From the NCBI RefSeq assembly GCF_005930475.1, contig NZ_SJEW01000009.1, positions 1 through 64,000 on the forward strand: DNA of 64,000 bases, given 5' to 3'. Numbering within the stretch: position 1 is the stretch's first letter; every line of letters begins with the position of its first letter. Source of the DNA: Modestobacter altitudinis (GTDB taxonomy: Bacteria; Actinomycetota; Actinomycetes; Mycobacteriales; Geodermatophilaceae). Under the pieces are notes generated by a model. The model had not been told where the DNA came from. It was given only the letters and a program-made list of their open reading frames with translations, and ran no database searches. Made by a program: the position numbers and the translations under genes. Of the stretch, positions 1-64,000 are shown piece by piece.

Positions 1-1104
1 GATGGGGGTCGGCGCGGGCGTGCCGGTCGGGGCGCTGGTCGGTGTCGGGGTCGCCGTCGGCGTCGACTCCCTGGTGGGGGTCGCCGCACCGGTGACGCCG
101 CCTGGCCGCGGTCGGACGCCGCTCGCCCGCACCGGCGTGCCGGCCGTGGGGACCGCCGCGTCGACCGTGGCGGGAGCCGTGGCGGCGGCCGCGGGGAGCA
201 GGACCGGGACGTCGGCCGGGGTGGTCGCCCCCGTGGTCGCCCCCGTGGTCGCCCTCGTGGTCGCCCGGCTGGTGGCGCTGGGGGCCGCCGGCGTCACCGG
301 AGCGGTGGTCACTGCGGGTTCGGTGGTGATGGCAGGCAGCTCGGCGGGTGGGACCACCGCCGACGGGGCGGCCGGCTGCTCGGTGCGCCGCGGCGCGACG
401 GGGACCGTTGCGGTGGTCGGCGCGGCGGTGGCCGCCTGGCGCTCCGACGCCGCCACCTCGGCTCCGTCGCCGGACGAGGTGGTGGTGAAGGCGAAGCCCG
501 CCAGCAGCCCCGCGACGAGCAGCACGGCCAGCGGGAGCAGCAGCCGCCTGCGCAGCCGCCCGGGTGGGGGCGCGGCACGGACGACGGGGACGTCGGGCAC
601 CGCGTCGTCCACCACGGTCGTGTCTGCGGTCGTGTCTGCGGTCGTGTCTGCGGTCGTGTCTGCGGCGAGGAGCTCGACGGGCGGGAACTCGACCGGCACC
701 GGCTCGACCGGCACCGGCTCGACCGTCGGGGCCGCGGGGAGCGAGGACGCCGACCGCTCGGCGAGCGCCTCCCCGGCGCGGATGGCCTCCTGCCAGGCGG
801 CCAGCTGGGCCGCGGCCTGCGCGTCGGCGGCACGCTGGGCGGCCAGTTCCTCCTCGCGCAGCTCGGCGAGGGCGGCCTCGAGGCGGGTCGGCAGCGGCCC
901 GGCGGCGGCCTCCGGCGGGTCGTCGGTCTGGGCGCGGGGGTCGAGGCGGGGTGGCAGCTCGGGATGGACCCACTGGGGCAGCCAGGCCTCGTCCCAGGGC
1001 TCGTCGGGCATCGGCTGGGTGAGGAACTGGTCCGCGGGGCTCGCCGGGGCCACGGCCTCCTGCGGCGCCCCGGTGCTGTCCTCGTCCGGTCGCTCCGCAG
1101 CCAC
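1..1104 (-). CDS. Single-pass membrane protein with Ala/Thr/Pro-rich outer domain (3' end outside window)
   Basis: This frame is open from a GTG at 1104 through position 1, so the C-terminus is cut off. A GGGGAGGAG Shine-Dalgarno sequence lies about 7 nt upstream of the GTG. The first ~185 residues are acidic and Ala-rich with a predicted coiled-coil stretch (LREEELAAQRAADAQ). A basic patch (GRLRRR) is then followed by one hydrophobic segment near residues 187-206 (LLLPLAVLLVAGLLAGFAF). The rest is low-complexity Ala/Thr/Pro, as in an exported stalk. Four tandem T-A-D-T units precede the membrane segment. No catalytic domain is recognisable. The topology is inferred and the function unknown. 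Long open frames on the other strand are GC shadows. Confidence 0.6.
   Translation of the reverse strand, partial: MAAERPDEDSTGAPQEAVAPASPADQFLTQPMPDEPWDEAWLPQWVHPELPPRLDPRAQTDDPPEAAAGPLPTRLEAALAELREEELAAQRAADAQAAAQLAAWQEAIRAGEALAERSASSLPAAPTVEPVPVEPVPVEFPPVELLAADTTADTTADTTADTTVVDDAVPDVPVVRAAPPPGRLRRRLLLPLAVLLVAGLLAGFAFTTTSSGDGAEVAASERQAATAAPTTATVPVAPRRTEQPAAPSAVVPPAELPAITTEPAVTTAPVTPAAPSATSRATTRATTGATTGATTPADVPVLLPAAAATAPATVDAAVPTAGTPVRASGVRPRPGGVTGAATPTRESTPTATPTPTSAPTGTPAPTPI
616..663. repeat. Four tandem 12-bp units inside the partial membrane protein gene
   Basis: The 12-mer ggtcgtgtctgc is repeated four times without mismatch. On the minus strand it encodes repeated Thr-Ala-Asp-Thr in the linker before the membrane segment. 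Perfect units of codon-multiple length suggest recent slippage expansion and possible length variation between strains. Confidence 0.85.
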
Positions 1105-1228
1105 AGCCCGCTCCTCCCCGGCACCCTCCCGCCGACCACCTGTCGTGGTCGAGCCGGCCAGCGCGCCCGACCAGCCATGCTGCCGGACGCATCGACCCGC
1201 CCCGGGCAGGCGCGGCGTGGTCAGCCGG

Positions 1229-1936
1229 TCACACCCCGCTGGGGCTCTCCGGAGCCACATCCGTCCCACCGGCGACGGGCGGACGCACCGCCGCGGTGAG
1301 GTCGGCGTGCTGCTGCACCCACGCGTGCATGGCGATGCCGGCCGCCACCCCGGCGTTCAGCGACCGCGTCGAGCCGAACTGGGCGATGGACACCGTCATC
1401 GCGGCTCCCTCCCGTGCGGCCGCCGACAGCCCCGGGCCCTCCTGGCCGAAGAGGAGCAGCGAGCGCCGCGGGAGCTCGACCGTCTCCAGCGGGACGGCGT
1501 CCGGGCCGTTGTCCACGGCGACGACCACGAGCCCCTCGGCCGCAGCGGACCCCAGCAACCCGGCGACGTCGGGGTGGTGGCGCAGGTGCTGGTAGCGGTC
1601 GGTGACCATCGCCCCGCGCCGGTTCCACCGGCGCCGGCCGACGACGTGCACCTCGGCGGCGAGGAAGGCGTTGGCGGTGCGCACGACGGTGCCGATGTTG
1701 AGGTCGTGCGCGAAGTTCTCGATCGCCACGTGGAAGGGGTGCCGGCGGCTGTCCAGGTCCGCGACGATCGCCTCGAGGGTCCAGTAGCGGTACCGGTCGA
1801 CGACGTTGCGGCGGTCCCCCTCGGCGAGCAGGTGCCGGTCGTACCGCGGGTCCTCCGGCCACGGGCCGTTCCAGGGGCCGACCCCGACGGAGCTGCCCCA
1901 CTCGGTGGGGCCGGGTCCCGCGTCGTCCGTCGTCAT
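1229..1936 (-). CDS. TrmH/SpoU-family RNA 2'-O-methyltransferase
   Basis: This 235-residue protein matches the SPOUT superfamily: S-adenosylmethionine-dependent methylation of a ribose 2'-hydroxyl in rRNA or tRNA, acting as a dimer. The first SpoU motif is NIGTVVRTANAF, near residue 76. The second is LLLFGQEGPGLS. The C-terminal knot motif is STRSLNAGVAAGIAMHAW. There is no obvious N-terminal substrate-binding extension of the RlmB type, so the target nucleotide cannot be assigned. The ATG at 1936 faces the divergent DUF952 gene 46 bp away. Confidence 0.88.
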   Translation of the reverse strand: MTTDDAGPGPTEWGSSVGVGPWNGPWPEDPRYDRHLLAEGDRRNVVDRYRYWTLEAIVADLDSRRHPFHVAIENFAHDLNIGTVVRTANAFLAAEVHVVGRRRWNRRGAMVTDRYQHLRHHPDVAGLLGSAAAEGLVVVAVDNGPDAVPLETVELPRRSLLLFGQEGPGLSAAAREGAAMTVSIAQFGSTRSLNAGVAAGIAMHAWVQQHADLTAAVRPPVAGGTDVAPESPSGV

Positions 1937-1982
1937 CGCCCCGGCATGCTGTCACGCCGGGCGGTGCGGTTGGGTCGGAGAG

Positions 1983-2345
1983 GTGGAGGACCAGACGATC
2001 GGCCCGCTGCTGCACCTGACGACGGACGCCGAGTGGCGGGCGGCGCTGGGCACCGGCGCGGTGACCCCTCCGTCGTTGGCCGAGGTGGGGTTCGTGCACC
2101 TGTCGACGCCGGCACAGGTGCACCTGCCCGCCCAGCGGCTCTTCCCCGGTCGACGCGACGTCGTCGTGCTGGTGGTCGATCCGGCACGGCTGCCCGCCCC
2201 GGTGCGGTTCGAACCCGGGGTCCCGGGCGACCCGGCGAGCATGCGGTTCCCGCACCTGTACGGCCCGCTGCCGACCGCCGCGGTGGTCGCCGTCGTCCCC
2301 TGGCAGCTCGGGACGCCGCTGCAACTCCCCGGGCTGCCGACCTGA
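1983..2345 (+). CDS. DUF952 family protein
   Basis: This 120-residue protein has the conserved DUF952 blocks: LLHLTTDAEW at the start, then EVGFVHLSTPAQV and a C-terminal FPHLYGPLP. The family is small, cytosolic and uncharacterised; its conserved His and aromatic residues suggest a ligand- or metal-binding fold. The GTG at 1983 is chosen because it begins the family-conserved region and no in-frame start upstream is better. Its ribosome site (GGAGAG) is unusually close. It runs convergently into cdsA with a 9-nt gap. Confidence 0.8.
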   Translation: MEDQTIGPLLHLTTDAEWRAALGTGAVTPPSLAEVGFVHLSTPAQVHLPAQRLFPGRRDVVVLVVDPARLPAPVRFEPGVPGDPASMRFPHLYGPLPTAAVVAVVPWQLGTPLQLPGLPT

Positions 2346-2354
2346 CGGAACGGG

Positions 2355-3530
2355 CTAGCTGGGGGCGATGAGCGAGAGCGCGAGGTAGGCGACGACCGCG
2401 GACGGGAGCAGCGAGTCCATCCGGTCCATCAGACCGCCGTGGCCGGGCAGCAGGTTGCCCATGTCCTTGATCCCCAGGTCGCGCTTGATCAGCGACTCCG
2501 CCAGGTCGCCCAGGGTCGCCGTCAGTGCGATCGCGACGCCGTACAGCGCGCCGCCCCACCAGGGGGCGTGGAAGGTCAGCGTGGCCAGCAGCGTCCCGAT
2601 CAGCACGCACGCGGTGATCGACCCGGCCAGCCCCTCCCAGGACTTCTTCGGGCTGATCGACGGTGCCATCGGGTGCTTGCCGAACAGGACCCCGGCCGCG
2701 AACCCGCCGACGTCGCTGCAGACCACCGTGGCGATGAAGGCGAGCACCCGGGCGGCGCCGTCGTCCGGGACGAGCAGCAGCACCGCGAACCCGGCGAGCA
2801 GCGGGACGTACAAGGCGACGAGGACCGCGGCCGAGGCATCGCGCAGGTAGCCGACGGGGCCCTGGCCGAGCCGCCACAGCAGGACGGCGAAGACGGTGAG
2901 CAGGAAGGCGACGACCAGTCCGGACGGCCCGCGGGCCCAGGCGAGCGCCAGCATCGCGAGCGCGCCGACCAGCACCGGTGTCCGGGGCGGGCGGTGACCG
3001 CCCCGGACCAGGGCGCCGGTGAGCTCCACGATGCTGATCAGCACGGCGGCGGTGAGGACCAGCAGGAACGCCGGACGCCAGATGAGCAGCGCGGCCAGGA
3101 TGACCGCGCCCAGCCCGAGCCCGACCCCGATCGCCGAGGCCATGTCGCGGCCGGCGCGGCCGGTGGCCCGGGGTGCGCCGGTGGGGGTGTCGATCGGGTC
3201 CACCCCGGTCGCCTCCGCGCCCAGGGCGTCCGGGACGGCGGTCAGCGGCGGGTCGGCGGGGTCGTCAGCGGCCGGGACGCGCTCGGCACCGGACGCGTTC
3301 CCGGCGGCTCCCCACTGCAGACCGACGGTCTCCGGCCCCTGCCCCGGCGGCCGGTGCTGCGACCCCTGCCCCGGGACCGGCGGACGGGGCGGCGGCGGTG
3401 GCACCGGCGGCTGCCCGATGCGGAGCACCGGACCGGCGTCGTCGGCGTCTGCGTCGAAGACCCCGGCCCGGCCGCGGGGACGCTCGCGCCCCGAGCCGGT
3501 GGGCTCGGGGCGGTGCGGGCGGCGGGGCAT
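2355..3530 (-). CDS. cdsA: Phosphatidate cytidylyltransferase (CDP-diacylglycerol synthase)
   Basis: CdsA makes CDP-diacylglycerol from phosphatidate and CTP, the entry point to phosphatidylinositol, phosphatidylglycerol and cardiolipin in the membrane. The 391-residue product has a long Pro/Gly/Arg-rich N-terminus (about 115 residues) followed by multiple hydrophobic helices. The CDS signature is near the C-terminus: SLIKRDLGIKDMG followed by PGHGGLMDRMD. The N-terminal extension is longer than in most homologues, so a downstream start is possible. It lies 20 nt after frr on the same strand, as in mycobacteria. Confidence 0.93.
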   Translation of the reverse strand: MPRRPHRPEPTGSGRERPRGRAGVFDADADDAGPVLRIGQPPVPPPPPRPPVPGQGSQHRPPGQGPETVGLQWGAAGNASGAERVPAADDPADPPLTAVPDALGAEATGVDPIDTPTGAPRATGRAGRDMASAIGVGLGLGAVILAALLIWRPAFLLVLTAAVLISIVELTGALVRGGHRPPRTPVLVGALAMLALAWARGPSGLVVAFLLTVFAVLLWRLGQGPVGYLRDASAAVLVALYVPLLAGFAVLLLVPDDGAARVLAFIATVVCSDVGGFAAGVLFGKHPMAPSISPKKSWEGLAGSITACVLIGTLLATLTFHAPWWGGALYGVAIALTATLGDLAESLIKRDLGIKDMGNLLPGHGGLMDRMDSLLPSAVVAYLALSLIAPS

Positions 3531-3550
3531 GCCGAGGGGTCCGGGTCGGA

Positions 3551-4108
3551 TCAGACGTCGAGGAGCTCGGTCTCCTTGTTCTTCATCGCCTCGTCGATGG
3601 CGCCGACGTGGGTGGCGGTGAGGTCGTCGAGCTCCTTCTCCGCACGCCGCACGTCGTCCTCGCCGGCCTCGCCGTCCTTGGAGATGCGGTCCAGCTCCTC
3701 CTTGGAGCGCCGCCGGATGTTCCGGATGGCGACCTTGGCGTCCTCGCCCTTGGACCGGGCGACCTTGACCAGGTCACGGCGCCGGTCCTCGGTGAGCTGC
3801 GGGAAGACGACGCGGATCAGTGACCCGTCGTTGGTCGGGTTCACGCCGAGGTCGGAGTCCCGGATCGCCCGCTCGATCGCCTGCAGCTGCCCGGCGTCAT
3901 AGGGCTTGATGACCGCCATCCGGGCCTCGGGGATGGTGATGGAGGCCATCTGCGGGATGGGGGTGTAGGCGCCGTAGTAGTCGACGACGATCTTGTTGAA
4001 CATCGACGGGGCGGCACGGCCGGTGCGGACGGAACCGAGGTCCTCGCGGGCGACCGACAGGGCCTTGTCCATCCGCTCCTCGGCGTCGAGCAGGGTGTCG
4101 TCGATCAC
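3551..4108 (-). CDS. frr: Ribosome recycling factor
   Basis: RRF works with EF-G to split post-termination ribosomes. The 185-residue sequence has the diagnostic [12 protein letters not shown] and [20 protein letters not shown] and a C-terminal Lys/Glu-rich helix. The GTG at 4108 gives [11 protein letters not shown], matching the start of mycobacterial Frr, and places GGAGGAG about 8 nt upstream. An in-frame ATG at 4114 would overlap the ribosome-binding site. It lies downstream of pyrH in the tsf-pyrH-frr-cdsA series. Confidence 0.97.
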
Positions 4109-4212
4109 GGTCATCTCCTCCTGCGGCAGTGCCGCCGTGCTGGCCGGTGGGTGTGCGGTGGTACGGGTGCGGACGGGGCCGGCGACCTCGTCCGTACCCA
4201 CAGCCGGTCGGG

Positions 4213-5001
4213 TCAGACCGACTGGCTGATCAACGTGCCGATCTTCTCACCTGCGACGGCCCGGGCGATGTTGCCGTCCTGCAGCAGGTTGAACACGACG
4301 ATGGGCATCTTGTTGTCCATGCACAGGCTGATCGCCGTCGCGTCGGCGACCTTCAGCTGCTTGGCCAGCACCGTCGCGTAGTCCAGGTCGGTGTACAGCG
4401 TGGCGTCGGGGTTGGTCCGCGGGTCGTCGTCGTAGACGCCGTCGACGCCGTTCTTGGCCATCAGCAGGACCTGGCAGCCGATCTCCAGCGCCCGCTGCGC
4501 GGCGACGGTGTCGGTGGAGAAGTACGGCATGCCGGCGCCGGCCCCGAAGATCACCAGCCGGCCCTTCTCCAGGTGCCGCACGGCCTTGCGGGGGATGTAG
4601 GGCTCGGCGACCTGGCCCATCGTGATCGCGGTCTGCACGCGGGTCTCCAGACCCACCTGCTCGCAGAAGGCCTGCAGGGCCAGCGCGTTCATGACGGTGC
4701 CGAGCATGCCCATGTAGTCGGCGTGCCGGCGGTCCATGCCCGCGTCGGCCAACTCGGCGCCACGGAAGAAGTTGCCACCCCCGACGACGACGGCGACCTG
4801 GGTGCCGCCGTGCACCACCTCGGCGAGCTGCTCGGCGATGCGGTGCACGATGCCGCCGTCGACCCCCACGCTGCCGCCACCGAAGGCCTCACCGGAGAGC
4901 TTGAGCAGCACCCGGCGGTAGCCGCTGCCATCGGTCGGGGCGGAGGCGGCCGGTGCGAACAGCAGGCCCTCCGGGTTGCTGCCAGCGGTCGTGTCGCTCA
5001 C
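4213..5001 (-). CDS. pyrH: Uridylate kinase (UMP kinase)
   Basis: PyrH phosphorylates UMP to UDP in pyrimidine synthesis and belongs to the amino-acid kinase fold. The 262-residue product shows [15 protein letters not shown], the glycine-rich [11 protein letters not shown], and the C-terminal [18 protein letters not shown] at 5001 is the preferred start. It adds about 25 variable residues before the kinase core. Longer in-frame starts add unconserved sequence. The gene sits between tsf and frr, the usual actinobacterial order. Confidence 0.95.
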
Positions 5002-5090
5002 GTGGAGGGTCCCTCGGTTCGATGTCGTCGTGGGTGGATCCTGCCCCATCCGCCCCGCGGCTTCCTCCGCACCGGCGTCCGGACAGGCCA

Positions 5091-5121
5091 CCGGCCCCCT
5101 CCCGGTGCGGGAAGGGGCCGG
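5091..5121. terminator. GC-rich stem-loop between tsf and pyrH
   Basis: An inverted repeat (CCGGCCCC...GGGGCCGG with further TCCC/GGGA pairing and a ~5-nt loop) lies 20 nt past the tsf stop. It has no U-tract, so it is a candidate actinobacterial-type terminator or processing hairpin between tsf and pyrH. Confidence 0.55.
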
Positions 5122-5141
5122 AGTGACGTGCTGGTCCTGCG

Positions 5142-5957
5142 TCAGGCCTGGCCGACCTCGAAGCGGACGAACCGCTCGACGGTCAGGCCGGCGTCACCGA
5201 TGACCTGCTGCACGGTGCGCTTGGGCTCGGTGATCGAGGGCTGCTCCAGCAGGACGAAGTCCTTGTAGTAGGCGTTGACCCGACCGTCGACGATCCGGCT
5301 GATCGCCTGCTCGGGCTTGCCCTCCTCCTTCGCGGTCTGCTCGGCGACCCGGCGCTCGGTCTCCACCGCCTCGGCGGGGACCTCCTCGCGGGTCAGGTAG
5401 CGCGGACGGGCCGCGGCGACGTGCATCGCCAGCGAGCGGGCCGCGTCGGCGTCACCACCGGTGTACTGCACGGCGACGCCGATGGCCGGGGGCAGGTCGG
5501 TGGCCCGCTTGTGCAGGTAGACCGCCGTGGTGCCCTCGAAGACGGCGAAGCGGGACAGCACCAGCTTCTCGCCGATCCGGGCCGACTCGCTCTCGACCAG
5601 GGCGGCGACCGTCTGGCCGTCGACCTGGGCGGCCAGCAGCGCGTCCACGTCGGCCGGCTTCTCGGCCAGCACGACGTCGAGCAGGCGCTCGGCCAGCTTC
5701 ACGAAGTCGGCGTTCTTGGCGACGAAGTCGGTCTCGCAGTCGAGCTCGAGCAGCGCGCCGTCCCGGCTGACGACGACGCCGTTGGTCGTCGAGCGCTCGA
5801 GGCGCTTGCCGACGTCCTTGGCGCCCTTGACGCGGAGGAACTCGATGGCCTTGTCGTAGTCGCCATCGGCCTCGGTGAGGGCCTTCTTGGAGTCCATCAT
5901 GCCGGCGCCGGTGGCGTCACGGAGACGCTTCACGTCGGCTGCGGTGAAGGCAGGCAT
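5142..5957 (-). CDS. tsf: Elongation factor Ts
   Basis: EF-Ts is the guanine-nucleotide exchange factor for EF-Tu. The 271-residue product starts with the family N-terminal domain ([20 protein letters not shown]) and contains the core motif [14 protein letters not shown]. Length and motif order are normal. The ATG at 5957 has AGAGGAAG just upstream. It follows rpsB, with a strong hairpin in the 91-bp gap. Confidence 0.97.
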
Positions 5958-6000
5958 GTCACTTCCTCTGGTGTGGGGTGCTGGTGTGCGGACGTGCGGC

Positions 6001-6040
6001 GGCGCCGCTCCCCGCCCGGCGGGCGATGGGGAGCGGCGCC
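6001..6040. terminator. 13-bp stem-loop between rpsB and tsf
   Basis: A perfect inverted repeat (GGCGCCGCTCCCC / GGGGAGCGGCGCC) with a 14-nt loop lies 8 nt after the rpsB stop. rpsB and tsf are usually cotranscribed, so this may attenuate tsf readthrough or protect the rpsB 3' end rather than terminate fully. Confidence 0.6.
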
Positions 6041-6048
6041 GGTGAGGT

Positions 6049-7041
6049 TCAGCCGTTCTGGGCGCCCTGGGTGCCGGTGGAGGTGTCGCCGGTGGCGGGC
6101 ACGCCTGCGACCGGGGCGATCTCCTCGGCCGTGACGGTGGCCGGCTCGGCCGGGGTCTCGGGCAGCTCGGTCGCCGTGGCCGGCGCAGCGGCGTCGACGG
6201 CCGGGGCCGCGTCGACGGGCGGGACCGCGTCGACGGCCGGGGCCGCGTCGCCACCGGTGAGCAGCTCGCGCTCCCAGTCGGCCAGCGGCTCGCCACCGCC
6301 GACGGCCGGGGTCTCGGCGCCGTCCTCGGTGCGACCGGCGTTGGCCTGGGCGGCCGAGCGGGCCATGAGGCCCTCCGCGACCGCGTCAGCGATGACGCGG
6401 GTCAGCAGCGCGGTGCTGCGGATGGCGTCGTCGTTGCCCGGGATCTTGTAGTCGACCTCGTCGGGGTCGCAGTTGGTGTCGAGGATCGCGACGACCGGGA
6501 TGTTCAGCTTGCGAGCCTCGCCGACGGCGATGTGCTCCTTCTTGGTGTCCACGATCCAGACGGCGCTGGGCACCTTCTTCATGTCGCGGATGCCGCCGAG
6601 GGAGCGCTCGAGCTTGGCCTTCTCGCGGGAGAGGACCAGCTGCTCCTTCTTCGAGAGGCTGACCAGCGCGCCGGTCTGCTCGAGGTCCTCGAGCTCCTTG
6701 AGGCGCTCGAGCCGCTTGTAGACGGTCTGGAAGTTGGTGAGCATGCCGCCCAACCAGCGCTGGTTCACGTAGGGCATGCCGACCCGGGTCGCCTGCTCGG
6801 CGATGACCTCCTGCGCCTGGCGCTTGGTCCCGATGAACATGATCGAACCGCCGTGGGCGACGGTCTGCTTCACGAACTCGTAGGCCTGGTCGATGTAACC
6901 CAGCGTCTGCTGGATGTCGATGATGTAGATGCCGTTGCGCTCGGTGAAGATGAAGCGCTTCATCTTCGGGTTCCAGCGACGGGTCTGGTGACCGAAGTGG
7001 ACCCCGCTGTCGAGCAGGTTCTTCATGCTGACGACTGCCAC
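6049..7041 (-). CDS. rpsB: 30S ribosomal protein S2 with C-terminal Ala/Pro-rich tail
   Basis: The start [20 protein letters not shown] is characteristic of S2, and the core includes [18 protein letters not shown] and GTKRQAQEV. The 330-residue protein carries a tail of about 70 residues rich in Ala, Pro, Val and Thr beyond the conserved core, with an imperfect [10 protein letters not shown]-type repeat. The GTG at 7041 has AGAAGGG about 9 nt upstream. It is divergent from the M23 peptidase gene, as in mycobacteria. Confidence 0.97.
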
Positions 7042-7365
7042 GTGGCGCCGCCCTTCTGTGCTCGTGCGCGGGCGACCGGAGGCCTGGGCCGCGCTGCTCG
7101 GTTGTCGCGACGGCCCCGGTGGGGCCGCCGCCCTGGTGTCCGGCCACGCCACCGAACCCGTCGTGAGAGGGGACCGAGGTGGCGACCGCCCCGCTGCAGC
7201 AGCGGGAGGAGGACACGCGAAGTCGATCCGTCGAGGACGGACCGCACCGGTGAGCATACCCGTTCCCGGCGCCTGCTCCGCCCGGGTCGTCCCCAGGCCG
7301 GTGCCCGGTCCACCACCGGCTCCCGGTGGCGCCGCGACGCCGCCGCCGAGGGCAGGGTCGTCGAC
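7042..7365. other. Divergent spacer upstream of rpsB and the M23 peptidase gene
   Basis: This 324-bp region carries no credible ORF. It must hold the rpsB promoter on the minus strand; a TATGCT at about 7253-7258 is a possible -10 element without a clear -35. A 7-bp stem-loop (CCCGCTG/CAGCGGG, loop cag) lies at 7190-7206. Nothing else is recognisable. Confidence 0.4.
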
Positions 7366-7857
7366 GTGCTGCGCGCCCGCCTGCTGGTCTTCCTGATCGT
7401 CGTCGTCTCCCTCGTCGGCGGCTCGCCGGCCGCCTCGGCAGCTCCGGGGCTGTGGGGGTCGCCGCTGCCGGGCGACCTCGTCGTTCCCCGCGCGTTCGAC
7501 CCGCCGCCGACGCCGTACGCGGCCGGCCACCGTGGTGCCGACCTGGCCGGTGCCGCCGGGACCCCGGTGCTCGCCGCCGGTGCGGGGGTCGTGGCGTTCG
7601 CCGGGATGGTCGCCGGGCGTCCGGTGGTGAGCGTCGCGCACGCCGGCGGGCTCCGGACGACCTACGAGCCGGTGCAGCCCGCGGTGGCGGCCGGCCAGGC
7701 GGTCGCCCGCGGGACGCCGCTGGGGGTGCTGGTCGACGGCCATCCCGGGTGCACCGCCCAGGCGTGCCTGCACTGGGGGCTGCGTCGCGGCGACGTCTAC
7801 CTGGACCCGTTGTCGCTGCTGCGGCCGCCCAGGGTCCGGCTGCTGCCGTGGCACTGA
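7366..7857 (+). CDS. Secreted M23-family (LytM-like) peptidase domain protein
   Basis: A short signal peptide ([19 protein letters not shown], cleavage near SAA) precedes a compact LytM-like domain. The zinc motif HxxxD is present as GHRGADLAG, and ACLHWGL occupies the second metal site. The usual catalytic HxH is CxH here (A-C-L-H), so hydrolytic activity is not certain. The 163-residue protein probably acts on, or binds, peptidoglycan outside the cell. The same gene lies divergent from rpsB in mycobacteria. The GTG at 7366 is chosen because it begins the signal peptide. Confidence 0.82.
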
Positions 7858-7878
7858 CCGGACGGCGCGGCCGCCCAC

Positions 7879-7884
7879 TACCGT
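7879..7884 (+). promoter_or_regulatory. Candidate -10 element for leaderless DUF4262 transcript
   Basis: TACCGT fits TANNNT and ends exactly 6 nt before the GTG at 7891, the spacing expected when transcription starts at the start codon. A weak -35-like CTGACC lies 19 nt upstream. Inference only. Confidence 0.45.
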
Positions 7885-7890
7885 CCGGGC

Positions 7891-8433
7891 GTGCGCTGGC
7901 GACGGAAGCAGACCCCGCAACCCGAGACACCCACGTCCCCGGAGGCGGCCGGTGCAGAGGCGGCCGGCGCGGAGGTCGCCGGGCCGCCGGACGACGCCCA
8001 GGTGCTGGACGACCTGCGGCGGGTCGTCGACCGGTTCGGCTGGGCGGTGCTGCACGGCGGCGGGAGCGGGCCGGGCGACCCGCGCTGGTCCCACACCGTG
8101 GGGCTTGCCGGCCTGGGGCACCCCGAGGTCATCGTCGTCGGGCTGCCGTTCGAGGCCGCCGAGACCTACCTCAACCTCGTGGGCGAGGCCGTCCGCGCGG
8201 GCGCCCGGTTCAGCCCCGGCGTGGTGACGACCGCCCTGACCGACGCCGACTCACCCGTGGTGTTCCTGCAGGTGGCCGACACCGACCGGTTGGCCGTGGC
8301 CGAGCAGTTCTCCGGCTCCGTGGACGCCCTGCAGCTGGTGTGGCCCGACTCGACCGGGAAGCTGCCGTGGGAGGAGGGCCACCGCAACCCGCCGCACGCC
8401 CAGCCGCTGCTGGGCCCCCGGCCGCAGGACTGA
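7891..8433 (+). CDS. DUF4262 domain-containing protein
   Basis: The 180-residue protein has an acidic, Ala/Pro-rich N-terminus of about 35 residues, then a DUF4262 domain. That domain is recognised from [21 protein letters not shown] and the following [17 protein letters not shown]. The family is cytosolic and uncharacterised in actinobacteria. The gene has its own likely leaderless promoter and ends convergently with the HAD gene. No function can be assigned. Confidence 0.75.
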
Positions 8434-8541
8434 GCCGCTGCGCACCCTGTTCGCAGCAGCCTGCCGAGGCCACTGGTCCTCCGATGGGTCACCTCGACTG
8501 TCGTGGCCTCGCGGTCCAGGCGGTGCGCCGGTGATCGGCAG

Positions 8542-9207
8542 TCAGGCCCGAGCCGCGTCGCAGAGCGCGAGCACCATGTGCAGCCGACGATCAGCGACCT
8601 CCTGCAACGGGGGAAGGAGCAGTGTGGTGAGGCCCTCCTCCACCGCTGCTCCGTCCGGACGGGACCGGTCCCCGACCATGAGCGCGTCGCTCGCGTCCGC
8701 GCCCAGCGCCTCGAGGGTCCGCCGGAACATCAGCGGGTCGGGCTTCTGCACGCCCTGTTCACAGGACAACGTGAAGACGTCGACCAGGCCGGAGAGACCA
8801 GCTGCGTCGAACGCGGGACGCAGGTCGAAGTGAACGTCGCTGACCACCGCGATCTCGAGCCCGCGATCGCGGATCGCGCCCAGCGTCTCGGCGACATCGA
8901 GCGCGAAGGCGTTGTGTCGTGGGTCGGACTCGACCGAGTACAGCGCCTCCGCCAACTCACCGTCCAAGCCAGCGTCTGCGAACACGCTCATGTACGTCTT
9001 CCGGTGGAGTGCTGCGTCACTGTCCACACCGGGACCGTCCAGTCGGTCCTCATCGCCATTCGCTGCTCCGATCGCCGCGACGATCCTGTCGACGACGGCC
9101 GGCGCGGGATCGCATCTGACTTCCCGCAGTGCCTGTTCAACCCACTGGGTCTCGGTCAGCGTCGTGACGAGCGTTCCACGCCAGTCGAAGAGCACCGCGC
9201 GCGTCAC
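8542..9207 (-). CDS. HAD-superfamily hydrolase-like protein, atypical motif I
   Basis: The 221-residue HAD protein shows motif II (VVSDVHF), the motif III lysine (KPDPLMF) and motif IV (MVGDRSRPDG). Motif I reads FDWRGTLV, so the second aspartate of DxD, the general acid, is replaced by Arg. Phosphatase activity is therefore doubtful. Base composition is lower in GC than its neighbours and it uses rare codons such as AGA, GTT and GAA, which suggests recent acquisition. It sits alone between DUF4262 and the sigma factor, interrupting the conserved synteny. Substrate unknown. Confidence 0.8.
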   Translation of the reverse strand: MTRAVLFDWRGTLVTTLTETQWVEQALREVRCDPAPAVVDRIVAAIGAANGDEDRLDGPGVDSDAALHRKTYMSVFADAGLDGELAEALYSVESDPRHNAFALDVAETLGAIRDRGLEIAVVSDVHFDLRPAFDAAGLSGLVDVFTLSCEQGVQKPDPLMFRRTLEALGADASDALMVGDRSRPDGAAVEEGLTTLLLPPLQEVADRRLHMVLALCDAARA

Positions 9208-9321
9208 AGAGCCACCGTACTGAGGCAGCCAGGCCGGGGCGGCTGCTCAACTGTGGTGTCCACCGACGCTCGTGCTCACGTGCGATGTCCATGGCTCGGC
9301 CAGGGTGTCCTGACACACCGG

Positions 9322-10116
9322 TCAGGCGATGTCGGCGAGCTTGCTGCGCAGGTGCAGCACGGCCTTGGTGTGCAGCTGGCAGATCCGGCTCTCGGTCACC
9401 CCGAGCACCCGGCCGATGTCGGCCAGTGTCAGGCCCTCGAAGTAGTAGAGGCTGACGACGACCTTCTCCCGCTCGGGGAGCTGCTCGACGGCGCGGGCCA
9501 GCAGCTGCCGGGCCTCACCGTGCTCGGCCATCGCCTGCGGGTCCAGCGCTGCGGTGTCCTTGAGGGTGTCGACCAGCCGCGGCGCGGAGCCGTCGTCGTC
9601 GACCAGCAGCTCGTCGAGGGCGACGACGTTGACCAGGGACAGCTGGCCGAGGAACTTGCGGATCTCCTCGACGTCCATGTCCATCTCGTCGGCGATCTCC
9701 TCGTCGGTCGGGCTGCGCTGGAGCTTGGCCTCCAGGGCGGCGACCGTGCGCTCGAACTGCCGCGCCTTCATCCGCACCGACCGCGGGATCCAGTCGGTCG
9801 AGCGGAGCTCGTCGATGATGGCGCCGCGGATGCGCGCCATCGCGTAGCTCTCGAACTTGATCTCCCGGGACGGCTCGAACCGGGTGATGGCGTCGATCAG
9901 CCCGAACGTCCCGTACGACACCAGGTCGGCCTGCTCGACGTGGGCGGGCAGGCCGCTGCCGACCCGGCCGGCGACGTACTTCACCAGCGGCGCGTAGTGC
10001 AGGATCAGCCGGTCGCGCAGGCCGGTGTCCCGCCCGTCGACGTATCGGGCCCACAGGTCCGCGATGAACGCGTCCGGGTCCTCGCTGGTCAGCCGGTCGA
10101 CCGTCGCCTCAGACAC
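9322..10116 (-). CDS. whiG: WhiG/FliA-type RNA polymerase sigma factor
   Basis: Group 3 sigma factor of about 264 residues with region 2 ([50 protein letters not shown]), region 3 ([19 protein letters not shown]) and region 4 ([20 protein letters not shown]). It would direct transcription of sporulation/budding or flagellar genes. WhiG and FliA cannot be separated from sequence alone. The GTG at 10116 is preferred over 10122 because GGGGGAG sits 5 nt upstream of it and overlaps the other. The gene lies just downstream of xerC. Confidence 0.9.
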
Positions 10117-10167
10117 GTGCACTCCCCCGCTCGACCACCAACAGCTTCTGCTCCAACGCCGTGCCCC

Positions 10168-11127
10168 TCATGCTCGCGGGTGTGCCTGGGCATGCACCGC
10201 ACGCAACCGCTCGACGGTCACGTGGGTGTAGACCTGCGTCGTCGCGAGGCTAGCGTGACCCAGCAGCTCCTGGACGGTGCGGAGGTCAGCGCCGCCCTCC
10301 AGGACGTGCGTCGCCGCCGAGTGTCGCAGGCCGTGCGGGCCGACGTCGGGCACCCCCGGGGCAGCGGCCACTGCCGCGTGCACCACCCGGCGGGCCTCGC
10401 GGGCATCGAGCCGACCGCCACGCACGCCCAGCAGCAGGGCCGGCCCGCTGGTCGGGGTGGCCAGCACGGGGCGACCTGCGCTCAGCCACACCTCCAGGGC
10501 TGCCGCGGCCGGGGCGCCGTAGGGCACGCTGCGCTCCTTGCGGCCCTTGCCGAGCACCCGCAGCAGCCGCCGTCCCCGGTCCACGTCGTCGACGTCCAGA
10601 CCGACCAGCTCCCCCACCCGGACGCCGCTGGCGTACAGCAGCTCGACGACCAGCACGTTGCGCAGCCGCAGGGCTGCCTCGGCCGGCTGCTCCGCCTCGG
10701 CCGGCGGCTGCGTCGCCTGGTCGAGGACCGCGCGCGCCTGGTCGGCACCGAGGACGCCGGGCAGGGTGCGGTGGGCGCGCGGGCTGGACAGCCGCAGGCC
10801 GACGTCCTCGGCCACCTGACCGCTGCGGCGCAGGTGCGCGGTGAAGGAGCGGGCCGAGGCGGCGTGGCGGGCGGTGGTCGACCTGCTGTCCCCGCGGGCG
10901 CGGCCCTGGGCGAGCCAGCTGCGCAGCGTCGCCAGGTCCAGGTCGGCGACCGTGCTCCCGCTCCGCCGGACGAGGTGGTCCAGCAGCGAGACGACGTCCC
11001 CGACGTACCCCCGGATGGTGTGCTCGGAGAGGTCCCGCTGCAGGCGCAGGTGCTCCTCCCAGCCGTCCAGCGACTCGGTGAGCGCGGGCGGCAGTGCCGC
11101 GCGCAGCTCAGCGGTCCCGGTGGCCAT
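10168..11127 (-). CDS. xerC: Tyrosine recombinase XerC
   Basis: XerC resolves chromosome dimers at dif with XerD. The 319-residue product has an N-terminal SAM-like DNA-binding domain ([19 protein letters not shown]) and a C-terminal catalytic domain. The catalytic residues are visible: Arg in [18 protein letters not shown], His/Arg in [12 protein letters not shown], the second His in [10 protein letters not shown], and the Tyr nucleophile in [10 protein letters not shown]. Synteny with dprA and rpsB favours XerC over a mobile integrase. Confidence 0.92.
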
Positions 11128-11278
11128 GGGCGCAGCCTCCGTCGGGAGCGGCTGCGGGTCAACGTGCCGCGCCGGGGACCGGTTGCGCGCAACAGCTCAG
11201 ACGCGGTGCGGAGTCGTCGGACCCCTGCGCTCCACTGGTCACCTCCCCGCCGGTCGGCGGGCTCCTCGAGGAGTGCAG

Positions 11279-11686
11279 ATGAGCGTCGAGTCGATCAACC
11301 CCGCCGGACTGCCGGTCCCCACGGCGTACGCGCAGCTGTCCGTGGCCAGCGGCTCCCGGACCGTCTACCTGTCCGGGCAGGTCGCGCGGGACGCAGCGGG
11401 TGAGCCCGTCGGGAACGGGGACCTCGCGGCCCAGGTGGAGCAGGCCTACCTCAACGTGGCCACCGCCGTCGGCTCGGTCGGTGGCAGCTTCGCGGACATC
11501 GCGAAGCTCACCGTCTACGTGGTCGACCACACCCCCGACAAGATGGCCGACCTGATGACCGGCGTCGGCCGGGTCGCCGAGCGCCTCGGGATCGACCCGA
11601 TCAAGCCCATCACCCTGATCGGGGTCAGCGCGCTCGGCGAGCCGGACCTGCTCGTGGAGGTGGAGGCGGTGGCCGTCCTCCCCTGA
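11279..11686 (+). CDS. RidA/YjgF-family protein
   Basis: This 135-residue RidA-like protein may deaminate reactive enamine/imine intermediates. It shows the family blocks VYLSGQVARDAAGEPVG and LAAQVEQAYLNVATAVGSVG. The C-terminal block is SALGEPDLLVEVEAVAVL. The Arg that binds the substrate carboxylate in typical RidA (usually in RVE) is not evident, because the last strand reads LVEVEAVA. Activity may therefore differ. The ATG at 11279 is preceded by GAGGAG at a 6-nt spacing. It is divergent from xerC and convergent with dprA. Confidence 0.82.
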   Translation: MSVESINPAGLPVPTAYAQLSVASGSRTVYLSGQVARDAAGEPVGNGDLAAQVEQAYLNVATAVGSVGGSFADIAKLTVYVVDHTPDKMADLMTGVGRVAERLGIDPIKPITLIGVSALGEPDLLVEVEAVAVLP

Positions 11687-11691
11687 CCCGC

Positions 11692-12894
11692 TCACCGTGA
11701 CGGCCGGCCGTCGGACGGGTCTCGGGCGATCCGCCAGCCGGTGCCGGTCCACTCCACCAGCCCGTGCACCTCGAGCACCGGCAGCACCCGCAGGACGTCG
11801 GCCACGTCGCAGCCGGCCACCGCGGCCAGCCGCTCCGGCGGCACACCGGTGCGCACCGGGCAGGCGTCCAGCACCCGGCGGGCGAGGTCGGACAACGAGT
11901 CGCGCGGAGACCCCGGCCGGGGCGGGGGCTCGGCGAGGTCCGTACCCAGGGACCCGACCACCTCGACCACCTCCGCCGCCGACGTCACCAGCCGCGCTCC
12001 TTGCTCGGTGTCGCGCAGCAGCTGGTGGCAGCCGACGCTCATCGCCGAGGTGACAGGACCGGGCACGGCCATCACCGCCTTGCCCAGGCCGTGGGCCCGG
12101 TTCGCGGTGGCCTGGGCGCCGGACCTCACGGCGGCCTCGACGACCACCGTGCCCCGGGAGAGCGCGGCGATCAGCCGGTTCCGCACCAGGAACCGGTGCG
12201 AGAGCGCCGCGCAGCCCGGCGGCCACTCACTGACCAGCGCCCCGTCGTCGAGGACCCGGGCGAACAGTGCCGAGTGCGCACCGGGGTAGGCCCGGTCGAC
12301 GCCACAGGCCAGGACGGCGACGGTCGGTGCGCCGGCTGCGAGCGCGCCGCGGTGGGCAGCCGCGTCGATGCCGAAGGCCCCGCCGGAGACGGTCGTCCAC
12401 CCGCGCTCCCCCAACCCGTGGGCGAGCTCCGCGGCGACGTGCTCCCCGTAGGCGGTGGAGGCCCGTGAGCCCACCAGCGCCACCGACCGGTCGACCAGCT
12501 CGTCCAGCGGCCGGTCGCCGCGCACCCACAACGCCACCGGGGGCACCAGGACCTTCGTCCGGTCCGGGAGGTCCCGCGGCTCGGTCGGCAGGCCGTGGGC
12601 GGCGAGCGTCAGGCAGTGCAGGGCGAACGCAGGCCACTCGTCGTCCTCCGGCACGACCAGCCGGGCGCCGCACCGGTCGGCACGCAGCAGGTCGTCCTGG
12701 CTGGCGTCCTCACCGGCCCGCCGGCCGGCGAGCGACTGGACCGCTGGGGGCGCGCTGCCCGACTGCAGCGCCTGCACCGCTGCCACCGGGCCCTCCCGCT
12801 CGACGAACCGCCAGAACGCCACCGAGCCCGGCTCCACCGCGCGGGACAGCCAGGCCCGCGCCAGCCGGACCTCCGGCTCCGCCGTCCCGGTCAC
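11692..12894 (-). CDS. dprA: DNA-processing protein DprA (Smf family)
   Basis: DprA binds single-stranded DNA and loads RecA during transformation or recombination. The Rossmann-like core shows VGSRASTAYGEHVAAEL, SGGAFGIDAAAHRGAL and VDRAYPGAHSALF. The C-terminal ~70 residues form the winged-helix DML1-like domain. At 400 residues the length is normal. Its GTG overlaps the stop of the ComM-like gene by 4 nt (GTGA), so the two are translationally coupled. Confidence 0.93.
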   Translation of the reverse strand: MTGTAEPEVRLARAWLSRAVEPGSVAFWRFVEREGPVAAVQALQSGSAPPAVQSLAGRRAGEDASQDDLLRADRCGARLVVPEDDEWPAFALHCLTLAAHGLPTEPRDLPDRTKVLVPPVALWVRGDRPLDELVDRSVALVGSRASTAYGEHVAAELAHGLGERGWTTVSGGAFGIDAAAHRGALAAGAPTVAVLACGVDRAYPGAHSALFARVLDDGALVSEWPPGCAALSHRFLVRNRLIAALSRGTVVVEAAVRSGAQATANRAHGLGKAVMAVPGPVTSAMSVGCHQLLRDTEQGARLVTSAAEVVEVVGSLGTDLAEPPPRPGSPRDSLSDLARRVLDACPVRTGVPPERLAAVAGCDVADVLRVLPVLEVHGLVEWTGTGWRIARDPSDGRPSR

Positions 12895-14411
12895 GCCGCC
12901 ACCCGCTGCAGGCGCATGCCGAGCGCCTCGGCGACCTGGTCGGGCCCGGGTGTGGCCAGACCCGCGAGGTCGGCGAGCGTCCAGGCGACCCGCAGCACCC
13001 GGTCGAACCCACGCACCGACAACGACCCCCGCTCCAGCGCCCGCTCGACGAGCGTCAGCGACCTCCGCGGCACCGACCAGCGGTCGCGGAGCAGGCGCCC
13101 GGGCACCTGGCTGTTGAGCGACAACCCGGTCCCGGCCATCCGCTCGGCCGCCGTGGCCCGCGCGGCACGCACCCGCGCCGCCACCGCCGACGTCGGCTCC
13201 GGTGGCTCCACCCCGTCCAGCCAGGCGGCCCGGGTGACCGGGGGAAGGGTCACCCGCAGGTCGATCCGGTCGAGCAGCGGCCCGGACAGCCGGGACTGGT
13301 AGCGGCGTCGCTCCAGCGCACTGCAGGTGCAGGCGGTGTCACCGGCTGCGCTCGCGCACGGGCAGGGGTTGGCCGCCAGGACCAGCTGTGCCCGGCAGGG
13401 GAACGTCGCCGACCCGCTGGCCCGGTGGATGGTCACCGACCCGCGCTCCAGCGGCTGGCGGAGCGTGTCCAGCACCGTCCGGGGGAACTCCGGTGCCTCG
13501 TCGAGGAACAGGACGCCCCGGTGCGCCCGGCACAGGGCGCCGGGCCGGATCTGCCCCGACCCGCCACCGACCAGCGCGGCCATCGTGGCCGAGTGGTGCG
13601 GGGACTCGAAGGTCGGCCGGGTGACCAGCGGCGCGCCCAGCGGCAGCGTGCCGGCGATCGAGGCGATCGCGGTCACCTCCAGGGCGGCCTGCTCGTCGAG
13701 CGGCGGCAGCAGCCCGGGCAGCCGCTCGGCCAGCATGGTCTTGCCCGCGCCGGGTGGACCGCTGAGGAAGAGGTGGTGCCCACCGGCCGCGGCCACCTCG
13801 ACCGCCCGCCGTCCGGCGGCCTGCCCGACCACGTCGGCCAGGTCGGGACCGGGCGGCAGCGGAGCCGGCGCCGCCCGCACGTGCGCCGGGATCCGCGCCC
13901 GGCCGGCCAGGTGGGCGACGACCTGGCCGAGGGTGGCGGCGGCGAGCACCTCGATGCCCTCGACCAGGCCGGCCTCGTCGGCGTTGTCCTGCGGGACGAC
14001 CACGCACCGGTGCCCGGCCCGGGCCGCGGCGAGCACCGCCGGGAGCACGCCCCGCACCGCACGCAGCGACCCGTCCAGGCCGAGCTCGCCGAGCAGCACC
14101 AGGTCACGGACGGACGCCGCGGGCAGCACCTCGGCCCCGGCGAGCACGGCGACGGCGAGCGCGAGGTCGAACCCGCTGCCCTGCTTGGGCATGGCCGCGG
14201 GCGAGAGCCCGATGGTCACCCGGCGCAGCGGGAAGTCGTGGCCGGTGTTGACCACGGCAGCACGCACCCGGTCCACCGACTGCCGCACCACCGCGTCGGG
14301 CAGCCCGACCAGCACCACCGTGGGCAGACCGGAGGCGAGGTCGACCTCCACCTCGACCATCGCACCCTGGACCCCGGCGAGCCCCACCGACCACGTCCGC
14401 GCGAGCGCCAT
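12891..14411 (-). CDS. comM: YifB/ComM-like Mg-chelatase-family AAA+ ATPase
   Basis: ComM is a helicase promoting branch migration in natural transformation. The 506-residue product starts MALARTWSVGLAGVQG. It has the N-terminal ChlI-like domain (LPTVVLVGLPDAVVRQSVDRV), Walker A (GPPGAGKTMLAERL), Walker B (GVLFLDEAPEF) and the C-terminal Mg-chelatase domain (LSGPLLDRIDL). The ATG at 14411 overlaps the yraN stop by one base. The yraN-comM-dprA order is conserved in actinobacteria. Confidence 0.92.
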   Translation of the reverse strand: MALARTWSVGLAGVQGAMVEVEVDLASGLPTVVLVGLPDAVVRQSVDRVRAAVVNTGHDFPLRRVTIGLSPAAMPKQGSGFDLALAVAVLAGAEVLPAASVRDLVLLGELGLDGSLRAVRGVLPAVLAAARAGHRCVVVPQDNADEAGLVEGIEVLAAATLGQVVAHLAGRARIPAHVRAAPAPLPPGPDLADVVGQAAGRRAVEVAAAGGHHLFLSGPPGAGKTMLAERLPGLLPPLDEQAALEVTAIASIAGTLPLGAPLVTRPTFESPHHSATMAALVGGGSGQIRPGALCRAHRGVLFLDEAPEFPRTVLDTLRQPLERGSVTIHRASGSATFPCRAQLVLAANPCPCASAAGDTACTCSALERRRYQSRLSGPLLDRIDLRVTLPPVTRAAWLDGVEPPEPTSAVAARVRAARATAAERMAGTGLSLNSQVPGRLLRDRWSVPRRSLTLVERALERGSLSVRGFDRVLRVAWTLADLAGLATPGPDQVAEALGMRLQRVAA

Positions 14412-14791
14412 CAGAACGCGTTCCGCAGGTGCGTGACGTGCGCGGGGCCGGATGTCGGGACGTGCACCCCGACGACGTCGAAGCGGAGGTCGGGCGCATG
14501 GTGGTCGTGAGCGGCGAGCCACGCCTGGGCCAGCCGCCGCAACCTCCGCCGCTTCGTCGCGGTGACCGCTTCGGCCGGCTGCCCGAACCCGGTGCCGGTG
14601 CGGGTCTTGACCTCGCAGAAGACCAGCGCGTCGCCGTCGCGGGCGACGACGTCGAGCTCACCCTCCCGGCAGCGCCAGTTGCGGCCGAGGACCTGCAGCC
14701 CGGCGTCGGTCAGCGCCCGGACGGCGACGCGCTCGCCGTAGGCGCCGAGCGCGGCGCGGTGGTCCGGCGGGGTGTTCTGCGGAGTCGGCAC
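14411..14791 (-). CDS. UPF0102 (YraN) family nuclease-like protein
   Basis: The 126-residue protein has the endonuclease-like core of the YraN family: GAYGERVAVRALTDAGLQVL, then NWRCREGELDVVARDG and FCEVKTRTGTGFG, which carry the E-D-ExK residues of the restriction-endonuclease fold. Biological role unknown. It is the first gene of the yraN-comM-dprA unit and overlaps comM by one base. Confidence 0.9.
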   Translation of the reverse strand: MPTPQNTPPDHRAALGAYGERVAVRALTDAGLQVLGRNWRCREGELDVVARDGDALVFCEVKTRTGTGFGQPAEAVTATKRRRLRRLAQAWLAAHDHHAPDLRFDVVGVHVPTSGPAHVTHLRNAF

Positions 14792-14928
14792 CCGTCGACC
14801 GTGCTGGGCGAGCAGGCCCCGGCACCAGAGCGCCGGCCCGGTTGTGGACGGAGCCCCGGCCTGTGGACGGCGTGGAGCGCGTCGCGCTCAGGACCGGTGA
14901 GGCTGCCGGGGTGGGCAGCCGACGACGA

Positions 14929-15249
14929 TCAGGGCAGGCGGGGTTGCTCGGGCAGCTCGAGGTCGGGCTTGTCCAGCTCCTCGACGTTGACGTCCTTGAA
15001 CGTCACCACCCGCACGTTCTTCACGAAGCGGGCCGGGCGGTACATGTCCCACACCCAGGCGTCGGAGAGCTTCAGCTCGAAGAACACCTCGCCCCCGGCG
15101 TCGCGGACCTGCAGGTCGACGCTGTTGGCCAGGTAGAAGCGCCGCTCGGTCTCCACCACGTAGGAGAACTGGCGGACGATGTCCTTGTACTCGCGATAGA
15201 GCTGCAGCTCCATCTCGGTCTCGTACTTCTCGAGGTCCTCGGTGCTCAT
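14929..15249 (-). CDS. DUF2469 family protein
   Basis: This short 106-residue acidic protein is highly conserved in actinobacteria (MSTEDLEKYETEMELQLYRE, FSYVVETERRFYLAN, DAWVWDMYRPARFVKNVRV). Its function is unknown. It lies between yraN and rnhB as in mycobacteria. A five-unit tandem repeat occupies its upstream region at 15271-15341. A 137-bp spacer (14792-14928) separates it from yraN and holds only a short GAGCGC/GCGCTC hairpin near 14876-14890. Confidence 0.9.
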   Translation of the reverse strand: MSTEDLEKYETEMELQLYREYKDIVRQFSYVVETERRFYLANSVDLQVRDAGGEVFFELKLSDAWVWDMYRPARFVKNVRVVTFKDVNVEELDKPDLELPEQPRLP

Positions 15250-15270
15250 CGCGCGTGCTCCATCGGTGCC

Positions 15271-15341
15271 GGGGACATCAGTGCTGGGTCGTCAGTGGTG
15301 GGACGTCAGTGCTGAGCCGTCAGTGCGGGGACGTCAGCCCT
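15271..15341. repeat. Five imperfect tandem 14-bp units upstream of DUF2469 gene
   Basis: Units of the form gggacgtcagtgct recur five times with 13-15 bp periodicity across the rnhB 3' end and the DUF2469 upstream region. The unit contains a TGAC/GTCA core. The rnhB stop codon and last ten codons are formed from the repeat. The position, 22-92 bp upstream of the DUF2469 start, would suit an operator array. Confidence 0.7.
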
Positions 15342-16085
15342 GCGGAGGTCGGGTTCCTGCCCATCATCGTGCATGCCGCCCCCGCCGGACAGGGCGACTC
15401 CACGCGCGGCGTGTGCCGCGCGGGCGCGGGCGACGTTGACGAACCGCATCCGGTGCTCCGGGCAGGGCCCGTGCTGGTCCAGGGCAGCGCTGTGCGCGTC
15501 GGTGATGTACCCCTTGTGCTCGGCGAACCCGTAGTGCGGGAACCGCTCGTGCAGCTCCAGCATCATCCGGTCCCGGCTGACCTTGGCCAGCACCGACGCA
15601 GCCGCCACGCACGCGGCGACCCGGTCGCCCTTCCACACCGCGAGCGACGGCTGGGACAGGCCGCTGACCGGGAAGCCGTCGGTCAGCACGTAGTCCGGCT
15701 CCACGTCCATGCCCCGCACGGCCCGCCGGAGCGCCTCGATGTTCGTCACGTGCATGCCCCGGGCGTCCAGGTCGCCGACCGGGATCGCCACGACCGACCA
15801 GGCCACGGCGCGGTCCAGCACCTCGGCGTAGACCTCGTCCCGGGTGGCCGGGGTGAGCAGCTTGGAGTCCGCGAGCCCGGGCACCCGGCCGCGGCGACCG
15901 GCGGGCAGCACGCAGGCAGCAGCGACCAGCGGACCGGCACAGGCGCCGCGACCGGCCTCGTCGGCGCCGGCGATCGCCGCGAAGCCCCGGCGGCGCAGTG
16001 AGCGTTCCATCGCCCAGAGGTCGTCGGGGGTCTCGTCGTCGGTCCGGCGCGAGCGGGGTGCAGCAGGAGCAGATCGAGCAGCCAT
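15306..16085 (-). CDS. rnhB: Ribonuclease HII
   Basis: RNase HII removes ribonucleotides from DNA. The 259-residue product shows the DEDD catalytic set: IAGADEAGRGACAGPLVAA (Asp-Glu), a later Asp in VEPDYVLTDGFPVSG, and VSRDRMMLELHE. The C-terminal GFAEHKGYITDAHSAAL is also typical. The last ~10 codons and stop lie within a tandem repeat, so the C-terminus (ADVPALTAQH) is not conserved. It lies between DUF2469 and lepB/rplS, as in related genomes. Confidence 0.94.
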   Translation of the reverse strand: MAARSAPAAPRSRRTDDETPDDLWAMERSLRRRGFAAIAGADEAGRGACAGPLVAAACVLPAGRRGRVPGLADSKLLTPATRDEVYAEVLDRAVAWSVVAIPVGDLDARGMHVTNIEALRRAVRGMDVEPDYVLTDGFPVSGLSQPSLAVWKGDRVAACVAAASVLAKVSRDRMMLELHERFPHYGFAEHKGYITDAHSAALDQHGPCPEHRMRFVNVARARAAHAARGVALSGGGGMHDDGQEPDLRRADVPALTAQH

Positions 16086-16144
16086 CGCCTGCCGACCCTA
16101 CGTCGGGCCGCCGACGGCCGGACCACCGCTCCACGGACGACCAC

Positions 16145-16176
16145 GAGCCGATCCCCGGGGGAACGGGGACCGGCTC
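16145..16176. terminator. Stem-loop upstream of rnhB
   Basis: The arms GAGCCG-TCCCC and GGGGA-CGGCTC pair with one mismatch around an 8-nt loop. It is one of two hairpins in the 213-bp gap between the response-regulator gene and rnhB, both on the minus strand. Confidence 0.45.
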
Positions 16177-16244
16177 ATGGCGGCCTGCGGGACGGCGTGC
16201 ACCGCCCCGGCCGGCCCACCGGGACGGTCGTCCCGGCAGTGGGG

Positions 16245-16283
16245 GTCGGCCCGGGCGCCGGATGGCCAGGCGCCCGGGCCGAC
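16245..16283. terminator. 15-bp perfect stem-loop after the response-regulator gene
   Basis: The arms GTCGGCCCGGGCGCC and GGCGCCCGGGCCGAC are perfectly complementary around a 9-nt loop. It begins 16 nt past the response-regulator stop on the minus strand. No U-run follows; it is a strong candidate terminator. Confidence 0.7.
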
Positions 16284-16298
16284 GAGGGTCCCGTCGGC

Positions 16299-17006
16299 TC
16301 AGCGGCCGGCGGTGGTCAGGGGGTGGGTGCTGCAGGTGCAGGTGCCACCGTTGCGGGCGGACAGGACGAGAGCTACTGCGTGGGCGCGGTCGCGGGCACC
16401 CAGCTTGCGCAGGATCGCCTTGACGTGGGACTTCACGGTGTCCTCGGAGATGAACAGCGCCTTGCCGATCGCCCGGTTGGACAGGCCCTGGACCAGCTCG
16501 TCGAGCACGTCGGACTCCCGGCGGGTCAGCGGCACCTCCGGGGTCAGCTCCCGCGACACCGGCACCTCCCCGGCCTCACCCCGGCGGATCTGCGGGTCCA
16601 CCACGGTCCGCCCGGCCCGGGCGGCCAGCACCGCCCAGCCCAGCAGCGTCGGAGAGGTGTTCATCAGCAGGTAGCCGCGCACCCCCGCGGCCAGCGCCTC
16701 GTTGACCACGGCCGGGTCCTCGGCGGTGCCGACCGCGACGATGGCGATCTGGGGATAGCGGCGGCGCAGGTCCCGGCAGGCGTTCAACGTCGCCGCCCGG
16801 CCGGTGCCCAGCTCCACGATCACCGCGTCGGGGCGGGCGGTCTCGGCCAGGGTCAGCGCCCGCCGCGGCTCACCGGGGGTGCCCACCGCCTGCAGACCGG
16901 CGGTCTCGTTGACCATGCCGATCAGGCCACGGCGCAGGACCGGGGCGTCGGCGAGGATGAGGACGCGGGTCACGCCGCGGGTGGTGCCGGCCAGCGGGGT
17001 GGACAC
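16299..17006 (-). CDS. Atypical LuxR/NarL-type response regulator lacking the phospho-acceptor Asp
   Basis: The 235-residue protein has a receiver-like domain (residues ~13-130) and a C-terminal LuxR HTH (LTRRESDVLDELVQGLSNRA, SEDTVKSHVKAILRKLGA). The receiver lacks key residues. The N-terminal acidic pair is A-D (ILADAP), and the phosphorylation site reads PDAVIVELG, with Glu in place of Asp. The conserved Lys is Met (GYLLMNTSP). It probably works without phosphorylation. The C-terminus has an unusual CTCS motif. The GTG at 17006 is chosen for GGAGAG at a 6-nt spacing. No kinase is adjacent. Confidence 0.85.
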   Translation of the reverse strand: MSTPLAGTTRGVTRVLILADAPVLRRGLIGMVNETAGLQAVGTPGEPRRALTLAETARPDAVIVELGTGRAATLNACRDLRRRYPQIAIVAVGTAEDPAVVNEALAAGVRGYLLMNTSPTLLGWAVLAARAGRTVVDPQIRRGEAGEVPVSRELTPEVPLTRRESDVLDELVQGLSNRAIGKALFISEDTVKSHVKAILRKLGARDRAHAVALVLSARNGGTCTCSTHPLTTAGR

Positions 17007-17026
17007 AGGTGACTCTCCGTTCGAGA

Positions 17027-17055
17027 TCCGATGACGTGCTGTCATGGTCATCGGA
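17027..17055. promoter_or_regulatory. Inverted repeat upstream of the atypical response regulator
   Basis: Perfect 9-bp arms TCCGATGAC and GTCATCGGA are separated by 11 bp, 21-49 bp upstream of the GTG at 17006. This could be an autoregulatory operator or a leader hairpin. An alternative ATG (17051) lies inside it, which argues against that start. Confidence 0.5.
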
Positions 17056-17114
17056 CGGGTGAACGGACTCCTTGAACTCCTCCGGCGAATTCGCTGCGAC
17101 GGTGCGCGGCGCGG

Positions 17115-18185
17115 TCAGCCCGCGTCGGTCTCCCGACCCGGTCGGGTCTGCGCCGGCCGGCGGACCCGCCGCCACCCGGTGCGGGGAGGACGGCGCGACG
17201 GACCGGTCAGCCGGGCACCCCGGCGACGGCGTCGGCGGCGCACCGCGCTGATCGGCAACGCCCCTGCCAACCCCAGCGCGTAGGGGGCGGCGACGGCCGC
17301 GTCCCCGTGCACCCACGCCTCGGGTCGCACCGCCTGCGCCTCGGCCTGCTGCTGGATGTCTGGGCTGTCCAGCACGGTGAACCGGTCCAGCGGCCAGACG
17401 ATGAGCGCGCCCTTGCCGATGACGTCGTCCACGGCGATGGTGCCGCTGTACTGGTCGCTGACGTGGCTGCGCGAGTCCGCCGACGCCGAGCGGTGGTCGC
17501 CCATCACCCAGAGCCGGCCGGCTGGCACGGTGACCGGGCCGAACTCGCGCCCGTTGGCCCCGCCCCCGAGCGGGGAGTCCTGGTAGATGTAGGGCTCGGT
17601 GAGCGGCTTCCCGTCGACGGTCACCCGGCCCTGCGCGTCGCAGCACTGCACGGTCTGCCCGGCGGTGGCGATGACCCGCTTGACGTAGTCGTCCTCGCTC
17701 GGCGGCGCCACCCCGATCGCCCGGCCCAGGCTCAGCAGCGCGCCGGAGACCCAGTTGCTGGGTTCGGCCACGGTGATCTCCGGGGACCAGGTGTCCGGTC
17801 CGCGGAACACCACGATGTCACCGGGCTCGGGCTCGCCGAACCAGTACGGGACCTTGTTCACCAGCACCCGGTCACCGGTGCAGCCGGTACATCCGTGGAG
17901 CGTCTGCTCCATCGAGCCGGAGGGGATGAAGAAGGCCTGGATCAGGAACGTCTTGACCAGCAGGGCCAGCACGAAGGCGATCACCAGGAGGACCGGCAGC
18001 TCACGCAGGAGCGAGCCCTTCTTGGCGGCCGTCGTGCCCCGGCGCCCGCGACGGCCGGCCGAGAGCGGCTCAGCGGCAGCAGCGCCCTCGCCGGCGGATG
18101 GGGTCACCGGCGCGCCGGACTCGTTCGTGGCGGACGGCCCGGGAGTGTCGGCGTCGGCAGGCTCACTGGGCCCGTGCGTGGTCAT
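17115..18185 (-). CDS. lepB: Signal peptidase I
   Basis: LepB cleaves signal peptides of Sec-exported proteins at the membrane. Residues 1-60 are an Ala/Pro-rich cytoplasmic tail. A membrane anchor follows (ELPVLLVIAFVLALLVKTFL), then the Ser nucleophile in FFIPSGSMEQTL and the general-base Lys in DDYVKRVIATAG. The C-box is GDHRSASADSRSH. The C-terminal ~60 residues are Arg-rich after a hydrophobic stretch (AAPYALGLAGALPISAV), suggesting a second membrane segment with a basic tail. At 356 residues it is longer than average. Confidence 0.94.
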   Translation of the reverse strand: MTTHGPSEPADADTPGPSATNESGAPVTPSAGEGAAAAEPLSAGRRGRRGTTAAKKGSLLRELPVLLVIAFVLALLVKTFLIQAFFIPSGSMEQTLHGCTGCTGDRVLVNKVPYWFGEPEPGDIVVFRGPDTWSPEITVAEPSNWVSGALLSLGRAIGVAPPSEDDYVKRVIATAGQTVQCCDAQGRVTVDGKPLTEPYIYQDSPLGGGANGREFGPVTVPAGRLWVMGDHRSASADSRSHVSDQYSGTIAVDDVIGKGALIVWPLDRFTVLDSPDIQQQAEAQAVRPEAWVHGDAAVAAPYALGLAGALPISAVRRRRRRRGARLTGPSRRPPRTGWRRVRRPAQTRPGRETDAG

Positions 18186-18193
18186 CGCCGATC

Positions 18194-18199
18194 AGCCTA
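18194..18199 (-). promoter_or_regulatory. Candidate -10 element for leaderless lepB transcript
   Basis: On the minus strand TAGGCT (TANNNT) ends 8 nt before the lepB ATG at 18185, placing the likely start site at or within two bases of the start codon. No good -35 is visible. Confidence 0.4.
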
Positions 18200-18276
18200 C
18201 GGTCCGCCGACGACCTGGCCCGCCGACCCGCCCGGCGCCTCCGACCGGACCGGCCCGTCCGGTGGAGTGCTCGGTG

Positions 18277-18633
18277 TCAGCGGGTGACGACGTCCCGCTT
18301 CTCCTTGATCTTGGCGGCCTTGCCGCGCAGCTCACGCAGGTAGTACAGCTTGGCCCGACGGACGTCGCCGCGGGTCAGCACCTCGATCTTCTCGACCACC
18401 GGGGTGTGCACCGGGAAGGTGCGCTCCACGCCGACGCCGAAGCTGACCTTGCGCACCGTGAAGGTCTCGCGGATGCCGCCACCCTGACGCCGGATGATGA
18501 CGCCCTGGAAGACCTGGATGCGTGAGCGGTTGCCCTCGATGACCCGCACGTGCACCTTCACGGTGTCGCCGGGGCGGAACGTGGGGATGTCATCGCGCAG
18601 CGACGCAGCGTCGAGGGCGTCCAGGGTGTTCAT
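18277..18633 (-). CDS. rplS: 50S ribosomal protein L19
   Basis: L19 lies at the 30S-50S interface. The 118-residue product has the diagnostic blocks [40 protein letters not shown] and [20 protein letters not shown]. The ATG at 18633 gives the normal length; an upstream in-frame start would add unconserved residues. It is followed by lepB 91 bp downstream. Confidence 0.97.
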
Positions 18634-18793
18634 CGCAGCAGTCCTCAGTCCTAGCGGGGAAACTCGTCTGTGGCACGGACAGCGGTCACCCGGGGTGTCC
18701 GTGCGGGGCGCTGCGCTCCGCTGCCCCAGGAGGGCAGCAGGCACCGTCGATGGGAACCGACGATCTGCAGCAGCTCTCTATTCTGCCACGACT

Positions 18794-19288
18794 TCAGTCG
18801 ACGATGCGCGGCGGCCCGGCCCAGGGCCCCTCGAGCACGTCGGGGAGGACGGCCGCCAGCTCGCGGGGCGCGAACACCACGGCACCCGAGGCCACCTCCG
18901 CCAGCGTCCACCAGCGGTGCGGTTCGTCGTCGGCCAGCTCCTCGGCGGTGCGCCCGCTCGGGTCCACCTCGTGGTCGACGTCGCGCAGCACGAAGTAGGT
19001 CTCGCGGGAGTCGATGGTCTCGGCACCCCACGCGGTCAGGTGCCGGCGGAACCAGACCGGCCCCTCCAGGTCGGTCGACGCCACGCGCAGCCCGATCTCC
19101 TCGGCGAGTTCGCGGACGGCGGCCGACCGGAGGTCCTCGCCGGCCTCCACGCCGCCGCCGGGCGTGTACCACCACTGCACGCCCGTGCCCGGAGCCGGCG
19201 CGTGCCCCCGGGAGCCGAGCAGCAGCACGCGCTGCTGCCGGTCGAGGACCAGCACCCGGCTGCTCGGCCGCACCCGTGCCGGGCTCAT
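18794..19288 (-). CDS. NUDIX hydrolase
   Basis: The 164-residue protein has a complete NUDIX box, [18 protein letters not shown] continuing AEEIGL, matching GX5EX7REUXEEXGU, with WWYTPGGG just before it. It would hydrolyse a nucleoside diphosphate linked to an unknown moiety. Its ATG at 19288 overlaps the trmD stop by 4 nt, so it is the last gene of the rpsP-khpA-rimM-trmD operon. Confidence 0.88.
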
Positions 19289-20031
19289 GGCTGCGGATCG
19301 GCGTCCAGGGCGGCCCGGTCGCCGGCGTCCAACGCCCCGTCGGGCAGCGCGGCCAGCAGGTCGGGGCGACGGTCGGCGGTGCGGCGCAGCGACTGGACGC
19401 GACGCCACCGGGCGATCGCGGCGTGGTCGCCGGACAGCAGCACCGGGGGCACGTCGAGGTCCCGCCAGGCCGCCGGCCTGGTGTAGGAGGGGCCCTCGAG
19501 CAGCCCGTCGGCGTGCGAGTCGAACTCCACGGAGTCGGCGTTGCCGACCACGCCGGGGATCAGCCGGGTGACCGCCTCGACCATCACCAGCACGGCGGAC
19601 TCACCGCCGGCCAGGACGTAGTCGCCGATGGAGACCTCGGACACCGGACCGGCACCGGCGGCCCAGTCCGCGACCCGCTGGTCGATCCCCTCGTACCGGC
19701 CGCAGGCGAAGACCAGCCCCGGCTCGGTCGCCCACTGCGCGGCCACCGCCTGGGTGAACGGCCGGCCGGCCGGGGTGGGGACCACCAGCCGGGTGCCGGG
19801 CGGCCGGACCGCCTCCAGCGCCCTCCCCCAGGGCTCGGGCCGCATGACCATGCCCGGACCGCCGCCGTAGGGGGCGTCGTCGACGGTGCGGTGGACGTCG
19901 TCGGTCCACTGCCGCAGGTCGTGCACGCCGACGGTGACCAGGCCACGCTGGGCGGCCTTGCCCAGCAGCGACTGCCCCAGCGGAGCGAGGTACTCGGGGA
20001 AGATCGTCAGGACGTCGATCCGGAACGTCAC
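19285..20031 (-). CDS. trmD: tRNA (guanine-N1)-methyltransferase
   Basis: TrmD methylates G37 of tRNAs to prevent frameshifting. The 248-residue SPOUT protein shows [28 protein letters not shown], the knot region [11 protein letters not shown] and [17 protein letters not shown]. The GTG at 20031 overlaps the rimM stop (GTGA). The C-terminal extension beyond the usual end is short. Cotranscribed with rimM and rpsP. Confidence 0.97.
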
Positions 20032-20543
20032 AGGTCGAGCAGCCCCTCGGGCGGGTCGACGACCAGCCGTCCGGCCGCCAGGTCGACCGTCGGCACGATG
20101 GCCGTGACGAACGGCACCAGCAGCTCGGCGCGGTCGGGGCGGCGGACGACGAGCAGCTCGGTGCCCTCGTGCCGCACCCCGGTGACCTCCCCGATCGGGG
20201 TGCCGTCGGGCAGCTCGGCGGCCAGCCCGACCAGCTGGTGGTCGTAGAAGGAGTCCGGGTCGTCCAGCTCGGGGAGCTTCTCGACCGGGACCAGCAGCAT
20301 GGTGTTGCGCAGCTCGTCGGCCGCCTCGCGACCGGCGACCACCACGCCGTCCGGCCCGGCCAGGGTCAGCAGCAAGGTGCCGCTGTGCCAGCGGGCGGCT
20401 TCGACGGTGAGCGGGCCGCGGGCGGCCGGCTCGGTGAGCAGCGTGGCGCCGGGGGCGAACCGCAGGTCGGGGTCGTCGGTGCGGACCTCGACGGTCACCT
20501 GACCACGGACACCGTGGGGCCGGCCGATGCGGCCGACCACCAC
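20028..20543 (-). CDS. rimM: 16S rRNA maturation factor RimM
   Basis: RimM assists 30S head assembly by binding S19. The ~171-residue product begins [20 protein letters not shown], with the typical [10 protein letters not shown] and the C-terminal PRC-barrel end [11 protein letters not shown]. No convincing ribosome-binding site precedes the GTG at 20543. An in-frame extension back towards the khpA stop reads [15 protein letters not shown], so translational coupling from a non-standard start is possible. Confidence 0.93.
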
Positions 20544-20587
20544 GGTGTCGGTGGACTGCGGGGTGGCGCCGGAGGCGCCGGGAGTGC

Positions 20588-20824
20588 TCAGCGCCCGTCG
20601 GTGTCGACGACGTCGACCCGCAGGCCGCGGCCGCCGACACCGGTCATGACCTGGCGCAGCGCCTTGGCGGTGCGCCCGCCGCGGCCGATGACCTTGCCGA
20701 GGTCGTCGGGGTGGACCCGGACCTCGAGGGTCTTGCCGCGCCGGCCGTTGACCAGGTCGACCACGACGTCGTCGGGGTTGTCGACGATGCCCTTGACCAG
20801 GTGCTCGAGCGCCTCTTCGAGCAC
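20588..20824 (-). CDS. khpA: KhpA-type KH-domain RNA-binding protein
   Basis: The 78-residue single KH domain has the GXXG loop ([12 protein letters not shown]) and the family start [19 protein letters not shown]. KhpA binds RNA, usually with KhpB, and influences cell-division genes in other Gram-positives. It starts 4 bp after rpsP, with rimM following, the standard actinobacterial order. Confidence 0.93.
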
Positions 20825-20827
20825 GAC

Positions 20828-21322
20828 TTACTCGGCAGGCGTCTCGGCGGGGGCGCCGGAGGCGGCAGTCCCGGAACCGGCGGCGCCGGCAGCCTCGGCG
20901 ACGGCCTCAGCCGGAGCGGGGGCGGCGTCGGCCTTGGGAGCGGCCTTCTTCTTCGGCGTGGTCGCGTCGGCGGTCGGCTCGTTCATGGCCGCGCGGGCGG
21001 CCTCCTCGTAGATGGCCTTCTTGTCCGCCTTGGGGGCGGCGACCTTCATCGGCGCCGGGGCCGGCTCGCCCTTGAACTTCTGCCAGTCACCGGTCACCCG
21101 GAGGATGGCGGCGACGGCCTCGGTCGGCTGCGCGCCGACGCCGAGCCAGTAGGCGGCGCGCTCGGCGTCGACCTCGATGAAGGAGGGGTCCTCCTTCGGG
21201 TGGTACTTGCCGATGGTCTCGATGGACCGGCCGTCCCGCTTGGTGCGGGCGTCGGCGACGACGATGCGGTAGTACGGCGCGCGCATCTTGCCCAGGCGCA
21301 TGAGCTTGATCTTGGTGGCCAC
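20828..21322 (-). CDS. rpsP: 30S ribosomal protein S16 with long Ala/Pro/Lys-rich tail
   Basis: The S16 core ([51 protein letters not shown]) fills about 85 residues. A tail of roughly 75 residues rich in Ala, Pro, Lys and Glu follows, making the 164-residue protein much longer than E. coli S16 (82). The GTG at 21322 matches the family start. It is first in the rpsP-khpA-rimM-trmD-nudix operon. The region upstream (21323-21474) should hold its promoter but shows no clear element. Confidence 0.96.
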
Positions 21323-21474
21323 GAGTGTGGTGTGCTCCTCGAACGTGTGTGGTTGCCCGCCGGACGGACGCGTGGGGGTACGCCGGGGCGGAGCGCTGGA
21401 CACGGGCGGGAACGGTGAGAGGGCCGCCCCGCCGTGTTCGACAGACCATGATGCCAGATCCCAGGAGCAGAGCC

Positions 21475-21760
21475 GTGGGCAGCTCCGGACTGCTGCACCA
21501 CCTGGAGCTCTGGGTGCCGGTCCTGGTTCGTGCGGCGAGGTCCTGGGGCTGGCTGCTCACCCGCCTGGCTGCGCTGCCCCACCAGGACTGGGAGCACGGC
21601 CGGTCGTGGCGGTGGGGGCCGACGTACCTCGTCCTCGAGCAGTCCCCGGCCCTGGTCGGCGACCGGCACGACCGGCGCTCCCCCGGGATGGACCACCTCG
21701 CCTCCTGGGCCGGGACGCGGCTACGAGGTCGAGCTGGTCGCGGGGTCACCCGACTCCTGA
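21475..21760 (+). pseudogene. VOC (glyoxalase-like) family gene with internal deletion and frameshift
   Basis: From a GTG at 21475 with AGGAG 7 nt upstream, the frame encodes [40 protein letters not shown] and PGMDHLASWAG, the N-terminal two-thirds of a VOC protein. The expected C-terminal end ([13 protein letters not shown], stop at 21758-21760) follows almost at once but in another frame. About 40 residues, including distal metal-site positions of the family, appear deleted and the join is out of frame. The 3' end overlaps the convergent RraB-like gene by 40 bp. Confidence 0.7.
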
Positions 21761-22095
21761 GGCGGCACCAGGAAGCCGCCCCAGCCGTCGCAGCTCCCGC
21801 CCTGGCGCTGCACGATGCCCACGATCTCCCGGGTGAAGGCCGCAGCGGTCTGGTGGTCGACCGCGGTCATGGCACTGAACTCCAGCCACACGGTGAGGAA
21901 CCGGCGGTACAGACCGTCGACCCGGTAGCCGGCCGCGGTGAGCTCCTGACCGGCTGCCGTGGCCGACCGCCGCGACCGGAACCCGGCGGTGTGGTCGATC
22001 GGGCGCGAGGCGTGCACCTGGTCGCCGTACGCCAGGTTCTGCTCGACCACCTCGGCGGTCAGCTCCAGCTGCTCGGGGAGCGACCGCTCACCCAC
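21721..22095 (-). CDS. RraB-like (RNase E inhibitor family) protein
   Basis: The 124-residue protein shows an RraB-type pattern: a predicted alternation of helices and strands ([20 protein letters not shown]) ending in the characteristic [10 protein letters not shown], close to the GGEYDGW motif of the family. RraB binds and modulates RNase E in enterobacteria; the role here is inferred. The GTG at 22095 overlaps the proS stop by 8 bp. The last ~13 codons are antisense to the VOC pseudogene end, so the tail ([10 protein letters not shown]) may be recent. Confidence 0.6.
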
Positions 22096-23836
22096 GGACG
22101 GCGGCGAACACGTCAGCGGCGGCCTCGGCGACCGGCACCTCCGTGCGCTCGCCCGTGACGCGGTCGCGCACCTCGATGACGCCCTCGGCCAGACCACGGC
22201 CGACGGTGACGATCGTCGGCATGCCGAGCAGCTCGGCGTCCTTGAACTTCACCCCGGGGCTCACCTTCGGCCGGTCGTCGTAGAGGACGGTGAGCCCGGC
22301 GGCGACCAGCTCACCGGCCAGGGACTCGGCGAAGGAGAAGACGGCGGCGTCCTTGCCGGTGGCGACGAGGTGGACGTCGGCCGGGGCGACCTCGCGCGGC
22401 CAGACCAGCCCGAGCTCGTCGTGCATGGACTCGGCGATCGCGGCGACCGCACGGGAGACCCCGATGCCGTAGGACCCCATGGTGACGGTGACGAGCTTGC
22501 CGTTCTCGTCGAGCACCTTGAGGCCCAGCGCCTCGGCGTACTTGCGGCCCAGCTGGAAGATGTGGCCCATCTCCACGCCGCGGGCCAGCTCCAGCGGGCC
22601 GGAGCCGTCGGGGGCGGGGTCCCCGGGCAGCACCTCGGCGGCCTCGATGACGCCGTCCCAGCTGAAGTCCCGCCCGGCGGTCAGGTCGAACACGTGCCGG
22701 CCCGCCTCGTTGGCGCCGGTGATCCACCGGCTGCCGGGGACGACCCGCGGGTCGACGAGGTAGCGGATCCCGGACTTCCCCTCGGTGCCCAGCACCTGCG
22801 GGCCGATGTAGCCCTTGACCAGGTCGGGGTGCGCGGCGAAGTCGGTGAACGGCTCCACCTCCGCCGGGCTCACCTGCGCCTCCAGGCGCTTGGTGTCGAC
22901 CTCCCGGTCACCGGGCAGCCCGATCACCAGCGGCTCCCGGGTGCCGTCGGGGTGCGCCAGCGTGACGACGACGTTCTTGAGCGTGTGGGCGGCCGTGTAG
23001 CCGGCGTCCGGGAACAGGTCGTTGGCCACCGCGACCAGCGTGTCGATGGTCGGGGTGTCGGGGGTGTCCTCGACGTGCGCCTCGGGCAGCCCGTCGAGCG
23101 GGATCGACTCGGGGACGACGGTCCGCACCGCCTCGACGTTGGCCGCGTACCCGCCGGGCGAGCGCACGAAGGTGTCCTCGCCGATCGACGTCGGGTGCAG
23201 GAACTCCTCGCTCTTCGAGCCGCCCATCGCACCGGACATCGCCGAGACGATCACGTAGTCCAGGCCGAGCCGGTCGAAGACCTTGATGTAGGCGGCCCGG
23301 TGGGCGGCGTAGGAGGCGTCCAGCCCGGCGTCGTCCACGTCGAAGGAGTAGCTGTCCTTCATGGTGAACTCGCGACCGCGGAACAGCCCGGCCCGGGGCC
23401 GCGCCTCGTCCCGGTACTTGGTCTGGATCTGGTAGAGCGAGACCGGGAGGTCCTTGTAGGAGCCGTAGAGGTCCTTCACCAGGAGCGTGAACATCTCCTC
23501 GTGGGTGGGGCCGAGCAGGAAGTCGTTGCCGCGGCGGTCCTTGAGGCGGAAGAGGTTGTCGCCGTACTCGGTCCAGCGGCCGGTCGCCTCGTAGGGCTCG
23601 CGGGGCAGCAGTGCCGGGAAGTGCACCTCCTGCGCGCCCATCGCGTCCATCTCCTCGCGGACGATGCGCTCGACGTTGCGGAACACCCGCCAGCCCAGCG
23701 GCAGCCAGGTGAAGCCCCCCGGCGCAGCACGCCGGATGTAGCCGCCCCGGGCGAGCAGGCGGTGGCTGGGGACCTCGGCGTCGGCCGGGTCGTCGCGCAG
23801 GGTGCGCAGGAAGAGGGAGGACATCCGAAGGAGCAC
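22088..23836 (-). CDS. proS: Prolyl-tRNA synthetase (bacterial type, with INS domain)
   Basis: Class II synthetase of 582 residues. It has motif 1-2 ([35 protein letters not shown]), an insertion (editing) domain in the middle (residues ~230-400), motif 3 ([15 protein letters not shown]) and an anticodon-binding C-terminus. The GTG at 23836 gives [20 protein letters not shown], matching mycobacterial ProS starts. It is coupled to the downstream RraB-like gene. Confidence 0.97.
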
Positions 23837-23885
23837 GGGACCAGTCTCCCAGGCGACGCGCGGCCGCCGTCCACGGGTTTGGCGC

Positions 23886-24068
23886 TCAGGCGGGTTCCGG
23901 CACCCCGCCGGGGTCGCCGCCGGGGTCGCCGGGCGTCGGTTCGATCGGCGGCGGGGGCAGCGGCTCGGGCGCGTCGGGGAGCAGCTCACCCGGGTCGTCG
24001 GGCACTGGCTCCGTGGGGTCGATCAAGGGGTCCGGCTCCGGGATCGGCGACACCATGCCGGTAGTCAA
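23886..24068 (-). CDS. Small proline- and acid-rich protein (hypothetical)
   Basis: The 60-codon ORF encodes almost only Pro, Glu, Asp, Gly and Leu ([19 protein letters not shown], then [18 protein letters not shown]). It sits between the amidohydrolase gene (stop at 24075) and proS on the same strand. The ATG at 24056 may be the true start (56 residues). No domain is recognised. Chance ORFs are common at this GC, but a strongly biased acidic composition with no Arg is unlike a shadow frame, which usually yields Arg-rich products. Confidence 0.45.
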
Positions 24069-24074
24069 CCAGCG

Positions 24075-25160
24075 TCAGGCGACGACGACCCCCCGGAGCA
24101 CCATCCGTCGAGGCCGGGCCAACGTGTCCAGGTCCGCGCGCGGGTCGCTCTCGTAGACCACCAGGTCGGCGGGCGCGCCCTCGACGATGCCCGGCAGCCC
24201 GAGCCACTCCCGCGCCGCCCAGGACCCTGCCGCCAACGCGGCCTCGGCCGGCAGCCCCGCCGCGTGCAGCGCCCGCACCTCCTCGGCGATCACCCCGTGG
24301 GCGATGCCGCCGCCCGCGTCGGTGCCGGCGAACACCGGGACCCCCGCCTCGTACGCGGCCCGCACGACCGCACCGGAGCCGGCGTACAGCCGCCGCATCG
24401 TGGACGCGTAGCCGGGGAACCTCGCCTCCCCCGCCGCCGCGAAGCCGGGGAAGTTCTCCACGTTCACCAGCGTGGGGACGACGGCGGTGCCCCGCGCCGC
24501 CATCTCCGCGATGAGGTTCTCGGTCAGCCCGGTGCCGTGCTCGATGCAGTCGATCCCGGCGGCCAGCAGCCCGGGGAGCGCGTCGGTGCCGAACGTGTGC
24601 GCGGTGACCCGGGCGCCCTCGGCGTGCACGGCCTCGATCGCCGCGGTGAGCACCTCGGCCGGCCACTCCGGGGCCAGGTCGCCGATGCCGCGGTCGATCC
24701 AGTCCCCCACCAGCTTGACCCAGCCGTCACCCCGCCGGGCCTGGACGACGGCCTCGGCGACCAGATCGGCCGGGTCGAGCTCGATCGCCAGCCCGGGGAT
24801 GTACCGCCGGGGCGCGGCCAGGTGCCGCCCGGCCCGGATGACCCGCGGCAGGTCGAGGTGCTCGTCCAGCTCCCGGGTGTCGACGGGCGAGCCGCAGTCG
24901 CGCAGCGCCAGCACCCCAGCGGCCCGCTCGGTCAGTGCCTGCTCGCGCGCCGCGGCGAGGTCCTCGACCGCGGTGCCACCGGTCGCGATGCCGACGTGGC
25001 AGTGCGCGTCGACCAGGCCGGGCAGCAGCCAGCCCCCGCGGCTGACGGTCTCCGCGCCGGGCACGGCCTCGAAGGTGATCCGCCCGCCGGTCACCCACAG
25101 GTCGCGGTGCTCGCCCTCGGGCAGCAGCACACCCGACAGGTGCAGTGCGGGTGCCGTCAC
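24075..25160 (-). CDS. Metal-dependent amidohydrolase (imidazolonepropionase-like)
   Basis: The 361-residue amidohydrolase has the first metal site LVDAHCHVG, a Lys in WVKLVGDWIDRG that fits the bridging carboxylated lysine, the His motifs AHTFG and EHGTG, and GTDAGGGIAHG as the final Asp. The substrate is unknown. The product resembles the protein encoded next to ffh in mycobacteria (Rv2915c-like). It is translationally coupled to ffh by a 4-nt overlap. Confidence 0.88.
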   Translation of the reverse strand: MTAPALHLSGVLLPEGEHRDLWVTGGRITFEAVPGAETVSRGGWLLPGLVDAHCHVGIATGGTAVEDLAAAREQALTERAAGVLALRDCGSPVDTRELDEHLDLPRVIRAGRHLAAPRRYIPGLAIELDPADLVAEAVVQARRGDGWVKLVGDWIDRGIGDLAPEWPAEVLTAAIEAVHAEGARVTAHTFGTDALPGLLAAGIDCIEHGTGLTENLIAEMAARGTAVVPTLVNVENFPGFAAAGEARFPGYASTMRRLYAGSGAVVRAAYEAGVPVFAGTDAGGGIAHGVIAEEVRALHAAGLPAEAALAAGSWAAREWLGLPGIVEGAPADLVVYESDPRADLDTLARPRRMVLRGVVVA

Positions 25161-26740
25161 CGGCCGGGCCGGTCGTCCTTGAACTGGCTGAAGTCCAGCT
25201 TGCTGAGGTCCGGGAGCGCCTGACCCGGGGGCAGCCCGGGCACCCCGCCGGGCATGCCGCCGGGCAGCTGGCCGGGGAACCCGGCGCCGCCCATGCCGCC
25301 CGGGGCGCCGATCGGCCGCCGGGCCGGGCCGGGCTTCTTGCCGCCCTTGCCCTTCTTGCCCTTGCCGCGGGTGGCCTGCGCCTGCTGTTGCCGGCCCCGC
25401 GCCTTCTTCGACATCGGTCCCATGCCGGGCATGCCCATGCTGCCGGCCATCTGGCCCATCATCTTCTGCGCCTGGGCGAAGCGCTCCAGCAGCTGGTTGA
25501 CGTCGGTGACGCTCACCCCGGAGCCGTTCGCGATCCGGACCCGCCGCGAGGCGTTGATGATCTTCGGGGTGACCCGCTCCGCCGGGGTCATCGACCGGAT
25601 GATCGCCGCAGTGCGGTCCAGGTCGCGGTCGTCGACCTGCTTGAGCTGCTCCTTCATCTGCCCGGCGCCGGGCAGCATGCCGAGCAGGTTGGCGATCGGC
25701 CCCATCTTGCGGATGGCGAGCATCTGCTCGAGGAAGTCCTCGAGGGTGAAGCCCTCGCGGCTGGCCAGCTTGCCGGCCATCTTCTCGGCCTGGTCGGCGT
25801 CGAAGGCCTGCTCGGCCTGCTCGATCAGGGTGAGCACGTCGCCCATGCCGAGGATGCGGGAGGCCATCCGCTCGGGGTGGAAGACGTCGAAGTCGGCGAG
25901 CTTCTCACCGGTCGAGGCGAACATGATCGGCTGACCGGTGACGTGTCGCACCGACAGCGCGGCACCACCGCGGGCGTCGCCGTCGAGCTTGGTGAGCACG
26001 ACGCCGCTGAAGCCGACGCCCTCCTGGAAGGCGGTCGCCGTGGTGACGGCGTCCTGGCCGATCATCGCGTCGACGACGAAGAGCGTCTCGTCCGGGGAGA
26101 CGGCGTCGCGGATGCCGGCGGCCTGGGCCATCAGCTCCGCGTCGATGCCCAGCCGGCCGGCGGTGTCGACGACGACGACGTCGTGCATGGTGCGGCGGGC
26201 GAAGTCGATGGACTCGCGGGCGACCGCGATCGGGTCGCCGACCCCGTTGCCCGGCTCGGGGGCGAAGACGTCCACCCCGGCCTGGCCGGCGACGACGCTC
26301 AGCTGCTGAACCGCGTTCGGTCGCTGCAGGTCGCAGGCCACCAGCAGCGGGGTGTGCCCCTGCGCCTTCAGCCAGCGGCCGAGCTTCCCGGCGAGCGTGG
26401 TCTTCCCGGCGCCCTGCAGACCGGCCAGCATGATCACCGTCGGCGACTGCTTGGCGTAGCGGATCCGGCGGGTCTCCCCGCCCAGGATGTCGACCAGCTC
26501 GTCGTTGACGATCTTGATGATCTGCTGCGCGGGGTTCAGCGCCTGGGAGACGTCGGCGCCGACCGCCCGCTCCTTGACCTTCGCGATGAAGGCGCGGACG
26601 ACCGGCAGGGCCACGTCGGCCTCGAGCAGCGCGATGCGGATCTCCCGCGCCGTCGCGTCGATGTCCTCGGCGGACAGCCGGCCCTTGCCGCGCAGGCCGG
26701 TGAAGACCTTGTCCAGGCGGTCGGAGAGGGTCTCGAACAC
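25157..26740 (-). CDS. ffh: Signal recognition particle protein Ffh
   Basis: Ffh binds 4.5S RNA and signal sequences and targets ribosomes to FtsY. The 527-residue product has an N domain, a G domain with GLQGAGKTTLAGKLGRWL, DTAGRLG and TKLDGDARGGAAL, and a Met-rich M domain (MGQMAGSMGMPGMGPM). The C-terminal ~70 residues are Gly/Pro-rich with LPGGMPGG repeats. The 124-bp gap upstream includes a possible minus-strand -10 element (TACCCT, 26845-26850). Confidence 0.97.
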   Translation of the reverse strand: MFETLSDRLDKVFTGLRGKGRLSAEDIDATAREIRIALLEADVALPVVRAFIAKVKERAVGADVSQALNPAQQIIKIVNDELVDILGGETRRIRYAKQSPTVIMLAGLQGAGKTTLAGKLGRWLKAQGHTPLLVACDLQRPNAVQQLSVVAGQAGVDVFAPEPGNGVGDPIAVARESIDFARRTMHDVVVVDTAGRLGIDAELMAQAAGIRDAVSPDETLFVVDAMIGQDAVTTATAFQEGVGFSGVVLTKLDGDARGGAALSVRHVTGQPIMFASTGEKLADFDVFHPERMASRILGMGDVLTLIEQAEQAFDADQAEKMAGKLASREGFTLEDFLEQMLAIRKMGPIANLLGMLPGAGQMKEQLKQVDDRDLDRTAAIIRSMTPAERVTPKIINASRRVRIANGSGVSVTDVNQLLERFAQAQKMMGQMAGSMGMPGMGPMSKKARGRQQQAQATRGKGKKGKGGKKPGPARRPIGAPGGMGGAGFPGQLPGGMPGGVPGLPPGQALPDLSKLDFSQFKDDRPGR

Positions 26741-26864
26741 AGCACGTCCTCACAGCAGTCGGGCGTGCAGCCGCACCGGCCGATGGCCGGTGGCCCGGCT
26801 CGGGCACCCGGGGCCACCCCGGGGCCGTCACGCCACCTGTGTCCAGGGTAGTGGCGTCGGCCGC

Positions 26865-27056
26865 TCAGGCGGCGCGGTGCCAGGTCTCCGGTCGGGAGAC
26901 GAGGACGTCGCCGATGACCAGCGCGGTGCCGCACCCGGTGCAGGCCCACTCGGGGCAGGCGCCGCCGTCCTCGGTGTGGCCGTCGATGCAGCCCGGCTGC
27001 TCGAAGTCGGCGTCCTCGCCACAGGTGGGGCAGGGCAGGGTCTGCAGGTCGCTCAT
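26865..27056 (-). CDS. Small Cys-rich putative zinc-ribbon protein
   Basis: The 63-residue protein has two CxxC knuckles (CPTC and CTGC) plus two further Cys (PGCIDG, ACPEW), a plausible zinc ribbon. A good GAGGAG site lies ~7 nt before the ATG at 27056. It lies alone between glnD and ffh on the same strand. No function can be assigned; small zinc ribbons often act as adaptor or RNA/DNA-binding proteins. Confidence 0.75.
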   Translation of the reverse strand: MSDLQTLPCPTCGEDADFEQPGCIDGHTEDGGACPEWACTGCGTALVIGDVLVSRPETWHRAA

Positions 27057-27184
27057 GGGGCGCTCCTCTCGTCTCGGCGCCGGTTCGTCGGGACGCTGTC
27101 CCGTCCGGCTCCTGGAACGTCTCACGGCGGTACGACAGAACTCGCGAAGCCGGATCGGCGTGTCGCGCTTGCGCGAGGACACCG

Positions 27185-29548
27185 TCAGCGCTCGCCGAGG
27201 GCGGCCGGGTCCGGGGCCTCCCCACGGACGGCCGCGACGAGCGCCCGCTCGGCCCGGTCGCGCTGGCCGGGGTCGATCGGGGTGCCCGAGGGATCGCAGA
27301 CGTAGAAGGCGTCCACGGCGTCGGCGCCCAGCGTCTCGACCGTCGCCGAGCTGACGTCCAGCCCGGCATCGGCGAGGGCGGCGGTGAGCCGGTGCAGCAG
27401 GCCCGCGCGGTCGGTCGCCCGCACCTCGACCAGCCCGGTGATGCCCGTGGCCTCCGCGTCGAACCAGGAGATCCGCGGCGGGCGGCCGGGGGTGCGGTCC
27501 TGGCTGTAGTCGCGCTCGCGCTGGCGGAGCCGTTCGCCCAGCGGGAGCGTCCCCTCCAGCGCCGCGCGCACGCCGTCGGCCAGGATCTCCGGCACCGGCG
27601 GGCGCCCGAACCGCGGTCGGACGGCGAAGACCAGCGTGCCGTGACCGTCCTGCACGCTCACCCGGGCGGCCCGCACGTCGAGCTGGTTGAGCGCCAGCAC
27701 ACCGGCACAGAGGCTGAACAGCCCGGGCCGGTCCGGGGCGCCGATGGTGACCTGCTGCCCGTCGAGCACGTCCTCGACCCCGACGGTGACCGGCTCGGTC
27801 TGCCCGTCGATCGCCGGCGCCCTGGTGGTCACCTGCGGCTCGGTCGGCTCGAGCACCGGCTCGGGCAGCGGGGTGCTGCCCAGCCGGGCGGCGACCCGGG
27901 CCACCAGCGCGGCCACCAGGTGGGCCTTCCAGGGCGACCAGGCCGAGCTGCTGGTCGCCGCGCCGTCGGCCTGCGCGAGGCCGTGCAGCAGCTGCAGCAG
28001 GGCGGTGTCCCCGCCGATCGCCTCCACCACCCGGTCCACGGTCAACGGGTCGTCGAGGTCCCGGCGGGTGGCCACGTCGGGCAGCAGCAGGTGGTGGCGG
28101 ACCATCGCGACCAGCGTCTCGACGTCGGGCTCGCTGAAGCCCATCCGGGCGGCCATCTCGGCCACCACGACGACGCCCACGTCGGTGTGGTCGCCCGGCC
28201 AGCCCTTGCCGATGTCGTGCAGCAGCGCCCCGACCAGCAGCAGGTCCGGGCGGTCGACGTCCCGGGTGAGCTCGGCCGCGGCCGCGGCCGCCTCGACGAG
28301 GTGCCGGTCGACGGTGAACCGGTGCCATGGGTGCCGCTGCGGCAGCGACCGCACCCGGTCCCACTCCGGCAGCATCCGGGACAGCAGCCCCTCCTGGTCC
28401 AGCTGCTCGAGCACCGGGACGGCGCTGCGCCCGCTGGCCAGCAGCCGGAGGAAGGACCAGCGCACCTCCGGCGGCCACGGCTCGGGCAGCGGCGGGGCGT
28501 GCACGGCCAGCACCTTGAGCGTGTACGGGGAGAGCAGCAGGTCGGCCCGGGCCGCGGCGGCGGCACCGCGCAGCACCAGACCGGGATCGGCGGCGGGGCG
28601 GGCGTCCCGGGCCAGCACCACCTCGTCGCCCTGGCGCACCAGCCCCTCGGCCAGCGGCTCCCGGCGCACCCGGCGGTAGCGGGACCGCGGGCGGCGCACC
28701 AGCGTGGCGTCGACCCGGCGCCACGTCTCGTCGGCGACGAAGGCCAGCCGGCGGCCGGCCAGGCTGACCCGGCGCAGCAGCACGTCGTCGTCGGCCAGCC
28801 CGAGCTGGTCGGCGACCGGTCGCTGCTCCTGGCGCACCAGTGCGTCGGTGGCCCGGCCGCTGCTGCGCTGGAGGGCGTCCCGCACGTCGAGGAGGAAGGT
28901 GTAGGCCTCACCGGCGTCGGCCGGCGGCTCGTCGGCCAGCTGGGCGGCGGCGACCGCGCGGAGCACCTGGCCCTCGCGGAGCCCGCCGTAGGACTCCTTG
29001 AGGTCGGGTTCGAGGAGGAAGCCGAGCTCACCGAGCTGCCGGCTCCGGCTGCGGCGGAGGTCGCGCAGCTGGGGCAGCAGGCGCCCGGCGTGCTGCCGCC
29101 ACGAGCCGAGGGTCGCCGTCCGCAGGGCCGCGGTGACCTCCGGGTCCCCGGCGACGTGCCGGGTGTCGAGCAGGCCGAGCCCGGCCTTGACGTCGTCCCC
29201 GGCCACGGACACGGCCTCGGCGACGGTCCGCACGGAGTGGTCCAGCCGCAGGCCGGCGTCCCAGATCGGGTACCAGAGCGCGTCGGCCAGCGCGGCGATC
29301 TCCGGCCGCCCGTCGTGCACCAGCACCAGGTCGAGGTCGCCGTGCGGCGGCAGCTCCCGGCGCCCCAGGCTGCCGACCGCCACCAGCGCCACCCCGGCGC
29401 CGGCCGGCCCGGACGGCGGGCCACTGCGCCGGCGGCCGGGGCGGGGGGTCCCGGCGAGGGCGTCGGCCAGCAGGCCGGCCAGCCAGTCGTCGACCGCCCG
29501 GACTCGTTCGGCGCGGGGCAGGGTGGTCAGGGCGGAGTGGTCCAGCAC
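27185..29548 (-). CDS. glnD: [Protein-PII] uridylyl/adenylyltransferase
   Basis: GlnD modifies PII according to glutamine status; in actinobacteria the modification is usually adenylylation. The 787-residue product has the nucleotidyltransferase motif VGSLGRRELPPHGDLDLVLV near residue 60, the HD motif LVGALLHDIGKGWPGDHTD, and two C-terminal ACT domains (RPGLFSLCAGVLA and RAGLLHRLTAALADAGLD). The GTG at 29548 has GAGAGG about 6 nt upstream. It is the third gene of amt-glnB-glnD, 161 bp after glnB. That gap holds a stem-loop and a dispersed repeat. Confidence 0.95.
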   Translation of the reverse strand: MLDHSALTTLPRAERVRAVDDWLAGLLADALAGTPRPGRRRSGPPSGPAGAGVALVAVGSLGRRELPPHGDLDLVLVHDGRPEIAALADALWYPIWDAGLRLDHSVRTVAEAVSVAGDDVKAGLGLLDTRHVAGDPEVTAALRTATLGSWRQHAGRLLPQLRDLRRSRSRQLGELGFLLEPDLKESYGGLREGQVLRAVAAAQLADEPPADAGEAYTFLLDVRDALQRSSGRATDALVRQEQRPVADQLGLADDDVLLRRVSLAGRRLAFVADETWRRVDATLVRRPRSRYRRVRREPLAEGLVRQGDEVVLARDARPAADPGLVLRGAAAAARADLLLSPYTLKVLAVHAPPLPEPWPPEVRWSFLRLLASGRSAVPVLEQLDQEGLLSRMLPEWDRVRSLPQRHPWHRFTVDRHLVEAAAAAAELTRDVDRPDLLLVGALLHDIGKGWPGDHTDVGVVVVAEMAARMGFSEPDVETLVAMVRHHLLLPDVATRRDLDDPLTVDRVVEAIGGDTALLQLLHGLAQADGAATSSSAWSPWKAHLVAALVARVAARLGSTPLPEPVLEPTEPQVTTRAPAIDGQTEPVTVGVEDVLDGQQVTIGAPDRPGLFSLCAGVLALNQLDVRAARVSVQDGHGTLVFAVRPRFGRPPVPEILADGVRAALEGTLPLGERLRQRERDYSQDRTPGRPPRISWFDAEATGITGLVEVRATDRAGLLHRLTAALADAGLDVSSATVETLGADAVDAFYVCDPSGTPIDPGQRDRAERALVAAVRGEAPDPAALGER

Positions 29549-29594
29549 GGGCACCTCTCGGTCGTGGCGCAGCGGTCGTCCGTCCGGGAGAACG

Positions 29595-29638
29595 GCGTCG
29601 GCCGGGACAGCGGGTCTCCCCACCGCCCCGGCCGACGC
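29595..29638. terminator. 12-bp stem-loop in the glnB-glnD gap
   Basis: The arms GCGTCGGCCGGG and CCCGGCCGACGC pair perfectly around a 20-nt loop. With the adjacent repeat copy it may reduce readthrough from glnB into glnD. Confidence 0.55.
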
Positions 29639-29652
29639 TCCATGCCGTTCCC

Positions 29653-29707
29653 GGCCCCGTCCCGAGGCTCACCCGAGCGTGCGGGGGACGGGGAGGACGG
29701 GGTCCTT
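29653..29707 (-). repeat. Dispersed ~55-bp element, copy A
   Basis: On the minus strand it starts AAGGACCCCGTCCTCC, contains CGCACGCTCGGG and ends GAGCCTCGGGACGGGGCC. It begins 2 nt after the glnB stop codon. The terminal parts (CCCCGTCC and GGACGGGG) are inverted repeats. Confidence 0.8.
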
Positions 29708-29709
29708 GC

Positions 29710-31400
<1,691 letters not shown>

Positions 31401-31479
31401 GGCAACCTCCTGAGGTGTCGGGTGTGGCGGGGCCACGGTGTGAGCGGACCACCTGCGCCGGGGCAGCGGGTGGAGGGCG

Positions 31480-31503
31480 ACGTCCCCGAGATCTCGGGGA
31501 CGT
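31480..31503. promoter_or_regulatory. Perfect 24-bp palindrome in the amt leader/promoter region
   Basis: The half-site ACGTCCCCGAGA is followed directly by its exact reverse complement, with no spacer, 80-103 bp upstream of the amt GTG. As DNA it suits a homodimeric regulator; as RNA it would form a 10-bp hairpin with a GATC loop. No U-run follows. Confidence 0.75.
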
Positions 31504-31549
31504 GGTGCAGACGGTGCCGACCTCGTGTTTCCGACGGCGGCGCGGACGT

Positions 31550-31565
31550 GTTTCCCCGCGGTGAA
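31550..31565 (-). promoter_or_regulatory. Candidate GlnR-binding box upstream of amt
   Basis: On the minus strand TTCAC-6 nt-GAAAC matches the actinobacterial GlnR consensus gTnAC-n6-GaAAC at 9 of 10 positions. A second GAAAC half-site (31527-31531) lies 23 bp further toward the gene, but its partner half-site is degenerate. The box is about 150 bp upstream of the amt start codon. Confidence 0.6.
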
Positions 31566-31670
31566 CTCCGCATCGCGTGTCGCCGTCATGTGTTCCGGTC
31601 GTGTTGCGCGACCCGTCGCCGTGCCCGTCCGGGTGCTCTCGGTCACGGCTCGGTACGGTGCCGACCCTTG

Positions 31671-31704
31671 TTGCGACCTCTGTGCAGTTGCAAAGAGCGT
31701 GCAA
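31671..31704 (+). promoter_or_regulatory. Two abutting candidate Nur (nickel-responsive Fur-family) boxes before nicT
   Basis: The second 17-bp site (31688-31704) reads TTGCAA-AGAGC-GTGCAA, nearly the Streptomyces Nur box tTGCaa-N5-ttGCAA. The first (31671-31687) reads TTGCGA-CCTCT-GTGCAG, a weaker match directly adjoining. They would overlap the -35 region and abut the -10 element of the nickel/cobalt transporter gene, so binding should repress it when nickel is sufficient. Confidence 0.65.
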
Positions 31705-31710
31705 TAAGGT
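31705..31710 (+). promoter_or_regulatory. Candidate -10 element for leaderless nicT transcript
   Basis: TAAGGT fits TANNNT and ends 6 nt before the GTG at 31717, so transcription probably starts at the start codon. The operator candidates lie immediately upstream. Confidence 0.5.
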
Positions 31711-31716
31711 CTGCCG

Positions 31717-32823
31717 GTGACCTCGGCCCCGACGACCTCCCCCGTCCCGTCCACCGGAGGGTTCAGCTCTCGGGAGCGGCGCAGCATCGGCGGGATGACC
31801 GGCTTCGTGGCGCTGTTGCACGTGCTCGGCTGGGGGGTTCTCGTCTTCGCCGTCGCCCCGCGGGACTACCAGCTGGGCAGCACCGGTGTCCTCGGCGTCG
31901 GGGTCGGGCTGACCGCTTACATGCTCGGTGTGCGGCACGCCTTCGACGCCGACCACATCGCCTCGATCGACAACACGACCCGCAAGCTCGTCGGTGAGGG
32001 CAAGCCGTCGGTGAGCGCCGGGTTCTGGTTCTCCCTCGGCCACTCGTCGGTCGTCTTCGTCGCCAGCCTGCTGCTCGTCGCGGGCGTGCGGTCGGTCGCC
32101 GGGGTCGTGCAGGACGGCGACTCCGAGGTCGGCCAGACCCTGGGCCTGATCGGCACCCTGGTCGCCGGCAGCTTCCTCCTGGTCATCGGCCTGATGAACC
32201 TGACCGCCGCCGTGGGCATCGCCCAGGTCTTCCGCCGGATGCGGTCCGGGGAGTACGACGAGGCCGAGCTGGAGCACCACCTGCACAACCGCGGCTTCCT
32301 GGCCCGGCTGCTGAACCGGGTGACCCGGCGGGTCAGCAAGGCCTGGCACCTCTACCCCGTCGGTCTGCTGATGGGCCTGGGGTTCGACACCGCCACGCAG
32401 GTCGCCCTGCTCGTGCTGGCCGCCGGCTCCGCCGCCTTCGTCCTGCCCTGGTACGCCATCCTCGTGCTGCCGGTGCTCTTCGCGGCCGGCATGAGCCTGT
32501 TCGACACCGCGGACGGCGTGCTGATGTCCCGCGCGTACGGCTGGGCGTTCCTCAAGCCGGTCCGGAAGGTCTTCTACAACCTGACGGTGACGCTGCTGTC
32601 GGTGACCGTGGCGCTGGTCATCGGGCTGATGGTGCTGATCGGGCTGCTGGTCGACCGGCTCGGCGTCGACGGCGGGCCGCTGGCCTGGATCGCCTCGCTG
32701 GACCTGGAGTTCGTCGGCTTCGCCATCGTGGGGGTCTTCGCGCTCACCTGGGCCCTCGCCGTCGCCGTGTGGCGGTTCGGCCGGATCGAGCAGCGCTGGA
32801 CGCCGAACCCCGCCGACAGCTGA
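31717..32823 (+). CDS. nicT: NiCoT-family nickel/cobalt permease
   Basis: NiCoT permeases import Ni2+ and/or Co2+. The 368-residue membrane protein has the signature RHAFDADHIASIDNTTRKL in helix 2 (HX4DH). GFWFSLGHSSVVF, MGLGFDTATQVALL and about eight hydrophobic helices follow, with a charged loop (EYDEAELEHHLHN) in the middle. Nickel versus cobalt preference cannot be read from sequence, but the Nur-type boxes upstream point to nickel. It is divergent from amt and nearly abuts the convergent ftsY. Confidence 0.95.
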   Translation: MTSAPTTSPVPSTGGFSSRERRSIGGMTGFVALLHVLGWGVLVFAVAPRDYQLGSTGVLGVGVGLTAYMLGVRHAFDADHIASIDNTTRKLVGEGKPSVSAGFWFSLGHSSVVFVASLLLVAGVRSVAGVVQDGDSEVGQTLGLIGTLVAGSFLLVIGLMNLTAAVGIAQVFRRMRSGEYDEAELEHHLHNRGFLARLLNRVTRRVSKAWHLYPVGLLMGLGFDTATQVALLVLAAGSAAFVLPWYAILVLPVLFAAGMSLFDTADGVLMSRAYGWAFLKPVRKVFYNLTVTLLSVTVALVIGLMVLIGLLVDRLGVDGGPLAWIASLDLEFVGFAIVGVFALTWALAVAVWRFGRIEQRWTPNPADS

Positions 32824-32830
32824 GGCCCGC

Positions 32831-34039
32831 TCACCCCCCGACGATCGCCTCCGCGAAGGCCTCGGGCTCGAACGGCGCCAGGTCGTCGGGCCCCTCTCCC
32901 AGCCCGATCAGCTTCACCGGGATGCCCAGCTCGCGCTGGACCGAGACCACGATGCCGCCCTTGGCGGTGCCGTCGAGCTTGGTGAGGACGACGCCGGTCA
33001 CGTCGACCGCCTCGGTGAACACCCGCGCCTGCACGACGCCGTTCTGGCCGGTGGTGGCGTCCAGCACGAGCAGCACCTCGTCCACCGGCCCGTGCTTCTC
33101 CACGACCCGCTTGACCTTGCCGAGCTCGTCCATCAGCCCGGACTTGGTGTGCAGCCGGCCCGCGGTGTCGACCAGGACGGCGTCGACCTCGCCCTCGATG
33201 CCGGTGCGGACCGCCTCGAACGCCACCGAGGCCGGGTCACCACCCTCACGGCCGCGCACGGTGAGCACGCCCACCCGCTCGCCCCACGTCTCCAGCTGGT
33301 CGGCGGCCGCCGCGCGGAAGGTGTCGGCGGCCCCGAGGACGACGCTCTTGCCGTCGCCGACCAGGACCCGGGCGATCTTGCCGACCGTCGTCGTCTTGCC
33401 CGCGCCGTTGACCCCGACCACGAGGACGACGGCAGGCCGGCCGTCGTGCCGGTCGGTGCGCAGCGTCCGGTCGAGGTCCGGGCCCAGGACCGCGGTCAGC
33501 TCGCGCACCACCAGGTCGCGCAGCTGGAGGCCCGACGCGGTGGCGAGCACCATGCTCTGGGTCCGCAGCCGCTGCACGATCTGGGTCGTCGCACCCACCC
33601 CGATGTCGGCGGCGAGCAGCGTCTCCTCGACCTCCTCCCAGTCGTCCTCGGTCAGCCGCTCCCGGGCGAGCACGGTGAGCAGGCCGCGGCCGAGGGAGGA
33701 CTGCGAGCGGGCCAGCCGCGAGCGGAGGCGGACCAGCCGGCCGGCCGAGGGCAGCGGGATGTCGAAGACCAGCCCCGGCTCCGGCTCGGCCGGCGGCAGC
33801 TCGACGGGCGCCGCCGGCTCGGCCTCCGCCGGCACGGCCGGCGCCGGTGGGCCGGTGTAGAGGTCGGCCGCGGTCGCCCCCGACGTCGGGTCCGGAGCGA
33901 TCGGCGGGCGGGTCAGCGTCGTGCCGGCGGCCGCGTCGTCGTCCAGCCGCAGGGTCCGCCGCCCCCGGCCGACGAGCAGGCTGATCCCGGTGACCAGGGC
34001 GACGACCAGGATCGCGAGGGCGATGAGCACGAACTCCAT
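32831..34039 (-). CDS. ftsY: Signal recognition particle receptor FtsY
   Basis: FtsY is the membrane-associated GTPase that docks SRP. The 402-residue product begins with a membrane anchor (MEFVLIALAILVVALVTGIS) and a Pro/Ala linker. The NG domain shows VGVNGAGKTTTVGKIARVL, GAADTFRAAAADQL, DTAGRLHTKSGLMDEL and TKLDGTAKGG. The ATG at 34039 begins the anchor. Its stop lies 7 nt from the nicT stop, and smc lies further downstream in the family order. Confidence 0.96.
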   Translation of the reverse strand: MEFVLIALAILVVALVTGISLLVGRGRRTLRLDDDAAAGTTLTRPPIAPDPTSGATAADLYTGPPAPAVPAEAEPAAPVELPPAEPEPGLVFDIPLPSAGRLVRLRSRLARSQSSLGRGLLTVLARERLTEDDWEEVEETLLAADIGVGATTQIVQRLRTQSMVLATASGLQLRDLVVRELTAVLGPDLDRTLRTDRHDGRPAVVLVVGVNGAGKTTTVGKIARVLVGDGKSVVLGAADTFRAAAADQLETWGERVGVLTVRGREGGDPASVAFEAVRTGIEGEVDAVLVDTAGRLHTKSGLMDELGKVKRVVEKHGPVDEVLLVLDATTGQNGVVQARVFTEAVDVTGVVLTKLDGTAKGGIVVSVQRELGIPVKLIGLGEGPDDLAPFEPEAFAEAIVGG

Positions 34040-34112
34040 GCCCGCCAGTCTCCCAGCCTCCCCGCATCGCGGGCTGGGCGGCAGACCGGGACCATGGGGC
34101 AGGCTGTCCCCC

Positions 34113-35768
34113 ATGCCCGAGAACGCCGGCACTCGCCCGCTCCTGCTGCTCGGCCCCCTGGTCCGGCACGTCGACCCGGTGTCCGCCACCATCTGGGTGG
34201 AGACCGACCGTCCCTGCGAGGTGACGGTGCTCGGCCGGCGGGCCCGCACCTTCTGCGTGAACGGGCACCACTACGCGCTGGTGGTCGTCGAGGGCCTGGA
34301 GCCGGGTTCCACCACGCCCTACGAGGTGCACCTGGACGGGGCGCAGGTCTGGCCGCAGGCGCACTCCGCCTTCCCGCCGAGCCGGATCCGCACCGCCGGC
34401 CGGCCGGGTGTGTTCCGGCTGGCGTTCGGCTCCTGCCGGTACGCCACGCCGACCAGTGCGGACGTCCGCGATGCCATCCCGCCGGACGCGCTGGACAGCT
34501 ACGCCCGGAAGATCGCCGGCACCCCCGAGGACCAGTGGCCCGACGCGCTGGTGCTGCTCGGTGACCAGGTCTACGCCGACGAGCTCACCCCAGCGACGAC
34601 GGCGTGGGTGTCCCAGCGCCGGGACCTGTCCCAGCCGCCGGGCGCCCAGGCCGCGGACTACGAGGAGTACACCCGCCTCTACACGGAGTCCTGGAGCGAT
34701 CCGCAGGTCCGCTGGCTGATGTCCAACGTCCCGTCGTCCATGGTGTTCGACGACCACGAGATGATCGACGACTGGAACACCTCGGCCGCCTGGCGCGCCG
34801 AGGTGACCGGGACCGACTGGTGGCAGAAGCGGATCACCGGCGGGCTGACGAGCTACTGGGTCTACCAGCACCTGGGCAACCTCTCGCCCAACGAGCTGGC
34901 CGAGAACGACCTGTGGCAGGCGATCGAGGGCAGCGAGTCCCGGGACGCCGGCCCGCTGCTCGACGCGATGGCCCACCAGGCCGACACCGAGCCGCGGTCG
35001 GTGCGCTGGAGCTTCGTCCGGCACTGGGGCTCGGCGCGACTGATCATGCTCGACAGCCGGGCCGGGCGGGTGCTCGAGGAGGACGACCGCAAGATCCTCG
35101 ACGACGCGGAGTTCGACTGGGTCGAGGCCGCCATGCGCAACGCCGTCACCGACGGCGTCGAGCACCTGCTGATCGGCACCTCCCTGCCCTGGCTGCTCCC
35201 CCACTCCGTGCACGACCTGGAACGCTGGAACGAGACGCTGTCGGTGCGGCACGCCGGCAAGCCGCTGGGCCGGCTCGCCGAGCAGCTCCGGCAGGCCGCG
35301 GACCTCGAGCACTGGGCGGCGTTCGGGGGGTCCTTCGAGCGGCTGGGCCGGGCGCTGGTGTCGCTGGGCCGGGGCGAGCTGGGCCGCGCTCCGGCCACCG
35401 CCCTCGTCCTCTCCGGCGACGTCCACCACGCCTACGCCGCGGAGCTGGTGAACCCCGGCGGCCTGGACACCCGGGTGCACCAGCTGACCGTCTCGCCGCT
35501 GCACAACTCCGCGCCGCACGCCATCGAGATCGGGTTCAAGGTCGGCTGGAGCCGCTGGGCGCGGGCGATCACCGGCGGCCTGCGCGCCCTGGCCCGGGTG
35601 GAGCGCAGTCCGCTGCGGTGGCGCAAGCAGGCCGGCCCGTACTTCGGCAACGAGCTGGGCGAGCTGCTGCTGGAGGGCCGGGACGCCCGGTTCCTGCTGT
35701 GGGCGACCAGCCGGGAGGACGACGGGACACCGCGCTTCACCCAGGTGCTGGACACCCGGCTGTCGTAG
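34113..35768 (+). CDS. PhoD-like metallophosphatase (alkaline phosphatase D family)
   Basis: The 551-residue protein has an N-terminal fibronectin-like segment (PVSATIWVETDRPCEVTV) and a PhoD catalytic domain. Metal-site motifs are FGSCRYA, VLLGDQVYADEL, VFDDHEMIDDWN and the C-terminal SGDVHHAYAAEL. No Tat or Sec signal peptide precedes it, unlike secreted PhoD, so it is probably cytosolic. The actual substrate (phosphodiester or phosphomonoester) is not evident. It is divergent from ftsY and followed 12 nt later by the EEP gene. Confidence 0.88.
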   Translation: MPENAGTRPLLLLGPLVRHVDPVSATIWVETDRPCEVTVLGRRARTFCVNGHHYALVVVEGLEPGSTTPYEVHLDGAQVWPQAHSAFPPSRIRTAGRPGVFRLAFGSCRYATPTSADVRDAIPPDALDSYARKIAGTPEDQWPDALVLLGDQVYADELTPATTAWVSQRRDLSQPPGAQAADYEEYTRLYTESWSDPQVRWLMSNVPSSMVFDDHEMIDDWNTSAAWRAEVTGTDWWQKRITGGLTSYWVYQHLGNLSPNELAENDLWQAIEGSESRDAGPLLDAMAHQADTEPRSVRWSFVRHWGSARLIMLDSRAGRVLEEDDRKILDDAEFDWVEAAMRNAVTDGVEHLLIGTSLPWLLPHSVHDLERWNETLSVRHAGKPLGRLAEQLRQAADLEHWAAFGGSFERLGRALVSLGRGELGRAPATALVLSGDVHHAYAAELVNPGGLDTRVHQLTVSPLHNSAPHAIEIGFKVGWSRWARAITGGLRALARVERSPLRWRKQAGPYFGNELGELLLEGRDARFLLWATSREDDGTPRFTQVLDTRLS

Positions 35769-35779
35769 GCGATCTCCGG

Positions 35780-36580
35780 GTGAGCGCCGTCCGACTGGTC
35801 ACCTTCAACACCCACCACGGCGTCGGGGACGACGGCCGGCACGACCTGGCCCGGGTGGCCCGGCTGCTCGACGACGCCGATCCCGACGTCATCTGCCTGC
35901 AGGAGGTCGACCGGCACTTCGGTGAGCGGAGCGAGTTCGTCGACCAGGCACTGCTGCTGGCCGAGGCGCTGGACCGGGAGCTCGCCTGGGCACCGTCGAT
36001 CGACAAGGCCCCCCAGGGCGGCCGGACGGAGCGACGGCAGTACGGCAACGCCCTGCTGTCGCGGCTGCCGGTGCGCAGCTCCGAGGTCCACGCCCTGCCC
36101 GGTGGCGGTGAGCCGCGGAGCGCGCTGCACGCCCGGCTGCAGCTCGAGGGGAGCGAGCTCGAGGTGGTCACCACCCACCTGTCCAGCCGGTCGCCCGCCG
36201 ACCGGGCGGCGCAGGCCGCCACCCTCGCCCGGCTGCACCCCGGGGGCTCGCCGACGGTGGTGGTCGGTGACCTCAACGCCGACGCCGGTGCCCCCGAGCT
36301 CGACGCGCTGCGCCAGCGGTTCGCCGACGCGTGGGAGCTGGCCACCGACCGCAGCGACCAGGCCGGCCGGTTCTCGCTGCGCGGGGGCCGCGGCCTGACC
36401 CATCCGGCGCGGCGACCGCGGGTGCGGATCGACCAGGTGTGGGTCTCCCCGGACGTGTCCGTCGTCGACGCCCGGGTGCTCGACGGCGCGGCCACCTCCG
36501 ACCATCACCCGCTGCTGGTCGACCTGGTGATGAAGGACCCCCTCTCCCCCGCCCCTCGCACGCTCGGGGCGGGCCCCTAG
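35780..36580 (+). CDS. Endonuclease/exonuclease/phosphatase (EEP) family protein, C-terminus formed by a repeat
   Basis: The 266-residue EEP protein has VRLVTFNTHHG, ICLQEVDRHFG, VVTTHLSS, VVVGDLNADAG and the terminal catalytic SDHHPLLVDLV. Substrates in this family range from DNA to phosphoinositides, so none can be assigned. The GTG at 35780 matches the first strand. The natural fold ends at SDHHPLLVDLVM. The last 15 codons (KDPLSPAPRTLGAGP) and the TAG stop are read from dispersed-repeat copy B. Confidence 0.85.
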   Translation: MSAVRLVTFNTHHGVGDDGRHDLARVARLLDDADPDVICLQEVDRHFGERSEFVDQALLLAEALDRELAWAPSIDKAPQGGRTERRQYGNALLSRLPVRSSEVHALPGGGEPRSALHARLQLEGSELEVVTTHLSSRSPADRAAQAATLARLHPGGSPTVVVGDLNADAGAPELDALRQRFADAWELATDRSDQAGRFSLRGGRGLTHPARRPRVRIDQVWVSPDVSVVDARVLDGAATSDHHPLLVDLVMKDPLSPAPRTLGAGP

Positions 36581-36588
36581 AGGGGGCC
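36533..36588 (+). repeat. Dispersed ~55-bp element, copy B, overlapping the EEP stop codon
   Basis: It starts AAGGACCCCCTCTCCC, contains CCTCGCACGCTCGGGGCG and ends CCTAGAGGGGGCC. The terminal inverted repeats are compensated: GGACCCCCTCT pairs with AGAGGGGGCC. It lies between the convergent EEP and smc genes and provides a stop codon to the former. Confidence 0.8.
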
Positions 36589-36594
36589 GTACCG

Positions 36595-39500
36595 CTAGGC
36601 CGTCTGGAGCTCCCGGAGACGCTGGCTGATGACGCCGGTGATGCCGTCGCCGCGCATGCTCACGCCGTAGAGGGCGTCGGCGATCTCCATCGTCCGCTTC
36701 TGGTGGGTGATGACGATCAGCTGCGAGCTGCTGCGGAGCTGCTCGACGAGGGTGAGCAGCCGGCCCAGGTTGACGTCGTCGAGCGCGGCCTCGACCTCGT
36801 CGAGCACGTAGAACGGCGAGGGGCGGGCGCGGAAGATCGCCACCAGCAGCGCGACCGCGGTCAGCGACCGCTCACCGCCGGACAGCAGCGACAGCCGCTT
36901 CACCTTCTTACCGGGCGGGCGCGCCTCGACCTCCACCCCGGTCGTCAGCAGGTCGTCGGGGTCGGTGAGGTAGATGCGTCCCTCGCCGCCGGGGAAGAGG
37001 ATCGAGAAGACCTCGGCGAACTCGCGCTGGGTGTCGGCGAAGGCCTCGGCGAACACCTCGTGGATGCGGGCGTCGACCTCGCGGACGACGGTGAGCAGGT
37101 CCCGGCGGGTGTTCTTGAGGTCCTCCAGCTGGGTGGCGAGGAAGGTGTGCCGCTCCTCCAGCGCGGCGAACTCCTCCAGCGCCAGCGGGTTGACCTTGCC
37201 CAGCGCGGCGAGGTCGCGCTCGGCGCGGGCGGCCCGGCGTTCGGTCACCGCGCGGTCGTAGCGGACCGGCTCTGGTTCGGGCTCGCCCGCCTCGGCCGCT
37301 GCCGCGACCTGTGCCTGGGTCGGCGGCACCAGCGCCGCCGGGCCGTACTCGCCGACCAGGGTGGGCAGGTCGACGCCGTACTCCTCGGCCGCGCGCGCCT
37401 CCAGTGCCTCGATCCGCAGCCGCTGCTCGGCGCGGGCGACCTCGTCGCGGTGCACCTCGTCGGTGAGCCGGTCCAGCTCTCCGGTGTGCTCCCGGACCCG
37501 GGCGCGGACCACCAGCAGCTCGGCCTCCCGGCCGGTGCGGGCCACGGCCAGGGCGTCGCGCTCGGTGACGGCACGGGCCAGCGACGCGCTCAGCGCGGTC
37601 TGGGCCTCCTCCGCGCCGCGGCGCACGGCTGCGGCGACGCGGGCCCCGCGCTCCCGGGCGACCCGGGCCGCCGCGGCCCGCTCGCGCGCGGCGCGCTCCT
37701 GCCGGGCCTGGCGACGCAACGACTCCGCCCGCCCGGTGAGCGACCGGGCGCGCTCCTCGGCGGTGCGCACCCCGAGCCGGGCCTCGGTCTCCGCCTGCCG
37801 GGCACCGGCGGCCTCGGCCCGGAGCCGGTCGCGCTCGTCGGTCGAGGGCTCCTCCTCCAACGGCGCGGCCTCGGCGGCGGCCAGCCGCTCCTCGATCTCG
37901 ACCAGCCCGGCGACCGCGGCGTCGCGGGCCTGCTCCGCGCGCACCCGGGCGGCATCCAGCCGCTGCGCCTCGGCGACCGCCGAGCGCGCGGCGGCTCCCA
38001 GCTCGGCCAGCTCGGCGGCGGCGGCCGAGCGCGCCCGGTCACCGGCCTGCCGGGCGGTGAGCGCGGTGTCGACGTCGGCGGAGCGCTGCGCGGCGACGTC
38101 CCGGGCGTCGGCCAGCTCGTCGGCCAGCCGGGCGGCGGTGGCGGTGGCGCGGTCCAGCTCCGCCGCGGCCTCGTCGACCCGGGCCCGCACCTCGAGCCCC
38201 GACGGGGCGTTCAGCTGGCCGCCCACCGCCCAGTCGGCGCCGAGCAGGTCACCGGAGCCGGTGACCGCCCGGACCCGCGGGTGGGTGCGCACCAGCGCCA
38301 CGGCGGCGGCCAGGTCGCCGACGACGGCGACCCGCTCCAGCGCGCGGGCCAGCGCCGGGCCGAGCTCGGCGGGTGCGGTGACCAGGTCGAGGGCCCAGCG
38401 AGCGCCCTCGGGCAGCTCCGGCCAGCCGTCCCGGGCGACCGGGGGCAGGCCGCCGGTGACCAGCAGGCCCACCCGCCCGCCGTCGGTCCCGGCCAGGTGG
38501 GTGAGCACGTCGGCGGCCTCGGCGACCCCGGCGACGACCACCGCGTCGGCCAGCCCGCCCAGGGCGGCCGCGATCGGGACCTCGGCGCCCGGCGCGACGG
38601 TGAGCCGGTCGGGGACCGGCCCGAGCACCCCGGACAGGCCGGCGGCGAGCACGGCGGCCGCGCCGTCGGCGGGGGCGAGCCCCAGGGCCAGCGCGTCGCG
38701 GCGGGCCTGCCAGCCGGCGCGGTCCCGTTCGGCGGCGCGTTCGGCGGCGGTCAGCTCGGCGACGGTGCGGGCGGCCCCGGCGGAGGCCGCGATCGCGGCG
38801 GCGTGCGCTGCGGCGAGGTCCTCGTCACCGCCGGCGTCCTCGGTCAGCTCTGCGCGCCGGGCCTCCAGCCGTTCCGCAGCCGCGTCGGCCCGGTCGGCGG
38901 CCTCGGTGGCCGCGGCGGCGAGCCGGTCGATCTCCGCCTCCCCCGCCGCGGCACGCGACCGGCCCGCGGCCACCTTCCCGGAGAGCCGGGCCAGGTGCTC
39001 GCGGCGGTCGGCCAGCGCACGGGCGGCGGCGACCAGGGCACGCTCCGCCTCGGACAGGGCCGTCTCCACCTCGGCCCGCAGCGCCACGGCGGTCGTCAGC
39101 CGGGCGCGCTCGGCCTCCAGTGACTCGGCGAGCTCGCGCTCGGTCGCCTCGACCCGCTCGGCCTCGGCGTCCAGCGCGTCCGGGTCGCGGCCGGTGGGAC
39201 CGGCCGGCGGCGCGGCGGACAGGTGCCGGTGCCGCTCGGCGGCCAGCTGGCCGACGCTGCGGAAGCGCTCGGCCAGGGTGGACAGCCGGTACCAGCTGTC
39301 CTGGGCGGTGGCCAGCGCGGGCGCATCGGCGGCCAGCTGCCGTTCCAGGGCCGACTCGGTGCGGGAGGCCTCACCCAGCGCGGCCTCGACCACCGCCCGG
39401 CGGGCGCGCGCGGCGGTCTCGTCGGCGACGTCGGCATCGAGGGCGTCGCGCAGCCCGACCAGGTCGTCGGCGAGCAGCCGCAGCCGGGCGTCCCGCAGGT

Positions 39501-40161
39501 CGGCCTGGACCCCGGCCGCCCGGCGGGCCACCTCGGCCTGCTTGCCCAGCGGCTTGAGCTGGCGGCGCAGCTCGGCGGTCAGGTCGCCCAGCCGGTCGAG
39601 GTTGGCCTGCATCGCGTCGAGCTTGCGGAGCGCCTTCTCCTTGCGCTTGCGGTGCTTGAGGACGCCGGCGGCCTCCTCGACGAAGGCGCGCCTGTCCTCC
39701 GGGCGACCGGACAGGACGGCGTCGAGCTGCCCCTGCCCGACGATGACGTGCATCTCCCGGCCGATGCCCGAGTCGCTCAGCAGTTCCTGGACGTCGAGCA
39801 GCCGGACCTTGTCACCGTTGATCTCGTACTCGCTCTCACCGGAGCGGTACATCCGGCGGGTGATCGACACCTCGGTGTAGTCGATGGGCAGCGCGCCGTC
39901 GGCGTTGTCGATCGTCAGCGTCACCTCGGCGCGGCCCAGCGCCGGCCGACCGGCCGTGCCGGCGAAGATGACGTCCTCCATCTTCCCGCCGCGCAGGCTC
40001 TTGGCGCCCTGCTCGCCGAGCACCCAGGCGATCGCGTCGACGACGTTGGACTTGCCCGAGCCGTTCGGGCCGACGACGGCGGTGATGCCGGGTTCCAGGC
40101 GGAGCGTCGTCGGCGACGCGAAGGACTTGAAGCCCTTGAGCGTCAGGCTGGACAGGTGCAC
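36595..40161 (-). CDS. smc: Chromosome segregation ATPase SMC
   Basis: SMC organises and segregates chromosomes with ScpA/ScpB. The 1188-residue product shows N-terminal Walker A (VVGPNGSGKSNVVDAI), a long Ala/Glu/Arg-rich coiled coil, the hinge around residues 500-640, a second coiled coil, the ABC signature (LSLLSGGERSLTAVALL) and Walker B (FYVLDEVEAALDDVN). The GTG at 40161 gives MHLSSLTLKGFKSFA, the family start. Several very long ORFs on the plus strand are shadows of its Ala/Arg codons. Confidence 0.97.
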   Translation of the reverse strand: MHLSSLTLKGFKSFASPTTLRLEPGITAVVGPNGSGKSNVVDAIAWVLGEQGAKSLRGGKMEDVIFAGTAGRPALGRAEVTLTIDNADGALPIDYTEVSITRRMYRSGESEYEINGDKVRLLDVQELLSDSGIGREMHVIVGQGQLDAVLSGRPEDRRAFVEEAAGVLKHRKRKEKALRKLDAMQANLDRLGDLTAELRRQLKPLGKQAEVARRAAGVQADLRDARLRLLADDLVGLRDALDADVADETAARARRAVVEAALGEASRTESALERQLAADAPALATAQDSWYRLSTLAERFRSVGQLAAERHRHLSAAPPAGPTGRDPDALDAEAERVEATERELAESLEAERARLTTAVALRAEVETALSEAERALVAAARALADRREHLARLSGKVAAGRSRAAAGEAEIDRLAAAATEAADRADAAAERLEARRAELTEDAGGDEDLAAAHAAAIAASAGAARTVAELTAAERAAERDRAGWQARRDALALGLAPADGAAAVLAAGLSGVLGPVPDRLTVAPGAEVPIAAALGGLADAVVVAGVAEAADVLTHLAGTDGGRVGLLVTGGLPPVARDGWPELPEGARWALDLVTAPAELGPALARALERVAVVGDLAAAVALVRTHPRVRAVTGSGDLLGADWAVGGQLNAPSGLEVRARVDEAAAELDRATATAARLADELADARDVAAQRSADVDTALTARQAGDRARSAAAAELAELGAAARSAVAEAQRLDAARVRAEQARDAAVAGLVEIEERLAAAEAAPLEEEPSTDERDRLRAEAAGARQAETEARLGVRTAEERARSLTGRAESLRRQARQERAARERAAAARVARERGARVAAAVRRGAEEAQTALSASLARAVTERDALAVARTGREAELLVVRARVREHTGELDRLTDEVHRDEVARAEQRLRIEALEARAAEEYGVDLPTLVGEYGPAALVPPTQAQVAAAAEAGEPEPEPVRYDRAVTERRAARAERDLAALGKVNPLALEEFAALEERHTFLATQLEDLKNTRRDLLTVVREVDARIHEVFAEAFADTQREFAEVFSILFPGGEGRIYLTDPDDLLTTGVEVEARPPGKKVKRLSLLSGGERSLTAVALLVAIFRARPSPFYVLDEVEAALDDVNLGRLLTLVEQLRSSSQLIVITHQKRTMEIADALYGVSMRGDGITGVISQRLRELQTA

Positions 40162-40238
40162 GGCGGAGAGGCTCCCGGAGGGGTACGACAGTCCTGCTCG
40201 GCGCAGGGTCGCCCCATGATGACCGACGGCATGCCGAT

Positions 40239-40268
40239 CGCCCCTCGCGTCGGTGGACGCGAGGGGCG
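40239..40268. terminator. 13-bp stem-loop upstream of smc
   Basis: The arms CGCCCCTCGCGTC and GACGCGAGGGGCG pair perfectly around the loop ggtg. It lies between the small coiled-coil gene and smc (both minus strand) and is followed by a copy of the dispersed repeat. Likely terminator. Confidence 0.7.
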
Positions 40269-40287
40269 CCTGGGGCGGGTGAGCAGG

Positions 40288-40341
40288 AGGACGCCTCCCT
40301 CTCACCCCTCGCCGGCTCGGGATGAGCCTCCGGACGGGGCC
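40288..40341 (+). repeat. Dispersed ~55-bp element, copy C
   Basis: Its plus-strand sequence AGGACGCCTCCCTCTCACCC, CGCCGGCTCGGGATGAGCC and TCCGGACGGGGCC aligns without gaps to the other copies. It ends one base before the stop codon of the minus-strand coiled-coil gene, so it is 3'-adjacent to that gene. Confidence 0.75.
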
Positions 40342-40342
40342 G

Positions 40343-40534
40343 TCAGGCGAGAGCGGGCGCGGCCGACTCGTGGGCCATGGTGAGCAGCTCGCGGGCGATC
40401 GTGGCGTCCCGCTCCTCACGGAGGGCGGCGATCTCCTCCTCGAGGCGGCGCACCTTCGCGCGCAGGGCGGCGTTCTCCTCGGCTACTCGAAGCTCGTGCG
40501 GAGCGACGATCGAACCGAACAGGGCCTTGGCCAT
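40343..40534 (-). CDS. Small coiled-coil protein upstream of smc (hypothetical)
   Basis: The 63-residue protein consists of a short N-terminus (MAKALFGSIVAPHELRVAEE) and a single leucine-zipper-like heptad helix (NAALRAKVRRLEEEIAALRE). GAAAGG lies ~9 nt before the ATG. It could dimerise or bind a larger coiled-coil partner; adjacency to smc is suggestive only. Codon use is ordinary. I do not recognise a named family. Confidence 0.7.
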   Translation of the reverse strand: MAKALFGSIVAPHELRVAEENAALRAKVRRLEEEIAALREERDATIARELLTMAHESAAPALA

Positions 40535-40680
40535 GGCTCAGCGGCCTTTCACGTGCAGGAGTGGGTCCCTCGCACCGCCGGGGCGGTCTGCGCGGGTTGG
40601 TGTCCTCAGGGTGACAGCCGCTTCGACCTGGGTCAACGGCGCAGCTACCTCTGCCGGGTGTCGGGCGGATGTCGTCTTGG

Positions 40681-40946
40681 TCACCCCACGGTGAAGCCGG
40701 CCACCCCTGCACCACGTCGTCGCGGTGCTGCACACCGGCGACCGCGCCCGGCGCCCGCGGTCCGGAGAGCTCGGCCAGGACCGCACGGACGTCGTCCGCC
40801 GGGCCCTCGAGCACCACCTCGGCCCGTCCACGAAGGACCCCGCTGCCCCCCACGCCTCGCAGGCTCGGCGCGGGCCCCTGCACCGGGGCCGGGCCGACGC
40901 CCTGCACCTGACCCTCGACCAGCGCGAGGACGCGCAGCACCGTCAC
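40681..40946 (-). pseudogene. acyP: Acylphosphatase gene with core replaced by a repeat and a 3' frameshift
   Basis: The start LRVLALVEGQVQGVG and the later GRAEVVLEGPADDVRAVLAE are clear acylphosphatase. The ~23 residues normally between them, with the catalytic Arg (GFR) and Asn, are missing. They are replaced by 21 codons (PAPVQGPAPSLRGVGGSGVL...) from dispersed-repeat copy D. A -1/+2 frameshift near the end separates GVQHRDDVVQ from the expected tail GVAGFTVG and its TGA (40681-40683). Position between mutM and smc matches acyP of mycobacteria. The GTG overlaps the mutM stop. Confidence 0.75.
40833..40890 (+). repeat. Dispersed ~55-bp element, copy D, inside the acylphosphatase gene
   Basis: It starts AAGGACCCCGCTGCCCCCC, contains GCCTCGCAGGCTCGGCGCG and ends GGCCCCTGCACCGGGGCC. 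It lies antisense to acyP, precisely between the codons for VQGVG and GRAEVV. Its arms carry compensating changes (GGACCCCGCTG versus CACCGGGGCC). Confidence 0.78.
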
Positions 40947-41827
40947 GATCGTCGGACCCGTGGCCGCGGTTGGCACTGCGGGCAGCTGTAGCTGGACCGG
41001 TTCATGAACGACTCGCGGCGGATCGGGGTCCCGCACCGGGGGCACGGCCGGTCCAGCTGGCCGTAGACCGCCAGGTGCCGGGAGAAGTACCCGCTCTGCC
41101 CGTTGACGTCGACGTAGAGCGAGTCGAAGGAGGTGCCGCCCTGCTCGAGGCTCTCCCCCAGCACGTCGCGGACGCCCTCCAGGAGGTCGGCGACCTGGGC
41201 GCGGGTGAGCTTGTCGGTGGGCCGGGCGCCGTGCAGCCGGGCGCGCCACAGCGACTCGTCGGCGTAGATGTTGCCGACCCCGCCGATCAGGGTCTGGTCC
41301 AGCAGCGCACGCTTGACCTCGGTGTGCCGACGGCGGAGCGCGGCGCTGAAGGCGTCGACGTCGAAGGCGTCGTCCAGCGGGTCGATGGCGATGTGTGCCA
41401 GCCGCGGCGGCACGTCGGCGGGGTCCGTCCCCGCGCCGTCCTCCACCGCCAGCCCGCCGAACGTGCGCTGGTCGACGAAGCGCAGCTCGCGGCCGCCGTC
41501 GGTGAACCGGAGACGGGCGCGCAGGTGGACCTCGTCGGCCTCCTCGGGCTTCTCCACGAGCAGCTGCCCGCTCATCCCGAGATGGGCGACCAGGGCACGG
41601 CCGGTGGGGGTGCCGTCGGCCTCGGCGACGGGCAGCCACAGGTACTTCCCGCGCCGGTGGGCGGCGGTCAGGGTGCGACCGGTCAGCGCGGCCACGAAGT
41701 GCTCGGTCCCCTCGAGGTGCCGGCGGACCGCCCGCGGGTGGTGCACCTCGACCGCGGCGACGGTCCGGCCGGTGACCCAGCGGTCGAGGCCGCGCCGGAC
41801 GACCTCGACCTCGGGCAGCTCGGGCAC
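40943..41827 (-). CDS. mutM: Formamidopyrimidine-DNA glycosylase
   Basis: MutM/Fpg excises oxidised purines. The 294-residue product has the catalytic N-terminal Pro ([14 protein letters not shown], exposed after Met removal). The H2TH region ([20 protein letters not shown]) and the zinc finger [11 protein letters not shown]...CPQC are present. Its GTG start lies within 2 nt of the rnc stop. Its stop overlaps the start of the acyP remnant by 4 nt. Confidence 0.96.
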
Positions 41828-41828
41828 G

Positions 41829-42557
41829 TCAGCCGCCCGCGGGTCCGCCGTCGGTCGCCGTCGTGAGCGAGTGCCACGCGGCTTCGGCGGCCTCCTGCTC
41901 GGCGGCCTTCTTGGTGCGTCCGGTGCCCTTGCCGCGGATCTGGCCGGCCAGCAGCACGGCGGCGGTGAACGTCTTGGCGTGGTCGGGACCGGTGTCCTCG
42001 ACGTCGTAGACCGGGGCGCCCAGGCCCTGGCCGGCAGCGAGCTCCTGCAGGCTGGTCTTCCAGTCCAGTGCGGCGCCGCGGGTGGCCGACTCGGCCAGCA
42101 GCGGGTCGAACAGCCGGTGGACGATCGCCGAGGCGGTGGTCAGCCCCAGCCCCAGGTGGACGGCGCCGATGAGCGCCTCCAGTGCATCGGCGAGGATCGA
42201 GTCCTTCTCCCGGCCGCCGGTGGTCGTCTCGCCGCGGCCCAGCAGCAGGTGCGGGCCGATGCCGCCCTCGCCGAGCGAGCGGGAGACGCGGGCCAGCGAG
42301 TTCATGTTGACCACCGAGGCGCGCAGCTTGGCCAGCTGCCCCTCGGGCAGCTCGGGGTGGCTCCGGTAGAGCTCGTCGGTCACCACGAGCCCGAGCACCG
42401 AGTCGCCGAGGAACTCCAGGCGCTCGTTGGTCGGCAGGCCACCGTGCTCGTACGCGTAGGACCGGTGGGTCAGCGCCAGCTCCAGCAGTGCCGGGGACAG
42501 CTCGACGCCCAGGGCGTCGGCGAGCCAGCGGCCGGCGGCGTCGGTGTGCTCGGTCAC
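41829..42557 (-). CDS. rnc: Ribonuclease III
   Basis: RNase III cleaves double-stranded RNA, including rRNA precursors. The product of about 242 residues has the catalytic signature [20 protein letters not shown], the second acidic cluster [13 protein letters not shown], and a C-terminal dsRBD ([36 protein letters not shown]). The GTG at 42557 best matches homologue length; an in-frame GTG at 42584 would add nine residues. A 10-bp stem-loop lies just upstream. Order rpmF-rnc-mutM is conserved. Confidence 0.95.
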
Positions 42558-42588
42558 GACGGGCGGACGACCGGCGGCGTCCACGGCC

Positions 42589-42613
42589 GCAGGCCCCCTG
42601 CCGGGGGGCCTGC
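42589..42613. promoter_or_regulatory. 10-bp stem-loop in the rnc leader
   Basis: The arms GCAGGCCCCC and GGGGGCCTGC pair perfectly around tgccg, between rpmF and rnc. It may be a partial terminator or, by analogy with enterobacterial rnc, an RNase III processing site for autoregulation (inference). Confidence 0.5.
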
Positions 42614-42666
42614 CGCCGAGGACGCCGGAGCGGAGGTCGGCTGCGCCATGGTGCGGGTGCGCAGGG

Positions 42667-42846
42667 TCAGACCGCGAGGACCTGACGGCCGTCGTGCTGA
42701 CCGCAGGTGGGGCACGCGATGTGCGGGGGCTTGAGCTCGCCGCAGGCCTTGTTCGGGCAGGGGGCCAGGGTCGGGGCCGTGGCCTTCCACTGCGACCGGC
42801 GCGAGCGGGTGTTGCTGCGCGAGGTGCGCCGCTTCGGGACAGCCAT
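42667..42846 (-). CDS. rpmF: 50S ribosomal protein L32 (zinc-binding form)
   Basis: The 59-residue L32 starts [20 protein letters not shown] and has the four zinc cysteines CPNKAC and CPTC. Presence of the Cys pairs marks the zinc-containing (C+) paralogue. It lies 2 bp after the DUF177 gene, the usual DUF177-rpmF pairing. Confidence 0.96.
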
Positions 42847-42848
42847 GA

Positions 42849-43556
42849 TCAGTTCTCCTCGGTGTCGGTGCTCCCGGAGCCCGGCTGGGCCCCGTCGGCG
42901 TCGTTCGCAGTGCTGTCGTTCAGGTCGGCGAAGCGCGCGGCCAGCCCGGCGAACCGGGGGTCGATCACCTCGTGCGAGTGGTCAGCGGGCAGGTCGTCCA
43001 GCCGCTCACCGCAGTCGACGCACAGGCCGGCGCAGTCCGGCGTGCAGGTCGGCGACAGCGGCAGGGTGAGGACGACGGTGTCCCGGACGAGCGGGGCCAG
43101 GTCGAGCGTGTCGCCCTCGATCCGGCGCACCTCGTCCTCGCCGCTGGTGGCCTCGGTGGTGCTGCCCTCGTAGGCGTACAGCTCCTGGACGTCGAGCTCC
43201 AGGGTGTCCTCGACGGGGTCCAGGCACCGCGCGCACTGCCCGGTCACCGGGACGTCGACGGTGCCGCTGACCAGCACGCCCTCCATCACGGACTCGAGCC
43301 GCAGGTGCAGGTCGACCGGTGCGCCCTCGGGGACCCCGATCATCTCGACACCCCAGCCCGGCCGGGCGGGGAGCGTCCTGTCCCACTCGCGCATGGTGCC
43401 GGCGCGCCGGCCCAGCTCGCGGAGGTCGACGGTCCACGCCTTGGCAGCTGCCTTCTCCGCGGCCTTCTCGGCGACCGAGCGGGTCGCGGGGTCGGCGGCG
43501 GGGCGCTGCGCGTCGGTGGACGCGGCGCCGGGGAACGGTGCAGGGGAAGCAGACAT
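42849..43556 (-). CDS. DUF177 (YceD) family protein
   Basis: YceD proteins are conserved upstream of rpmF and affect 23S rRNA maturation in some bacteria. The 235-residue product has the typical zinc-like cysteines [20 protein letters not shown] and [17 protein letters not shown]- and C-terminal ends are Ala- and acid-rich. The next genes are rpmF and rnc, consistent with an rRNA/ribosome biogenesis operon. Confidence 0.93.
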
Positions 43557-43626
43557 GTCAGTACTCGTCGTCGTCGATGGTGGGTTCGCCGGGAGCGCAC
43601 GGGAGGCAGCGGCCGGACGGAGGTCG

Positions 43627-43632
43627 AGCTTA
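43627..43632 (-). promoter_or_regulatory. Candidate -10 element upstream of DUF177-rpmF-rnc
   Basis: Minus-strand TAAGCT (TANNNT) lies about 70 bp upstream of the DUF177 start, in the 144-bp gap after sepIVA. No convincing -35 is visible. Confidence 0.3.
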
Positions 43633-43661
43633 CCCGATCCTCCGCCGGCCTCGTCCCGGTG

Positions 43662-43717
43662 TCAGGGCGTGCGCAGGTCCGGTGGGCCCAGCGCGGTCGG
43701 TCAGGGCGTGCGCAGGT
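43662..43717. repeat. 17-bp direct repeat spanning the sepIVA stop codon
   Basis: tcagggcgtgcgcaggt occurs at 43662-43678 and 43701-43717, offset by 39 bp. The second copy encodes the last codons and stop of the sepIVA-like gene on the minus strand; the first repeats them beyond the stop, suggesting a local duplication of the gene end. Confidence 0.75.
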
Positions 43718-44390
43718 TGACGCGCGCCTTCTCCACCGAACGCATCATGTGCGACAGCGTGTTCCCGAAGTCGGCGAGCCGGGTGTCGACGTAGTCGTCG
43801 ACCTCCGCGCGCATCCGGGCGACCTCGGCCGCGGTCCGCGCCCCGAGCGCGTCGGCCCGGTCGACCGCCGTCCGGTACACCTCGGTCTCGGTGAGCAACC
43901 GCTCGTGCTCGACCTCACCGGCGGCGACCAGTTCGTCCTGCTGGCGCTGCCCGTCGGCGAGGAGCTGCTCGCGCAGCCGGCGGGCCTCGGCGAGCAGCCG
44001 CTCGGCCTCCGCCTCGGCCTCGGCCAGCAGCTCGTCGGCCTCCGCCTGGGCCTGGGTGAGGATCTCGTCGCGCTGCCGGCGGGCGGTGCCGACCAGCTCC
44101 TCGCGCTGGCGGCGGGCGTTGGCCACGACCTGCTCGCTGTCGCTGCGGGTGCGCCCGGTCAGCCGCTCGGCCTCCGCCTGGGCCTGCTGGAGGATCTCGG
44201 TGCGCTGCTCGACGATGGCGCCGGCCTGCTGCACCTCCTCGGGGAGGGACTCACGCAGGTCGTCGAGCAGGTCGAGCAGGTGGTCGCGCGGCACCATGCA
44301 GGACGAGGACATCGGCACGCTGCGGGCGTTCTCGATGACCGTGGTCAGTTCGTCCACGGTCTCGTACAGCCGGTAGACGACCTCCGTCAT
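43701..44390 (-). CDS. sepIVA: SepIVA-like DivIVA-domain coiled-coil protein
   Basis: The 229-residue protein starts MTEVVYRLYETVDELTTVIE and is dominated by a charged coiled coil of Ala/Glu/Arg heptads (AEADELLAEAEAEAERLLAE). The N-terminal helix and position next to coaD and DUF177-rpmF-rnc match mycobacterial SepIVA (Rv2927c), a septum-associated protein. DivIVA-type proteins recognise curved membranes. Its ATG overlaps the coaD stop by 4 nt. Confidence 0.85.
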   Translation of the reverse strand: MTEVVYRLYETVDELTTVIENARSVPMSSSCMVPRDHLLDLLDDLRESLPEEVQQAGAIVEQRTEILQQAQAEAERLTGRTRSDSEQVVANARRQREELVGTARRQRDEILTQAQAEADELLAEAEAEAERLLAEARRLREQLLADGQRQQDELVAAGEVEHERLLTETEVYRTAVDRADALGARTAAEVARMRAEVDDYVDTRLADFGNTLSHMMRSVEKARVNLRTP

Positions 44391-44875
44391 GGCTGCTGCC
44401 TCTCCCTCGCCTGCGCCACCAGCCGGTCGTTGACCGCCTTGGGGACCAGTGACGAGACATCGCCGCCGAACTTCGCGATCTGCTTGACCAGGCTCGAGGA
44501 GAGGTGGCCGACCTGCGGCGCGGTCGGCACGAACAGGGTCTCGACCCCGGCCAGCTCGCGGTTCATCTGCGCCATCTGCAGCTCGTACTCGAAGTCGCCG
44601 ACGGCCCGGAGGCCCTTGACGATCACCGGGATGTCCCGGTCGCGGCAGTAGTTCACCAGCAGGCCCTCGAAGCTGTCCACGGTGACGTTGGACAGGTCGA
44701 CGACCGCCTCACGCAGCAGGGCCATCCGCTCCGAGACGTCGAACAGGCCCGCCTTGCCGGGGTTGACCAGCACTGCGACGACCAGTTCGTCGTACAGGGC
44801 GGCGGCGCGCGCGATCACGTCGACATGGCCGTTGGTGACCGGGTCGAACGAACCGGGACAGACCGCACGCCTCAC
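44387..44875 (-). CDS. coaD: Phosphopantetheine adenylyltransferase
   Basis: CoaD makes dephospho-CoA from phosphopantetheine and ATP. The 162-residue product has the nucleotidyltransferase HxGH-like motif CPGSFDPVTNGHVDVIAR and the C-terminal SSSLVKQIAKFGGDVS, with GLRAVGDFEYELQMAQMN between. The GTG overlaps the rsmD stop (GTGA), giving the order rsmD-coaD-sepIVA, all translationally coupled. Confidence 0.96.
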   Translation of the reverse strand: MRRAVCPGSFDPVTNGHVDVIARAAALYDELVVAVLVNPGKAGLFDVSERMALLREAVVDLSNVTVDSFEGLLVNYCRDRDIPVIVKGLRAVGDFEYELQMAQMNRELAGVETLFVPTAPQVGHLSSSLVKQIAKFGGDVSSLVPKAVNDRLVAQARERQQP

Positions 44876-45426
44876 GACAAGCGACCGTACCGGAGCACCG
44901 CCTCCCCGTACCGACGATCACGGACTCCGATCAGCGGTGTCGGCCACTCCCACGGCTGCTCGCGACTGGACCGCTCGACGACGACCACGGCGTCCGGGCT
45001 CAGCCAGCCGTTCCCGGCGAGGGCGCGCAGCACGCCCAGCACCTCCTCCTCGGGAGCCGCGTACGGCGGGTCGGCGACCACCAGGTCGAAGCCGGCCGGG
45101 GCCGCCCCCGCGACCACGGTCGGCACGCTGCCCGGCAGCACCACGGCACCACGCAGGCCCACCGCGGCGATGTTCTCGCGCAGCACCGGCAGCACCCCGC
45201 CGCCGGACTCCACGAAGACCACCTCGGCCGCGCCGCGGGACAGCGCCTCCAGACCGAGCGCGCCGGAGCCGGCGTAGAGGTCCAGCACCCGGATGCCGTC
45301 GAGGTCCAGCAGCGAGCCCAGCGAGTTGAACAGGCCCTCGCGCGCCCGGTCGCCGGTGGGCCGCACCCCGGCGCGCGGGACCTTCAGCCGCCGCCCACCA
45401 GCAGATCCAGCGATGATGCGGGTCAC
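44872..45426 (-). CDS. rsmD: 16S rRNA (guanine-N2)-methyltransferase RsmD
   Basis: RsmD methylates G966 of 16S rRNA. The 184-residue protein has the family start TRIIAGSAGGRRL, PTGDRAREGLFNSL, the SAM motif VLDLYAGSGALGLEALSRG and the catalytic DPPY (VVADPPYAAPEEE). It is coupled to coaD. Upstream lies a repeat-rich gap of about 110 bp separating it from recG. Confidence 0.94.
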   Translation of the reverse strand: MTRIIAGSAGGRRLKVPRAGVRPTGDRAREGLFNSLGSLLDLDGIRVLDLYAGSGALGLEALSRGAAEVVFVESGGGVLPVLRENIAAVGLRGAVVLPGSVPTVVAGAAPAGFDLVVADPPYAAPEEEVLGVLRALAGNGWLSPDAVVVVERSSREQPWEWPTPLIGVRDRRYGEAVLRYGRLS

Positions 45427-45462
45427 GCCCCCGGCCCCCTGCAGGGTCCCACCGCGAGTGGG

Positions 45463-45517
45463 AGGACCCCGTCCTCCTCACCCCTCGCACGCTCGGGGCG
45501 AGCCTCGGGACGGGGCC
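45463..45517 (+). repeat. Dispersed ~55-bp element, copy E, in an inverted composite
   Basis: It starts AGGACCCCGTCCTCCTCACC, contains CCTCGCACGCTCGGGGCG and ends AGCCTCGGGACGGGGCC, the cleanest copy. The adjoining 45518-45536 contains, in reverse orientation, a second element end (AAGGACCCCCTGCCCCCC read from recG), starting 3 nt past the recG stop. Confidence 0.82.
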
Positions 45518-45538
45518 TGGGGGGCAGGGGGTCCTTCC

Positions 45539-47752
45539 TCACGCCTTCTCCAGGTAGTCGGCTCGCTCGTCCATCGCCAGCGCGGCGACCGCGGCGGCCA
45601 GCTCGGGGTGGTCGGCGAGTCCGCCGCCCTGCTCGACCAGGGCGGTCGCCTCGGCCCGCGCCTCGGCGATGAGCGTCTCGTCGTCCAGCAGCGAGAGCAG
45701 CTTGACGTTCGAGCGGCGGCCGGACTGCGCCGCGCCGAGCACGTCACCCTCCCGGCGGGTCTCCAGGTCCAGCCGGGCCAGCTCGAAGCCGTCGGTGGTG
45801 CCGGCGACGGCGGCCAGCCGCTGCCCGGTCGCCGACGAGCTGGACGCCTCGCTGACCAGCAGGCACAGCCCCGCGTGCCTGCCCCGGGCCACCCGGCCGC
45901 GCAGCTGGTGCAGCTGGCTGACGCCGAACCGGTCGGCGTCCATCACCACCATCACCGTGGCGTTGGGCACGTCGACGCCGACCTCGACGACGGTGGTGGC
46001 GACCAGCACGTCGACCTCGGCGGCGGCGAAGGCCCGCATCCGGGCCTCCTTCTCCTCCGCGGGCATCCGGCCGTGCAGCACCTCCACCCGCAGCGCCGAC
46101 AGCGGCCCGGAGCGCAGACCCTCCGCGACGTCGAGCACGGCCAGCGGCGGACGGCGGTCGCTGCCGCCCTTCTCCTCCTCCTCCGGCGGGGCGCCGTCGG
46201 CGTCGTCCGGCCCGTCGTCGTCCGCGGCCTTGCCGTTCCCGCCGTCCTCCAGGTCACCGATCCGGGGGCAGACGACGTAGGCCTGCCGCCCGGCCGCGAC
46301 CTCCTCCCGCACCCGGGCCCAGGCGCGGTCCAGCCAGGCAGGCTTGTCCCGCACCGGGACCACCGAGCTGGACACACCACCCCGGCCGGCGGGCAGCTGG
46401 CGCAGCGTGGAGGTCTCCAGGTCGCCGTAGACGGTCATGGCCACGGTGCGCGGGATCGGCGTCGCCGTCATCACCAGCACGTGCGGCGGTCGGGTGCCCT
46501 TGGCGCGCAACGCGTCGCGCTGCTCGACGCCGAAGCGGTGCTGCTCGTCGACGACGACCAGACCGAGGTCGGCGAACTCCACGCCCTCCTGCAGCAACGC
46601 GTGCGTGCCGACGACGATGCCGGCACTGCCGTCGGCGACCGCGGCCCGGGCCTCCCGGCGGACGGCGGCCTTCTGCGACCCGGTCAGCAGCACCACCCGG
46701 GTGCCCGCCGGGTCGCCGTCCAGCTCGCCGGCCCGGGCCAACGGACCCAGGATCGCGGTCAGGCTGCGGGCGTGCTGGGCGGCGAGCACCTCGGTGGGCG
46801 CGAGCAGCGCCGCCTGGCCGCCGGCGTCGACCACCTGGGCCATCGCGCGCAGCGCGACGACGGTCTTGCCCGAGCCCACCTCGCCCTGCAGCAGCCGGTT
46901 CATCGGCTGCACCCGGGCCAGCTCCCCGGCCAGCTCCTCACCGACCTCGCGCTGGCCCTCGGTGAGGGAGAACGGCAGCGCGGCGTCGACGGCGTCCAGC
47001 AGCCCGCCGCGGCGCCGCGGGCGCTCGATGCCGGGCTCCAGGGCAGCGGCGCGCCGGCGGGCGGCGAGCGTGCACTGCAGCACCAGTGCCTCGTCCCACT
47101 TCAGGCGCTCGTCGGCGAACTCCACCTGGGCGGTCGACTCGGGACGGTGCTTGTAGACCAGCGCCGTGGCCAGCGACGGCAGGCCGTGCCGGTCGCGGAC
47201 CGGCTGGGGGATCGGGTCGTCGAGCAGGGCCTCCAGCGAGCTCCGGTCGTCCAGCAGCAGCTTGACCGACTTCTGGATCACCCAGCTGGAGACGTCCTTG
47301 CTGGCCGGGTAGATCGGCACCAGGGCGCGGGCCCAGTCGTCGTCGTCGCCGGTCATGATGTGGCAGTCGGGGTGGCTGAACTGCTTGTCGCCCCGCCAGA
47401 GCCCCACGGTGCCGGCGAACAGACCCCACTCCCCGACGTCCAGGTGCGCATGCCGGTTGTTGAAGAAGACCAGCCGCATGCTGCCCGCGCCGTCGCCCAC
47501 GGTGACCTCGGTCAGCGTCCCCCGGCGCTGCTGCATCCTGCGGGTGCTCACGCTCTTGACCTGGGCCAGCACGGTCACCCGGTCGCCGACCTCGAGGTCG
47601 TCCAGCCGGGCCATCTCCCCGCGGCGGGCGTACCGGCGCGGGTAGTGCCGCAGCAGGTCGCGCACGGTGCGCAGCTGCAACTGGTCGGCCATCACCTTCG
47701 CGGTCTTGGGGCCGAGCACCCGGACCAGGTCGGTGTCCATGGCCACCATCAC
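45539..47752 (-). CDS. recG: ATP-dependent DNA helicase RecG
   Basis: RecG reverses stalled forks and processes Holliday junctions. The 737-residue product has the N-terminal OB wedge domain (VGDRVTVLAQVKSVSTRR), Walker A (LLQGEVGSGKTVVALRAM), DEQHRFGVEQRDAL and TATPIPRTVAMTVYGDLETS. Motif VI is LHQLRGRVARGRH. An acidic insertion (DDDGPDDADGAPPEEEEKG) interrupts the helicase domain. Its start overlaps the DAK2 gene stop, so the two are coupled. Confidence 0.96.
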   Translation of the reverse strand: MMVAMDTDLVRVLGPKTAKVMADQLQLRTVRDLLRHYPRRYARRGEMARLDDLEVGDRVTVLAQVKSVSTRRMQQRRGTLTEVTVGDGAGSMRLVFFNNRHAHLDVGEWGLFAGTVGLWRGDKQFSHPDCHIMTGDDDDWARALVPIYPASKDVSSWVIQKSVKLLLDDRSSLEALLDDPIPQPVRDRHGLPSLATALVYKHRPESTAQVEFADERLKWDEALVLQCTLAARRRAAALEPGIERPRRRGGLLDAVDAALPFSLTEGQREVGEELAGELARVQPMNRLLQGEVGSGKTVVALRAMAQVVDAGGQAALLAPTEVLAAQHARSLTAILGPLARAGELDGDPAGTRVVLLTGSQKAAVRREARAAVADGSAGIVVGTHALLQEGVEFADLGLVVVDEQHRFGVEQRDALRAKGTRPPHVLVMTATPIPRTVAMTVYGDLETSTLRQLPAGRGGVSSSVVPVRDKPAWLDRAWARVREEVAAGRQAYVVCPRIGDLEDGGNGKAADDDGPDDADGAPPEEEEKGGSDRRPPLAVLDVAEGLRSGPLSALRVEVLHGRMPAEEKEARMRAFAAAEVDVLVATTVVEVGVDVPNATVMVVMDADRFGVSQLHQLRGRVARGRHAGLCLLVSEASSSSATGQRLAAVAGTTDGFELARLDLETRREGDVLGAAQSGRRSNVKLLSLLDDETLIAEARAEATALVEQGGGLADHPELAAAVAALAMDERADYLEKA

Positions 47753-49368
47753 TCCACCCCCACCAGCAGGGGCAGCGCCCCGGCACCCCCGGCGTACCGG
47801 ACCACCTCGACCGTCGGGTGCACCGCCGCCAGGTGGGCGGACACGCTGTCGCCCAGGGCGGCGTCCGCCCCCACGACCAGCGTCGCCATCTCCCCGCCGG
47901 CCGAGAGCAGCCGGTCGAGCAGGTCCCGGGCCACCGTGGCGGGGTCCGCGCCGATGACGACGACGTCACCCTCCGCGCTGCCCAGCACGTCGCCGGGGCG
48001 GCAGCGCCCGGCCGAGGTGAGGGCCTCCTGGTCGGCGACCGTGACCTCGGCCCAGCGGGTGGCCGCGGCCGCCTCGGCCAGCGCGATGACGTCGTCGCCG
48101 AACCGGCGGGCCGGGTCGGCGACGGCCAGCGCGGCCAGCCCCTGGACCGGTGACCGGGTCGGGACGACGACCACGTCCCGGCCCTGGGCGCGGGCGCGGT
48201 CGGCGGCCCGGCCGGCGGGGGCGATCGCCCCCGCGGCGTTGGGCAGCACGACGACCTGCTCGGCGCCCGTGCCCAGGACGGCACGCAGCACGTCGTCCTC
48301 GTCGACGCCGTCGACCGGCGCGGTGAGGACGGCGACGCCCTCCCCCGCGAACAGCTCGGCCAGCCCGGCCGCGCAGGCCAGCGCGACGACCGCCCGGACG
48401 CCCGGGGCCGCAGCCGGCGGGAGCAGCGGTGCCAGCGCGGTGACCGAGATGCGGTGCGGCCGGCCGGCCTCGATGCCGGCCTCGATCGCGGCGCCGACGT
48501 CGGCGACGTGCACGTGCACGTTCCACTCGCGTCCGGCGGGGGTGTCGACGCCGACCACGACAAGGCAGTCCCCGAGCGCGGCGAGCCGGGTCTGCAGCCG
48601 GGCGACGGCGGCCGGGTCGGAGTCGGCGAGCAGGAACTGCACCTCGCTGCCCGGACCGGGAGCGGGCGGGCCGGGCACCGGGACCAGGGGGCGGGCCGGG
48701 CGGCCGCCGAGCGGAGGGCGGACCGGCGCCACCCCGGTCACCGTGCCGACCAGCGCGTCCAGCACCAGGCACCAGCCCGCTCCCCCGGCGTCGACGACCC
48801 CGGCGTCGCGCAGCGCGGCGAGCTGGCCGGTGGTGGCCTGCAGCGCGGTGAGCGCGCCGTCGGCGGCCGCCCGGACGACGTCGGCGAGCCCGGTCCGCCC
48901 CTCGGCGACCGCGGTGGCCGCGGCCTCGGCGCCCGACCGGGCCACGGTGAGGAAGGTGCCCTCCTCGGGGTCGGCGACGGCGCCGTACGCGGTCCGGGAG
49001 GCGCTGGTGAGCGCCGTGGCGAGGACCTCGCCGTCGACCTCGGGCTCGTCGGCCAGCCCGTCGGCGAGGCCGCGCAGGAGCTGGGCGAGGATCGCGCCGG
49101 AGTTGCCCCGGGCACCCAGCACGGCGCCCCGGGCGAGCACCAGCCACGGGGACTCGGGTCGGCGGCCGCCGTCGTCCCGCGCGGCCTGCAGGGCGGCGTC
49201 GAGGGCAGCGTGCCCGGCCTCGGCGGTGAGCAGCAGGTTGGTGCCGGTGTCACCGTCGGGCACCGGGAAGACGTTGAGCTCGTCGAGCCGGCTGCGGGCC
49301 GCGCCGAGGCTGTCGACGACGGCACGACTCCACCGGCCGACCGCGGCGTCGTCCAGCGCCCTCAGCAC
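47749..49368 (-). CDS. DAK2-domain protein (YloV/FakA-like)
   Basis: The 539-residue protein has an N-terminal DAK2/dihydroxyacetone-kinase phosphatase-like domain (ELNVFPVPDGDTGTNLLLTA, GARGNSGAILAQLLRG) and a C-terminal DegV-like region. The same architecture is found in FakA, the fatty-acid kinase ATP-binding subunit, in Firmicutes. No DegV-type FakB partner gene is adjacent, and Rv2974c is the mycobacterial neighbour. The GTG at 49368 is chosen as the start of conserved sequence. Confidence 0.85.
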   Translation of the reverse strand: MLRALDDAAVGRWSRAVVDSLGAARSRLDELNVFPVPDGDTGTNLLLTAEAGHAALDAALQAARDDGGRRPESPWLVLARGAVLGARGNSGAILAQLLRGLADGLADEPEVDGEVLATALTSASRTAYGAVADPEEGTFLTVARSGAEAAATAVAEGRTGLADVVRAAADGALTALQATTGQLAALRDAGVVDAGGAGWCLVLDALVGTVTGVAPVRPPLGGRPARPLVPVPGPPAPGPGSEVQFLLADSDPAAVARLQTRLAALGDCLVVVGVDTPAGREWNVHVHVADVGAAIEAGIEAGRPHRISVTALAPLLPPAAAPGVRAVVALACAAGLAELFAGEGVAVLTAPVDGVDEDDVLRAVLGTGAEQVVVLPNAAGAIAPAGRAADRARAQGRDVVVVPTRSPVQGLAALAVADPARRFGDDVIALAEAAAATRWAEVTVADQEALTSAGRCRPGDVLGSAEGDVVVIGADPATVARDLLDRLLSAGGEMATLVVGADAALGDSVSAHLAAVHPTVEVVRYAGGAGALPLLVGVE

Positions 49369-49442
49369 GCCCGGCAGGGTACCGGGGGCCGCTGACAGGA
49401 CCGGTCCACGCGTGCCCTCCCCGGCCGCCGGGCCGGGGTGGG

Positions 49443-49472
49443 CCGACAGCGGTCCCGGACACCGGTTACAGT
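49443..49472 (+). promoter_or_regulatory. Candidate rpmB promoter
   Basis: CCGACA (49443-49448) and TACAGT (49467-49472) are separated by 18 bp, giving a plausible -35/-10 pair about 97 bp upstream of rpmB. The 200-bp spacer between the DAK2 gene and rpmB (49369-49568) contains nothing else clear. Confidence 0.4.
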
Positions 49473-49568
49473 GGTACCCAGCGTGTGCGTGGCTGGTGTC
49501 TGCCCTCGGGCCTCCGGCGGCACCGCGACCTGACTTCAGTTGGACCAATTCTCTGGGAGTGATCGACC

Positions 49569-49760
49569 GTGGCTGCCGTGTGCGACGTGTGTGGCAAGGG
49601 CCCCGGTTTCGGCATGTCGGTGTCCCACTCGCACCGCCGTACGCCGCGCCGTTGGAACCCGAACATCCAGGCCGTGAAGGCCGTCGTCGGTGCCGGCACC
49701 CGCCGCCGCATCAACGCCTGCACCTCCTGCATCCGCGCGGGCAAGGTCGTCCGCGGCTGA
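49569..49760 (+). CDS. rpmB: 50S ribosomal protein L28 (cysteine-containing form)
   Basis: The 63-residue L28 starts [20 protein letters not shown] and ends [13 protein letters not shown]. The two CxxC pairs mark the zinc-binding C+ form, as opposed to Zur-regulated C- paralogues. The GTG at 49569 has only a weak Shine-Dalgarno (CTGGGAG). It is divergent from the DAK2-recG pair, as in mycobacteria. Two nt past its stop begins repeat copy F, followed by a terminator hairpin. Confidence 0.96.
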
Positions 49761-49762
49761 CG

Positions 49763-49818
49763 AAGGACCCCGTCCTCCTCACCCCTCGCAAGCTCGGGGC
49801 GAGCCTCTGGACGGGGCC
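49763..49818 (+). repeat. Dispersed ~55-bp element, copy F, after rpmB
   Basis: It starts AAGGACCCCGTCCTCCTCAC, contains CCTCGCAAGCTCGGGGCG and ends AGCCTCTGGACGGGGCC. It begins 2 nt after the rpmB stop in the same orientation as the gene, as copy A does after glnB. Confidence 0.82.
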
Positions 49819-49835
49819 GAGGAGCGCGACATGGA

Positions 49836-49860
49836 CCCCGGAGGCCGCTGGCCTCCGGGG
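49836..49860. terminator. Intrinsic terminator between rpmB and the cytidylate kinase-like gene
   Basis: CCCCGGAGGCC and GGCCTCCGGGG pair perfectly around gct and are followed on the plus strand by TCTTCTG. It probably terminates rpmB and serves the convergent minus-strand gene from the other side. Confidence 0.8.
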
Positions 49861-49872
49861 TCTTCTGCGTGC

Positions 49873-50499
49873 TCAGCCGCCGATGCCCCGGGCACGGGCG
49901 GCGGTGACCAGCAGCTCGACCACCGCGTCGTGCGGCAGGGCGGTGCTGTCGACCACCAGGTGGTAGTGCCGGGACTCGGCCGGGTCGCAGCGGTAGAAGT
50001 GCCGCACGTAGGCGACCCGGGCCCGGTCGGCGGCCTCCTGGTCCCGGCGCACCTCGTCCTCCGGCCGGCCCGAGTGCGCGACCGCGGCGGCCAGCCGCCG
50101 TCCCGGCGGCCCGTCCAGCCGCACGTGCAGCACGTCGGGGCGGTCCCGCAGCACCATCGCCGCAGCCCGGCCGAGGACCACCCCGCCCGGGCCCGCGACG
50201 ATCTCGCCGAGCACCCGCTCGGTCTGCACCCGGTAGGCCCGCTCGTCGGGGAGCGCGGACGTCGGGAGCACACCGCCGACCGGGTCGGGCATCGTGCCCA
50301 GCGAGCTCACCAGCCGCCACAGGCCGCGGGTGACGGTCTCGTCGTTGGCCTCCGCCTCGGCGACGGGCACTCCCAGCCGCCCGGCCACCTGGGCCGGGAT
50401 GACCCGGTCGTGGAACGGCAGCCGCAGGCGCTCGGCGACGGCCGGGGCGATCTCGGCGCCGCCGGCACCGAACGACGCCGACACGGTCACGACGCCCAT
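49873..50499 (-). CDS. Cytidylate kinase-like family protein
   Basis: The 208-residue P-loop-like protein starts VVTVSASFGAGGAEIAPAVA and has FHDRVIPAQVAGRLGVP, LGRAAAMVLRDRPDVLHVRL and a C-terminal DSTALPHDAVVELLV, as in the AAA_33/cytidylate kinase-like group. The P-loop lacks the usual GKS (FGAGGAE), a feature of this group whose substrate is unknown. It overlaps the GNAT gene by 13 bp and ends at a shared terminator with rpmB. Confidence 0.82.
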   Translation of the reverse strand: MGVVTVSASFGAGGAEIAPAVAERLRLPFHDRVIPAQVAGRLGVPVAEAEANDETVTRGLWRLVSSLGTMPDPVGGVLPTSALPDERAYRVQTERVLGEIVAGPGGVVLGRAAAMVLRDRPDVLHVRLDGPPGRRLAAAVAHSGRPEDEVRRDQEAADRARVAYVRHFYRCDPAESRHYHLVVDSTALPHDAVVELLVTAARARGIGG

Positions 50500-51002
50500 G
50501 CGTCGTCCTCCTCGGGCTGCCCGACTTCCAGGTCCTTGCCCAGGAAGACCGCGTCCGGTGCGTCGGCGTACACCCCGTACCCGGGGACGGGCACATAACC
50601 CGCGCGGTCGTAGAGCGCCAGCGCCTCGGGCTGCCGGTCACCGGAGTTGAGCAGCAGCTGCCGGTGGCCGGCCTCGCGCGCGGAGCGCTCCAGCGTGACG
50701 AGCACGAGGGCGGCGATGCCGCGCCGGCGGAAGGCCGGCTCCACGTACATCCGCTTGACCTCCGCGACGCCGTTGCCGAAGGACCGCCAGCCGCCGCACC
50801 CGGCGGGCACCCCGTCGACCTCGGCGACCAGGAAGAGCCCCACCGGTGCGGAGAACTCGGCCGGGTCGACCACGGCCTCGTCGAAGCCGCCGTAGCGGAC
50901 GACGTACTCCTGCTGCACCCGCGCGACCAGGTGCTGGGCGACCGGGTCGCTGTACCCCACGGCGCGGAGCCGGACCAGGCCCGGCTCAGCCGAAGTGGAC
51001 AT
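50487..51002 (-). CDS. GNAT-family N-acetyltransferase
   Basis: The 171-residue protein has the acetyl-CoA-binding GNAT motif A (VKRMYVEPAFRRRGIAALVL) and a C-terminal DRQPEALALYDRAGYVPVPG. The N-terminus AQHLVARVQQEYVVRYGGFD resembles actinobacterial GNATs with unknown substrates. Its ATG at 51002 overlaps the thiL stop by 17 bp, so it is coupled to thiL. Confidence 0.88.
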   Translation of the reverse strand: MSTSAEPGLVRLRAVGYSDPVAQHLVARVQQEYVVRYGGFDEAVVDPAEFSAPVGLFLVAEVDGVPAGCGGWRSFGNGVAEVKRMYVEPAFRRRGIAALVLVTLERSAREAGHRQLLLNSGDRQPEALALYDRAGYVPVPGYGVYADAPDAVFLGKDLEVGQPEEDDAWAS

Positions 51003-52020
51003 GACCCGTCTCCTCCCCCAGCTCGGCCGCCACCTGCGCGGCGGGCACCCCGTCCACCCGGACCCCGGGTCCGTCCTCCGTCGCCTCGTGCACGACCCCG
51101 ATACTCGTCCACCCCTCGGGGAGTGCGACACCGGAGGGGAAGGTGGCCACCAGGGCGTGGTCCTCCCCGCCGGTGAGGACCCAGCTGAGCGGGTCGCCAC
51201 CGAGCGCCGCGGCGACCTGCGGCAGCGGCCCGATCACGTAGGTCTCCCGCAGCACGGCTCGGTCCAGGTCCAGCACGACGCCGCTGTCCGCGGCCAGGTG
51301 GCCGGCGTCGGCGAGGAGCCCGTCGCTGGTGTCGCACATGGCGGTGGCCCCGGCGTCGGCGGCGGCCGGACCGGCGGCGTACGGCGGCAGCGGGCGGCGG
51401 TGGGCGCCCACCGCGGCGGCCGGCGCGGTGAAGCCCCGGCGGAGCACCGCCAGTCCGCAGGCCGACCAGCCGAGCCGGCCGGCCACCGCCACCACGTCCC
51501 CCGGCCGGGCACCGGAGCGCAGGACCGGCGCCCGGCCACCGAGGTCGCCCAGCGCCGTCACCGACAGCACGACGGCCGAGGAGTCCGGTGCGCTCGCCGA
51601 GGTGTCGCCGCCGACGACCGCGGCGCCGAACGGGGCGCACTCGGCCGCCATGCCGGCCGCGACGCCCTCCAGCCAGGCCGCCGAGGTGTCCGCGGGGCAG
51701 GCCAGCCCGACCAGCAGCGCGGTGGGCACCGCGCCCATGGCGGCGACGTCGGCCAGGTTGGCCGCGGCGGCCTTGTGCCCGACGTCCTCGGCGGAGGACC
51801 AGTCGCGACGGAAGTGCCGGCCCTCCACCAGGACGTCGGTGCAGGCCACCACCCTGCCGTCGGGTGCGCGCAGCACGGCCGCGTCGTCGCCTGGGCCGAC
51901 CTCGGCCAGCGCCGCGGTGCCCGACCGGGCGACCACCCGGGCGATGAGCGGGAACTCCCCGACGGCCCCGACGGTGTCCGCCGGGTCGGGCGGGGGCGAG
52001 AGCGGGCGGGGCCGCGTCAC
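50986..52020 (-). CDS. thiL: Thiamine-monophosphate kinase
   Basis: ThiL makes thiamine diphosphate. The 344-residue PurM-like protein has GPGDDAAVLRAPDGRVVACT, DVLVEGRHFRRDWSSAEDVG, HKAAAANLADVAAMGAVPTA, VVGGDTSAS and CDTSDGLLADAGHLA, all family hallmarks. It starts with GTG at 52020. It is the first gene of thiL-GNAT-cytidylate-kinase-like. Confidence 0.95.
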   Translation of the reverse strand: MTRPRPLSPPPDPADTVGAVGEFPLIARVVARSGTAALAEVGPGDDAAVLRAPDGRVVACTDVLVEGRHFRRDWSSAEDVGHKAAAANLADVAAMGAVPTALLVGLACPADTSAAWLEGVAAGMAAECAPFGAAVVGGDTSASAPDSSAVVLSVTALGDLGGRAPVLRSGARPGDVVAVAGRLGWSACGLAVLRRGFTAPAAAVGAHRRPLPPYAAGPAAADAGATAMCDTSDGLLADAGHLAADSGVVLDLDRAVLRETYVIGPLPQVAAALGGDPLSWVLTGGEDHALVATFPSGVALPEGWTSIGVVHEATEDGPGVRVDGVPAAQVAAELGEETGHVHFG

Positions 52021-52097
52021 GCGGCGTCCCGCGCGGCTCGGTAACGTTGCTGGCCGGTCCGCTGCTCAGCAGGCCTGCGCCCGAGGAAGGTCAACCC

Positions 52098-52331
52098 GTG
52101 GTCCACGCCTACATCCTGATCCAGACCGAAGTCGGCAAGGCAGCCGCGGTCGCCGCGAGCATCAGCGAGATCGCCGGCGTGACGAAGGCCGAGGACGTCA
52201 CCGGCCCCTACGACGTGATCGTGCGGGCCGAGGCGAACACCGTCGACGAGCTCGGCCGGCTCGTCGTGGCCCGGGTGCAGTCGGTCGACGGCATCACCCG
52301 CACGCTGACCTGCCCCGTCGTCAACCTCTGA
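52098..52331 (+). CDS. Stand-alone Lrp/AsnC ligand-binding (RAM) domain protein
   Basis: The 77-residue protein (VHAYILIQTEVGKAAAVAAS, GPYDVIVRAEANTVDELG, VQSVDGITRTLTCPVV) is a RAM/ActR domain without an HTH. Such proteins form oligomers binding amino acids and may modulate Lrp-type regulators. The GTG at 52098 has AGGAAGG about 7 nt upstream. A TAACGT at 52042-52047 may be its -10. It is divergent from thiL and just upstream of the DUF3515 gene. Confidence 0.85.
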   Translation: MVHAYILIQTEVGKAAAVAASISEIAGVTKAEDVTGPYDVIVRAEANTVDELGRLVVARVQSVDGITRTLTCPVVNL

Positions 52332-52383
52332 GCTCCTGAGCACGCCGACCCCCTCCGACCGGCTGCTGCGCCGGGCGGCGCTG

Positions 52384-52920
52384 GTGACCCTCGCCGTCCT
52401 GGTGGCGGTGGTGGCCGTGCTGCTGGTGCTGGTCAACGTGCAGCGCGACGACGAGCCCGCCGACGCCGGCACCGCGGTGGCCGACGTCTCCGGCACGACG
52501 TCGGCGCCGCGGGGCGACCTGCCCCCGGTGCAGGTCGACACCCCCGACGCCACCTCCGCCGCGGAGCTGGCCTGCCCGGTGCTGATGGGCCAGCTGCCGC
52601 TGGAGCTGGCCGGGGAGACCTCCCGCCTGGTCGACTCCGACACCCCCTACGCCTACGCCTGGGGCGACCCGGCGATCGTGCTGGTGTGCGGCGTCGCCCC
52701 GCCGGCCGGCTACGTCGTGGGGACCTCGACGATCGTCATCTCCGGCGTCGAGTGGTTCGTCGACGACACCGACCCCGACGTCGTCGTCTGGACGACGGTC
52801 GACCGGAACGTGCCCGTCCAGGTGTCGGTGCCGACGAGCACCGACAGCGCCACGGTGACCGCGCTGTGCCCGATCATCGCCACGGCGCTGCCCTACGTCA
52901 CCCCCGCACCCGGCGGCTGA
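52384..52920 (+). CDS. DUF3515 family membrane-anchored protein
   Basis: One N-terminal membrane segment (TLAVLVAVVAVLLVLVNV) anchors an extracytoplasmic DUF3515 domain with CPVLMGQLPLELAGE, AYAWGDPAIVLVCGV and a late CPIIATALP. The Cys residues could form disulfides. The function is unknown; the gene is conserved next to ddl/thiL in actinobacteria. Coding sequence seems to extend in frame upstream (STPTPSDRLLRRAALV), with only a CTG at 52336 available before it, so a non-canonical start is possible. Confidence 0.82.
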   Translation: MTLAVLVAVVAVLLVLVNVQRDDEPADAGTAVADVSGTTSAPRGDLPPVQVDTPDATSAAELACPVLMGQLPLELAGETSRLVDSDTPYAYAWGDPAIVLVCGVAPPAGYVVGTSTIVISGVEWFVDDTDPDVVVWTTVDRNVPVQVSVPTSTDSATVTALCPIIATALPYVTPAPGG

Positions 52921-52933
52921 GGGAGGCCCTCGT

Positions 52934-53596
52934 TCAGCCGGCGGGGAGCCGGTCGAGCTGGGCGACGGTCACCGCGACGAGCTCCGCCCAGGCGTCCGCC
53001 GGGGTCGCCGCGACCGCGGCGACCGAGACGGTGAAGGCGCCGACGGCGCACCAGGCGAAGGCGGCCGGTCCGGCGAAGCCGTGGTCGGGCGCGGGCTCGT
53101 CCCGCGCCATGGTCACGCAGCCGGACGGCAGGTCGTCCGGGGCGCTGTCGGTCAGCCCGCCGTAGTACTCCGCGTCGTTGCGCGCGAGGTCCTCCGCGTA
53201 GGACCCCGCGCCTGCTCCGTCCTGGAACTGGTCGAGGAACACGCTGGTCAGCGCGGCGTCGGCGCGCCAGAAGCGCTCCCAGCCACGCAGGTAGCCGTAG
53301 TCGCTGAGCACCTGCCGCTGCTGCTGCGCGTCGCCGCCGTACCGGGCCACGTCGTCGATCGTCTTGGCCCCCGCCGGCGGGACGAGCTCGTCGTCGGGCA
53401 CCAGCGGCAGGCCGGAGGGCACCGCGTCGACGAGCAGGGCCTCCAGCCCGGCCGCGTCGGAGGGAACGGCCTCGGACGCCGACGCTGACGACTCCCCCGG
53501 GCCGGCCGCGGGGGCCTCCTGGGACGTGCAGCCGGTGCACCACGGGGTGAGCAGCAGCATCGGGGCCGCCACGGTCCGCAGCAGCCGGGAGGTCAC
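52934..53596 (-). CDS. Secreted protein, possible lipoprotein, with C-terminal conserved domain of unknown function
   Basis: The 220-residue protein begins with a basic, hydrophobic signal (VTSRLLRTVAAPMLLLTPW) ending in CTGC, a poor lipobox because the -3 residue is Cys rather than Leu/Val/Ile. A Ser/Ala/Gly linker (PGESSASASEAVPSDA) and a globular domain follow (YGYLRGWERFWRADAALTSV). The family is not recognised. The GTG overlaps the ddl stop by 4 nt, so it is coupled to cell-wall precursor synthesis. Confidence 0.75.
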   Translation of the reverse strand: MTSRLLRTVAAPMLLLTPWCTGCTSQEAPAAGPGESSASASEAVPSDAAGLEALLVDAVPSGLPLVPDDELVPPAGAKTIDDVARYGGDAQQQRQVLSDYGYLRGWERFWRADAALTSVFLDQFQDGAGAGSYAEDLARNDAEYYGGLTDSAPDDLPSGCVTMARDEPAPDHGFAGPAAFAWCAVGAFTVSVAAVAATPADAWAELVAVTVAQLDRLPAG

Positions 53597-54714
53597 CCGC
53601 CGTCCAGCCCGGCACTGGAGACCAGCCGGTCGACCAGCTCGGGGTAGCTGACGCCGGTGGCCGCCCACATCCGCGGGAACATCGAGATGGGCGTGAACCC
53701 GGGCATCGTGTTGACCTCGTTCACCACCCACCGGTCGGCTCCGGTCGCGGGGTCGGTAGAGAGGAAGAAGTCGACCCGGGCCAGCCCGCGGCAGTCCATC
53801 GCGAGGTAGGCCCGGCGGGAGATCTCCTGCACCGCGGCGGTCTGGGAGGCGGTGAGGTCGGCGGGGACGTCGAACTCGACGGCGTCCTCGAGGTACTTCG
53901 CGTCGAAGTCGTACCACTCGGTGCCCGGCCGCAGCCGGATCTCCGCCGGGAGGCTGGCCTCGGGCTGCCCGCCGCCGGGCCGGGCCAGGACGCCGCACTC
54001 GATCTCCCGGCCGGGGACAGCGGCCTCCACGACCACCTTGCGGTCGACCGCGGCCGCGGTCGCCACCGCCGCGGGGAACTGCGCCCAGTCGGTGACCCGG
54101 GTGATCCCGATGCTGGACCCGGCGCGGGACGGCTTGACGAAGACCGGCAGGCCCAGCCGCTCCCGCGCCGCCTCGTCGAGCACGTCCGGGTCGGGGCAGA
54201 TCGCGCCGCGGGCGTCGCGCAGCACCACGTGGTCGCCCTGCGGGATCCCGGCGGCGGACAGCAGCTTCTTGGTGAACTCCTTGTCCATCGAGGCCGCGCT
54301 GGCGAACACCCCCGAGCCGACGTAGGGCAGCCCGGACATCTCCAGCAGACCCTGGATCGTGCCGTCCTCCCCGTAGGCGCCGTGCAGCACCGGGAAGACG
54401 ACGTCGACCTCGGTGAGCCGACCGATGGCCTGACCGGGCTCCAGCACCGCCAGCCCCCGCCCGGCCGGGTCGCCGACCAGCGAGACGGCGGTGCCGCCGG
54501 TGACCTCGGGCAGCGTGCCGCCCTCGATGGCCAGCGCCGCGCCGTCGTGCAGCACCCACCGGCCGTCCCGGGCGATGCCCACCGGCACCACCTCGTAGCG
54601 CTCCGGGTCCAGCGCGGCGAGCACGCTCCCGGCCGACACGCAGGAGATCGCGTGCTCCGCGCTCCGCCCGCCGAAGACGACTGCCACCCTGGTCCTGCGC
54701 GCCTCGCCGGTCAT
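53593..54714 (-). CDS. ddl: D-alanine-D-alanine ligase
   Basis: Ddl makes D-Ala-D-Ala for peptidoglycan. The 373-residue ATP-grasp protein has RVAVVFGGRSAEHAISCVSA, FPVLHGAYGEDGTIQGLLE, VFVKPSRAGSSIGITRV and VNEVNTMPGFTPISMFP. The His/Gly-rich HGAYGEDG loop and the Mg-binding VNEVN are intact. It starts with ATG at 54714, 11 bp after the PLP enzyme gene. Confidence 0.96.
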   Translation of the reverse strand: MTGEARRTRVAVVFGGRSAEHAISCVSAGSVLAALDPERYEVVPVGIARDGRWVLHDGAALAIEGGTLPEVTGGTAVSLVGDPAGRGLAVLEPGQAIGRLTEVDVVFPVLHGAYGEDGTIQGLLEMSGLPYVGSGVFASAASMDKEFTKKLLSAAGIPQGDHVVLRDARGAICPDPDVLDEAARERLGLPVFVKPSRAGSSIGITRVTDWAQFPAAVATAAAVDRKVVVEAAVPGREIECGVLARPGGGQPEASLPAEIRLRPGTEWYDFDAKYLEDAVEFDVPADLTASQTAAVQEISRRAYLAMDCRGLARVDFFLSTDPATGADRWVVNEVNTMPGFTPISMFPRMWAATGVSYPELVDRLVSSAGLDGG

Positions 54715-54725
54715 CGCCGCCGACC

Positions 54726-55886
54726 CTAGCCGAGCGCCGCGAGGGCCGAGGTGAGGTCCGCGACGAGGTCGGCGGTGTCCTCGATCCCGCAGGAGAAGCG
54801 GACGAACCCCGCCGGGACGGCGTCTCCGCCCCACTGGGCGCGCCGGTCGATCGTGGTGTGCACGCCACCGAAGCTGGTCGCGGCGAGCAGCAGCCGGCTG
54901 CTGGCGACCAGCCGCTGCACGGCTGCGGAGTCGGCGAGCTCGGCGGAGACGACGCCGTTCGGGCGGAGCATCTGGGTGGTCGCCAGCGCGTACGACGGGT
55001 CGCCGGGCCGCCACGGCCACCGGACCCCGCTGACCGCGGGGTGCCCGGCGAGCAGCTCGGTGAGGGCGGCGGCGTTGGCGGCCTGCCGGGCCAGCCGCAG
55101 GTCCAGGGTGCTCATCGACCGGTGGGCCAGCCAGGCCTCGAACGGGCCCGGGGTGTTGCCGGTGGTCTTCCGCCAGGCCGCGATCCGGGTGTTCAGCTCC
55201 CGGCCGGTGTCGGTGCGAGCGCTGCTCACGTGCCCGAGCAGGACGTCGCTGTGCCCGGTCAGCGCCTTGGTGTCCGACCCGAGGGTGAGGTCCGCCCCGA
55301 GCGCCAGCGGGCGCTGGCCGATCGGCGAGGCGGTGGTGTTGTCGACCGCCAGCACCGCTCCGGCGGCCGTGGTGGCCCGGGCGACCGCGGCGATGTCGCA
55401 GACGTCCAGCTGCGGGTTGCTCGGGGTCTCCAGCAGCACCAGCCGGACGCCGTCGAGGTCCCCGCGGGCGGCGACGGCCTCGATCTCCAGGGTCGGCACC
55501 AGGTCGACCTGCAGGCCGAAGCGCTCGAGCTCGTCGCGGGCCAGCACCCGGGTCGCGTAGTAGCCGTCCGAGGGCAGCACCACCCGGTCACCGGGGCGCA
55601 CCAGGGCCAGCACGGCGGAGCTGATGGCCGCCATGCCGGTGGCGAAGGACAGGCAGTCGCCGCCGTCCAGCTCGCCGACGGCCCGCTCGAAGACCCGCAG
55701 CGTCGGGTTGTCCGGCCGGGCGTACCCGTCGGCGCCCTGCCAGCCCGGCGGCTGGTCGCCGAGGTGGTACGGCGCGGCGAACACCGGGGAGGGGCGCAGC
55801 GGGGTGCCCGGCACCGCCGGGTCGTCGCCGGCGTGGACCAGCCGGGTCCCGTCCCCGAGCTCGGCGGGCAGGTCGGGGGTGCTCAC
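54726..55886 (-). CDS. Cys/Met-metabolism PLP-dependent enzyme (cystathionine gamma-lyase/synthase-like)
   Basis: The 386-residue aminotransferase-fold enzyme has the PLP lysine in GSDTKALTGHSDV, FATGMAAISSAVLALVRPGD and VLLETPSNPQLDVCDIAAVA, with AVDNTTASPIGQRPLALGAD. It could be a cystathionine gamma-lyase or gamma-synthase; sequence cannot separate these. The GTG at 55886 has GGAGGA about 7 nt upstream. Genes downstream are ddl and a possible lipoprotein. Confidence 0.88.
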   Translation of the reverse strand: MSTPDLPAELGDGTRLVHAGDDPAVPGTPLRPSPVFAAPYHLGDQPPGWQGADGYARPDNPTLRVFERAVGELDGGDCLSFATGMAAISSAVLALVRPGDRVVLPSDGYYATRVLARDELERFGLQVDLVPTLEIEAVAARGDLDGVRLVLLETPSNPQLDVCDIAAVARATTAAGAVLAVDNTTASPIGQRPLALGADLTLGSDTKALTGHSDVLLGHVSSARTDTGRELNTRIAAWRKTTGNTPGPFEAWLAHRSMSTLDLRLARQAANAAALTELLAGHPAVSGVRWPWRPGDPSYALATTQMLRPNGVVSAELADSAAVQRLVASSRLLLAATSFGGVHTTIDRRAQWGGDAVPAGFVRFSCGIEDTADLVADLTSALAALG

Positions 55887-55923
55887 GAACGGTCCTCCAG
55901 GGGGTCTGAGCGACCCGGGAGGT

Positions 55924-56919
55924 CTACTCGGGCTTCGCTTCTCTGGACATCATCTCGCGCACCATCTGGGCGGCCGACTCCCCCTCGTGGCAGACCCGCA
56001 CCACGGCCTCGGTGATCGGCACGTCGACCCCGTGCGCGCGGGCCAGGTCCAGCACCGAGCGGCAGGTCTTGACCCCCTCGGCGGTCTGCTTGGTGATCTC
56101 CAGGACCTCGGCCACCGACATGCCCTGGCCCAGGTGCTCCCCGAAGGTCCGGTTCCGCGACAGCGGTGAGGAGCACGTCGCGACCAGGTCACCGAGGCCG
56201 GCCAGGCCGGCGAAGGTGGTCACGTCGGCGCCCAGCGCCATGCCCAGCCGGGCGGTCTCGGCGAGGCCGCGGGTGATCAGCGAGGCCCGCGTGTTGTCCC
56301 CGAAGCCCAGCCCGGTGGCGACCCCGCAGGCCAGCGCGATCACGTTCTTGACCGCGCCGCCGAGCTCGCAGCCGACCAGGTCGGGATTGGTGTAGGGCCG
56401 GAAGTACGGGGTGCCGCAGGCGGCCTGCAGCAGCTCCGCACGCTCGGTGTCCGAGCAGGCGATGACCGTCGCCGAGGGCTGCTCCTCGGCGATCTCCCGG
56501 GCCAGGTTCGGCCCGGACAGCGCGGCGACCCGGTCCGCGCCGGCGCCGGTCACCTCGCAGATGACCTCGCTCATCCGCTTGGTGGTGCCGAGCTCGACGC
56601 CCTTCATCAAGGACAGCAGCGAGGCCTCGGGCGGCAGCAGCGGCGCCCAGCCGGCCAGGTTGTCCCGCAACGTCTGGCTCGGCACGGCGAGCACGACGAC
56701 GTCCGCGCCGTCCAGCGCCTCGGCGGCGTCGACGGTGGCCCGCACAGCGGTGGGCAGCCGCACGCCGGGCAGGTAGTCGGCGTTCTGCCGGGTCCGCGCG
56801 ATCGTCTCGACCAGCTCGGGACGGCGGGCGTGCAGGGACACCGAGCAGCCGGCGTCGGCCAGCACCTTGGCGAAGGTCGTGCCCCAGGAGCCCGCGCCGA
56901 GCACCGCGGCCCGGGTCAT
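55924..56919 (-). CDS. gpsA: Glycerol-3-phosphate dehydrogenase [NAD(P)+]
   Basis: GpsA supplies sn-glycerol-3-phosphate for phospholipids. The 331-residue product has the Rossmann start [38 protein letters not shown], the catalytic Lys region [19 protein letters not shown] and [18 protein letters not shown]. Its ATG overlaps the plsC stop (ATGA), coupling it to acyl transfer to the same precursor. Confidence 0.96.
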
Positions 56920-57695
56920 GCCACCTCCCCGGGGAGCGCCGGGCGCTCCGGCCGGGGGGCGAACTCGACGGGTGGGCGCTCCTGGCGGAGCTCGCCGAGC
57001 TGGTCCCGGACCCGGGTCATCAGCAGGTCGGTCACCTCGCGGAGCAGCTCCGGGGTGAGCGGCTGCCCGGCGCGCACCCGGGACCGCTGGGCGGAGAGGT
57101 CGACCGGTTCGCCGACCAGGTAGTCCGCCGGCGTCCGCAGCCGCAGGTGCAGCCGCTTGGTGTGGTAGTCGTGCACGAGCTGCGGCCCCCACTGGGCGAC
57201 GGGCAGGACGACGGCATCGGTGGTCAGCGCCAGCCGCGCCACGCCGGACCGGGCCTGCATCGGCCACCAGCCGGGGTCGCGGGTCACCGAGCCCTCGGGG
57301 TAGATGACGACGAGCTCACCGGCGTCGAGCTGGGCCTTGGCGGCGTGCACCGAGGACATCGCGGCGTTGGTGCCCCGGGAGACCGGGATCTGCCCGGCGG
57401 CGCGCAGGATCGTGCCGGCCGGACCGGTGAACACCGACTCCTTGGCCAGGAAGTGCGGCACCCGGCCGCCGTCCCACACCAGCCGGGCGCAGGCGATCGG
57501 GTCGAGCACCGAGACGTGGTTGGCGACCAGCAGCACCCCGCCGGTGGGCGGGATGCGGTCCGCGTGCCGGTACCGCAGCCGGAACAGGAGCGAGGCCAGC
57601 GGGTACACGACCAGGACGCAGAACCGGAACGCCCAGCTGATCGGGCGGCGGGTGACCCGGCGCGGTGGGCGCGGGACGAGCAGCTCCTGCGGCAC
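56916..57695 (-). CDS. plsC: 1-acyl-sn-glycerol-3-phosphate acyltransferase (PlsC-like)
   Basis: The 259-residue membrane-associated acyltransferase has the NHX4D motif ([14 protein letters not shown]), [13 protein letters not shown] and [13 protein letters not shown]. It would make phosphatidate from lysophosphatidate. An N-terminal hydrophobic stretch ([19 protein letters not shown]) anchors it. The GTG at 57695 has a textbook GGAGGAGG upstream. It is coupled to gpsA; a possible 16-residue uORF precedes it. Confidence 0.92.
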
Positions 57696-57713
57696 CTGGC
57701 ACCTCCTCCGTGA

Positions 57714-57764
57714 TCAGGGTCCGCCGGTCCTGGGCAGGACGCCGGCGTGGGTGACCTCGCTCAT
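57714..57764 (-). CDS. Possible 16-residue leader peptide/uORF before plsC
   Basis: ATG at 57764 with GGAGGG about 7 nt upstream encodes MSEVTHAGVLPRTGGP and stops 18 bp before the plsC start. A good ribosome site, the position just upstream of plsC and a terminal LPRTGG raise interest. At this GC short ORFs arise by chance, and nothing proves translation. Confidence 0.35.
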   Translation of the reverse strand: MSEVTHAGVLPRTGGP

Positions 57765-57822
57765 GATGTTGCCCTCCGCGCGGCCGGCGCCCGCACCTGC
57801 CCCCGCGCGAGGGCGGTGTCGC

Positions 57823-59352
57823 TCAGTCCAGCGACCCGCTGCGGTGCGTCCAGCGACCGGCGACCAGCGTGCCCAGGACCTCCGTCGTCCGCAGCCCACC
57901 GGCACCGTCGCGGGCCAGCACCGCGGCCGGCGGCTCGGCCACCACGACCAGGTCGGCGACGTCGCCGACCCGCACCGCGCGGCGGCCGCCGCTGGCGGCG
58001 GCGAGCGCGACGTCGAGGCCCAGGTGCTGCTCGGGGTGCCAGGCGGCACGGCCGTCCAGCGACCGGTGGACGGCGCTGGCGATCCCGTCCCAGGGGTCCA
58101 GCGGCGCCACCGGCGCGTCGGAGCCCAGCACCAGCTCCGCCCCGGCGTCCACCAGCGCGCGGTACGGGAAGGCCCACCCGGTCGCACCGGCCCAGTGCTG
58201 GTCGGCGGCGTCCCGGTCGTCGACGGCGTGCCGCGGCTGGACGCTGGCCGCCACCCCGAGCCGGGCGAAGCGCGGCAGGTCGTCGGGGTGCACCTGCTGG
58301 GCGTGCTCGATCCGGCCGGTGCAGCCGGCGGCAGCGAACCCGTCGAGCGCGACGCCTGTCGCCCGGTCACCGATCGCGTGCACCGCCAGGTCCAGCCCGG
58401 CCGAGGCCGCCCGGCGCAGCAGCCGCTCCAGCTCGGGCAACGGCGTGCGCAGCACCCCGTGGGGGCGCGGGCCGGCGGCCCCGGGGTAGGCGTGCGTGCA
58501 GAAGGCGGTGCGGGTGCCCAGCGATCCGTCGACGAAGACCTTGACCGGGCCCAGCCGCAGCCGGTCGGCGGCGACCGGGTCGGTCACGCCCGGGAGCGGG
58601 TCACCGCTGCGCAGCCCGGCGGCGATCGTCTGCTCCAACCGGTCGACCCACACCCCGGCAGCCACCCGCAGCGGCGGCCCGCCGGGCTGCCGCGCGGCCC
58701 GGCGTCGCCAGCTGGTCAGCGGGTCGCCGTACTCGAGGTCCACGACGGCGGTCACCCCACGGGAGGCGGCGGCCGCGGCTGCCTCGAGCACCCAGCCGTC
58801 CAGCACGGCAGGGCCGACCGCACCGGCCCGGGCCATCAGCTCCATGGCCTCCTGCTCCACCACGACACCGTCCGGGCTGGTCAGCGCGAAGCGGTGCACC
58901 GCCACCGAGCTGCACCACGCGGTGTGCAGGTCGCCGCTGGCCAGCACGACCGCCCGGCCCGGCAGCACGTCGTCGAGCAGCGCCGCGCACGGCACGTCCG
59001 GCCACAGCGCGTCCCGGAACCCGTGCCCGACCACCACCGAGTCCGGCTCCACGGCGGCACCGCGGACGGCGGCAGCGAGCAGCGCGGCCGCCTCGGCGGC
59101 CGACCGGGTCGCGGAGACGTCGATCCGGCGGCGGGTGGCGGCCCACTGCTCCAGGTGGACGTGCGCGTCGACCAGCCCGGGCAGCAGGACGGCGCCGTCG
59201 AGGTCCACGACCTCGGTGCCGGCCGGCAGCCCGGGCAGTCCCGGGGCGCCGGCGGCGAGGTCGTCGGCGATCGCGGTCACCCGACCGCCGCCGAGCAGCA
59301 CGTCCCGCACCGCCGCGCCCAGTCGGGCCCGGCGCAGCAGCACCGCGCTCAC
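57823..59352 (-). CDS. YtcJ-like amidohydrolase
   Basis: The 509-residue amidohydrolase shows the metal motif LLPGLVDAHVHLEQWAA, the YtcJ-type catalytic region GPVKVFVDGSLGTRTAFC, the His pair in DLAVHAIGDRA and IEHAQQVHPDDL. GSDAPVAPLDPW contains the metal Asp. The family hydrolyses varied amides or ureido compounds, and no substrate is indicated. The GTG overlaps the serine hydrolase stop (GTGA), so the two form a pair. Confidence 0.88.
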   Translation of the reverse strand: MSAVLLRRARLGAAVRDVLLGGGRVTAIADDLAAGAPGLPGLPAGTEVVDLDGAVLLPGLVDAHVHLEQWAATRRRIDVSATRSAAEAAALLAAAVRGAAVEPDSVVVGHGFRDALWPDVPCAALLDDVLPGRAVVLASGDLHTAWCSSVAVHRFALTSPDGVVVEQEAMELMARAGAVGPAVLDGWVLEAAAAAASRGVTAVVDLEYGDPLTSWRRRAARQPGGPPLRVAAGVWVDRLEQTIAAGLRSGDPLPGVTDPVAADRLRLGPVKVFVDGSLGTRTAFCTHAYPGAAGPRPHGVLRTPLPELERLLRRAASAGLDLAVHAIGDRATGVALDGFAAAGCTGRIEHAQQVHPDDLPRFARLGVAASVQPRHAVDDRDAADQHWAGATGWAFPYRALVDAGAELVLGSDAPVAPLDPWDGIASAVHRSLDGRAAWHPEQHLGLDVALAAASGGRRAVRVGDVADLVVVAEPPAAVLARDGAGGLRTTEVLGTLVAGRWTHRSGSLD

Positions 59353-60758
59353 CGGGCGACCTGCGCCGCCCGCCGCGCCCGGAAGACGTCGAGGGGCCAG
59401 CTGGAGATGCCGCCGGCGCGCACCCGGCTCACCGTCCCGTCCGCCGCCCACTCGTACTCCACGGTCTCCCCCGGGCTGCCGAAGCCGGGAACCGTCTCCA
59501 GCCGGAGAGTGTCCGGGCCCTCCACGGTCAGCTCGGCGCGCTCCTCGGTCGGCTCGGGCGCGCTCGGGTGCAGCAGCACCAGCCGGCCGCCGAGCAGCGC
59601 GACGTCGGTGGTGCCCCACAGGTTGGCGAACCGGCCGGTGTAGCGCGCCAGCTCCTCGGCCGGCGGCTGGTCGACGCCCTCCGGCGCCGCCAGCGCGAGG
59701 TCCAGCAGCGCGTACAGCCCACGGGCCAGGGCGTCGGCGGGGCCGTCGACGGCGTTGGTCAGCACGCTGACCACCACCTGTCCCACCGGGTCGATCCAGG
59801 TGCGGGTGATGTGCCCGGGGTAGCCGCCGCTGTGCCCGACGAGCTCCCGCTCGCCGAGGGTGCGCAGGTCCATCCCCAGCCCGTAGTACCGGGGGTCGCC
59901 GCCGTGGGCCCGGATCTCGGACTCGCGGCGGCGCATCAGCCGCTTGCTGCCCTCGGTGAGCAGCGCGGGGTCCCCGGCGAAGTGCGCGGCGCCGAAGGTG
60001 GTCAGGTCCCGCGCGGTGGACCAGAAGCCGGTGGCCGAGGCCATCGCCCGGGTGTCGACGTGCGGGATGGTCGCGCGCTCGTCCTCGCCGTCCAGCAGGC
60101 CGGTGTGCCCGGCGGCGTACTCCTCCGCCCGGGCCGGGTCCCACTCCGGGCCGGTGTCGACCAGGCCGAGCCGGTCGAGCACGGCGGCCTGCACGTGCGC
60201 GGCGTACCCGGTCCCGGTGACCGCCTCGATCGCCAGCCCCAGCAGCGAGTAGCCGATGTTGGAGTACTTGAAGTGCTCGTTGCGGTCGAGCACCGCGCCG
60301 TCGTCCGTGGCCGTGCGCAGCAGCAGCGCCTCGTCCGGGAAGGGCTGCAGCAGCTGCCAGTGGTCGTTGTCCCGGCCGTCGCGGACGACGCCGCCCTGGT
60401 GGCCGAGCAGCTCGCGCACGGTGACCTCGGCCAGGCCGGTGCCGGTCAGCGCGGGCACGAGCGAGGCGATCGGGTCGTCGAGCCGGAGCCGGCCGTCCTC
60501 GACCAGCTGCAGGACGGCGGTGGCGGTGAACGTCTTGGAGTGCGAGGCGATCCGGAACAGGTGCGCAGGGGTCAGCGGCGCGCCGGTGTCCAGGTCGGCG
60601 ACGCCCAGCGCGGTGTCCAACACCAGCCGGTCCCCCACCCGGACGGCGGCCTGCACCCCGGGGACCCGCAACCGGCGGCGCTGGTGTTCCAGCCAGGACT
60701 CCAGGTAGGGCGCGGCGGCCGCGGCCACCTCGGCGGTGCGGGCGGGGTCGGGCTGCAT
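59349..60758 (-). CDS. Serine hydrolase of the beta-lactamase/penicillin-binding (class C) fold
   Basis: The 469-residue protein has the SxxK motif as RIASHSKTFTATAVLQLVED, the YxN equivalent YSNIGYSLLGLAIEA, and GHSGGYPGHITRTW near the third box. It lacks a signal peptide, so the product is probably cytosolic and acts on a peptide or ester rather than on wall penicillin targets. It is coupled to the amidohydrolase, so they may act in one degradation path. Divergent from cofC. Confidence 0.88.
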   Translation of the reverse strand: MQPDPARTAEVAAAAAPYLESWLEHQRRRLRVPGVQAAVRVGDRLVLDTALGVADLDTGAPLTPAHLFRIASHSKTFTATAVLQLVEDGRLRLDDPIASLVPALTGTGLAEVTVRELLGHQGGVVRDGRDNDHWQLLQPFPDEALLLRTATDDGAVLDRNEHFKYSNIGYSLLGLAIEAVTGTGYAAHVQAAVLDRLGLVDTGPEWDPARAEEYAAGHTGLLDGEDERATIPHVDTRAMASATGFWSTARDLTTFGAAHFAGDPALLTEGSKRLMRRRESEIRAHGGDPRYYGLGMDLRTLGERELVGHSGGYPGHITRTWIDPVGQVVVSVLTNAVDGPADALARGLYALLDLALAAPEGVDQPPAEELARYTGRFANLWGTTDVALLGGRLVLLHPSAPEPTEERAELTVEGPDTLRLETVPGFGSPGETVEYEWAADGTVSRVRAGGISSWPLDVFRARRAAQVAR

Positions 60759-60807
60759 GCGCGGGTGCTCCTCGCGGGACGGGTCGGCGGTGTGCTGAGC
60801 TTGTCAG

Positions 60808-61470
60808 GTGCAACGGTGGTCGGTCGTCGTCCCGGCCAAGAGGCTGGTCGCGGCGAAGACCCGGCTGACCCCGCTGACCGCGGCGCTCGGGGACGCACTG
60901 CCCGCCGGGCACCGGGACCTGGTCCTGGCGCTGCTGGCCGACACCGTCGCCGCGGCGCTGGCCAGCCCGGCGGTCGCGGGGGTCCTGGTGGTGACCGACG
61001 AGCCGCAGGCCGCCGCCCTGGTCACCGGGCTCGGTGCACGCACCGTCCGGGACGAGCCGGACGCCGGCCTGAACGCGGCGCTCGCCCACGGCGCCCGGCA
61101 GGCCCGCGCCACCGCCGGCGGTCCGGTCGCGGCGCTCTCCTCCGACCTGCCGGCCCTCCGCCCAGCCGAGCTCACCGAGGCCCTGCAGGCCGCGGGCGCG
61201 GTGCCCCGGGCCTTCGTCGCCGACGAGCTGGGCAGCGGGACGACGCTGCTGGCCGCCCGCGACGGCGAGCTGGACCCGCTCTTCGGCCGGGGGTCGGCCG
61301 CCGCGCACGCCGCGGGCGGGGCGCTCCCGCTGGCCGGTGACTGGCCTGGCCTGCGCCAGGACGTGGACACGCCCGCCGACCTGCAGGCGGCCTGCTGGAT
61401 CGGGGCCGGCCCGCGGACCACCGCTTTCCTCCGGTCCGCTGCCGTGTCCATCTCCTGGACACCTCCGTGA
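60808..61470 (+). CDS. cofC: 2-phospho-L-lactate/phosphoenolpyruvate guanylyltransferase (CofC/FbiD)
   Basis: CofC (FbiD) activates the precursor for coenzyme F420. The 220-residue nucleotidyltransferase shows [51 protein letters not shown] and the metal-binding [13 protein letters not shown]. It starts GTG at 60808 and is linked to ppk as in mycobacteria (Rv2983-ppk). Other F420 genes are not in this window. The last residues overlap the ppk start. Confidence 0.93.
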
Positions 61471-63560
61471 GGCAGGATCGTCCTGTGCCCGACGCCCCCT
61501 CGCCGCTGCCCGCCGACCGGTTCCTCAACCGGGAGCTGTCCTGGCTGGACTTCAACAGCCGTGTGCTGGAACTGGCCGAGGACGAGGACCTGCCGCTGCT
61601 CGAGCGGGTCAAGTTCCTGTCCATCTTCGCCAGCAACCTCGACGAGTTCTTCATGGTCCGCATCGCCGGGCTCAAGCGCCGGCAGAGCACCGGGCTCAGC
61701 GTCCGCTCCCCCGACGGGCTGACCATCCGCGAGCAGCTGGCCCGGGTGACCGAGCGGACCCAGGACCTCGTCCACCGGCACGCCAGCGTCTTCGACAAGG
61801 ACGTCGCGCCGCGGCTGGTGGAGCAGGGCATCCGGATCGTGCACTGGTCCGACCTCGGCGAGGCCGACGCGATGCGGCTGCGCGAGTACTTCCGGGACCA
61901 GGTCTTCCCGGTGCTCACCCCGCTGGCCGTCGACCCCGCGCACCCCTTCCCCTACATCAGCGGGCTGTCGCTGAACCTCGCCGTCTCGGTGCGCGACCCG
62001 GAGACCGGCGCCCCGCGGTTCGCCCGGGTGAAGGTGCCCAACAACGTGCCCCGGTTCATCCCGGTGGCGGCGGCCGGCGCGGCGGCCACCGACCGCGAGG
62101 CGGTGTTCCTGCCGCTCGAGGACCTCATCGCCGCGCACCTGACCGCGCTGTTCCCCGGCCTCGACGTGATCGACCACCACCTGTTCCGGGTCACCCGCAA
62201 CGCCGACCTCGAGGTGGAGGAGGACCGCGACGAGGACCTCCTGCAGGCACTGGAGCGCGAGCTGGCCCAGCGCCGCTTCGGCCCCGCGGTGCGGCTGGAG
62301 GTCACCGAGTCCATCGACCCGCAGATCCTCGACGTGCTGGTGCACGAGCTGGAGATCAGCCCGGCCGACGTCGTCTCGGTGCCCGGGCTGCTGGACCTCG
62401 CGTCGCTGATGGCGCTCTACGACCTCGACCGGCCCGAGCTCAAGGACGAGCCGTTCGTCCCGGCGACCCACCCGCGGCTGAGCGAGGGCGAGACCCCCAA
62501 GAGCGTCTTCGCCACGCTGCGCGAGGGCGACGTGCTCCTGCACCACCCCTACGACTCCTTCGCCACCAGCGTGCAGCGGTTCATCGAGCAGGCCGCGGCC
62601 GACCCGAACGTGCTGGCGATCAAGCAGACGCTGTACCGCACCTCGGGTGACTCACCGATCGTCGCGGCGCTCATCGAGGCGGCCCAGGCCGGCAAGCAGG
62701 TCGTCGTCCTGGTCGAGATCAAGGCCCGTTTCGACGAGGAGGCCAACATCAGCTGGGCCCGCTCCCTGGAGCGCGCCGGGTGCCACGTCGTCTACGGCCT
62801 GGTCGGCCTGAAGACGCACTGCAAGACCGCACTGGTGGTGCGGATGGAGAACGGCGTGATCCGCCGGTACTGCCACATCGGCACCGGCAACTACAACCCC
62901 AAGACGGCCCGCATCTACGAGGACGTCGGCATCCTGACCGCCGACCCGCGGGTGGGTGCCGACCTCACCGATCTGTTCAACACCCTCACCGGCTACTCCC
63001 GGCAGACCACCTACCGCTCGCTGCTGGTCGCTCCGCACAGCATCCGCACCGGGCTGCTGGAGAAGATCCGTCGCGAGGCGCGGCACGTCGCCGAGGGCAA
63101 GCCCGCGGGCATCCGGATCAAGGTCAACTCCCTGGTCGACGAGCAGCTCATCGACGCGCTCTACCAGGCGTCGCAGGACGGCGTCCCGGTGGAGCTGGTC
63201 ATCCGCGGCATCTGCACGCTCCGGCCGGGGGTGCCTGGGCTGAGCGAGAACATCAAGGTCCGCTCCATCGTCGGGCGGTTCCTGGAGCACTCGCGGGTGC
63301 TGCACTTCGCCAACGCCGGGACGCCGGAGTGGTGGCTGGGCAGCGCCGACCTCATGCACCGCAACCTGGACCGCCGGGTCGAGGTGCTGCTGCGGGTCAA
63401 CGACCCCGCAGCGCAGCGGCAGCTGCAGCGGGTCTTCGACCTGGACATGGCGCCGGACGTGCGCAGCTGGCAGCTGGCCGGCGACGCGAGCTGGACCCGC
63501 ACCGGCGACCGGAACTCGCAAGCGGAGCTGCTCGCCCTGCGGGGTGAGAGCACTGGCTGA
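61467..63560 (+). CDS. ppk: Polyphosphate kinase
   Basis: PPK1 makes and uses inorganic polyphosphate. The 697-residue product has [60 protein letters not shown], the phosphohistidine motif [17 protein letters not shown] and [20 protein letters not shown]. The GTG at 61467 overlaps the cofC stop; an alternative GTG at 61485 has a better-spaced AGGA and would remove six residues. The end overlaps mutT1 by 17 bp. Confidence 0.96.
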
Positions 63561-64000
63561 CCAGGGCGTCCTGATCCCGGCCGCCGGCGGTGCGGTCTGG
63601 CGCACCGGGGCCGCCGGGGTCCTGGAGACCGCGCTGGTGCACCGGCCCAAGTACGACGACTGGTCCCTGCCGAAGGGCAAGCTCGACCCCGGTGAGCACG
63701 CGCTGGTCGCCGCGGTCCGCGAGGTCCGCGAGGAGACCGGGCTGCAGGTGGCGGTCGGCCGGCGCAGCGTGCAGACCCGGTACACCGTGCGCAACGGCCC
63801 CAAGCGGGTCGACTACTGGGTGATGGAGGCCGTGGGCGGCTCCTTCGCCCCCAACGACGAGGTCGACGAGCTGCGCTGGCTGCCGATGCCGGCGGCCGCG
63901 GCGCTGGTGAGCCACGAGCACGACCGCGCGGTGCTGCAGGACCTCGCCCGCACCGACGTCCCCCGCGCGCCCGCGCTGCTCCTGCTGCGGCACGCCTCGG
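63544..64000 (+). CDS. mutT1: MutT1-like NUDIX hydrolase fused to histidine phosphatase (3' end outside window)
   Basis: The frame starts GTG at 63544 inside ppk and is open to the window end. An N-terminal NUDIX domain ([20 protein letters not shown] then [10 protein letters not shown]) is followed by [13 protein letters not shown], the start of an RHG histidine-phosphatase domain. This is the MutT1 architecture of mycobacteria, where it also follows ppk. It would clean 8-oxo-dGTP and hydrolyse diadenosine polyphosphates. The C-terminal domain is cut off. Confidence 0.9.

Follow-up and report, generated by a model that had tools for sequence, protein, structure and literature searches.

The acylphosphatase gene acyP of this Modestobacter lineage is a dead and dispensable gene, now a pseudogene, because a hairpin repeat has taken over the part that encoded its active site. 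The relic lies in a window of 64,000 nucleotides of Modestobacter altitudinis, a soil actinobacterium whose genome (G000; the other G-numbered genomes are relatives) is a 5.18-Mb draft of 161 contigs with a completeness of 99.49%. Its core was exchanged exactly for a copy of the repeat, probably in a single step of non-homologous repair. Loss of acyP alone is an ordinary event; the interesting part is the repeat family together with its habits, namely its anchoring at stop codons and its replacement of DNA within genes, of which no description was found in searches of the open literature.

The relic occupies positions 40681..40946 of the minus strand, where mutM (fpg; 40943..41827, minus strand) is followed by a frame with a GTG start at 40946 overlapping the mutM stop codon, by a 63-aa ORF (40343-40534, minus strand), and by smc (36595..40161, minus strand), in agreement with the mutM-acyP-smc order proposed in the initial annotation. 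The frame begins with 18 acylphosphatase-like residues (the 5' remainder of the gene, 40893..40946), passes through 21 codons of the repeat, PAPVQGPAPSLRGVGGSGVLR (40830..40892), and continues as GRAEVVLEGPADDVRAVLAELSGPRAPGAVAGVQHRDDVVQ until it is interrupted by a frameshift; the 3' remainder (GRAEVVLEGP...DDVVQ, 40706..40829) ends approximately at a 1-nt deletion, all three parts lying on the minus strand. The tail GVAGFTVG follows this deletion in a different frame, and the locus alignment with relatives identifies the lost base as a single G absent from a G run, which bears out the downstream frameshift suspected earlier. With the PF00708 profile the relic obtains 15.5 bits, short of the cut-off of 22.5, and the protein of G008 obtains 67 bits. 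The identity of the relic as acyP, as first proposed, is supported by the acylphosphatase-like ends at this locus and by open orthologues in relatives.

The catalytic residues of acylphosphatase are presumably the Arg in VQGVGYR and the Asn in ATNLPDG, and the motifs VQGVGYR and NLPDG also align in the solved protein 1ulr. Both residues fall within the 23 replaced codons (YRWFVR...ATNLPD), confirming that the catalytic core has been lost. The frame is nevertheless open through the repeat and starts over the mutM stop codon, from which it might be supposed that a chimeric reading frame has been kept as a new small protein; this is very improbable, as the frameshift has removed the conserved C-terminus, the catalytic residues are gone, and the relic falls under the family cut-offs. 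A second acyP, for which the initial annotation had recommended a search, was not found when the draft genome was searched with the PF00708 profile. The profile is present in 16 of the 18 good genomes of the genus and in 68 of the 85 good genomes of the family (absent in 17/85), some of these matches falling in long frames of HypF size and not in acyP. In G004, nearly all of acyP is gone from the corresponding locus (L043:2370-2460) with no visible repeat, an independent loss.

Alignment with the acyP of relatives, also recommended at the outset, provides evidence for the exchange. The orthologous gene of G008 encodes VTAVRVVALVGGHVQGVG, YRWFVRAAATARGLAGSATNLPD and GRVEVVLEGPADDVRSVLAELSGPRAPGAVAGVQQRDDVVQGVRGFTVG in succession, followed by a stop codon; by translation, complete acylphosphatases of 90 aa are found at this locus in G008, G002, and G003, and acyP is open there in G022 as well. 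Against each of these four genomes the change is identical, 23 codons (69 nt) having been exchanged for 21 codons (63 nt, 40892-40830), and in the locus alignment none of the 69 nucleotides of acyP survives between the joints. The copy had first been placed at 40833-40890, where it does lie, although it is slightly longer, and its description as a replacement instead of an insertion agrees with the 69 to 63 nt change. An intact acyP in relatives, named in the initial annotation as an observation that would speak against its reading, was indeed encountered, but only in that it demonstrates the replacement. Because none of the four relatives carries the change, and no repeat copy is present at their acyP site, the replacement is dated, as judged by these relatives, to the window's own branch.

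An error of assembly could be suspected in a draft of 161 contigs containing at least 150 copies of the repeat. It is nonetheless highly unlikely, given that both halves of acyP stand in order on either side with exactly the core missing, that a 60-nt repeat is shorter than an ordinary read, and that a like pattern occurs in G003, which is a single contig.

Matches between the acyP copy and other copies start at 40891 (some at 40893) and end at 40832 or 40830. Against the rest of its own genome the acyP copy reaches at most 95% identity over 60 nt (best of 40 candidates, itself excluded), and because such matches exist elsewhere in the genome, its likeness to the repeat is not due to chance; among these 40 scored candidates no donor copy was identified. 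The initial annotation attributed the exchange to recombination between copies of the repeat or to gene conversion among them, and many similar copies do exist; however, the relatives hold no copy at this site and the lost DNA of acyP is not repeat-like, so that this proposal is unsupported and has very little probability. In a comparison of the lost 69 nt with the repeat, 36% of random coding windows score as high; homology-driven conversion at acyP is unlikely because the lost segment is no more repeat-like than such windows. For a TIGR03083-type gene hit by the same repeat in G008, the lost DNA is somewhat repeat-like, with 3.8% of windows scoring as high.

The preferred explanation starts from a break or a stalled replication fork within acyP. 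During its repair a repeat copy would most likely have contributed one strand, either as filler DNA or as the template of a switch, and the host sequence enclosed by the joints would have been discarded in one step and without homology. We infer such a one-step, non-homologous event at acyP, where the joints are exact and the sites of four relatives are free of the repeat. One Ku gene is present in the genome, and by eye the joints display little clear microhomology.

The repeat itself is an imperfect palindrome of 56-63 nt with two stems supported by compensatory covariation. The outer stem has about 10 pairs (GGCCCCGTCC..GGACGGGGTCC); beyond it come a bulge and then the inner stem, with some 8 pairs, which leads into the loop GAGCNTGCGA. 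In 27 copies from five genomes, standard pairs make up 92.9% of pair cells, and the covariation score of 0.310 compares with 0.138 (sd 0.012) for shuffled alignments, none of 500 shuffles scoring as high, and with at most 0.104 for slid structures. Covariance-model matches were obtained in all 23 genomes of the genus (22 to 156 per genome; about 150 candidates were scored in each, and most counts are lower bounds), with at least 150 in G000. In a DNA search, strong matches were found in other genera of Geodermatophilaceae and only weak ones outside the family (E of 7.8e-6 or worse), in both cases among the matches listed. Rfam gave no match at E<=1 in positions 36000-50000 of the window, and its 4 matches on L147-L152 did not include any over the repeat. 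An extra 5' flank like GGTGACGTGCTGGAACGG lies outside the hairpin in L168 and L172, with variants in L155, L160, L167, and L175; because several copies have this flank in common, a longer sub-family seems to exist.

The usual place of the repeat is directly behind stop codons. With genes taken from a home-made gene caller, the distance of the AAGGACC end from a stop codon of the same sense falls between -3 and +7 nt in 47 of 61 copies, compared with 2.9% of random intergenic placements. In a larger set of 145 copies, composed of 111 from 1.94 Mb of contiguous stretches and 34 from loci of G000 chosen by their likeness to the acyP copy, 119 are anchored within the same range (the random placements belong to the 61-copy set), and in 67 copies of this larger set the spacing between stop codon and repeat is exactly 2 nt. 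By genome, the anchored copies number 33/44 in G000, 5/6 in G002, 31/37 in G003, 32/40 in G008, and 18/18 in G022, copies common by descent being counted more than once. Some anchored copies, such as that at 49763, appear unanchored because the caller misses small genes. The stop codons at anchored copies (99 TGA, 14 TAG, and 6 TAA) are much like those of all called genes. A scan of positions 36000-50000 of the window for U-tailed terminators returned none, and the repeat behind stop codons may serve as a putative transcript-end hairpin. The acyP copy is an exception, with no stop codon before its AAGGACC end, and copies of this in-gene kind are probably rare misplacements that overwrite.

Several further copies in the window illustrate these habits. 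The copy at 36533..36587 (minus strand) provides the last codons, MKDPLSPAPRTLGAGP, of a plus-strand gene at 35780-36580 that we take to be endonuclease/phosphatase-like, and its site is without the repeat in four relatives, with a net gain of 52 nt. A degenerate copy (40290..40341, minus strand) stands behind the 63-aa ORF, and a near-consensus copy (49763..49818, minus strand) stands directly behind a TGA (TGA-CG-AAGGACC). Within 49763-49880, a second hairpin (GGACCCCGGAGGC...GCCTCCGGGGTC) comes after the latter copy, behind the same gene; at this site G008, G003, and G022 are without the repeat but possess a similar hairpin. The copy at 29654..29707 (plus strand) occurs in G000 only, among G000, G008, G003, and G022. 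Finally, the copy at 45463..45516 (minus strand) interrupts the loop region of an older copy that points the other way; at this nested site (45430-45540), G003 has the older copy alone and G008 has neither.

Whether copies are added to DNA or exchanged for it was assessed by mapping them to other genomes. A counterpart stretch in another genome could be assigned to 112 of the 145 copies but not to the other 33; for 77 copies, one or more orthologous sites are free of the repeat, an 'empty' site being one with no copy by profile at E up to 0.001, and at least one such site (in G003, opposite G008 C2 213497) holds a diverged copy. Only 4 of the 77 have their empty site well within a called gene, and all four cases are replacements (net -6, +4, +6, and +15 nt), with no clean insertion of about 60 nt among them. 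Going beyond the initial annotation, the same repeat has thus replaced DNA in three genes of two relatives (G008 and G003), in addition to the 69 to 63 nt exchange in acyP of G000. In the TIGR03083-type gene of G008 (net +4 nt; compared with the orthologue at G000 C161 64500-65147), both flanks are retained, the frame is lost, and the gene is truncated. In a DUF559-type gene of G003 (C1 4829385-4830266; L217:18382-19266), 18 codons have given way to 20 repeat codons in frame, as compared over 10 of 11 rows with the G001 locus left out; the codons lost correspond to VARVDFAWPERRLAVEYD of the G021 orthologue, and a D..E motif, to which we presume a catalytic role, is gone with them. In an AMP-binding acyl-CoA ligase gene of G008 (C2 517529-519217; L247:17529-19217), the net change is +15 nt and the length lost is uncertain because of other indels nearby; the frame is open over 562 aa with the repeat in frame, and the protein scores above the cut-offs of PF00501 and PF13193, a possible case of a repeat-derived peptide in a working enzyme.

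Across 55 stop-anchored sites whose orthologue is empty (both gaps <200 nt, one partner each), the net gain has a median of 50 nt. About 4 nt or fewer were lost at 19 of them and more at 36, and the net change is +4 or less at 7; these losses are less certain than those within genes, because spacers diverge fast. Replacement is therefore neither the sole mode nor confined to genes, nearly clean insertions accounting for 19/55 sites and net changes no larger than +4 for 7/55. As the pattern of the few in-gene cases (n=4), among which those in frame are easier to notice, replacement is no more than suggestive.

These comparisons bear on two further explanations of the acyP relic. The repeat could have been inserted into acyP in a first step, with later deletions removing the core on one or both sides, an order of events to which the nearly clean insertions at 19 of the 55 stop-anchored sites and the separate 1-nt deletion in the relic lend some credit. 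It appears quite improbable, in that no letter of acyP lies between the joints, that the deletions would need to have stopped at the repeat's own ends, and that the three further in-gene cases are likewise exchanges rather than additions. Alternatively, a transposase of unknown kind could move the repeat as a MITE-like element and delete target DNA in the process, which would suit the conserved ends, the high copy number, the differences in presence and absence between close species, and the copy lodged within another copy. No target duplication was seen by eye in the sites aligned, however, and a Y1 (RAYT-type) transposase, the only family covered by the search, was matched in 0/23 genomes of the genus; movement of this kind is unlikely, though less so than the two-step course.

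Single-step repair of acyP remains the preferred reading. A broader proposal is possible but doubtful: the hairpin element of Geodermatophilaceae may spread by overwriting host DNA, each copied strand, some 60 nt long, displacing about as many nucleotides of unrelated sequence, and stop codons would be the sites where it regularly lands. If this is true, genes hit mid-way would lose a stretch while their length is little changed; one of the genes hit, the acyl-CoA ligase of G008, keeps its frame open, and the repeat would there be translated as part of the protein. Insertion is the usual description for small palindromic repeats, whereas here four comparable in-gene copies have all replaced DNA, and the family is bound to stop codons in a single orientation, with a gap that is often exactly 2 nt. 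This raises the testable question of the means by which these repeats move, and of whether they provide the 3' ends of transcripts in the actinobacteria concerned.

Comparison with known systems places the relic and the repeat as follows. The relic resembles AcyP (PF00708) in its locus and in both remaining gene ends, and differs from it in lacking the catalytic core and in being frameshifted. Among repeats, REP elements are characterized as short, imperfect, extragenic palindromes with more than 100 copies per genome (PMC2817692), and the present repeat is likewise a short palindrome with more than 100 copies (at least 150 in G000) and an extragenic location (119/145 at gene ends). Unlike the REP/RAYT system, it is accompanied by no match to the Y1 transposase (PF01797) in 23 of the 23 genus genomes, 18 of them good drafts, in a search whose control was positive in 5 of 14 named genomes, and RAYT-driven movement is rejected on this result. 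Again unlike REP, it shows no GT(A/G)G head in a constant position, as judged by eye in 27 aligned copies and in 29 further copies of G000, and it often stands 2 nt from a stop codon in one orientation.

Rickettsia palindromic elements, reported as in-frame insertions in ORFs, resemble the present family in being palindromic repeats that certain genes carry within their reading frame (PMC10969869). In contrast to them, the repeat described here lies mostly outside genes, and its in-gene copies (4/77) all replace DNA: the core is missing from acyP and from the DUF559-type gene, the TIGR03083-type gene is cut short, and the frame of the acyl-CoA ligase is open. The prokaryotic MITEs, including SPRITE and BOX, are presented in the same source as small repeats capable of inserting into each other, with SPRITE resembling a terminator (PMC10969869), and the present family, too, comprises small repeats lodged within one another. 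In the aligned repeat sites, where spacers have diverged, no target site duplication of the MITE kind was seen by eye. Actinobacterial intrinsic terminators without a U tract consist of a strong hairpin right behind the stop codon, and the repeat resembles them as a stable hairpin behind gene ends, as indicated by its fold, its covariation, and its anchoring. Unlike such terminators, the hairpin described here belongs to a homologous repeat family in which the loop and the ends are conserved.
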